38,088 bases of DNA from Candidatus Gottesmanbacteria bacterium RIFCSPHIGHO2_01_FULL_40_15 (GTDB lineage: Bacteria; Patescibacteriota; Microgenomatia; 2-02-FULL-39-11), in NCBI GenBank assembly GCA_001779115.1, contig MFJF01000018.1, forward strand, positions 1 through 38,088, read 5' to 3'. The notes under the pieces were generated by a model. It was given only the letters and a program-made list of their open reading frames with translations, was not told the origin of the DNA and made no database searches. The position numbers and the translations under genes were made by a program. Positions 1 to 38,088 of this stretch are shown one piece after another (the stretch's first letter is position 1; each line of letters starts with the position of its first letter).

Positions 1-962
1 AAAAATTAAATTACCGAATAGGAGAGGAAGTAGCGACGAGAAAAGCATACGGCAATGCTTTGAAAAGATTGGGTAGGGATTATCCTGATCTGGTTTCACT
101 GGACGGAGATGTCAAAAATTCCACATACGCGGAGATTTTTAAAGAGGCTTTCCCCGGGCGCTTTTTTGAAATGTTTATTGCCGAACAGAACATGGTCGGG
201 GCGGGAGTCGGAATGGCCAGACTCGGATTTATTCCCTTTGTTTCATCTTTTGCCTGTTTTTTAACCCGAGGGTTTGACCAGATTAGGATGGCCGGGATCG
301 GGGGAGCAAACGTTAAATTCTGCGGATCCCATGCCGGAGTATCCATCGGGGAAGACGGACCGTCACAAATGGGACTGGAGGATTTATCAATGTTCAGGTC
401 TGTTTTCGGATCGACTGTTTTATATCCCTCGGATGCGGTTTCAACGGAGAGACTGGTTGAGCAAATGTTAAAAACAGCAGGAATCTGTTATATCAGGACA
501 GCAAGACCGGCAACTAAAGTTATCTACGGCAATGATGAGAAATTTCCGGTCGGAGGAAGCAAAATTCATAAGGTCAAATCTCAAATGTCAAATGTTAAAT
601 CTAAGGTGATTATTGCGGCGGCAGGGATTACTTTTCTTGAGGCTATGAAGGCACAGGAGGAATTAATTAAAGAAGGAATTGAGGCGATTGTTGTTGATTG
701 CTATTCGATCAAGCCGATAGACGGAGAGACTTTAAGAAAATTAGCCGAAGAAGCAAATTATTTTATAACTGTTGAAGACCATTATGAAGCGGGAGGATTG
801 GGGGAGACGGTTCTTAATGTTTTCGCTTCCGATCCGGTTGTTAAGGTTCATTGCATGGCTGTTTCCAAGTTGCCAAGAAGCGGAAAACCGGCAGAACTAA
901 TGAATTTTGAGGAGATTGATGCTGCCTCGATAGTAAAAAAAGCCCGCAGCATATTACATTAA
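1..962 (+). CDS. tkt: Transketolase C-terminal part (pyrimidine-binding and C-terminal domains), truncated by window start
   Basis: The frame is open upstream of the listed TTG at 60, reading KLNYRIGEEVATRKAYGNALKRLG; then SLDGDVKNST, FIAEQNMVGAGVGMA and GSHAGVSIGEDGPSQMGLEDLSMFR, typical of transketolase. Confidence 0.93.
   Translation, partial: KLNYRIGEEVATRKAYGNALKRLGRDYPDLVSLDGDVKNSTYAEIFKEAFPGRFFEMFIAEQNMVGAGVGMARLGFIPFVSSFACFLTRGFDQIRMAGIGGANVKFCGSHAGVSIGEDGPSQMGLEDLSMFRSVFGSTVLYPSDAVSTERLVEQMLKTAGICYIRTARPATKVIYGNDEKFPVGGSKIHKVKSQMSNVKSKVIIAAAGITFLEAMKAQEELIKEGIEAIVVDCYSIKPIDGETLRKLAEEANYFITVEDHYEAGGLGETVLNVFASDPVVKVHCMAVSKLPRSGKPAELMNFEEIDAASIVKKARSILH
573..607 (+). repeat. Degenerate heptamer array inside transketolase CDS
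   Basis: gtcaaat ctcaaat gtcaaat gttaaat ctaaggt, period 7. Confidence 0.9.
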
Positions 963-993
963 CGTCCAGAAAATTAGCGCAGTAAAATTCAGT

Positions 994-1899
994 TTGATGA
1001 GCTTTCGGAATGCAGGAGAATATTTTGAAATTTCAATTACCCGCAAAAACAGCTGGATTTTAGCAAGCTCCGTTACTTTCATAATAATGTCTCTTTTTTC
1101 CCTGATTGAAAACTCTTTTTTCCGTGTTGAAGATTATTTTGTACCCCGGTCGATGATAACCATTGCCAAAAAAGCCGTAGCATGCGGCAATGGTAATCAG
1201 CCGGAGGAGCCAATGCCAACTTTAAAACTTATTGCGCAAAATAAAACCGATACCTGCAAACTTTTTATGGACGGGAGTGATTTGAAACAAATTTATGCTG
1301 AGATAAAGGAATTTAACAAGCTTGAGGAACTGCATCTGGCGTCAAACAGGTTAAAAACCCTTCCCAAGGAAATCGGTGATCTTCCCATAAAATATATTGA
1401 TTTGGGAAAAAACCAATTAGTGACAGTTCCCAAAGCGGTTCTGGAACTTGAGAAACTGCAGAAACTGGAAATCGGATTTAACCAGATCAGAACAATACCC
1501 GGAAACGTAAATAAGCTGACGGAATTAAGATTTGCCAGTTTTAACAAAAATTTAATTATCAAATTACCAAGAGCAATTGGGGAGCTTAAAAAACTTGAAT
1601 TTCTGGAACTCGGGGATAACAGAATTGTAATATTACCAAAAGAAATAGGCGGGCTTTCCAATCTTAAAGAATTGTATTTATACAATAACAGCCTGCATAA
1701 AATTCCGGTTGAAATCGGACTTTTGGAAAAATTGGAAATACTTGATTTAAGGAATAATCGGCTAAAAGATATACCCGAAGAAACAGGAAATCTGAAAAAT
1801 CTGAAACGTATTGAGCTGTCAGGGAATAATATTAATAATGAAGTAATAGAAATGTTGAAAAAAAGGCTACCCGATACAAAAATTGTCAACATAAAATGA
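994..1899 (+). CDS. Leucine-rich-repeat protein with N-terminal hydrophobic segment
   Basis: Repeated LxxLxLxxNxLxxLPxEIGxL units; hydrophobic stretch SWILASSVTFIIMSLFSL near the N-terminus. Confidence 0.85.
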   Translation: MMSFRNAGEYFEISITRKNSWILASSVTFIIMSLFSLIENSFFRVEDYFVPRSMITIAKKAVACGNGNQPEEPMPTLKLIAQNKTDTCKLFMDGSDLKQIYAEIKEFNKLEELHLASNRLKTLPKEIGDLPIKYIDLGKNQLVTVPKAVLELEKLQKLEIGFNQIRTIPGNVNKLTELRFASFNKNLIIKLPRAIGELKKLEFLELGDNRIVILPKEIGGLSNLKELYLYNNSLHKIPVEIGLLEKLEILDLRNNRLKDIPEETGNLKNLKRIELSGNNINNEVIEMLKKRLPDTKIVNIK

Positions 1900-3101
1900 A
1901 AAGGAGAAGAATAATATTACTTTTACCGGTAGTTCTTTTAGTTGTTTTAACAGGCTGTTTTTTGTTGATCAGGAATAAAAAACTTTATGATGACGAATAT
2001 CCCCATTATCAGCAGATTGAGGTATTTCTGAAAAGGGATTTAAGGATTGTTAAGGGTTTATCAAAACTGCCGGGCTATCCTTTGGCTGTTGCAGCATTGG
2101 GGGGACTTTTTAATTTGGAAAAATTACCAAACCTGCGGGCAGTTTCATCCGGATTATCTCTTTTGTCAATCGCGGTCTTTTTCATACTGGTGAATTTCAT
2201 AGACAGACAGGCAGGTATTATTAAAACACTGCAATATATCCTTCTTCCCATCCAGTTTCCTTTTTTATTTCTTTTGTACAGCGAGGGGTTTTCCAACCTG
2301 GCAGTATTTCTGATGATTTATTTTGTTTTGAAGAAAAAGTATTTTCTTGGGGGGATTCTCAGTATTCTCGCTGTAATTATTAGGCAAACCAATATTATTT
2401 GGGCGGCAATGATGTTGATGATTGGTTATTTATTGGAATACGGTCCGGCAATTAACCGGGATTTCTTGAGAAAATATTTATCCAAGACATTTATTTTTGT
2501 TGCCGGTTTTTTACTTTTTATCCTGTTCGTTTATCTGAATAAGGGAGTAGCCGTCAGGGACCAGGCTGCCATGCCGACTTTCCAGGTTCACGCCGGAAGC
2601 GTCTATTGGACACTTTTTTTACTGTTTATTTTATTTTTACCCGTTCATTTAGCCGCCACAGGCAGGATTGCCCGCAGAATTGCCCGGAACCGGTTAATAC
2701 TTATTCCTCTGATTATTTTTGTTATTACCGGCGTTATTACTTTTAATAATCTTCATCCGATGAATACGAGCTGGGAGCATTTAAGAAACAGAATCCTTCT
2801 ATTATATTCTTCGGATTTATGGAAAAGAACAGCTTTTTTTATCTTCATTTCATATACCGTTTTATCATTAAGCACCATAAAATTAATAAAAAAAGAATAT
2901 TATCTTTTATATCCGTTTGCATTTTTATCAGTTTTCCCTTTTTGGCTGATTGAATCAAGATACAGCCTGACGGCAATTATTCTTTTTATGCTGTTTAGAA
3001 AAAGCGGGAACAGGAAATTGGAATATCTTATCCTGGCAATTTTTGCCGTGTTCAGCCTTATATTTTTTAAGGGGTACCTGAACCGCGATTTTTATTTGTG
3101 A
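1896..3101 (+). CDS. Polytopic membrane protein resembling DIE2/ALG10-family glucosyltransferase
   Basis: Many TM segments; DDEYPHYQQIEVFLK...LPGYPLAV near the N-terminus and VIIRQTNIIWAAMM resemble ALG10 motifs. Start overlaps the LRR stop (ATGA). Confidence 0.55.
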   Translation: MKRRRIILLLPVVLLVVLTGCFLLIRNKKLYDDEYPHYQQIEVFLKRDLRIVKGLSKLPGYPLAVAALGGLFNLEKLPNLRAVSSGLSLLSIAVFFILVNFIDRQAGIIKTLQYILLPIQFPFLFLLYSEGFSNLAVFLMIYFVLKKKYFLGGILSILAVIIRQTNIIWAAMMLMIGYLLEYGPAINRDFLRKYLSKTFIFVAGFLLFILFVYLNKGVAVRDQAAMPTFQVHAGSVYWTLFLLFILFLPVHLAATGRIARRIARNRLILIPLIIFVITGVITFNNLHPMNTSWEHLRNRILLLYSSDLWKRTAFFIFISYTVLSLSTIKLIKKEYYLLYPFAFLSVFPFWLIESRYSLTAIILFMLFRKSGNRKLEYLILAIFAVFSLIFFKGYLNRDFYL

Positions 3102-3130
3102 AAAGAGGAAACGGTTCGTTTTAAAAAAAT

Positions 3131-3143
3131 GCCGCACAGAGAA
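3131..3143 (+). repeat. Left copy of 13-bp inverted repeat GCCGCACAGAGAA
   Basis: Exact reverse complement of 4289-4301 (TTCTCTGTGCGGC). Confidence 0.6.
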
Positions 3144-3238
3144 AACTGAAAAATAATAAAAGGTTCGCTCCTTAAACCCGCTTTTTGGGCTAAGGAACGT
3201 AAATTAGTTAAAATTATTTCAGTTTTTGGCTTAAGACT

Positions 3239-3349
3239 TTTGGAGCGGGGGTATGTTTTTGCGCGTTACCGGGAAGTCATCCGGGTAAACCTGCATCCGG
3301 CAGGCTTTATGACTTCATCCCGATCTATCGGGACGCATATCCGTTTAAG
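3239..3349. repeat. Structured interspersed repeat, copy A (~111 bp)
   Basis: ~93% identical by eye to 3692-3801; can fold as TGCG/CGCA, GAAGTCAT/ATGACTTC, CCTGC/GCAGG and CCCGA/TCGGG helices. Confidence 0.85.
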
Positions 3350-3419
3350 CATTTTCCTTCTTTACTCCTCTTAGGAAGGTGATATTGAGTTTTGACGGAC
3401 CCCCATGTGAAATTAAATA

Positions 3420-3665
3420 TTAAAGAAGAAACGGTAGTGACCAAAACGGTACCATAGATCCTAGTAAGGAACCAAGGAAAACACCGAAAGTCACAAGTGA
3501 AATACAAAAAATAACTTCACCGTTACTTCTGGCAAAGGCAAGCGCAGTTAATAGTGCAAGAATTACTAATCCGATAATGGCAAGGATTGGTTTTCCTACA
3601 ATAAAACCTATTAGAAAGCCTACGCTGAAGGCAAGAATATAATTTTGGAACTGGTGCATGTTCAT
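3420..3665 (-). CDS. Small glycine-rich membrane protein (81 aa), paralog of 3832-4071
   Basis: MNMHQFQNYILAFSVGFLIGFIVGKPILAIIGLVILALL...; aligns along its length with the neighbouring ORF. The longer upstream ORF start runs through the repeat and is not supported. Confidence 0.6.
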   Translation of the reverse strand: MNMHQFQNYILAFSVGFLIGFIVGKPILAIIGLVILALLTALAFARSNGEVIFCISLVTFGVFLGSLLGSMVPFWSLPFLL

Positions 3666-3691
3666 TTTTTTCTTCTTTTTTTCCAAATATC

Positions 3692-3801
3692 TTTGGAGCG
3701 GGGGCATGTTTTTGCGCGTTACCGGGAAGTCATCCGGGGAAACCTGCATCCGGCAGGCAAATGACTTCATCCCGAACCATCGGGACGCATATCCGTATAA
3801 G
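3692..3801. repeat. Structured interspersed repeat, copy B (~110 bp)
   Basis: See copy A. Confidence 0.85.
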
Positions 3802-3831
3802 TTTCCAGAGCGGACCCCCAAATACACTGCT

Positions 3832-4071
3832 TCAAAAGATTAACTGAAGCAGTGCCGAAAACGGCAACCGTGAACCGGAAAGGCTACCAAAAAGAACACC
3901 CAGGCCAAATCCGGCGACAAAACCGGTTTTGGTTCCGGCTTTGCTAATTAACGCTAGGACTACTGTAATAAGCAGGATAATAAAACCAAGCCAAGCTAAA
4001 ACAGCCTGACCTAAAGCAAATCCGATTATCATCCCGCTTACAAATCCCCAAAATTCGGGGTTTTTTTTCAT
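3832..4071 (-). CDS. Small glycine-rich membrane protein (79 aa)
   Basis: MKKNPEFWGFVSGMIIGFALGQAVLAWLGFIILLITVVLAL...; two or three hydrophobic segments; GAAAGGA upstream of ATG. Confidence 0.65.
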   Translation of the reverse strand: MKKNPEFWGFVSGMIIGFALGQAVLAWLGFIILLITVVLALISKAGTKTGFVAGFGLGVLFGSLSGSRLPFSALLQLIF

Positions 4072-4115
4072 TTTTTATTTTTTCCTTTCTGAAGTGTCAC
4101 CCCGGCACCCGGATT

Positions 4116-4150
4116 CTCTACCGGAAATTATTTTCCGAATAGAGTTTTTT
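4116..4150 (+). terminator. Rho-independent terminator
   Basis: CTCTA-c-CGGAAA-ttat-TTTCCG-aa-TAGAG followed by TTTTTT. Confidence 0.75.
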
Positions 4151-4275
4151 CAGACAGAGGCTTCCCTGTTCACAAATTGTCCCCGACAATTTAAGGGGAT
4201 AGTTAGTCTGGCTGATGGGGAGAAAGCCGGCCGGAAATTTCCCTATTTTTAAGACCGATTATCTCCCCAACAGCT
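4151..4275. other. Candidate structured RNA / leader region
   Basis: CAGAC(4152-4156)/GTCTG(4206-4210) enclosing AAATTGTccccgACAATTT, directly abutting GCTGaTGGGGAGA(4211-4223)/TCTCCCCAaCAGC(4262-4274). Confidence 0.5.
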
Positions 4276-4288
4276 TATTTAGGATATA

Positions 4289-4301
4289 TTCTCTGTGCGG
4301 C
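4289..4301 (+). repeat. Right copy of 13-bp inverted repeat
   Basis: TTCTCTGTGCGGC, reverse complement of 3131-3143. Confidence 0.6.
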
Positions 4302-4461
4302 TTGTTAAAGAGCTACCGTTTTAATGAATAACACAGTAATAAAAGATGAATGTAAGAAAGAGAGTCTTACCCAATTCTTATGTAAACTTCAATATCCTTT
4401 TATGCGGTTACCTGATGATTACTCAAATCCATTTTATAAAAATTTATCAGGGAGACAGATA

Positions 4462-4845
4462 ATGATCAGAGGCATAGATTCAGTTCTATTATTCAGCAAA
4501 GATCCGAAAAATTTGGCTGATTTTTACAAACAAAAAGTCGGACTTGAAGTGGAGCTGGTGGGGGAATACGGAAATAATTTTGAAGAGAAGATATTCGGGG
4601 TGAAGGCCGGAGATTCAAATCTCCTGTCAATTCTTCACCATTCGAAACTTAAAGGACCGAATAAGGAACCGGAGCGGTTTATGATTAATTTTGAGGTTGA
4701 CAATATTGAGGAAACGGTTTCTAAACTGGAGAAAAACGGGGTTAAAAAAATACAGGAGATTTACCATGTGGAAGATTACGGAAAAATTGCCACGTTTGAA
4801 GATCCCGACAAAAACTACTTCCAGATGGTGCAGGTAAGGTCATAA
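4462..4845 (+). CDS. VOC (glyoxalase/bleomycin-resistance/dioxygenase) superfamily protein
   Basis: IDSVLLFSKDPKNLADFYKQKVGLEVE ... FEVDNIEETVSKLEKNGVK ... FEDPDKNYFQMVQ. The ORF extends to 4324 but the fold starts near the Met at 4462. Confidence 0.85.
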   Translation: MIRGIDSVLLFSKDPKNLADFYKQKVGLEVELVGEYGNNFEEKIFGVKAGDSNLLSILHHSKLKGPNKEPERFMINFEVDNIEETVSKLEKNGVKKIQEIYHVEDYGKIATFEDPDKNYFQMVQVRS

Positions 4846-4894
4846 AGATACGGATTGACATAACAGGATAAATCTGATAAAAGTCAGGTTTAAT

Positions 4895-5092
4895 ATGGCA
4901 ATTTCCGAAATGGATTTTTCACCTCCCGAACAAATTCCCAAAGAGGAACTTGAAACTTTGGGACTGGCCGAAGAAATCGGTCCCGGAGACGGGATGAAGC
5001 ATGAACCCGACGACAGAGAACCCCGATATTGTGATAAAGAAGACCATATGGCAAGAAGTGATGCCGCAAAAAATGGTCTTTCAAGACCTTAA
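4895..5092 (+). CDS. Small acidic hypothetical protein
   Basis: 65-aa ORF in a gap between genes; no recognisable domain. Confidence 0.3.
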   Translation: MAISEMDFSPPEQIPKEELETLGLAEEIGPGDGMKHEPDDREPRYCDKEDHMARSDAAKNGLSRP

Positions 5093-5137
5093 TACTTATT
5101 CTTTTATATATGAAACTATTAATTTATAATAATATGC

Positions 5138-6019
5138 ATGAGAGAATTTTCTTCAAAGATCTTCATAGACGGAGGAGAACCGGAAGAAACAAAACTAGCT
5201 TCGGAAATTCTTCTTAAACAGACCGGCCGGCCTCTTGACGGACAAACGACCAACCCCACATTGATCGCAAAGAAACTTCGCGATCAAAACTCAAAATTCA
5301 AAACTCAAAACTCAAAACTAACAGAAGAAATGGCTTTGAGTGAATACAAGCGAATTGTCCAAGAAATGAGCAAAATAATACCAAAAGGTTCGATATCAAT
5401 TCAGGTTTTTGCCGATAAATATACTTCTTTCGAGGAGATGCTTGATCAGGCCAGGGACAGAGCCGGTTGGATTAAAAACGCCTCAATTAAGTTTCCCTGT
5501 ACACAGGAGGGATTAAAAGCGGCTGGCACTGCCTGTATGGAAATGCCAATTAATATAACTCTGGTTTTTTCCCAAAACCAGGCGGCGGCAGTTTATGCAG
5601 CCACTAAAAATAATAAATATCCTATATTTATTTCTCCATTCGTAGGAAGACTGGATGATAAGGGAGAAAACGGGATGGATGTTGTTAAAAATATCATCAG
5701 GATGTATAAAAACGGAGACGGTCATGTGGAAGTTCTTACCGCTTCAATTCGCAATATTGAGCATATTCTGTATGCAATACAACTCAAATCAGACATAATG
5801 ACTATTCCTTATAAGGTTTTCAGACTATGGGCCGATAATAAATTTGGAGCACCTGACAGTAATTATGTTTATAAACCTGATAATCTTAAGGAAATTCCAT
5901 ACCGTGATAATATTGAATTGGGAAAAGACTTTAGAGAATACGATTTAAGCCATCCATTGACCGATGCGGGAATTGAGAGATTCTATTCCGACTGGACGGG
6001 TATGTTTGAACAGATTTGA
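5138..6019 (+). CDS. tal: Transaldolase
   Basis: KIFIDGGEPEETKLA, LDGQTTNPTLIAKK, SIQVFADKYTSFEEMLDQAR, IKFPCTQEGLKA, ISPFVGRLDD, EVLTASIRN. Confidence 0.92.
   Translation: MREFSSKIFIDGGEPEETKLASEILLKQTGRPLDGQTTNPTLIAKKLRDQNSKFKTQNSKLTEEMALSEYKRIVQEMSKIIPKGSISIQVFADKYTSFEEMLDQARDRAGWIKNASIKFPCTQEGLKAAGTACMEMPINITLVFSQNQAAAVYAATKNNKYPIFISPFVGRLDDKGENGMDVVKNIIRMYKNGDGHVEVLTASIRNIEHILYAIQLKSDIMTIPYKVFRLWADNKFGAPDSNYVYKPDNLKEIPYRDNIELGKDFREYDLSHPLTDAGIERFYSDWTGMFEQI
5284..5318 (+). repeat. Heptamer array TCAAAAC x5 inside transaldolase CDS
   Basis: tcaaaac tcaaaat tcaaaac tcaaaac tcaaaac, period 7. Confidence 0.95.
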
Positions 6020-6075
6020 GCAGTATTTTGAGGCTAACAATGTATAGATTTGATAAGCCTAATATATAATATTTT

Positions 6076-6747
6076 ATGGAAGACACAACTGACCATTTGG
6101 ATTTTTTAGGAGATTTAGTCAATCTTCCCGAAGCCTATTACGGGTTTATTTACCATTATTACCGGGCTGAGGTTTATCGGGAAACGAACTGGAGAAACCG
6201 GCTGGACACTACGACCAACTGGTCAATTGTGGTAACGGCGGCAATGCTTTCTTTTGCTTTCAGCAATTTTACCGCTCCCCATTCATTAATCCTGGTTAAT
6301 TATCTTCTGGTCTGGTTTTTTCTTTATGTTGAGTCGAGGCGGTTCAGATATTACTGGTTACTTCGGGAGAGAACACGGATAATTGAAAAGCAGCTTTTGT
6401 CCCAGATTTTTTCGGCAAAAGCAATAAAACCTGATGTCAATAAATGGAAGGAAAAATTATCGGACAGCTTTAAAAATCTCAATGTGCCGATGTCCAGGCT
6501 GGAGTCGGTAGCCTGGAGGCTAAGGAGAAATTATCTCCTGATTATTCCGGTGGTTTTTGCTTCATGGTTGGCCAAGGTCCATATGTCACCTTTTCCGGCA
6601 GAAACGCTGGATGAATTTTTCAGAAATGCCAGAGTATGGTTTTTTCCGGGAAATATAGTTTTTACAGGATTCCTGCTGACGGTAATAGCTTCTTTTGTGA
6701 TCGCTTTCTATATTCCCCAGAAATCGGAACACTCAGACCTGCCCTAA
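6076..6747 (+). CDS. DUF2270-like membrane protein
   Basis: YRAEVYRETNWRNRLDTTTNWSIVVTAAMLSFAF...ESRRFRYYWLLRERTRIIE. Confidence 0.75.
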   Translation: MEDTTDHLDFLGDLVNLPEAYYGFIYHYYRAEVYRETNWRNRLDTTTNWSIVVTAAMLSFAFSNFTAPHSLILVNYLLVWFFLYVESRRFRYYWLLRERTRIIEKQLLSQIFSAKAIKPDVNKWKEKLSDSFKNLNVPMSRLESVAWRLRRNYLLIIPVVFASWLAKVHMSPFPAETLDEFFRNARVWFFPGNIVFTGFLLTVIASFVIAFYIPQKSEHSDLP

Positions 6748-6845
6748 TTTCCTTAACCCGTAATAAAAAAATTCACCTTATGAATCATCAAATATGGAAA
6801 AAAGGGTATTATATGCCGATTTTTGGTAAAATACGATAATTTTTT

Positions 6846-7709
6846 ATGAATGAGAAAAAACCATACGGAATGTATCCCATTGATTTCCGTAACGAAAGAA
6901 GACAAGCTTTAAGTGTTATTCTTTTTTCCGGAAGCGCCATTATTACGGCAGGTTGCGGATTATTTAATCTATTATTTCCGCCCAAAGACAATTATTCGAG
7001 GATAAAAGCAACTTCTCAAGCTTTAGCCGGAGATCCGGAAATGCTTGATATAACTCTTGAAAATTTGCCGAAATCACTCAGAGACAATGCCGTGAAGATA
7101 ACCTTTAAAGGAAAGAGAGAGATAGACGGAGCGGAAGGAGATTTTTTTGCCTCAGGGATGGTGCTTCGGGAAAATAATGAAAATATTATTATTGTCAGCG
7201 GAAAGCATGTGCTGTTTCCGGAGGGTATTGAGATAGATAATCTTTCTTTAAGCCAGCCTCAAAATAAAGACAGCAGGGAATTAAAATTCTCAAGAGAGGA
7301 TATAATTGGACATTTTCGGGGAACTGGTGAAAACGAGGCATCAATATTGGTTATTAATAAAAAATCTCCTGGTAGATTTACCGCTTACAGCCCGATAATA
7401 ATAAACCCCAGACCGTTAAATGCGGGAGAAGTATTATTTTCAATTTCATATCCTGACGGAAGCGGAGCAGTAGGCTGGTTTGCAAATAAATATACGGTAA
7501 CCGGGAAAACAGGAACTATTGACGGAATCTCAAATTTATCAATATGCACAGGGATCAATAATTCCGGCGGGAGCGGCAGTCCGGTTGTAAATATTGAGGG
7601 TGAATTAGTCGGATTTACCATGGCCGGTCATACGGTTATTGAGGAAGTAGGGATAATAAAAGCGACTTCACTAAATGATCTGGTAACAAAAATTAAGGAA
7701 CAAGACTAA
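6846..7709 (+). CDS. Trypsin-like (S1 superfamily) serine protease, membrane-anchored or lipoprotein
   Basis: SGKHVLF (His region), NNSGGSGSPVVNIEGELVGFTMAG (GxSGxP Ser loop); hydrophobic N-terminus ending ITAGCG. Confidence 0.75.
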   Translation: MNEKKPYGMYPIDFRNERRQALSVILFSGSAIITAGCGLFNLLFPPKDNYSRIKATSQALAGDPEMLDITLENLPKSLRDNAVKITFKGKREIDGAEGDFFASGMVLRENNENIIIVSGKHVLFPEGIEIDNLSLSQPQNKDSRELKFSREDIIGHFRGTGENEASILVINKKSPGRFTAYSPIIINPRPLNAGEVLFSISYPDGSGAVGWFANKYTVTGKTGTIDGISNLSICTGINNSGGSGSPVVNIEGELVGFTMAGHTVIEEVGIIKATSLNDLVTKIKEQD

Positions 7710-7755
7710 AATTTCTCTTACTTTGACTTCTGATGTTACAATACTATAGGATTTT

Positions 7756-8199
7756 ATGCATGAGAAAACCAGAAAAAAGTTGACATTTCCCATTTTATTA
7801 GGTTTCCTGGCAACTCTCGGAATACCGTTTGTTGTTAATGAATGCCAGAGAACCCAGGGAGTGGTACCTGTTGATACCGGAAAATCTATTCCGCCTCAAG
7901 TATTTGCAGAAGAGACACCTGTTGATTTTGGGCCTAAACCGCATGATATTCCGTCAAATTGCAGAATGATTAATACACCCGATGCCTCGAATTTTAATGA
8001 TAAGCTTCCAAGAATTAATAATGCGTTCAGAGCTGCTGATAATATGGGAGATCCCGGTTTGAGTAAATTACCCTATGAAATAATATATGGACCTGACAGT
8101 GGAAAGTCCGGATCAGTTACAGTATATTCGTGGGATCAGTTCATGGAAGCATTTCATGAAACCAATAATGGTGATTTGATTTGTGCTATTGATCCTTAA
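7756..8199 (+). CDS. Hypothetical exported protein
   Basis: N-terminal KKLTFPILLGFLATLGIPFVV signal/TM segment. Confidence 0.6.
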   Translation: MHEKTRKKLTFPILLGFLATLGIPFVVNECQRTQGVVPVDTGKSIPPQVFAEETPVDFGPKPHDIPSNCRMINTPDASNFNDKLPRINNAFRAADNMGDPGLSKLPYEIIYGPDSGKSGSVTVYSWDQFMEAFHETNNGDLICAIDP

Positions 8200-8664
8200 T
8201 TATAATTCTTTTTCCAGCAGTAAATATCTTAAATTTCTGCCTATCCAGGGACCGGGGCCGGTGGCAATTGTAGATAATAATGCACCTGCTGATAAAGCTG
8301 TTAATTCCGAACTCTGTGTTGATAATCCGTAAAATAATCCGCTTGTTTCAAACGCAATAACTCCGGGAATTAATAAATATTTTACGTATCCTTTATCGGA
8401 TAATCGAGATGCTATACCAAATACAGAACCAAAGCCTACACCAATTAAACCCCAGGTTAACGCATGATCTGTTGCAGAAAATTGTAAGGATAAGGATGAG
8501 AATTTCTCTTTTAATACAGTAAATGAATACATTAGATGTTTATTGATATCCTGGCCTCTGTTTTCGATTAATTTTGAAACTTTATCCGCTAAGGAATTTT
8601 CCTGCATATTTAATGCTATTTTTTCAGAAGGAGTGAGTGTTTGCCGTAATATTTCAGGATTCAT
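8200..8664 (-). CDS. Hypothetical small membrane protein
   Basis: MNPEILRQTLTPSEKIAL...; Gly-rich hydrophobic C-terminal half. Confidence 0.6.
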   Translation of the reverse strand: MNPEILRQTLTPSEKIALNMQENSLADKVSKLIENRGQDINKHLMYSFTVLKEKFSSLSLQFSATDHALTWGLIGVGFGSVFGIASRLSDKGYVKYLLIPGVIAFETSGLFYGLSTQSSELTALSAGALLSTIATGPGPWIGRNLRYLLLEKEL

Positions 8665-8739
8665 AAAAATAATAATTTTGGTTATGAAGTATAGCATTGA
8701 ATTGGCTGTAGATCAAAACTATAGGTTTTTTGGGGAAAA

Positions 8740-8779
8740 TCCCGATGTGCAGGTAGGATTCCACTCCCGGAGTGGAAAG
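8740..8779. repeat. ~40-nt hairpin repeat, copy 1
   Basis: TCCCGATGTG...ATTCCACTCCCGGAGTGGAAAG; similar to 28298-28338; contains 19-nt palindrome TTCCACTCC-C-GGAGTGGAA. Confidence 0.7.
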
Positions 8780-8931
8780 TGTTTCTGATTTTAACAGGAG
8801 TGTTTTTTTTGGAAAAAATAAAATTAAGCTTGTTCTTACTTAATTATTTCCCTTTTTTGGATTAAATATTACCTGATCTTTTTACTATGACGATCTATTA
8901 ATCAAATCCGAGGAAGGGAGGTGATATTAGA

Positions 8932-9156
8932 ATGAAAATGCTTATATCTTTTTTGGCAGCGGTGGTTTTTGCCTTTTCAGCAACTGCGGTAATGGCACAA
9001 ATCACAGACTACACGGCCGAAAATGTGACCGGTAACATGACAAATAATATCACGACGACTCCGACAACGACTCCCGAACCACAGGGAGGCGGACCGGGAA
9101 CAGTGGCAGAACCGGAGGGAGCTCCCAATACAGGAATGGGAGGGACAGCCGGTTAA
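8932..9156 (+). CDS. Small secreted Thr/Pro/Gly-rich protein ending in PNTG motif (candidate sortase substrate)
   Basis: Signal peptide MKMLISFLAAVVFAFSATAVMAQ; tail EGAPNTGMGGTAG; strong SD GGGAGGTGAT. Confidence 0.75.
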   Translation: MKMLISFLAAVVFAFSATAVMAQITDYTAENVTGNMTNNITTTPTTTPEPQGGGPGTVAEPEGAPNTGMGGTAG

Positions 9157-9226
9157 ATAATTTATAGGAAGACGGTGGCGGTAAGCGGGGGAACTTTTTG
9201 ATCCTCCGACTTACCGTATATATAAA

Positions 9227-9778
9227 ATGAAAAAAATTCTGTTAACCCTTGTTATTGCAGCCGGATTGCTGTTTGGTACAATCGCCGGAGCAAAAGGCAG
9301 TGAAAAGTTAAATTTCCGGCAACTTTTGTTGTGGCACAGCCGGCCAAATACAGTGAAAATTCCGGATATTGATGTTGAAGCTAAAGTGGAATGGGTAGGA
9401 GAGGATAACCAGGGGAATATGGACATACCCAAGGACACTGATAATGCAGCCTGGTATGAAAAGGGATACTATCCCGGAGAGAAGGGCAGTATGGTAATAG
9501 CCGGTCATAAAGATTCCAAAACCGGTCCGGCCATTTTTTATAATCTGGATAAACTTTCATTCGGGGATGCGATCACAGTTTCGGATATGAAGGGGAAAAT
9601 TTACCGTTACATTGTTTTTGATAAAAAGCTTTATGAAGAGGATATGTTTCCGGTCAAAGAAATATTCGGAAAAACTGATTTTAGCATACTTAATTTAATA
9701 ACCTGTAAAGGAACTTTTAACAGAAGTGACGAGAGTTATTCCCACCGATTGGTTGTTTCGGCAAAGTTGGTAGAATAA
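9227..9778 (+). CDS. Sortase (class D/E-like)
   Basis: KIPDIDVEAKVEWVG, VIAGHKD (His), NLITCKGTFN (Cys), SHRLVV (Arg). Confidence 0.9.
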   Translation: MKKILLTLVIAAGLLFGTIAGAKGSEKLNFRQLLLWHSRPNTVKIPDIDVEAKVEWVGEDNQGNMDIPKDTDNAAWYEKGYYPGEKGSMVIAGHKDSKTGPAIFYNLDKLSFGDAITVSDMKGKIYRYIVFDKKLYEEDMFPVKEIFGKTDFSILNLITCKGTFNRSDESYSHRLVVSAKLVE

Positions 9779-9791
9779 ATGGAGAGGTATT

Positions 9792-9929
9792 TTATTTCAG
9801 AATTAAATATTCAACAATAATGATTATTCCCAAAGTATTTACGGCAAAAAAAAGCCATATCATACGCTCGGATAAAGTAAGATTTTCCAGTGTTTTTTCA
9901 ATTTGGCGGTCAACCGGGTCGGAAGCCAT
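9792..9929 (-). CDS. Small single-TM hypothetical protein (45 aa)
   Basis: MASDPVDRQIEKTLENLTLSERMIWLFFAVNTLGIIIIVEYLILK. Confidence 0.45.
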   Translation of the reverse strand: MASDPVDRQIEKTLENLTLSERMIWLFFAVNTLGIIIIVEYLILK

Positions 9930-9935
9930 AGCAAA

Positions 9936-10055
9936 TTGACAAAAAACCCCGGCTGGTGTAGATTTATGCTGCAACACAGAAAAACCAGCCAATGGTTTCT
10001 TATGGTTGCCAAGCCGGAGTGAGTTTACCCAACGAACTTCCGGCTTGTAGTTTTA
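9936..10055 (+). ncRNA. Candidate small RNA with promoter and terminator-like hairpin
   Basis: TTGACA(9936-9941), 17-nt spacer, TAGATT; downstream stem CAAGCCGGA(10010-10018)/TCCGGCTTG(10039-10047) then TAGTTTT. Confidence 0.35.
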
Positions 10056-10120
10056 ATTCAATTAATATTTTATGGGATTAGGCGGAGTTTAACCAATGCA
10101 TAACAGATATGCATTGACAG

Positions 10121-10705
10121 TCAGGTTCTTTTTTCCATGTCTTTCTCAATGAGTTTTCTTAAATAGACAGATTTGGGTATTTTGTCTATCCTTGATAATT
10201 TTTTCAGAAAAGTGGCAATTTCGGGAGTTATAAAGAAGGTAAAGCGCGTATCGGCAGTTCCCTTCACATAATAAATATAATCATCAATTATATCGGATAG
10301 AGTTTCCGGGCTGTATTTTTCACACACTACTCTCTCGTCCCGATAGTGGATAAGAAGTGTTGGGGGATTGCCTGATGAATAGAGGATAAGGACAGGTTTA
10401 TTCAAATTAAGGGCGAGGGATATTTCGTAGCCGATTGAGATTGAGAGAAAGGTTGTTTCAGCAACAATAAAGTCACTTCCTTTTATCCACTTTTCCAATT
10501 GTTTATGGAATTTAATCCGGTCTTCCTTTTTTTCCAGTTTTACTTCCGATTCAGTTGAGTTGATAATATGGTCCGATATGACATGGCAATTTTTGAATTT
10601 TAGATGGTTTATTATTTTTAAATAGTTTTCCAGATAGTGTTTTTTTCCGGTTATTGAAGCAGTAAAATAAACAGTTACAGGTTTTTGTTTTTTAATTTTT
10701 TTCAT
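10121..10705 (-). CDS. Nucleoside 2-deoxyribosyltransferase-like domain with C-terminal RHH-like segment
   Basis: VTVYFTASITG, SDFIVAETTFLSISIGYEISLALNLNKPVLILYS; C-terminus FTFFITPEIATFLKKLSRIDKIPKSVYLRKLIEKDMEK. Confidence 0.65.
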   Translation of the reverse strand: MKKIKKQKPVTVYFTASITGKKHYLENYLKIINHLKFKNCHVISDHIINSTESEVKLEKKEDRIKFHKQLEKWIKGSDFIVAETTFLSISIGYEISLALNLNKPVLILYSSGNPPTLLIHYRDERVVCEKYSPETLSDIIDDYIYYVKGTADTRFTFFITPEIATFLKKLSRIDKIPKSVYLRKLIEKDMEKRT

Positions 10706-10799
10706 ACCAGGTTTATTATAATTTTATCACAGTTTGTAATAATCAGAAGATATTAAGGGCAAAAAGCGTGTTATAATCCGGTTTAGGATCCGGTTAAAT

Positions 10800-11240
10800 A
10801 TGAAGAAACTTATACAGAATTATTTATTTATTTGTGATGAGGCATTTTTGGGCCAGGGCGGGAAAATGAACATCATCGGAATTTTCCGGACTATCAATAT
10901 GTCCAAGCTACCAGGGACTCATTTAAAAACCGTTTTGGTCGGTAATTTTGATGTTCTGGATAATTCATTAAAAGAGGTAAGCCTGGAAATATCCCTAACT
11001 GACAGCCGGGGCGTATCCCAGGGATTGACGGTGGGTCCGATGAAAATGACCGTTCCGGAAAATAACAAAGGCAGAAATATTAATATTCTGATTGAAATGG
11101 GTAACGTGAAGTTTGAGAAAGAAGGGAAATACGCATTTCTGGTTAAAGCAGACGGCGAGACAGTCGGAAAAGCCGATTTTACCGTTAATCCTTTAAACCA
11201 ACCGACCAATATCGGGGTAAAAGGGAAGACAGTTAATTAA
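10800..11240 (+). CDS. Conserved hypothetical protein, DUF6941-like
   Basis: LFICDEAFLGQGGKMNIIGIFRTI; beta-rich remainder. Confidence 0.55.
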   Translation: MKKLIQNYLFICDEAFLGQGGKMNIIGIFRTINMSKLPGTHLKTVLVGNFDVLDNSLKEVSLEISLTDSRGVSQGLTVGPMKMTVPENNKGRNINILIEMGNVKFEKEGKYAFLVKADGETVGKADFTVNPLNQPTNIGVKGKTVN

Positions 11241-11246
11241 AAATAT

Positions 11247-11588
11247 ATGAACATACTTAGAGATCCGATAAATATTGTTGAAATGAGAAAAATGGCGGTT
11301 TCCAAATTCGGCCTAATGGTAAAAGCGGTAGTTGATGTTGAAAAGGAAATTATGGCTGTTTACGGCGATCTTCATGCCGATGAGGAAAAATTGCTTATTG
11401 AGGACGGATCCGAGCAGCATAATTTATGGGGAATAAATATTTATCCTGAAGAATCAGGGGATAATTTGGTTGAATTTGATTCCATGATCAATATCAGGCC
11501 GGTTATGGATAACATGACCAGGAGTGTTGAAAATCCGGTAACCCGGGAGAAAATTATAAAAATTGTTAAAAAACTTATTAAAAAGTGA
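11247..11588 (+). CDS. DUF5674 family protein
   Basis: MAVSKFGLMVKAVVDVEKEIMAVYGDLHADEEKLLIEDGS...LWGINIYPE...EFDSMINIRP. Confidence 0.8.
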   Translation: MNILRDPINIVEMRKMAVSKFGLMVKAVVDVEKEIMAVYGDLHADEEKLLIEDGSEQHNLWGINIYPEESGDNLVEFDSMINIRPVMDNMTRSVENPVTREKIIKIVKKLIKK

Positions 11589-11917
11589 AATTTATTCATA
11601 AGGATTTGGCTGCGGGACGATGGAATGAACTAAATTTAGCCGAACAGCTGGCCAATGTCGGAAGCGAAGTGGAAAGAACAATAAGTTGGAGGAATAAGGG
11701 TAAACAGGAATACAGCCGGCAGGCATTTATGCGTGCATTAGAGCTTGTTTTTTTGACAATTTCCGCACCCAATAACAGAAAAAGATTGAAAGAGCTGACC
11801 CGGTTATACGAAGTGCTGGCGGATTATTTTGCCGGAGACAACATTTACGGATCATCGGATGAGCTCTGGCGGAAATATTTTTACTTTTTTAATTATATTG
11901 CCAGAAAAGATAAATAA
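11585..11917 (+). CDS. Hypothetical protein translationally overlapping DUF5674 gene
   Basis: 110 aa; GTGA start/stop overlap. Confidence 0.65.
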   Translation: MKFIHKDLAAGRWNELNLAEQLANVGSEVERTISWRNKGKQEYSRQAFMRALELVFLTISAPNNRKRLKELTRLYEVLADYFAGDNIYGSSDELWRKYFYFFNYIARKDK

Positions 11918-11921
11918 GAGG

Positions 11922-12290
11922 TCAATCAACAGGTTCAAATGAGCCGTTGAGCTTGAGGTAATAAAGGATGACTTTCAGGCCGGGATATTTTTCCACAATT
12001 TCTTTTTGGGCTTTGAGAAGATCCCGTATGTGAGTTCCGGCCGATCCCTGTTTGCCGTAAGCTCCGCAATCCTCGTGATTTATGAGATAAACTTCCTTTA
12101 TATGGTGAAGCCGATGTGATACTTCCAGCTGTTCAAGCACAAAAGGAAGATCTTTTACTCCGCCGGCAATTGAGAGGCGGTCGTAACCGTCTTTTAAATC
12201 CTCAACCCAGGATATGAGAAATTTCTGAATGCGGAAATCGATACAATGGACAATAATTGAGCGGCAAGAATGAGCTGCTTTCATGGGCAT
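11922..12290 (-). CDS. Beta-carbonic-anhydrase-like protein
   Basis: IIVHCIDFRIQ, SIAGGVKDL, INHEDCGAYG. Confidence 0.7.
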   Translation of the reverse strand: MPMKAAHSCRSIIVHCIDFRIQKFLISWVEDLKDGYDRLSIAGGVKDLPFVLEQLEVSHRLHHIKEVYLINHEDCGAYGKQGSAGTHIRDLLKAQKEIVEKYPGLKVILYYLKLNGSFEPVD

Positions 12291-12349
12291 ATCTTAGCAC
12301 AGGCGATGGTTTTATCAAGTTGAAATAGTGAGAAAGATGACTATAGGAT

Positions 12350-12568
12350 TTATCTTCTGGCAGGATGATTTGTCGTGGCCGGAACATCTATTTCGCCTGG
12401 ATGCGGAAGATCGTGTCGGTCTAACCAATCCGGTTTACCCAGAATTATTTCTTGAATTTCTTTTGAAGTTTCCCAACCATCGAAAATTACTTTTGCTTCC
12501 AAAGCTAATTGTTTTTTAATTTCAGCCAGTTTCCCTTCGAAACCTATTTTAGGAGATTGATCCGCCAT
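12350..12568 (-). CDS. Hypothetical protein
   Basis: MADQSPKIGFEGKLAEIKKQLALEAK...; intergenic, coding-like. Confidence 0.45.
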   Translation of the reverse strand: MADQSPKIGFEGKLAEIKKQLALEAKVIFDGWETSKEIQEIILGKPDWLDRHDLPHPGEIDVPATTNHPARR

Positions 12569-12682
12569 AGAAGTTAATGATAAGTCCATTATATTTTACA
12601 TCATAAAAACAAATTTTTCATTTAATTAGGAAGGTTATGACGGGACAAAACGGATTTTTGATATAATACTAGGCTGGTATGG

Positions 12683-13072
12683 ATGATAAAAGAATTATTT
12701 TTAAACGCAAATACCGGTGAACTAAGTCTTTTTAACTCTTTAATTAATGAAAGAGCGGTCAGAATTTTTCCGGTAATTTGGGAATTTACGGAGAAACGGG
12801 GAATAGAGACTGACAGATTGCTTCAGGAAGGCATAACTAAAATAGATCCGGCGATGGGAATATTCGGATCGGCAATAGGCATTGCTTTTGGACTTGCCGC
12901 CAGAGAAAGCGTTAAAGATCTTATTGCGGTTGAGATTATTGAAGCTTTGGGTTGGACGGCGACAACAGTGATGGGAGGAGACGCTTTAGGAGATGCATTT
13001 GCCGTTTCCATGGCAGCTTCAGCAACAACTTTTTTAATATCCAAATTTTTTCCTTCCAAGAGAGAATTATAA
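12683..13072 (+). CDS. Small Gly/Ala-rich membrane protein
   Basis: 129 aa; TATAAT at 12662-12667 just upstream. Confidence 0.65.
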   Translation: MIKELFLNANTGELSLFNSLINERAVRIFPVIWEFTEKRGIETDRLLQEGITKIDPAMGIFGSAIGIAFGLAARESVKDLIAVEIIEALGWTATTVMGGDALGDAFAVSMAASATTFLISKFFPSKREL

Positions 13073-13105
13073 AGAAGCTGATCTTCCTGTAAAATATAAA
13101 TATCC

Positions 13106-14272
13106 GTGAAAATCATTGCCCATCTTGATATGGATTCATTTTATGCCTCAATCGAGGAGCGGGATAATCCGCAATACCAAGGCTTACCGGTTGCAGTCGG
13201 TGCTTTACCGAACGGCGGCAGCGGACGCGGTGTGGTTTCAACAGCCAATTATAAAGCCCGGGAATACGGAATATTTTCGGCAATGCCCATTTCCGTTGCC
13301 TGGAGATTATCCGAGGAAGCAGGCCGCCAGGGCAGGCCGAGAGCAATATTTCTGCCGGTTGACATGAAAAGATACGCGGAAAATTCCAAACGGGTAATGG
13401 AAATTGTCAGACAAGTGATGGAAAAAGAAGTCAAATCGGCAATAATTGAACAAACGTCAATTGATGAGGCATATCTTGATTTATCGTTTACCGGGAGTTA
13501 TGAAAAAGCGGAAAGTTTAGCGGAAAAAATTAAAAAGGATATAAGAGAAAAAGAAAAACTGACCTGTTCGGTCGGTATCGGACAGAACAAACTGATTGCC
13601 AAGTTAGCTTCTGCCAAAAATAAGCCTGACGGGTTGACCGCAGTGACGTTATCCCAAATTTCCGGGTTTATGGATTCGATCGGCCTGAGGGATATTCCGG
13701 GAATCGGACCCAAGACAGAAGAAAAGTTAAATAAAAAGGGAATCATGAGTATTTCCGGTTTACTGAAATTAACGAAGGATGAACTGGTCGGGATGTTCGG
13801 GAAATGGGGGGAGGATATTTATGATAAAGCACGGGGAATAGACGAGTCAGAGCTTGAGACCGGCAGGGAGACAAAATCCATCAGTGAACAGGAAACATTC
13901 GGGAAAGATACTTTGTCCGGATTATTTTTGATTGAAAAGCTGAGGAAGTTAGTGAAAGAAGTTCACATAAGAATGATATTGGAAAATATCAAAACATTTA
14001 AAACTGTAACAATTACGGTCAGATTTTTTGATTTTGAAACGAAGAACAAAGCCCACACCATTGAAATGGCATCAGATGACAGGGATTTACTGGAAAGAGA
14101 AGCTCTAAAACTTTTCCTACCTTTTTTGGACAAAAGGGGTAATCCGAAACTGAAACCGCTCAGGTTGATCGGAGTCGGGATTGAGAATTTCAACAGGAAA
14201 AATGATAATAATAAAGAATCCGGAAAAGAGAGGTCAGGACAAACGGATTTATTTGATAACAATCAAATTTGA
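13106..14272 (+). CDS. dinB: DNA polymerase IV (Y-family)
   Basis: HLDMDSFYASIEERDNP, YAENSKRVMEI, SIDEAYLDLSFTG, SVGIGQNKLIAKLASAKNKPDGL, IPGIGPKTEEKL. GTG start. Confidence 0.96.
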   Translation: MKIIAHLDMDSFYASIEERDNPQYQGLPVAVGALPNGGSGRGVVSTANYKAREYGIFSAMPISVAWRLSEEAGRQGRPRAIFLPVDMKRYAENSKRVMEIVRQVMEKEVKSAIIEQTSIDEAYLDLSFTGSYEKAESLAEKIKKDIREKEKLTCSVGIGQNKLIAKLASAKNKPDGLTAVTLSQISGFMDSIGLRDIPGIGPKTEEKLNKKGIMSISGLLKLTKDELVGMFGKWGEDIYDKARGIDESELETGRETKSISEQETFGKDTLSGLFLIEKLRKLVKEVHIRMILENIKTFKTVTITVRFFDFETKNKAHTIEMASDDRDLLEREALKLFLPFLDKRGNPKLKPLRLIGVGIENFNRKNDNNKESGKERSGQTDLFDNNQI

Positions 14273-14306
14273 TTTTCCAAAATATATAAGTATAATTCTT
14301 TAATTC

Positions 14307-14711
14307 ATGGCAAATATAAGCGAATTACCGGCATTTAGAGAAATTGCTGAAACAGTAAATTTTAGCCGGATAAAATCACTGGTTAACGAAAGAGGATCAG
14401 AGTTGAGTGCCGCAGCAGCAGCGGCAATGTTACCGGTAACGGATAAATTAGATAACGGTTTTTCCAGCATCAGGAATATGGGAATATACGCAATATCAGT
14501 ACCCACCGGATATTTAGCCGGACGAGATGTTGCAGGAAGAGGTTTAGGAGAAACATTGGGATTACTTGCTTTTGAAATCGGTTCATGGGCGGCGGCAAAT
14601 CATTTCCAGCAGCCGGAACTTCAATCAGCAAGTACCGCTCTACTTATAAGTTCAGCCGGAGGCATTATTCACGGTATAATCCGAAATACCGCTCGGGAGA
14701 AGAATGAATGA
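14307..14711 (+). CDS. Small Gly/Ala-rich membrane protein
   Basis: 134 aa; SLVNERGSELSAAAAAAML...; overlaps the next ORF start. Confidence 0.65.
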   Translation: MANISELPAFREIAETVNFSRIKSLVNERGSELSAAAAAAMLPVTDKLDNGFSSIRNMGIYAISVPTGYLAGRDVAGRGLGETLGLLAFEIGSWAAANHFQQPELQSASTALLISSAGGIIHGIIRNTAREKNE

Positions 14712-15151
14712 AAGAGAGCGAGTATATGACTGAAGCAGGCATTCCCAATGAAATCCGAGAAACTAAAACCGCGCAAAGTTTAAGGGACACATTTAACTTT
14801 TTAAAGTCCCAAGGTAAAAAGCTTTTGGAAGAAGTAAATAACAGCAGAGTTACAGTCATGGCCGGCTTGGCGCCTATTGTGGGCGCTTCCATACTTCAGG
14901 AGAGAAATTATCCTCCGGTAACTGAAGACCCGTTTGTTTATATGGCTGCTCCATTGTCAGCAGCCGCGGTATTAAGCCGTACAACTGAAGGGAGATATAA
15001 ATTATATGTTTCAGCTGGAGCCGTAGCATTAGGTACGGCAGTTTCTTTAGTTACAAACGAGCCGGCTGCGGCGATTGCCGGTGTTTCAACCGCGGCAGGA
15101 TTCGGATTAGGGAGTATTTTAAGAGGCCGAAGGCTTCCCGTAACTGAATAA
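14708..15151 (+). CDS. Small Gly/Ala-rich membrane protein
   Basis: 147 aa; multiple small-residue-rich hydrophobic segments. Confidence 0.65.
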   Translation: MKESEYMTEAGIPNEIRETKTAQSLRDTFNFLKSQGKKLLEEVNNSRVTVMAGLAPIVGASILQERNYPPVTEDPFVYMAAPLSAAAVLSRTTEGRYKLYVSAGAVALGTAVSLVTNEPAAAIAGVSTAAGFGLGSILRGRRLPVTE

Positions 15152-15170
15152 AACATAAATTGAAACCAAA

Positions 15171-15572
15171 ATGGAATTAAGAGAATTATTTATTAATGCC
15201 TGTCAGATGGCTTCTTTTACTGCAAGTCAGATTAAGGATTTAGAGAAGAAAATTGTTGAAAACTCTTTAAAATCAGCTGTTACCGGAATGTATGAAGTAT
15301 TGGGAAAAAAAATAAATAAAAATGAAGCGGAAAGTTTAAAAACGGAATTTGAAGCTGAAAAGAAACTTACCGGCAAGAGTTATTCATCCGAGCAGAAAAT
15401 AGAGTTGGTGAAGAGGATTTTTAACAGATATTTGAAACAGGCGGAAATTGACGGGATAACTAAAACCGCGTTTGACGAGGAATTCCGGATTACAGCCAAA
15501 ACAATTTCAGACCATCTTGATCAGAAGGATCAGCAGGTACAGGCACTTCGGAAACAGTTAGAGCAGGCATAA
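15171..15572 (+). CDS. Alpha-helical hypothetical protein
   Basis: 133 aa, charged, coiled-coil-like C-terminus QKDQQVQALRKQLEQ. Confidence 0.6.
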   Translation: MELRELFINACQMASFTASQIKDLEKKIVENSLKSAVTGMYEVLGKKINKNEAESLKTEFEAEKKLTGKSYSSEQKIELVKRIFNRYLKQAEIDGITKTAFDEEFRITAKTISDHLDQKDQQVQALRKQLEQA

Positions 15573-15660
15573 ATTTCCTGAACTTCAAATCTTTTAGGTA
15601 TTTTACAAATATTAATTTAAAGAGTATATTAGTCGAATCAAATTATTATTTAGTGTAAAA

Positions 15661-17520
15661 ATGACACGAATTAGTGAGCTTGAAAATAACTTTATTCCTC
15701 AAATTATAAATATTGATCGGATGGTCGGTCTTAAATTACCTTGGCGTAATGAAACTCCCCGGAAATTTAGAGTTATTTATCCTATATCCCATGAAGAAAT
15801 TAAATTACCAAAACCTATTGAAGCTGACAGCGTCATTGCTTTTGAACTTGAGAGAATGAACAGATACCGGAAAGCATTCGGACTGGAACATACGGATTTG
15901 ATAATTGAAGATCTTAAATCCGATCAAAAAATTTTATTATCTGACGTAAGAATGGCAGTAGCGGCATCAAATTCACTGACTTTCACTCTGGATGAGGAAA
16001 CTATCAAGGTAAGAAGTTCATGGGAAAATTCCCACCATGATCATTTCCATGACAGAAGAGAAGATAAATGGAATTGGACATTTGTTTACAACTCTCCGGA
16101 TAATTTTTACGGGAAAAACCGTTTCTTAATATATTCATCGGCACTTTTTAACCGCTGGCATGATTTTATGCAAAATGAATATAACAGGATGAAATCCAAA
16201 GGTATTGATATTGATACCAGACTGGGACATCAAAGCGGAGCGGCAGTTTTGTTATCACTTTTTACTGAAGAATACGCGGAATTGACCGGAATGGACGATA
16301 AATATACTAAAACAGCCAGTACAATCTGTAATACAGCCGCTTTGATGGCTTTGTGCCACGATCATTATCAGACCGCAATACTTTTGGAAACGCTGTCGAC
16401 CGGATCAGGAGAAAATCCGGTTGATTTGAGCGACAGCGAACTGAAGGAATCTTTTTTAGCCGGTAATCTGGATGTAGCAAGAATGAGAGAGAAGGATTTG
16501 GTCCGGCTGCATAGGGCTATAAGTGGAATAAGTGCAGAGAAAGGTTTCGGTCTGACGCCTTTTTTAGAGGATAAATATGCAAAGGAATTGGCAGAAATGG
16601 AAAAAAGCGAAAAGTTTTTATTTGACGGCGGGAATATCAGCGGGGAAGAACGGGAACAATTGAGGATGGTTTTAGAATACGGGTTTGCGGCTGATTTGAC
16701 AGATTCGATCAGTCCGACTGACAAGGCGTTATGGAGAAGATATCTTTTGGAGAAATATAAAGACCGAATACAGTTCGATACCGATACAAAGGAAATTAAG
16801 GAAGGTATCGCCGGGCTTTCCAATGGGGTTAATTATAAGCATATCTTTTCTCTCCAACATGATATCGGCCGGGTTTGGGCTGAATGGTTTTTATTGGGCA
16901 ATTTAATCAGAAACAGCCATTATCTCAGCTATAACGGGGAAAAGACCAATGCGGGGAACATTCAACTGCAGGAGGGGAAAAGAAGAATTAATCATATATT
17001 AAAATCAGTAATCGCTTCAACGGTTGAAGATTTTAATAAAACGGGAGAAGGCTTGTTAAGGAAAGACCCGAATTTAATAACAGAAATAAAATCCGGCCTG
17101 ATGGATGAGCTTCTTAAGAAAAAAGAGGAAAGGATCAGAGAAATAATGAGCAAATATATTTATTATTACAAACTAGCCGCCAACGGCAGCCGGTCAGTTT
17201 ACGGAGGGGAACAAGCATCTGCAGCACTGGAAAACAAATTCGGGCAGCTTTTGAGGGGAATCAGCCAAGAGGAGGGGAATATCAGGAGACATTTAAAAGG
17301 CAAGAAGCTGCGTCATGAGGGAACCGTTACACAATTGAAACCGGATAATGCGGATTTAATAATAAACCGATTCCGGGAATTGAATAATTACGTGGCTGAG
17401 AAATTATTCAATCAGTTAGGCATAGAGCGAAAAACATTTAAAAATAAGTTTTGGATGCCTTACGGATCTTATTATTCACTCGGAGATATCAGCCAGATGA
17501 CAACAATCTCAAATTTATGA
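15661..17520 (+). CDS. Large hypothetical protein with HD-like His/Asp spacing
   Basis: 619 aa; LGHQSGAAVLLSLFTEEY ... ALMALCHDHYQTAILLE. Confidence 0.7.
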   Translation: MTRISELENNFIPQIINIDRMVGLKLPWRNETPRKFRVIYPISHEEIKLPKPIEADSVIAFELERMNRYRKAFGLEHTDLIIEDLKSDQKILLSDVRMAVAASNSLTFTLDEETIKVRSSWENSHHDHFHDRREDKWNWTFVYNSPDNFYGKNRFLIYSSALFNRWHDFMQNEYNRMKSKGIDIDTRLGHQSGAAVLLSLFTEEYAELTGMDDKYTKTASTICNTAALMALCHDHYQTAILLETLSTGSGENPVDLSDSELKESFLAGNLDVARMREKDLVRLHRAISGISAEKGFGLTPFLEDKYAKELAEMEKSEKFLFDGGNISGEEREQLRMVLEYGFAADLTDSISPTDKALWRRYLLEKYKDRIQFDTDTKEIKEGIAGLSNGVNYKHIFSLQHDIGRVWAEWFLLGNLIRNSHYLSYNGEKTNAGNIQLQEGKRRINHILKSVIASTVEDFNKTGEGLLRKDPNLITEIKSGLMDELLKKKEERIREIMSKYIYYYKLAANGSRSVYGGEQASAALENKFGQLLRGISQEEGNIRRHLKGKKLRHEGTVTQLKPDNADLIINRFRELNNYVAEKLFNQLGIERKTFKNKFWMPYGSYYSLGDISQMTTISNL

Positions 17521-18369
17521 CTTTTGACCGCCTATCACGATATAAAGACCTTCTACATTTTCACCCAGGAGAGTTTCCGGAGGTTGTTGTATATTAACTA
17601 AAGCTCTATTATTGTCCTGAGATTTTTTTTTAAGAAACCCGATACGATCAAAAAGGACTGACTTTTTCGGAATTTCCGGAGGGGGTAAAATTCCGTCTGT
17701 CGCTAAAAGTACCGGCAGAATATCCAAATCTTCAAGCGGAACAAATTCGGAATCTATTAAATCATTTCTTTTTTTTTGGTTCAGGAGCAAATTGAACGGA
17801 GGATAACGGAGATTAACCGGTCCTGTTTTATACAAGTCCTTTTTTGTCCGGCGGGCATAAAAATTAGTGCCCAGGGAACCGATTACCGCCTGATAAGAAT
17901 CAGGATTTAAATCAAACCAGCTGAAAGAAATTCCGGAGGCGGAAATAAGGTCTTGAAGTATTTCTTCGGATTTTAAATTCAGATCGCGGAAATCCACTTT
18001 TTCAAATAAAATGTTTAATATTTCCGGCGTTTCCGGGAGAGGTGGTTTATCCGGTGATGTTATATGAGCTGACGCAAACCGGTAATAAATGTCAGTAAAT
18101 TTATTAATTATAAATTTACCAAGAACAGATTCAGTAACCATATTATCATTACAATCCATATATAGAAATTCCGGCATGGAAACATCCCAAACCAAAATCC
18201 GGTCAGGAAAAATATAATGACCGTCACCCTGAAATTGACGAAACTTTCCGTCCAAACCACGCCGCAGATATTTCATTCGGTATGCAATGTTTCCGGTTAA
18301 TTTTCCGGATTTTTCAAATACCGTAACCGCGGGCAATATTCCGCCGGTCTCTATAGGTTGGGTTGTCAT
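17515..18369 (-). CDS. Hypothetical protein, possible divergent PP2C-like phosphatase
   Basis: LPVLLATDGILPP and SQDNNRALVNIQ resemble PPM-family ATDG and DN-x-T motifs; weak. Confidence 0.5.
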   Translation of the reverse strand: MTTQPIETGGILPAVTVFEKSGKLTGNIAYRMKYLRRGLDGKFRQFQGDGHYIFPDRILVWDVSMPEFLYMDCNDNMVTESVLGKFIINKFTDIYYRFASAHITSPDKPPLPETPEILNILFEKVDFRDLNLKSEEILQDLISASGISFSWFDLNPDSYQAVIGSLGTNFYARRTKKDLYKTGPVNLRYPPFNLLLNQKKRNDLIDSEFVPLEDLDILPVLLATDGILPPPEIPKKSVLFDRIGFLKKKSQDNNRALVNIQQPPETLLGENVEGLYIVIGGQKS

Positions 18370-18527
18370 AATTTAATCTAATTGGCAGGATTAATCTTTG
18401 GGAGGATCCGATTAACGGGATGCAGGAATTCAATATATTATACAAATATCAGAACAGATTACAAGTTGATTAATAATTTCAACCGGGACTTGATTGGGAT
18501 GAAATCTTAAGTCATACTCATTAATAT

Positions 18528-19373
18528 ATGGCTAAATTTGTTCCCGATGTCAAAACCCAGAGATGGATAGTAATTTCGCAAACCAGAGTAAACAGGCCGG
18601 ATGACGCCAATGAGGGAGAAAAACCGAAAGCATGTCCCTTCTGTACCGGCAATGAAGCGATGACACCTTCTGAAATCATGAGAATAGGCGAAGGAGAGAA
18701 GGATAAACCGGGTTGGAAAATCAGGGTAATCCCCAATAAATATCCGATTACCGATGTACATGAAGTAATAATCCACAGCCCCGATCATGATAAGAACATA
18801 GAAGAATTAAATATTGAACAAGTTACAGCTCTTTTGAGGGTCTACAGGCAAAGATTCCAGGCACACACGTTTGACGGCCAGGTGATGATTTTCTGCAACC
18901 ACGGGGAGCATGCCGGGGCATCCTTACACCATCCCCATTCACAACTGGTCCTTATTCCGAAACAGATAAATTTGGACGCACTGGTTCGGGAGCCTATAAT
19001 GAACGTGATTGAAGATAATAATTTCTTTGTTACATACTGCCCTGATTTTTCCCAATGGCCGTATGAGATCTGGATTTCACCCAAGAAAGAAGGAACTACA
19101 TACGGCGAAGTGACAGATGAAGAAATAAAGGATTTGGCTGATCTTCTCCAGAATTCCCTGTGCCGCCTGAAAAGCAAGCATAACGATCCGCGGGTTATGA
19201 AAATCAATCCCAATATTCAGTTTGCCTATAATTTTTATATCCACCACGCCAAAAATTGGTTTATACGGATTATTCCCCGGATGGTCCACCGCGCCGGTTT
19301 CGAGCTTGGTACCGGTTTGTCGGTCAATATTGTTGATCCGACGGTAGCGGCACAGGAATTAAAGGTTCAGTAA
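18528..19373 (+). CDS. galT: Galactose-1-phosphate uridylyltransferase family
   Basis: CPFCTGNE, VIPNKYP, HGEHAGASLHHPHSQLVLIPK. Confidence 0.92.
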   Translation: MAKFVPDVKTQRWIVISQTRVNRPDDANEGEKPKACPFCTGNEAMTPSEIMRIGEGEKDKPGWKIRVIPNKYPITDVHEVIIHSPDHDKNIEELNIEQVTALLRVYRQRFQAHTFDGQVMIFCNHGEHAGASLHHPHSQLVLIPKQINLDALVREPIMNVIEDNNFFVTYCPDFSQWPYEIWISPKKEGTTYGEVTDEEIKDLADLLQNSLCRLKSKHNDPRVMKINPNIQFAYNFYIHHAKNWFIRIIPRMVHRAGFELGTGLSVNIVDPTVAAQELKVQ

Positions 19374-19384
19374 ACTTATTATTA

Positions 19385-19738
19385 ATGACAGGAAATACAG
19401 GTAAAGAAGGGGTTGGAATCAGTCCTGAAGATGTCGCACTATACAGCGAAAAATTTCCGAAATTGTCTCCGGAGGAGATTCAAGACGTGATAGTCAGTTA
19501 TTTGGAAGGACTTGATGGAAATAATATCATGATTTTTGTCCCAATATTTATTGAAAAAAAATTGCATGAAAGAAATATGCAAAAACAACTGACTGATCTT
19601 AATGAAGAATTCGTCAAACAAATATTTCCGGATCAGTTAACAGCTCAACCGCAAGAACCGTCGGAACAGTTTCAGATAAGAGACACTTTGCTTCCAAAAG
19701 TTCTTAAGACCATCAGAGGAGTTATTTTCCGCGGATAA
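19385..19738 (+). CDS. Hypothetical protein
   Basis: 117 aa directly downstream of galT. Confidence 0.6.
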   Translation: MTGNTGKEGVGISPEDVALYSEKFPKLSPEEIQDVIVSYLEGLDGNNIMIFVPIFIEKKLHERNMQKQLTDLNEEFVKQIFPDQLTAQPQEPSEQFQIRDTLLPKVLKTIRGVIFRG

Positions 19739-19808
19739 ACCTTTTAATCTTACGATTTTCTTACACTTAACTTTCTTTGTGAAAATTTTAGTATGAGAAA
19801 GTTTAAAA

Positions 19809-21368
19809 ATGCCAGGCATAGAATCGGGAATATCCAATTTTGATAGTCCGAAAGTATTAATTACCGGTGCGGGATTATTACCGGATGAATTAGCTCGAAA
19901 CGGATCCGGAAATCCGGAAGACGTAATTTTTCGCGAAGAAAAGATTGATATTTTTAAAAATGAGGAGCAATTAGTCCAATTGCGGGCAGAGTTAAAAGAG
20001 AAGGGATTTGTAACCCAGAAGGGAGAAGCAGTTAAAACAGGAGTAAACGAAGCAGCGACAATTCTAAGAGAAATCAACAATGGAAGGACTTTGAGAGATT
20101 TTATAAGTAAGTCGGGTAAAATACTGGCCGGTACGGCATTAAATCAGAGGATAAAAAGCATTGAATCAGGCAAGTTCGATATAAGAAAAGAAAAAGAAGA
20201 TGACGCTTTATTAAATAAAAAATTAAGCCTAATATGGGATGGACGAAAACCGGAAGAACTTCCGGGTTGGGGTCAGGGAATCAGAACAAATCAGCCTGTC
20301 CCTTTACCGGAGAAAATTAACCAGCGTTCTGCCAAAAACAGGAAAGAAACAGTAAGACAAATTAAAAAAAAACTGAAGCGGTTCGTAAATCCGGAATCCA
20401 AATTATCATATCTTACAGGCATGGCGGCAGGTACACTGCAGCAATTTTTGGCAAAAGAAGCATTAAAATCCATGCCGATGCTGACATATGAGGACCGGTT
20501 AATGTTGGCCAATACATTCCAGGCAGCAACGGCCATCGCGGCTGTCGGGGGAAATTTAGTAATCGGTAAATTACAGAATAAATCCGATTTATTTAAAAGG
20601 CTTGAGAATAAGATAAAAATCGAAGATATAATCAACGGTTATATATTATCAAGAGCAGTAGTAGCCGCATCGCGCAATTTCGGAGCTGAACATCCTGAAA
20701 TCGGGGAGAGAATTTTGGGATTTGTAAAGGGTATTTTTAACGGGGACGGGGGAGAAGTAACAGGTGAAACCGGTTTTATTAAGAATGATATTTTTCCATT
20801 GGATTTTCCGGAAGCGGATGCACCCGGATCACATGCAATTTCAGACCGGCATGATTTTATTGAACACAATCCAGCGACGGCGCAACCGGAAAAATCTCAC
20901 GTCCGGCCCGGAATTGCAGCGGTGGCGGAGGAAAATTTTTTGGGGAAAGCCAATGTTCCTGACGGAGGAAATAAAGGCATCATTTTTGAGAGTAATCCTT
21001 CAGATCAAAACGGAGAAAAATTTGACGAAATTGTCCCGGTAGCCGAACCGGAAGCTGCAGAAAACACGGGAAATTTCGGGGAATATGAGGAATATATTGT
21101 GAAAAATGGTGATACATTAGGTCAAATCGGATTGGAACACGGTTGGAAGGATCCGTACGGACATAATATGACGCAAACTATTGTCAGAAACATGACGGAA
21201 CTCATTTCAGATGAAAATGCGGAAGCAATCTCGGAAGTAGTAAAAAATCCCGGAATGGCAGCCCGGATAGGCGGCAAAGTAACCCGGTTTTGGGAAACAA
21301 TAATGGCAGCGGCAAGATATATACGTCCGGGGCAAAAATTGTTAATTCCTGTAGGGGAGGGAAAATAA
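19809..21368 (+). CDS. LysM-like domain protein with internal hydrophobic region
   Basis: C-terminus EEYIVKNGDTLGQIG...IRPGQKLLIP; hydrophobic segments around LTGMAAGTLQQFLA and ANTFQAATAIAAVGGNLVIG. Confidence 0.7.
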   Translation: MPGIESGISNFDSPKVLITGAGLLPDELARNGSGNPEDVIFREEKIDIFKNEEQLVQLRAELKEKGFVTQKGEAVKTGVNEAATILREINNGRTLRDFISKSGKILAGTALNQRIKSIESGKFDIRKEKEDDALLNKKLSLIWDGRKPEELPGWGQGIRTNQPVPLPEKINQRSAKNRKETVRQIKKKLKRFVNPESKLSYLTGMAAGTLQQFLAKEALKSMPMLTYEDRLMLANTFQAATAIAAVGGNLVIGKLQNKSDLFKRLENKIKIEDIINGYILSRAVVAASRNFGAEHPEIGERILGFVKGIFNGDGGEVTGETGFIKNDIFPLDFPEADAPGSHAISDRHDFIEHNPATAQPEKSHVRPGIAAVAEENFLGKANVPDGGNKGIIFESNPSDQNGEKFDEIVPVAEPEAAENTGNFGEYEEYIVKNGDTLGQIGLEHGWKDPYGHNMTQTIVRNMTELISDENAEAISEVVKNPGMAARIGGKVTRFWETIMAAARYIRPGQKLLIPVGEGK

Positions 21369-21369
21369 A

Positions 21370-21630
21370 TTAAACCTGACCCTTTTGCTGCAGACCCAAA
21401 AGCCAAAGAACTGCTTCTTTTTTATACCTCCGGTCGCCTCTTGAGTTTATCCTGATGGCGGGAAGCTTTCCCCTTTTACCCCATCTTTTAATCGTCAGGG
21501 GAGAAACGCGCAGGATTTTAGCAACTTCACGGACAGTTAATAATTCGGGCCATTCATCACCAAGAGCCATAAACTTATTCAGCAAACGGTTGACCCCATG
21601 TTCAAGCAGGGTTTTTGAGTACGGAAGCAA
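21370..21630 (-). CDS. Helix-turn-helix (MerR/excisionase-like) DNA-binding protein
   Basis: LLTVREVAKILRVSPLTIKRWGKRGKLPAIRINSRGDRRYKKEAVLWLL; start may be TTG 21630 or ATG 21570. Confidence 0.8.
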   Translation of the reverse strand: MLPYSKTLLEHGVNRLLNKFMALGDEWPELLTVREVAKILRVSPLTIKRWGKRGKLPAIRINSRGDRRYKKEAVLWLLGLQQKGQV

Positions 21631-21778
21631 CTGTTGCCGACTCCTTATTTAAATGTTAATAATCCGGAGCAGAAGACTCGAATCCAATATCAATTTGATA
21701 TTTACTGTAACATATGAATTTCAATATTGTCAATAGTAATCAAAGAGGTGCAATCAGAATGTTATAGAATGATGTACT

Positions 21779-22885
21779 TTAGAGGATGGTGAATGTAATT
21801 TTATCGCAGGAGACGGCGATGTTTACAGCAGGGTTGAAAGTACCCAGCTGAAGGCTGTTGACTCCGGTCGGCCGAAGGACAGTGATGGTTCCTTCAAGGG
21901 TGTAACCGGGAGTAACTTGAGGAGGAAGAGGCGCCGGCCGGGATGGCGGAATTCCCAGAATTATTCTGATTAAATCTCCAATAAAGCTTAAGGGATTGAA
22001 TCTGTTTTCTGTTTGCGCGCCAAGAATCCCGCTGGATTGGCCGTTGACTACATAAGATAGAGCGGGAGTGCCGTTTATATCCAGCCATATATTATAAAAA
22101 CCGGCTTTTTGGTCATCTGAAGGAACAGTGTAGGCCCATGATGTTTGGTATCTGTCTGTAGTTTTCGGAATTTTAACGCCATTAAGAGCACCAGAACTTG
22201 TTATTTGCACCCCGTCCCTTTCCACATGATAGATAACCGAAACCGGACCTGTTTGGGCCGGATCGGTTGCCCTGACAATGGTTGTTATTTTAAAAGTTGA
22301 TCCGACTCCAATCTGACCCTGAACTGAAGTTTGCTGGCAAATAAAAGCTTTGACAGGTTCTTTGGTAACCGGCGGAAGAGAAGGAGCTATATTACCTGTG
22401 GTCGGATTTACAGGTTTTTCTTCTTTAGGTTTTTCCGGCCCCTGACATGAAGAATAGCACTGGATTTGTTTGTAATCGCAGTAACCCAAACCGGGATTAC
22501 AATATTTTTTTGTTGAATCCAAAATATCTATCTGGCCGCATTCTCCGGGATCAAGCCGGGCTTTATCACAGTCGACAATTGTCCGATAAGCACCCGGATC
22601 GGAAAAACCGCAGTATTGATTGTTACCGCAGCCTTTGGGACAATGCATAACCTGGCAAAGACCGGTATATGTTCTTCCCGTATTAACACAAGTTGCACCT
22701 TGTGGAGGCCACTTTAACCGGCAGGTTTTTTCATAATCGACAGCCCGGGGTCTAATGTCCTGGGATTGCCTGGAGAAAAAAATGACAAGAAACATTGCCA
22801 GAAGAAGGATGAAACCGATAACCAAAGACGGAAAGCTTAAGTTTTTTTGAAACTTATCAGCCGCTTTTTTTTTAATTTTTGGCAT
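21779..22885 (-). CDS. Secreted/membrane-anchored Cys-rich protein
   Basis: TM FPSLVIGFILLLAMFLVIFF then Cys-rich segment and Ig-like beta region. Confidence 0.7.
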   Translation of the reverse strand: MPKIKKKAADKFQKNLSFPSLVIGFILLLAMFLVIFFSRQSQDIRPRAVDYEKTCRLKWPPQGATCVNTGRTYTGLCQVMHCPKGCGNNQYCGFSDPGAYRTIVDCDKARLDPGECGQIDILDSTKKYCNPGLGYCDYKQIQCYSSCQGPEKPKEEKPVNPTTGNIAPSLPPVTKEPVKAFICQQTSVQGQIGVGSTFKITTIVRATDPAQTGPVSVIYHVERDGVQITSSGALNGVKIPKTTDRYQTSWAYTVPSDDQKAGFYNIWLDINGTPALSYVVNGQSSGILGAQTENRFNPLSFIGDLIRIILGIPPSRPAPLPPQVTPGYTLEGTITVLRPTGVNSLQLGTFNPAVNIAVSCDKITFTIL

Positions 22886-22967
22886 TGCTTTATCCCGTAA
22901 TTCAATGCTAGGCGAGAGGGTAATTGTTGTCAATACGGGGCAACCAATACCCGGGAGAACGGCAACT

Positions 22968-22998
22968 AAAAAACATCCGTAAATCAGGGATGTTTTTT
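22968..22998 (-). terminator. Rho-independent terminator downstream of rplL
   Basis: AAAAAACATCC-gtaaatcag-GGATGTTTTTT; potentially bidirectional. Confidence 0.85.
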
Positions 22999-23022
22999 AG
23001 CCCCGTGATGTCCTTGATAGAA

Positions 23023-23412
23023 TTATTTTAATTCTACTGTTGCTCCGGCGGCTGTCAATTTGGTTTTGGCTTCTTCCGCTGTTTTTTTGTTGACTCCATT
23101 CATTACTTCTTTCGGAGCTGATTCTACCATAGTTTTAGCTTCCTGAAGACCCAAGGTGGGAACGAGTTCGCGGACTGCTTTAATGACGGAGATTTTATTG
23201 CTACCCGGTGCACTTAAGACTACATTGAAAGTAGTCTGTTCGGGCGCGGCTTCAGCCGGGGCTCCAGCGGGTGCAGTTTGAGGTACGGCCATAGCCGCAG
23301 GTGCCGCCGATACGCCGAATTTATCTTCCAGAGCTTTAACAAGATCCGCCAAATCCATGACTGACATTTCTTCCACCGCTTTCAGAATATCGTCTTTTGT
23401 TAATTTTGCCAA
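23023..23412 (-). CDS. rplL: 50S ribosomal protein L7/L12
   Basis: [21 protein letters not shown]...[49 protein letters not shown] start with SD AGGAGGTGA. Confidence 0.97.
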
Positions 23413-23449
23413 ATAATGTCACCTCCTAATATGATTTTTAATTTTAAAT

Positions 23450-23998
23450 CTAATCCGGTTTTTTGTTTTTAATATTATTTAAAACAATAACGATTTTTTG
23501 GAGATTCCAATTAAGACTGTTATGAAGGCCGTAAATCGGTGATTTCAATCCGGCGAAAAGAGTGGCGAGAAGTATGTCTTTTGACGGCAATATTGCCAAC
23601 TTATCAAAATCTGCCGAAGTTGTCAGTTTATTTTCCAGAACTCCGATTCTAACTTTAGGAAGAGAGAAGCTTTTGGAGAAGTTAAAGAGTTCTTTGACGG
23701 CAGCCAGAGGGTCACCGTAAGCAAAAAAAGCGGCATTTGAATCTTTCAGGGACTCGTATAATTTCTCTTTATTTTCTTTTGTTGTTTTTTCAGTTTTATC
23801 AAGGGATATTTTAAAAAGAGTATTTTTTACGACAAGAAGATCAGCTTCAACTTTTTTGAGAGATTTTCTTAAATCTTCAAGCTGCTTATGGGTAAGACCT
23901 TTGTAATCGGTAAGAAAGAATGCCCGGGCTTTATTGAGTTTTCCGGTTACTTTTTCAACGATTTCGGCTTTTTTCGGATGAGGTGTTTTTCTTTTCAT
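23450..23998 (-). CDS. rplJ: 50S ribosomal protein L10
   Basis: KAEIVEKVTGKLNKARAFFLTDYKGLTHKQLEDLRKSLKKVEADLLVVKNTL. Confidence 0.95.
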   Translation of the reverse strand: MKRKTPHPKKAEIVEKVTGKLNKARAFFLTDYKGLTHKQLEDLRKSLKKVEADLLVVKNTLFKISLDKTEKTTKENKEKLYESLKDSNAAFFAYGDPLAAVKELFNFSKSFSLPKVRIGVLENKLTTSADFDKLAILPSKDILLATLFAGLKSPIYGLHNSLNWNLQKIVIVLNNIKNKKPD

Positions 23999-24000
23999 AA

Positions 24001-24097
24001 AAAAATCCCTACCTACAGGGATTCAGATAATATTAAATCTTTTTCCCTCGGTAGGCTATTTTTAACCCCGCTTAGCGGGGACCTACTGTCTTTAGGA
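24001..24097 (-). promoter_or_regulatory. Ribosomal protein L10 leader RNA with terminal hairpin
   Basis: Minus strand: AAAGACAGTAGGTCCCCGCTAAGCGGGGTTAAAAATAGCCTACCGAGGG ... AATCCCTGTAGGTAGGGATTTTTT-ATG. Confidence 0.8.
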
Positions 24098-24152
24098 TCC
24101 AATGATTGTAGCATATGTCCGAATCAGATGGCAAGAAGAAGAAAAGTTAATT

Positions 24153-25106
24153 TCAGTTTGTGCAGAGGTTGCTGGTAGCGCAGGGTTGTCCCTGAACTGC
24201 CGCACCGAAACTGTTTAACTGAAGATAACCTGGACAGATCTGCTGGTTGAAGTAATTGAGAACATCGTCCCAGCCGGCGGCATTGGGAACTACCCGGCAG
24301 GTACCCGGACTGCTGGCAATACCAAGGACAGTCGGACGGTGGCAAAGGGAATCTGAATTTCCGGCATAGGCGGCCACAAAGACTGTGGCGCTTATAGGCA
24401 CTGATTTGAAAACCTGAGCTTCTTTTATGGCGGCATCTTTGGCAACGGTTCTGGAAACATCAATACCATCAATAATTTTATTACCGCGGCCGTCCGATGT
24501 CAGGATAACGACGTTTTTAACTCCTGAGGGACCGGGATTATTTTTAAACTGGGTTGTACCGATCCTTTCTCCGCAGACAATACAGGTTCCCGACCCTTCA
24601 TACTTGACGGAAGTTAATGCCGACTGAACGGTACTTAAACCACCTGATAAATTAGTCAGTTTGATATGGAGTTTGCTCGGTACACTAGAGCCATTTGATG
24701 TTAACGACCTGCCAAAAGATGAAATTCCTACCCGGACTTTGCCGTTTTTGGCAGCGGGGGACTGGGCAATTTTATCTATCAAATCTTTAACTGCCTGTTT
24801 TGACCATTCCAGTTTGGTTTTGGTAACGCCGTTAACCGTTTCTTTGTTGTTCATACTTGATGACCTGTCCATGACAAACATCAGATCAACAGGTTGGGCG
24901 GCGCATGATGGAGGAGTGGGGGAAGGAGCGGCAACCGCCGTAAAGGCTGAATAGCAGACAGGTCCGGCGGCCTGTGACTTTTGAGGAGAAATATCAGTGT
25001 CGGAATTCATGACGTAAACTGTGTAAATAAGGGCCGACAATACCATTATCAGGGAAATAAGACTGAGCTCATTTACATGGAAGACAAATTTTTTCAGATT
25101 TTTCAT
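24153..25106 (-). CDS. von Willebrand factor A domain protein, membrane-anchored
   Basis: PVDLMFVMDRSSSMNNKE (MIDAS DxSxS), VVILTSDGRGNKII; N-terminal TM. Confidence 0.85.
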   Translation of the reverse strand: MKNLKKFVFHVNELSLISLIMVLSALIYTVYVMNSDTDISPQKSQAAGPVCYSAFTAVAAPSPTPPSCAAQPVDLMFVMDRSSSMNNKETVNGVTKTKLEWSKQAVKDLIDKIAQSPAAKNGKVRVGISSFGRSLTSNGSSVPSKLHIKLTNLSGGLSTVQSALTSVKYEGSGTCIVCGERIGTTQFKNNPGPSGVKNVVILTSDGRGNKIIDGIDVSRTVAKDAAIKEAQVFKSVPISATVFVAAYAGNSDSLCHRPTVLGIASSPGTCRVVPNAAGWDDVLNYFNQQICPGYLQLNSFGAAVQGQPCATSNLCTN

Positions 25107-25118
25107 AATTTTATATTA

Positions 25119-26255
25119 TTAATTACTTGTTGTTACCGAATATTCCAGCATTTGAGCGCTGACCTGATATGAACCGGTTGACGTAATTTTATAAGATGAA
25201 GTCCGGCCGATATAAGTTCCGGTTGAAGTTTTTCCTGCCGGAACCATCTGGGAAAAGACATATTTATTGGTTGTTTTATTGAGAAGGCGGAAATTCATAT
25301 ATCTGATTATTTTTCCTCCTGCGGCTGTTCCGTAAGCGACAAATGAAACATTATTGCCGACTTTTACCTGTCCGCCGACGGGAAGGGCATAGCCGTTAAC
25401 CAAAGTCACAACTTTAGTGCAGGTCAGAGCATTAAGGTAAGGTGTCGGTGATTTGGTCGGAGTTTTCGGCGGTGGTGTGGGCGTTTTAGTCGGTGTTGTA
25501 ATAATAACACCTTTACTGAACCACTTGACGCATTTTCCGTCGGCGGCGGAGAAGCGGCCGTCACTCAGGGTAAAGTAGCCGTTAACCTGGAAGTTGACAG
25601 GATATTTTCCTCCCCAGTTCAGATCGGGTTTGTTTATTTCACTATATGAAACGGTAAAGGTGGCCGATGTTTGACCTGAGGCAGCGGTTATAACTTTCTG
25701 GTATTGGGCAGTACCGCTAAAAAAGATCGGTTTAGTACCATTATCACGGTTATAAAAGGCCAGGGTAAAGCTTTTAATTGCAGTTCCGGATGGCGGTGTG
25801 CCGTTGACGGTAACGGTTAATGACTGGCCGGAATTTAAGACCGATTTGGAAATTGATGACGAGGTGCAAACATAAGGGCGCTGAACCGGTGTCGGGGTCG
25901 GTGATTTAGGAGGCAGAGGCGGGGAAGTAGGTTCACAACTTTTATCATGTCTTTTCCAAATACCGGTTCCGGGAGCGGCACCGGCGATATCTATCTGTTC
26001 CGCACCGCAATTTTTAGAAAAGCAGGCGCTTTGGCAGCCTTCACAGAGGGGAATGTCATTAACTACAGGATCATCTTTATTCCATGACCAATAATGGTTG
26101 ACCCAAGTTGTGGGGTAGGCATTTGAATAGCAACAGGATTGAGTACAATAATATTGGTTTGTTTGGGCAGCTATTTGTCCGGTTCCGGTTTTGTTGAGGA
26201 TAAAAAATCCGAGGATAAATACAAGACAACCCGGCAGGAGCAGAAATTTTTTCAT
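25119..26255 (-). CDS. Secreted protein with Thr/Pro linkers and Ig-like regions
   Basis: Signal peptide; PPKSPTPTPVQRP and TPTKTPTPPPKTPTKSPTP linkers. Confidence 0.75.
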   Translation of the reverse strand: MKKFLLLPGCLVFILGFFILNKTGTGQIAAQTNQYYCTQSCCYSNAYPTTWVNHYWSWNKDDPVVNDIPLCEGCQSACFSKNCGAEQIDIAGAAPGTGIWKRHDKSCEPTSPPLPPKSPTPTPVQRPYVCTSSSISKSVLNSGQSLTVTVNGTPPSGTAIKSFTLAFYNRDNGTKPIFFSGTAQYQKVITAASGQTSATFTVSYSEINKPDLNWGGKYPVNFQVNGYFTLSDGRFSAADGKCVKWFSKGVIITTPTKTPTPPPKTPTKSPTPYLNALTCTKVVTLVNGYALPVGGQVKVGNNVSFVAYGTAAGGKIIRYMNFRLLNKTTNKYVFSQMVPAGKTSTGTYIGRTSSYKITSTGSYQVSAQMLEYSVTTSN

Positions 26256-26334
26256 TTAAAGCTTATATATCAAACATAAAGGAGTATTTCTCGGCTTGTC
26301 AATAGGGAGATAGAGTTGTTAAAATAATTATCTT

Positions 26335-26727
26335 ATGGATATTGGAATGGCACCTGATTTGAGACAAAATATTATTGTTACCCTTTATCTTCTTTTTTCA
26401 CACAACTATATTGCTTTTGCTTATTTTACCGGAATAATTCTGGGGATAATCCTGTCGATCTGGAAACCCTCCAGGTTTTCCGTTTTTATCCTGTTGGGTT
26501 TTGCCGTTCTTCTTTTTTCATATGAATATGACAAGCATATCATTGCCGGGCTAAGGGAGCAGACATTGCAGTCGATTATAACCGTCACACCCCATTTCCG
26601 GTTCCAGAGACTAATAAACCTTTTTATTTCAGAAATTTTGCCGGTAGTTTTTTATGTTTCGGGGTGGGGATTAGTATTTGCGGCCGTTATATATGCCGGA
26701 ATGAAACTGGGGAAGAGTGAAAAGTAG
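26335..26727 (+). CDS. Three-TM hypothetical membrane protein
   Basis: 130 aa; promoter TTGTCA-18-TAAAAT upstream. Confidence 0.65.
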   Translation: MDIGMAPDLRQNIIVTLYLLFSHNYIAFAYFTGIILGIILSIWKPSRFSVFILLGFAVLLFSYEYDKHIIAGLREQTLQSIITVTPHFRFQRLINLFISEILPVVFYVSGWGLVFAAVIYAGMKLGKSEK

Positions 26728-26740
26728 ATAACTATTTTTC

Positions 26741-27475
26741 TTAGTATGAAATGTCCAGTGTCCCGATTTGTTGGTCGGAAAGTTGGAGAGATTTGAGCCA
26801 GTTGGTGAAATCATCTTTTGCCGCTGATGTTTTTTGAATTACAGTAAAGCGAAAAAGGTTAGTGTCGCTCAGAAATTCCGATTGAACGGAAAAAGACCCG
26901 CTATCATACGGAGTAAAGTTGGCCAGATATACATCGGGATGGTTTTCTCGCTGAAATAGCCTTTCAGCTTCGGCTGCTCCCTCGGGCATAGTATCGGGAA
27001 TATTTTGCAGGGATCCGGCGGTAGTGAATGAATAAGTGGCTGAGGGAAGCGAGTAATTTTTATATTTGACGATATAGGTATATTTTGTGCCTTCTTCAAG
27101 GACCGATTTGGGAGTTATTTCCAGTTGATTGTCTTTAATACCCATTTCATAAGGGAAAGCGGGATTGGAAGAAAATTCGATTACTTCTTTTTTTACAGGC
27201 TGATCGAAGGTAATTGTCAGGGAAGTTTCAAGCGGAATATTTTGAGTTTCATCAGGCGGAAAGACGGAGATAATTTTGTAAAGGGCAATGTTGGTGTCAT
27301 AATCAGGAGCTGTTGAATCAGTATAATTTGAATCATTTTGTATTATTTTGTTATTGTCTAATTCAGTCGTTTGGGTTTTATTTTTGCCGGCATTAAGCCA
27401 ATAAATAACAGGCAGAAGAAGGATGATCAATCCGAATAAGACAATTATGATGTTTTTTTTAGTTATTAAGGTCAT
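26741..27475 (-). CDS. Membrane-anchored protein with SbsA Ig-like (Big_5-type) domain
   Basis: VFPPDETQNIPLETSLTITFDQPVKKEVIEFSSNP...YTYIVKYKNYSLPSATYSFTTAG. Confidence 0.75.
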   Translation of the reverse strand: MTLITKKNIIIVLFGLIILLLPVIYWLNAGKNKTQTTELDNNKIIQNDSNYTDSTAPDYDTNIALYKIISVFPPDETQNIPLETSLTITFDQPVKKEVIEFSSNPAFPYEMGIKDNQLEITPKSVLEEGTKYTYIVKYKNYSLPSATYSFTTAGSLQNIPDTMPEGAAEAERLFQRENHPDVYLANFTPYDSGSFSVQSEFLSDTNLFRFTVIQKTSAAKDDFTNWLKSLQLSDQQIGTLDISY

Positions 27476-27485
27476 AGATTATTAT

Positions 27486-28244
27486 CTAATTTTTTCTTAT
27501 CCAGCCGATCAGATTCGGACTGTCTATTGTCGTAATGCTTAATCTGACTTCACCCCGGGTACCCAGGTTGGCTTCAGCTACTTTAAAGACTGACGGACTG
27601 AAAACCTCAACAACATAGGCAATATGGCCGTAGGTATCATAATTCCAAATAGCCAGATCATTTGTTCTTATTCTAGCACCCAGTTTTCCGTCGATGAAGC
27701 GGTAGCCGGTCGGGAGTCTGGTGGCGAAGTCAATGGCATTTCCGCCGTTATTAACCGGGTAGCCGTACATCCTGGCTGTTGCCGCCCTGACAAAACCGAC
27801 GCATTGCAGATAAGTATTGTGGATAGTTGAGAATTTCAGTTCGCTTTGAACCAATATTGAGAGATTATTAGGAAGGATCAGTTTATTAACACAGGACAGG
27901 GTGGATATTGAGATTATTCCTCCGGGGCAAATCTGGCGGATTTTGTTCACCAGATCCATTACTTCGGCGGCTTTTTCACCTGATGAAGGGACATCGGTGG
28001 GTTGGGGTTGGTTGGTTGGTCCTGAAGTTACAGGCGGAATCGGAGAGCTGTTGGAAGCGGGAGGCGCAATTGTAGGTGAGGGTTGTGCTGTCATTGTCGG
28101 AGTCCGGGTCGGAGGCGGAGTGAAATTCTGAAGTTTGATGGTTTTGGGAGAGGTTACGATCTGGGCGTAAACGATCTGTTTTTTAATCAGGATAAAGTTT
28201 ACCAACAGGAGGAAAACGGATACAGGAACTACACTTGCGGGCAT
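27486..28244 (-). CDS. Secreted CHAP-domain protein (putative peptidoglycan hydrolase)
   Basis: QCVGFVRAATARMYG, LAIWNYDTYGHIAYVVEV; Pro-rich linker after signal. Confidence 0.8.
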   Translation of the reverse strand: MPASVVPVSVFLLLVNFILIKKQIVYAQIVTSPKTIKLQNFTPPPTRTPTMTAQPSPTIAPPASNSSPIPPVTSGPTNQPQPTDVPSSGEKAAEVMDLVNKIRQICPGGIISISTLSCVNKLILPNNLSILVQSELKFSTIHNTYLQCVGFVRAATARMYGYPVNNGGNAIDFATRLPTGYRFIDGKLGARIRTNDLAIWNYDTYGHIAYVVEVFSPSVFKVAEANLGTRGEVRLSITTIDSPNLIGWIRKN

Positions 28245-28297
28245 TAATATAATTAAGACAAAAGGTGAGGGGGGTTGTCAATCAGGTTAAGGTTATT

Positions 28298-28338
28298 ATC
28301 CCGAAGTGTAAAGCTATTCCACTCCCGAAGTGGAAAGA
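28298..28338. repeat. ~40-nt hairpin repeat, copy 2
   Basis: TCCCGAAGTGTAAAGCTATTCCACTCCCGAAGTGGAAAG. Confidence 0.7.
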
Positions 28339-29471
28339 ATTTCCAGCTGGTCGGTAATGAATTTTTTGACTGCCGTATAGTTATGGAGGCCTTCTTTGGG
28401 CTTGATTATCTGGGCGGATCCGGCATTTCCTGATGTCAGTACATTGGCGGTTGAGAGGTTGATATTTTTAACTTTGAACTGACTGGCTTTGGTAATTGCC
28501 GGTAAAAGGAATTTAACGATATCAGTATTTATGTCTGTTGATGTATGAACGGCAAATTCCCTGAAAGATCCGGGCAGATTTTTCAGCCCGTCCAGGCTGA
28601 TTATTTTGTTTTTAACGGCCGACAGAACTTCCTGCTGTCTTATATTTCTGGACATATCTCCGGCAGATGATCCGTGTCTGGAGCGGACATATTTTAAGGC
28701 ATCGCCTCCCTGCATTATTACTTTGCCTTTTTCAAAACGGAGGTGTTCATAACGGCAGGGAAACTGTCTTTCCAGTTCAAATCCCGTGTATTTGGCATGC
28801 AGTTTTGTAATTTCACCGGGTGTCATACCGCAGGTTTCCAGCTCTTTTCCCTGGACCGGATACCAGGGATCATCAAGAGTTTCACCGATTTCCACTTCAA
28901 TTCCTTTCAGATTCAGGCCGATTGCCCTCTGAAAACCGACAAAATCAATTCCGATAAAATAATCCGTTCCCAGACCGGTAATTTGTTCAATTAGGCTTTT
29001 TAGGCTTTCTGCTCCGTTGGCTACCGGATTTTGTCCGCTTTTCTTACCCGAGGCGGCGGCAACAGCATTTAATTTCATTTCCCGGCCGTCTGCAGTTTTT
29101 ACCCACAGATCGCGGGGAAATGAAACAAAGGCGATTGTTGCCCTGTCAAAATCCACATAAATCAGCTGGACAGCGTCAGTCAAAAAGCCCCCGTCATGAC
29201 CGGCGCCTCCGTATCCCAAAAGCAGAATTCCCAGGGTTTTCAGATTGGCAGTATCGGTCAGACCGGGCAGTAAATCATCGGTTTGGGAGAGGACTTCCGA
29301 CCGGCCGGGATTATTTGAAGAAAAATTTCGGCTAATAATCACCAATGCCAGCGTTGAGATGAAACCTAATATGAGACCCAGCAGGATAAATTTGTTTTTG
29401 TTAAACGGAGTAGAGAATTTTTGAACTTTACCGGGCTCGGTTTCGGAATTTAGATTTAAATGTTTATACAT
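28314..29471 (-). CDS. LytR-CpsA-Psr (LCP) family protein
   Basis: TLGILLLGYGGAGHDGGFLTDAVQLIYVDFDRATIAFVSFPRDLWV, YVRSRHGSSAGDMSRNIRQQEVL. Confidence 0.92.
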   Translation of the reverse strand: MYKHLNLNSETEPGKVQKFSTPFNKNKFILLGLILGFISTLALVIISRNFSSNNPGRSEVLSQTDDLLPGLTDTANLKTLGILLLGYGGAGHDGGFLTDAVQLIYVDFDRATIAFVSFPRDLWVKTADGREMKLNAVAAASGKKSGQNPVANGAESLKSLIEQITGLGTDYFIGIDFVGFQRAIGLNLKGIEVEIGETLDDPWYPVQGKELETCGMTPGEITKLHAKYTGFELERQFPCRYEHLRFEKGKVIMQGGDALKYVRSRHGSSAGDMSRNIRQQEVLSAVKNKIISLDGLKNLPGSFREFAVHTSTDINTDIVKFLLPAITKASQFKVKNINLSTANVLTSGNAGSAQIIKPKEGLHNYTAVKKFITDQLEILSTSGVE

Positions 29472-29497
29472 GGGCAGGGCAGTAGAGTTTATAAAAT

Positions 29498-30226
29498 TTA
29501 TCTCATTCCATTATTCCGGAATCCCTGATAATATACCGAATTTCTGATTGCCTTTGAATAACAGGGATTTTCAATATACTTATCAAGAATTTCCTGACAA
29601 ATCCCCGCAGGATCCATTAAATTTTCAATGAGAAAACCGGATACAGACGGAGATTTTGTTAAGGATATGAAGTTATTAATTTTTTCAATTAATACTTGCG
29701 GTTCTTTTTCATCTTTTATCTGTTCCTCTTGTTGTTTCCAAAGTTTATATTTACCTTCATGAGTAAACCAACCGTTTTGAAACACTTTGAGCGTCATATC
29801 GGAGTGTAACAGGGAAGCAGCTCTTCTTACAGAATTGTCCGGGTTATCTCTTGCCAAAAGGAAAACTGCTTCCGGAAAGGGAATATCATTATAATCTTTA
29901 CCTTCAATAATTTTAAACATTTCTTCCGGATCCAATTCCAGATTAATACTCCGGCGCAGGTAATTGAGGGCAGTTTTCATGAGTTGGGGATCACCAGTCA
30001 GAATAAGGTTGTTAAAGCCTTGCGCCAGATTATCCGACATTTTCGACATATATATACCGGCTAAATGTTTTTTTACTTCAGGAGAGCTTGAGCAAAGTTT
30101 AACTTTAGCTTTTATCAACCGGAAGATTTTGGCGGGTTTTTTTTGACCTCTGATCATTTTAACGAAATCCCGATCATAAGGATCAAAGAGATCGACTTCG
30201 GAAGGGCCGATTTCTTTCAGGTTCAT
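29498..30226 (-). CDS. Hypothetical protein
   Basis: 242-aa continuous ORF, helical. Confidence 0.65.
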   Translation of the reverse strand: MNLKEIGPSEVDLFDPYDRDFVKMIRGQKKPAKIFRLIKAKVKLCSSSPEVKKHLAGIYMSKMSDNLAQGFNNLILTGDPQLMKTALNYLRRSINLELDPEEMFKIIEGKDYNDIPFPEAVFLLARDNPDNSVRRAASLLHSDMTLKVFQNGWFTHEGKYKLWKQQEEQIKDEKEPQVLIEKINNFISLTKSPSVSGFLIENLMDPAGICQEILDKYIENPCYSKAIRNSVYYQGFRNNGMR

Positions 30227-30334
30227 AGCGGCGGTACTATATCATAAATATTCTTGGAAATCAAAAAAAAACGTTATATTTTGATAGATATTGATTATGA
30301 TCGAGCGGGTTGGAGGAGAGTTAGCCGATATTTT

Positions 30335-31228
30335 TTACTTTATTTTTATTCCGGGCGACATGGTGGATTTGAGAGTTACTTTGCCGATTTTTTTAGCATC
30401 AACGGATTTTATTAATGATTGGTAGTTAGCCACAATCTGGTCATCTTTGAATGACAGTTTGCCGATTGCCTGATGGATAACGGGCACCTCCTGTGATTCT
30501 GTTTTCCAGTTAAGTTCACCGGCTTCCAGTTTTTTGGCGACTTGGTCAGGTTTTTCCGATATGGTACCGGTTTTGGGATTGGGCATAAGTCCGCGGGGAC
30601 CCAGGAATTTGGCAACCTTGGCCAGTTTGGGAACAGCCTTGGGATGGGCTACCAGGGCGTCAAAATCAATTTTTCCTTCGGATATTTTTTTGACTATGTC
30701 ATCAACATTTGATTCGTCGGCTACCATTACTCTTACTTTTTTGCCGGTACCATGAGGAAGATTGACTTTTCCCCTCAACCCAGTTTCCGTCGTATTGATA
30801 TGAACTTCGACTGTTTCATCGAATTTGGCATAAGAGATTTTTCTCAGAAGCGGAACGGCTTCATTGATATCGTACTGTTTGGAGGCATCCAATTTCAAAA
30901 GAGAAGATTGGTAATTTTTGCCCCTGACTCTTATCTTTTTCTTTTTTTTAGCCTTTTTATCCTCTTCTTCGATTTTTATACCTTCATCCTGGTCTCTTTC
31001 GACTTCACGGGAGAGTTTTATAAGCTTTTCCAGTTCTTCTTCAGAGTCGGCTCCGACGGTTTTAACCCGTTCGCCGCCTTTCATGCCTGTTAAATGGATT
31101 TTTTCCTGCTTTTTATCCTTTTTGCCGGCACCTTCCCTTTTTTTCTTTTCTTCACGCTGAACCTTGCGCTTTTCGCGCTTTTCTTCTTCTCCAGTTCCGC
31201 CGATTTGGGTTATTCTTATTTTTCCCAT
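30335..31228 (-). CDS. rplA: 50S ribosomal protein L1 with long charged N-terminal extension
   Basis: YDINEAVPLLRKISYAKFDETVEVHINT...LGPRGLMPNPKTGTI, preceded by ~100 Lys/Glu-rich residues. Confidence 0.96.
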   Translation of the reverse strand: MGKIRITQIGGTGEEEKREKRKVQREEKKKREGAGKKDKKQEKIHLTGMKGGERVKTVGADSEEELEKLIKLSREVERDQDEGIKIEEEDKKAKKKKKIRVRGKNYQSSLLKLDASKQYDINEAVPLLRKISYAKFDETVEVHINTTETGLRGKVNLPHGTGKKVRVMVADESNVDDIVKKISEGKIDFDALVAHPKAVPKLAKVAKFLGPRGLMPNPKTGTISEKPDQVAKKLEAGELNWKTESQEVPVIHQAIGKLSFKDDQIVANYQSLIKSVDAKKIGKVTLKSTMSPGIKIK

Positions 31229-31229
31229 A

Positions 31230-31655
31230 TTATTCTATTTTGACTCCCATTGAACGGGCTGTGCCTTCAACTACTTTAACAGCCTGTTCAACCGTGTCGG
31301 TATTAAGATCTCCCATTTTTTCCCGGGCGATGGCTTCAACCTGGTCTTTTTTTAGCGTGCCAACCGCTTCCCTGCCTGTTTTGCCGCTGCCTTTTTCGAT
31401 TTTAAGCTGTTTTTTTATCATTTCGGCAACAGGAGGTAATTTGGTGATAAATGAGAATGTCCGATCAACATAGACCGTAATAACAGCAGGGATAACCTGG
31501 CCTTTTTTGTCAGCTGTTTTCTCGTTATAAGCACGGACGAAATCCATAATCGGCAGTCCGTGCTGGCCCAATGCCGGCCCGACCGGAGGAGCAGGGGTAG
31601 CCTCTCCTGCCGGAAGATTAAGCTTTATGATTGTTTTTACTTTTTTCGGAGGCAC
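31230..31655 (-). CDS. rplK: 50S ribosomal protein L11
   Basis: IKLNLPAGEATPAPPVGPALGQHGLPIMDFVRAYN; GTG start. Confidence 0.97.
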   Translation of the reverse strand: MPPKKVKTIIKLNLPAGEATPAPPVGPALGQHGLPIMDFVRAYNEKTADKKGQVIPAVITVYVDRTFSFITKLPPVAEMIKKQLKIEKGSGKTGREAVGTLKKDQVEAIAREKMGDLNTDTVEQAVKVVEGTARSMGVKIE

Positions 31656-31670
31656 GGTACAATATAAAAT

Positions 31671-31740
31671 TTAAAAATTAAAAGATAAAAATTAAAAATT
31701 AAAAATTTAAAAATAAAATTTACAAATACAAATTAAAAAT
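31671..31740. repeat. AT-rich period-7 repeat upstream of rplK
   Basis: ttaaaaa ttaaaag ataaaaa ttaaaaa ttaaaaa t ttaaaaa. Confidence 0.85.
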
Positions 31741-31868
31741 AGAAACAGGGGAACGGGAAAAATATAAATTTTTGAAGTTTCGGCGTTCCTCCGCCTTCCT
31801 ATCCCAATCTCGTAGAAACAGGTAACGGAAATATTAACATACAATAGCAAAAAAGTGAAGCGACAAGT

Positions 31869-33179
31869 TTATTTCAATTTAGTATAAGCAGTTAACGCAT
31901 TGAGTATTTCATAATCGGTATTAGGAAATACCGATCTGATTTCTGCAGCTCTGCGAGCGCCCAAATTTTCATCCCGTGTGGATTTAATCCAACTACTTTT
32001 GCAGGCCGAAATTAATTCTTTAGCATTTTCCGAATTTAACTGATCTCTATGAAAAAAAGCGATTTTATAAGCCAGATTAAGAAATCCTGACAAAGCAAGC
32101 CAATTTTCCGGTTTAACTTCAGTTTTAGAATATTTCGTCAGTAAGGATTTGATTAATCTGTCAGCCTGATCAGACTCGATTATTCGCGCGGTTTTGTTTT
32201 CAACTTCCGGAGAGTTTAAAATATTTAACAGAAAACGGGCGTATTGTCCTGTTGAAATTATATCATCCCGGTCAGAAGTTGAATCGAGAAAGTAAAAAGT
32301 TACCGATCTGATAAAGTCACTGCCGGGGGAAACCGGAATATCATGATAAATATCAGCCATATTTTTCCATAACCGGCGGTGATGAATATCAACAGGAGTT
32401 GATTTGATTTTTTCCAGAATTTCCGGATCAAAGAACGACTGTTGTGACCATTGTTTTTGTGTTTCACCGGCACATTCATCATTATCTATATTTAGCAGTA
32501 ACCAGAAATTATCCAAGTCCATATTATTTGCATTTTCCGGATCGCTTGTTATTTTCAGCTGATTGGCAAACTTAACCTTAATTTTATCCGGCAGATTTCT
32601 AAATGCCAGCGCCCTAAAAAAAAGATTGCGGGAAGCATCCAAATCCGCTTCACTTATATAACCCGGAGCAGTCTGGAATTTTATTTCCATGGCATCTATC
32701 AGCCTGTTTATTCCCGTAATCCGGGTTTTATCTTCCGGGTCAAAATCAGCCAGAGATTTTTCCAGTTCAATATTTAATTCTATTAAATGGAAAGCTTTAG
32801 CCAGAATTTGGGAAATATTCCGGGACCGGATCTGTTCAAAATAACTTGATTCATCCGGTATGCCGCTTTTGAGCGTATAAGTAAATTCATGTATTAAATC
32901 CGATCTCCGGGTTATGATTGATTCCCGATTTTCTCCCTGCCATAGTTTTACCAAATGTCCAATTCTTCCTGAATTAATGTTTAATTCTTTCGCCAAAGGA
33001 TAGACAGCTGTTACAAAATCTTCCGCTTTTAGCGATTTCAGTTCTTGTGCATCATCAGGGTGAAGAAATCGGGCAAATCCGAATAAATACTGGTGCGGAT
33101 CACCTCCGTACCGTTTTTCAAAATAACGGGGTATTTTTGAGAATATCCGGCCACAGCCCGGAGACGATTCTGTATTCAT
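31869..33179 (-). CDS. Hypothetical helical protein, N-terminus paralogous to 35231-35713
   Basis: 436 aa; FARFLHPDDAQELKSLKAEDFVTAVYPLAKELNINSGRIGHLVKLWQGEN. Confidence 0.7.
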   Translation of the reverse strand: MNTESSPGCGRIFSKIPRYFEKRYGGDPHQYLFGFARFLHPDDAQELKSLKAEDFVTAVYPLAKELNINSGRIGHLVKLWQGENRESIITRRSDLIHEFTYTLKSGIPDESSYFEQIRSRNISQILAKAFHLIELNIELEKSLADFDPEDKTRITGINRLIDAMEIKFQTAPGYISEADLDASRNLFFRALAFRNLPDKIKVKFANQLKITSDPENANNMDLDNFWLLLNIDNDECAGETQKQWSQQSFFDPEILEKIKSTPVDIHHRRLWKNMADIYHDIPVSPGSDFIRSVTFYFLDSTSDRDDIISTGQYARFLLNILNSPEVENKTARIIESDQADRLIKSLLTKYSKTEVKPENWLALSGFLNLAYKIAFFHRDQLNSENAKELISACKSSWIKSTRDENLGARRAAEIRSVFPNTDYEILNALTAYTKLK

Positions 33180-33295
33180 AAATATTTTCCAGAAAGCATT
33201 TTATAATGCTATAGGGTTTTTGGCAAGTATTGACGATTTTGGAAATAAAATAATTTGGATTATAATAGCGGGGCAATTATAATAATAAGAGTTTT

Positions 33296-33637
33296 ATGAA
33301 ATCTATAGAAGCTATATCCACGCCGCCGGTTCTCGGTGATGAAGGCAGTTTCGGACCGGCTGGGAGAAGAGGCGATATTTTTCGGTATGACCAAACTAAT
33401 TTAACCGGGATGGTCAGATTAAAATCAATAAGAAACGGAGGAGGTCAACGTTCGTTTTTTGATGAATCCGGAAATATTACAAGACCGGGAACCCCAAAAG
33501 TTTCAGAGTCGAAACAGCCGGAAACCGATTCGGTAGGAGATTATTTTGAAAAAATTGTTTATCCGAAAGTTACAAAAACAACATTAGGTCCGCCGACCAA
33601 TAAAGAAATATTTGATTTATTTCCCGCGGGTGAATAA
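33296..33637 (+). CDS. Hypothetical protein
   Basis: 113 aa; TATAAT upstream. Confidence 0.5.
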   Translation: MKSIEAISTPPVLGDEGSFGPAGRRGDIFRYDQTNLTGMVRLKSIRNGGGQRSFFDESGNITRPGTPKVSESKQPETDSVGDYFEKIVYPKVTKTTLGPPTNKEIFDLFPAGE

Positions 33638-33653
33638 AGCTTAAAGCGCCGCC

Positions 33654-33705
33654 TTGACAAATAATTGTTAACAATTAAGCTGCCTCAGAGGGGCAGTTTT
33701 TTTAT
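33654..33705 (+). promoter_or_regulatory. Putative promoter/operator and terminator-like hairpin in front of pepD
   Basis: TTGACA(33654), 16-bp palindrome TAATTGTTAACAATTA(33662-33677), CTGCCtcagagGGGCAG + T7 ending at the ATG. Confidence 0.55.
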
Positions 33706-35262
33706 ATGACTCCGGTATTACACGAAACACCGCTAGGAAAAAGCTATGAGACTTTTTCGGATTTTATTGCTTCAGCGGAGGAATCAGAAGCCGATCAGGG
33801 AATAATCAGGCTTTGGCGGCATTTTGATAATCTTTCACGAATTCCCAGAAATACGGGAAAAGAAGTCGAAGCCCGGGATTACGCGGTTAAATTTGCCCGG
33901 GAGCGAAAAAACAGGGGTTTTGAGTATGAAATTGACGGGGCGGGAAATCTGCTTATTATTATTCCGGCATCTGAGGGATTGGAAAATAAAGCCGGAATTG
34001 TTCTCCAGGGACATTTGGATATGGTCTGCGCCGGTAAACCGGATCCATCAGTTTACGGCGTTAAACCAAAAGTTGATGATAGCGGAGAATGGGTTTATGC
34101 CGATAATACGACACTCGGAGCGGATAACGGAATCGGGATAAGCGCCATGCTTTCCGTGGCAGATGAAGAACATAAACACGGACCAATAGCTTTGATATTT
34201 ACCGTCCGTGAGGAGGCAATAGACGACGGGGCCAGCCATATGGATTTTAAGAATGAGCTTCAGGGATTTGAATATTTGTTAAATCTAGATTCGGAAGACG
34301 GCGGCAAGGCGACAATCAGCAGCGCTTCAACGCAGGACGCATTTATTGACCTTCCCGTATATTTTGAGGAAATAGGAGAAAGAACAATCTGGAAACTGCA
34401 GGTAAGTAATCTTCAGGGAGGACATTCAGGCGAGGATATCGGGGAAAACAGAATGAACGCATTAAAAATTCTGGGGGGATTTTTTGAAAATTTGAGTGAT
34501 TCAAAAAGTGAATTTTCAATGAATATTGTTCATATAGGGGGAGGTTCGGTTCATAACGCCATTCCGTCTGAAGCTGAATTATATTTTACGGCCGTTGGCG
34601 AAGACGGAAACAGTCTGACTGAGGAAGAGATCAGAGTCTGGACGGACTCGATAAGAAACGGGATAAATATCAGCAGATATAATCTGGATGACAAAAAGAG
34701 GATAAATATTATGCTGGAAGAATCCGCTGCCGGATCGGAACTGGTTATGGACAATAAGTCGTCCGAAAGAGTTATCAATCTGATCAGCAGATTGGCTCAT
34801 GGTGCATACAACCTGAGTGAAAAAAGCGAAATTATGTTATCAGTAAATCTGGCTACGGTAAGAACCGAACGGGACGAAGTAAAAATAGTGTCGATGATCA
34901 GAGGAAATGAAAAATGGCTGACGGAAGCGATGATTGAGGAAATAAATAAAATTTCGAGAGAGCACGGCGGGTCTTTTAGTAAAAGCAATTTTTATCCCGG
35001 CTGGCAGGCAGACCCGGAGGCGGAAATAAACTCCATTGCCGGCAAAGCCTGGCGGCAAGTTACCGGAACGGAACTGGAATTGGGATCATCCCATTGCAGT
35101 CTTGAATGCGGGCAAATCATCAGAAAATATCCCCAGCTTCAGGCAATATCTTTAGGCGCGGTTATTGAGGGAGGACATACTATAGAGGAAAGGGTAAATA
35201 TCAGATCGGTCGGGATATTATTTGAATTTGTCAAAAAGTTTGTCGGGGCGGTGCCTTCATAG
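33706..35262 (+). CDS. pepD: Aminoacyl-histidine dipeptidase (M20 family, PepD-like)
   Basis: LWRHFDNLSRIPRNTGKE, VLQGHLDMVCAG, TTLGADNGIGISAML, LNLDSEDGG, GGHSGEDIGENRMNA. Confidence 0.92.
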   Translation: MTPVLHETPLGKSYETFSDFIASAEESEADQGIIRLWRHFDNLSRIPRNTGKEVEARDYAVKFARERKNRGFEYEIDGAGNLLIIIPASEGLENKAGIVLQGHLDMVCAGKPDPSVYGVKPKVDDSGEWVYADNTTLGADNGIGISAMLSVADEEHKHGPIALIFTVREEAIDDGASHMDFKNELQGFEYLLNLDSEDGGKATISSASTQDAFIDLPVYFEEIGERTIWKLQVSNLQGGHSGEDIGENRMNALKILGGFFENLSDSKSEFSMNIVHIGGGSVHNAIPSEAELYFTAVGEDGNSLTEEEIRVWTDSIRNGINISRYNLDDKKRINIMLEESAAGSELVMDNKSSERVINLISRLAHGAYNLSEKSEIMLSVNLATVRTERDEVKIVSMIRGNEKWLTEAMIEEINKISREHGGSFSKSNFYPGWQADPEAEINSIAGKAWRQVTGTELELGSSHCSLECGQIIRKYPQLQAISLGAVIEGGHTIEERVNIRSVGILFEFVKKFVGAVPS

Positions 35263-35713
35263 AATTTTTATATTCCAGAGACTGTTCTAACCTGTTTTTG
35301 CCGTTTGTGATATTTTGAGCTTTGTGAATTTCCAATGATTTTTTAATCATTTCCAGGGGGAAAACCGTGGCGATTACGCGGATGAAATCGAGACCGTTTT
35401 CTTCCATCAGGACGAGCTGCTCCAATAGTTCTTCTTTTCTTCCGAAGGCTTCTTGCGCATTTTTACCGGCCCAGGTGCTTATTATAATTTTCAGTCTTTC
35501 AGGATTTAATTCTGCTGCAGTATCCAAAGGCGTGATGGTTTTTATTAAATCACCGGTTGATATGCCGGAAAGTTGTGCAGCTGAATCAGGATGAAGAAAC
35601 AACCCCTTTCCATATAAAAACCGGCCGGTGTCAGATCCGAATTTTAAAGCTAACTGATGATTAAGTTCCTGATAGAATCCGGCGGCGCGAACGGTAATTT
35701 TTTCAAGGCTCAT
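35231..35713 (-). CDS. Hypothetical protein, paralog of N-terminal region of 31869-33179
   Basis: GLFLHPDSAAQLSGISTGDLIKTITPLDTAAELNPERLKIIISTWAGKN. Confidence 0.65.
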   Translation of the reverse strand: MSLEKITVRAAGFYQELNHQLALKFGSDTGRFLYGKGLFLHPDSAAQLSGISTGDLIKTITPLDTAAELNPERLKIIISTWAGKNAQEAFGRKEELLEQLVLMEENGLDFIRVIATVFPLEMIKKSLEIHKAQNITNGKNRLEQSLEYKNSMKAPPRQTF

Positions 35714-35741
35714 AAGCGGATAGTTTATCAGGGTGAGCCGG

Positions 35742-35978
35742 TCAAACCAACTTTTTTTTAATTTTTGACAACTGATGGGGGTTAATATTGAGCTCTGCTA
35801 CTTTTGTTGTTTCCGATAATATATTAGTAAAATTCAACCAGTAGTCTTTTAACAAATAACGGTTCTTTAATTTTTTAATTTTATCTATATTGACAGAGCC
35901 GGAATGATAAAGCCTGAAATTTTTTTCCTCCAAAGCAGAGTAAAGCAAATGTTGCCAGATTGTTTCGATTTTTCTCAT
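35742..35978 (-). CDS. Small hypothetical protein
   Basis: 78 aa; MRKIETIWQHLLYSALEEKNFRLYHSG... Confidence 0.45.
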   Translation of the reverse strand: MRKIETIWQHLLYSALEEKNFRLYHSGSVNIDKIKKLKNRYLLKDYWLNFTNILSETTKVAELNINPHQLSKIKKKLV

Positions 35979-36085
35979 ATAAAATAGATTATATTTCGAT
36001 ATTCATCGAAAGACAAATAAATAAATTCAGTGCTTATAACGGATTCGGAGTGTAAGGAGTCTAAGATTAAGGGCAGTTACCAAAG

Positions 36086-36183
36086 TTTACGGATTTGTAA
36101 AAAATCGAGCTCAACCCCGATGTCGCTTTGCTTATCGGGATTTCGAATTATAATTTACGGATTTGTAAAAAATCGAGCTCAAC
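36086..36183. repeat. 30-bp direct repeat (36086-36115 / 36154-36183) from nusG 3' end flanking a hairpin
   Basis: TTTACGGATTTGTAAAAAATCGAGCTCAAC twice, 68 nt apart; CCCGAT...ATCGGG between. Confidence 0.9.
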
Positions 36184-36873
36184 AGGAGTTTCCCGGCCGA
36201 AGATGGAGACTAAAACTTTAACTTTGCCTTTTTCCTCATCAATCTGGTCTATTGTTCCCAGAAAATCAGCGAATGGTCCGTCAACAATTTTGACCGCTTC
36301 ACCTTTACTGAATTTAGCCTTAAACCTGGGGGCTTCCAACTCCATGAATTTCATAATAGCCTGAACTTCCTTGTCCGAGATCGGAGTCGGTTTATTGCCC
36401 ATTCCCACAAATGCGGTTACTCCCTGGGTGGTTCTGACAGCCAGCCAGCTTTCATCATCCAGGTCCATTCTGACAAGAATATAACCGGGAAAAATTTTTT
36501 CCTTTGTTTCTTCCTTTTTACCGTGGCGGACAACAACGATATTTCTGGTGGGAACAAGAATTTCAAAGATTTTGTTGCCTAAATTCATGGCGGCAATTCG
36601 CTGTTTGAGCGCGGCAGAAGCTTTATTTTCGTGGCCGGAATAAGTATGAACCACAAACCATCTGCCTTTTTGGGGTTTCGCATCAGTTGCTCCGGACAGA
36701 GGGGCGGCTTCTTCCTGTTTTTCGGCCTTACTTAGAGAAGGATTTTCCGCTTCCTTAACTGTTTCTGACGGCGGAGGATCATTGACCGGATTCTCTTTTG
36801 CCGGTTGAGGTGATTCAGTTATTAAATTTTTAACTTCCTTTTCAGCTTTTTTTTCTTTCTTTTTGGGTGCCAT
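36148..36873 (-). CDS. nusG: Transcription termination/antitermination protein NusG with charged N-terminal extension
   Basis: GRWFVVHTYSGHENKASAALKQRI...EEKIFPGYILVRMDLDDESWLAVRTTQGVTAFVG; KOW region KFSKGEAVKIVDGPFADFLGTI. Confidence 0.96.
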   Translation of the reverse strand: MAPKKKEKKAEKEVKNLITESPQPAKENPVNDPPPSETVKEAENPSLSKAEKQEEAAPLSGATDAKPQKGRWFVVHTYSGHENKASAALKQRIAAMNLGNKIFEILVPTRNIVVVRHGKKEETKEKIFPGYILVRMDLDDESWLAVRTTQGVTAFVGMGNKPTPISDKEVQAIMKFMELEAPRFKAKFSKGEAVKIVDGPFADFLGTIDQIDEEKGKVKVLVSIFGRETPVELDFLQIRKL

Positions 36874-36887
36874 ATATCAGTTATAAT

Positions 36888-37109
36888 TTATTTATTAAGA
36901 ATCAATCCGGTAGCCTGGGTTAAAACCAGATCGAGTCCTCCGATGTAAATACCAAAAACTAGCGAAATAACAACAACGACTATTGTTAATTTGATAACCT
37001 GCTCGCGAGTCGGCCAGGTAACTTTTTTTAATTCGTTTCTGACTTCTTTTAGAAACCCGACCGGTCCGCCTTTGAAATCCGGCTTCATCGGTGAACGGAT
37101 ATCAATCAT
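36888..37109 (-). CDS. secE: Preprotein translocase subunit SecE
   Basis: FLKEVRNELKKVTWPTREQVIKLTIVVVVISLVFGIYIGGLDLVL. Confidence 0.93.
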   Translation of the reverse strand: MIDIRSPMKPDFKGGPVGFLKEVRNELKKVTWPTREQVIKLTIVVVVISLVFGIYIGGLDLVLTQATGLILNK

Positions 37110-37280
37110 ATTATGGCTTACAAGTCTATCATAACCAAAGTAGTCTTGCAAAGAGAATTGAATAGCCTGTATTACAGTTTTGCCCGTCAGAATTTGACAT
37201 CTTGACAAGCATCAACAATTATGATTAAAATAATTGAAGAAATTATGTCCGGAGCATACTATCAGTGTTTTCTTAGCATT

Positions 37281-37371
37281 ATGAACCTCACTAAAAGCGA
37301 GGTTTGGTGTGGTTAGGAAAAATAAATTTAGGAAAATCATACCAAACCCCGCACAAGCGGGGTTTTTTTTA
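37281..37371 (+). promoter_or_regulatory. Candidate transcription attenuator/leader with intrinsic terminator
   Basis: AACCTC/GAGGTT, alternative GGTTTGGT/ACCAAACC, terminator CCCCGCacaaGCGGGG + T8. Confidence 0.6.
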
Positions 37372-37379
37372 AGGAGGAG

Positions 37380-37682
37380 GTGGAAATTGATAATACTATG
37401 TCATTAATTAAAGAAGGATTAGATATACAACCAATTTCTGTATCAAAAGAATCAATGTTAGGCGGAATCGTATTTCAGCGGGGTTGGGGAAAAGGTGTAT
37501 CTGCGGCAGAATTACAAGAAGCCATGGAAACATTATTAGAAACTCATGAGCGGGCTGTTAATGGTGATCCCGGTGCAGCTTCAGTGTTAGAAGCGGCAAA
37601 AGATATTTTTGGAGGTGATTTTGATTCCGCAAAAAAAAGAATTAGGGAAGTAGCAGGTCAGTCTTCCGGGAACAACCGGTAA
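37380..37682 (+). CDS. Small hypothetical protein
   Basis: AAGGAGGAGG SD-like sequence upstream; GTG 37380 or ATG 37398 start. Confidence 0.6.
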   Translation: MEIDNTMSLIKEGLDIQPISVSKESMLGGIVFQRGWGKGVSAAELQEAMETLLETHERAVNGDPGAASVLEAAKDIFGGDFDSAKKRIREVAGQSSGNNR

Positions 37683-37748
37683 TTCTATTAACAGAAAGGT
37701 AATTAATAAAATTGACATTTTTGGGCTGTCGCGGGCGGTTTGATTAAT

Positions 37749-37988
37749 TTATGAAGGTTTTTTTCTTTCAGGATGCGTCAGACTATAGATATCTCCGTGA
37801 TAAACAGTTTTTCCTATTATCAATGTAAAGGATTTTCCCCGGGTGAATCCGGTGACAATCGGAACATCCGGTGATTCCGGATAGTCAGAATCTTCATCTT
37901 CAAATTCTTGATTTTCACGATCCGGGTATTGATCGGAAAAATTATTGATTACATCTGATGGAAGTGATGTAATAATTTCTTCTGCCAT
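37749..37988 (-). CDS. Small hypothetical protein
   Basis: 79 aa, acidic N-terminal half. Confidence 0.45.
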   Translation of the reverse strand: MAEEIITSLPSDVINNFSDQYPDRENQEFEDEDSDYPESPDVPIVTGFTRGKSFTLIIGKTVYHGDIYSLTHPERKKPS

Positions 37989-38088
37989 AAATATAATTTT
38001 AACTTAGCCCGTCAAAAAGTACTATCATAAGAATTTATTTGACAATTTTCCGCTGATTTTCGATAATGTCAGGTACCTTTTATGAAAA

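Follow-up and report, generated by a model that had tools for sequence, protein, structure and literature searches.

The 38,088-nt window (the whole stretch of DNA analyzed) carries, within a segment specific to its lineage, two genes for small proteins, each followed by a copy of the same noncoding element. Read along the minus strand, gene B comes first, followed by element copy E2, gene A, element copy E1, and a terminator-like hairpin (Table 1); only 26 nt separate E2 from the start of gene A. The transketolase-like gene (window positions 60 to 962) and the glyoxalase gene (4324 to 4845) bound the segment. In this genome, the gap between them is ~3.4 kb and holds the B-E2-A-E1 unit together with genes for a leucine-rich-repeat protein and a DIE2/ALG10-like membrane protein. 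In one of two relatives, the gap is ~0.2 kb; in the other, it is ~0.35 kb, and an additional copy of glyoxalase is present. Because both relatives have the two bordering genes close together, we consider the segment lineage specific. The leucine-rich-repeat protein (994 to 1896) resembles phage family phrog_6688 (E value, 5.7e-48).

TABLE 1 Features of the B-E2-A-E1 unit and the segment that holds it (positions in the window)
Feature	Position	Strand	Remarks
Lineage-specific segment holding whole unit	963-4323		Between transketolase-like and glyoxalase genes; comparison with relatives
Terminator-like hairpin 3' of E1	3161-3199	minus	GTTCCTTAGCCC...GGGTTTAAGGAGCGAACC, then T-rich; found by reading the sequence, missed by a simple scan
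E1 core	3239-3349	minus	3' of gene A; similarity searches and alignment
Unit 1 P4 loop	3350-3395	minus	Diverged, long, with its own small hairpin; by alignment unlike the short loop at 3802-3810
Far-side box CGGACCCCCA, unit 1	3396-3405	minus	P0 with GGGGG 3247-3251; one P4 arm, partner 3340-3343
Gene A	3423-3665	minus	81-aa hydrophobic small membrane protein; stop codon 3420-3422, 15 nt before E1 box
E2 core	3692-3801	minus	Between gene B and gene A; similarity searches and alignment
Far-side box CGGACCCCCA, unit 2	3811-3820	minus	P0 with GGGGG 3700-3704; one P4 arm, partner 3792-3795
Gene B	3835-4071	minus	79-aa paralogue of gene A; stop codon 3832-3834, 12 nt before E2 box

Two paralogous genes and a better-conserved element

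Genes A and B are paralogous, with 36% identity over 66 aa (E value, 2e-9). Their nucleotide identity by codon position (45, 65, and 27%) follows the pattern of coding sequence, and third positions, at chance level, are therefore saturated. Neither protein (79 to 81 aa) matched any family above its cut-off, and searches for relatives of the two genes outside their own genome returned marginal matches only. On the minus strand, hairpins are plentiful in the leader of gene B (window 4090 to 4290); one of them has arms at 4211 to 4237 and 4248 to 4274.

The original prediction, made from the sequence of this region, described a duplicated element of ~110 bp, ~93% identical between copies, with about eight differences. 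Alignment bears this out: the two cores are 93% identical and differ in eight columns (6, 25, 27, 43 to 45, 65, and 99 in A1 numbering), one of which is a 1-nt gap. The copies lie in direct orientation, 453 bp apart, and sequence search identified no others in the 1.33-Mb genome. The element has a GC content of 52 to 55%, compared with 40% for the window. The 1-nt gap and stops in most frames argue against its encoding protein, and we reject that reading.

Conservation extends beyond the limits first drawn. A 10-nt box, CGGACCCCCA, is the same in both units and is separated from the core by a fully diverged loop; it pairs with the element's own GGGGG to form an outer helix, P0, and contributes one arm of a further helix, P4. 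Read on the minus strand, each element thus begins with TGGGGGTCCG 12 to 15 nt past the stop codon, continues through a loop unrelated between the units (long in unit 1 and short in unit 2), and ends with the conserved core, the last bases of which are CCCCCGCTCC. The conserved stretches on either side of the diverged loop are precisely those that pair (P0 probability of 0.92 to 0.98 and P4 probability of 0.32 to 0.61, minus strand). The duplication, its placement behind each gene, the contrast between a conserved element and diverged genes, and the stability of the joint fold (below) are what the analysis shows. The genomic setting, which did not form part of the original prediction, somewhat strengthens that observation.

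Predicted fold and tests for selection on structure

For the extended units on the minus strand, mean pair probabilities in E1 and E2, respectively, were 0.98 and 0.92 for P0, 0.94 and 0.97 for P3, 0.99 and 0.92 for P2a, 0.61 and 0.32 for P4, 0.07 and 0.96 for P2, and 0.12 and 0.13 for P1. The folding model thus strongly predicts two hairpins (P3 and P2a) and the outer closing helix P0 but not a three-way junction closed by P1, the mean pair probability of which ranged from 0.08 to 0.38. In E1, P2 (pair probability, 0.07 to 0.16) loses to a rival hairpin, TACCCGGATGACTTCCCGGTA, which in E2 is broken by an A-to-C change; the competition could reflect a switch or merely noise. Of the three-way junction originally drawn from P1, P2, P2a, and P3, every arm is present in both copies, and P3 and P2a are strong, but P1 is weak, P2 is unsettled in E1, P0 was overlooked, and the exact arrangement is not the predicted minimum.

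The central argument for selection had been that all differences between the copies fall in loops or junctions. No differing column indeed lies within the P1, P2, P2a, and P3 helices as drawn, whereas an independently computed consensus fold pairs one difference on the minus strand but leaves all of them unpaired on the plus strand. The naive probability of sparing the drawn helices is 0.5% when the whole element is considered and 0.2% when only the part inside P1 is counted, a test that disregards the fold having been picked after the copies were seen. When the fold was rederived for mutated shuffles, 39% of cases on the minus strand and 26% on the plus strand had no paired difference; for the real sequence carrying randomly positioned mutations, the values were 42% (minus) and 23% (plus). 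The loop argument follows largely from how the fold was chosen and, taken alone, is weak.

Other measures are more favorable. The consensus fold computed jointly from the two copies has greater stability than those of mutated shuffles (minus strand, P = 0.004, z = -3.2; plus strand, P = 0.018, z = -2.3) and, on the minus strand, than that of the real sequence with randomly placed mutations (0.032, versus 0.122 on the plus strand). These controls support the minus strand better than the plus strand, and the difference adjoining P0 retains a U-G or U-A option on the minus strand but becomes C-A on the plus strand. Single-copy folding z-scores were modest (-0.5 to -2.5), and E1 folds well on the plus strand too. 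No compensatory change was found in the comparison of the two copies. The claim of selection on structure is therefore only partly upheld: the 93% identity beside saturated genes, the joint fold, and the complementary boxes speak for it, while the lack of compensatory changes between two copies and a junction that is not the minimum limit that support. We regard such selection as plausible and favor it over a plain recent copy because the conserved ends surround a diverged loop.

Searches for further copies

In the collections searched, the element was seen in this genome only. No copy was found among 98 relatives, in a DNA search of 384 class genomes with the element core, in orthologous neighborhoods, among viral contigs, phages, and plasmids, or in GTDB contigs searched by helix pattern. 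The whole 1.17-kb unit yielded merely short, scattered matches of 21 to 48 nt in the 384 class genomes, and a covariance model run against 384 phylum genomes and the family gave best outside hits of 20 to 22 bits, which is the level of chance. The search of relatives proposed at the outset, with the element and with a covariance model, yielded no further copy. Across positions 3100 to 4350, no Rfam 15 family exceeded its gathering threshold and the hits were at chance level, in agreement with the initial statement that the element was not recognizable as a known family.

A candidate RNA element and its alternatives

We propose, at roughly even odds (a probability of about 0.5), that the element is a structured RNA, specific to this lineage, that lies in the 3' region of both paralogous genes for small membrane proteins. 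It would form an RNA domain of ~125 to 160 nt, in sense within a two-gene transcript B-E2-A-E1, immediately past each stop codon. An ancient tandem duplication would have copied the gene-plus-element unit; the genes and the P4 loop would then have diverged while the remainder of the element was held, its sequence presumably kept because the fold (closing helix P0, P4 with its free loop, P3, and P2/P2a) is functional. Transcription, strand, and function are what we infer here. Since the position behind each gene is shared and E1 is followed only by the terminator-like hairpin, we suggest that the element would act on the upstream message, through protection or processing of the mRNA 3' end or by serving there as a binding site for a protein or RNA. 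We think it less likely that it controls a downstream gene, although E2, given its short distance to the start of gene A, may exert leader-like control of that gene.

The simplest history is that gene and element were duplicated together, in tandem, at an early date. Gene conversion could explain the identity of the cores but less easily that of a box beyond a diverged loop. This bears on the possibility that the element is a nonfunctional repeat, a spacer behind tandem genes that was recently copied or overwritten by conversion, so that 93% identity would measure age rather than selection. Two nearby copies in direct orientation, with few differences, no compensatory change, and a loop pattern frequent by chance, fit this explanation; yet the conversion tract must have skipped the loop, or the loop must later have been replaced in one copy, and the mutual pairing of the conserved parts and a joint fold more stable than controls count against it. 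We consider it unlikely.

Rather less probable is that the element is a folded-DNA recombination or transposition site (an integron attC site, a REP/RAYT palindrome, or a MITE), the mobile unit being either gene A or the gene-plus-element. The gene-element-gene-element layout recalls a cassette array, the segment holding the unit is missing at the same junction in relatives, and three Y1 (IS200/RAYT-type) transposases are encoded elsewhere in the genome. A perfect 13-bp inverted repeat, GCCGCACAGAGAA, with no further sites in the genome, also brackets the unit (3131 to 3143 and 4289 to 4301). This repeat is borderline and not proof of a mobile element, because 38 of 1,000 shuffles (3.8%) contained one as long and the window holds four other such pairs. 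Integron attC sites are foldable and trail each gene in a tandem array, and the element shares with them its place after each gene, a comparable length, and foldability. However, the best stretch matching integron integrase (IntI, TIGR02249) in the genome scored 82.7 bits against a curated cut-off of 265, and sub-cut-off hits were likewise obtained in all 14 control genomes; the hits here belong to two tyrosine recombinases of the ordinary kind, and in at least one the alignment lacked the insert region. With the integrase below cut-off, no paired RYYYAAC/GTTRRRY core sites, and a branched fold in place of one long imperfect hairpin, the element does not qualify as an attC site. Nor does it qualify as part of a REP/RAYT system, which is marked by multicopy short palindromes that also flank a Y1 gene; the genome has two copies only, and the surroundings of the three Y1 genes, examined to ~1.5 kb, contained nothing similar. 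As for a MITE, there are two copies, the borderline repeat, and no clear target duplication.

Ldr/Rdl and Ibs/Sib are tandem type I toxin-antitoxin repeats. They resemble the present locus in pairing, in tandem units, a gene for a small hydrophobic protein with a conserved RNA-like element. Were the locus of this kind, the element would be the overlap between the 3' ends of convergent transcripts, one encoding the protein and the other an antisense RNA. The duplicated membrane-protein genes with their structured tails and the good plus-strand fold of E1 fit this arrangement, but proteins A and B exceed the length usual for type I toxins, no family matches them above its cut-off, the antisense transcript is hypothetical, a promoter-like match on the plus strand near E1 does not exceed chance expectation, and the plus strand is the less supported of the two. 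We judge this explanation highly improbable.

The structured-RNA reading invites comparison with REP and BIME sequences, which in polycistronic mRNAs form mRNA-stabilizing structures at 3' ends or between cistrons; REPs are short, simple palindromes present in tens to hundreds of copies. The element is likewise structured, GC rich, and placed just past stop codons, between genes of one putative transcript, but it is branched, spans 125 to 160 nt, and occurs twice. Orphan structured RNA candidates reported from GC-rich intergenic regions were based on many compared homologues and share with the element GC-rich conserved intergenic sequence, a predicted fold, and an unassigned role (PMC2864571, PMC8723152, and PMC11109978). 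The element is represented by two paralogous copies in one genome.

We hold only tentatively the further idea of a new structured RNA class of a single lineage that travels with a small membrane-protein gene family, acts on it from the 3' side, and outconserves its proteins. If real, the element, at present a two-copy candidate, would be an RNA more conserved than the genes ahead of it in a small-genome bacterial lineage, and a starting point for defining a new motif and for addressing the role of orphan small membrane proteins.

Other observations in the window

Elsewhere in the window, a ribosomal protein L10 leader (RF00557) was detected at 23991 to 24113 on the minus strand (47.2 bits). 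A perfect 30-bp direct repeat occupies positions 36086 to 36115 and 36154 to 36183, 68 bp apart.
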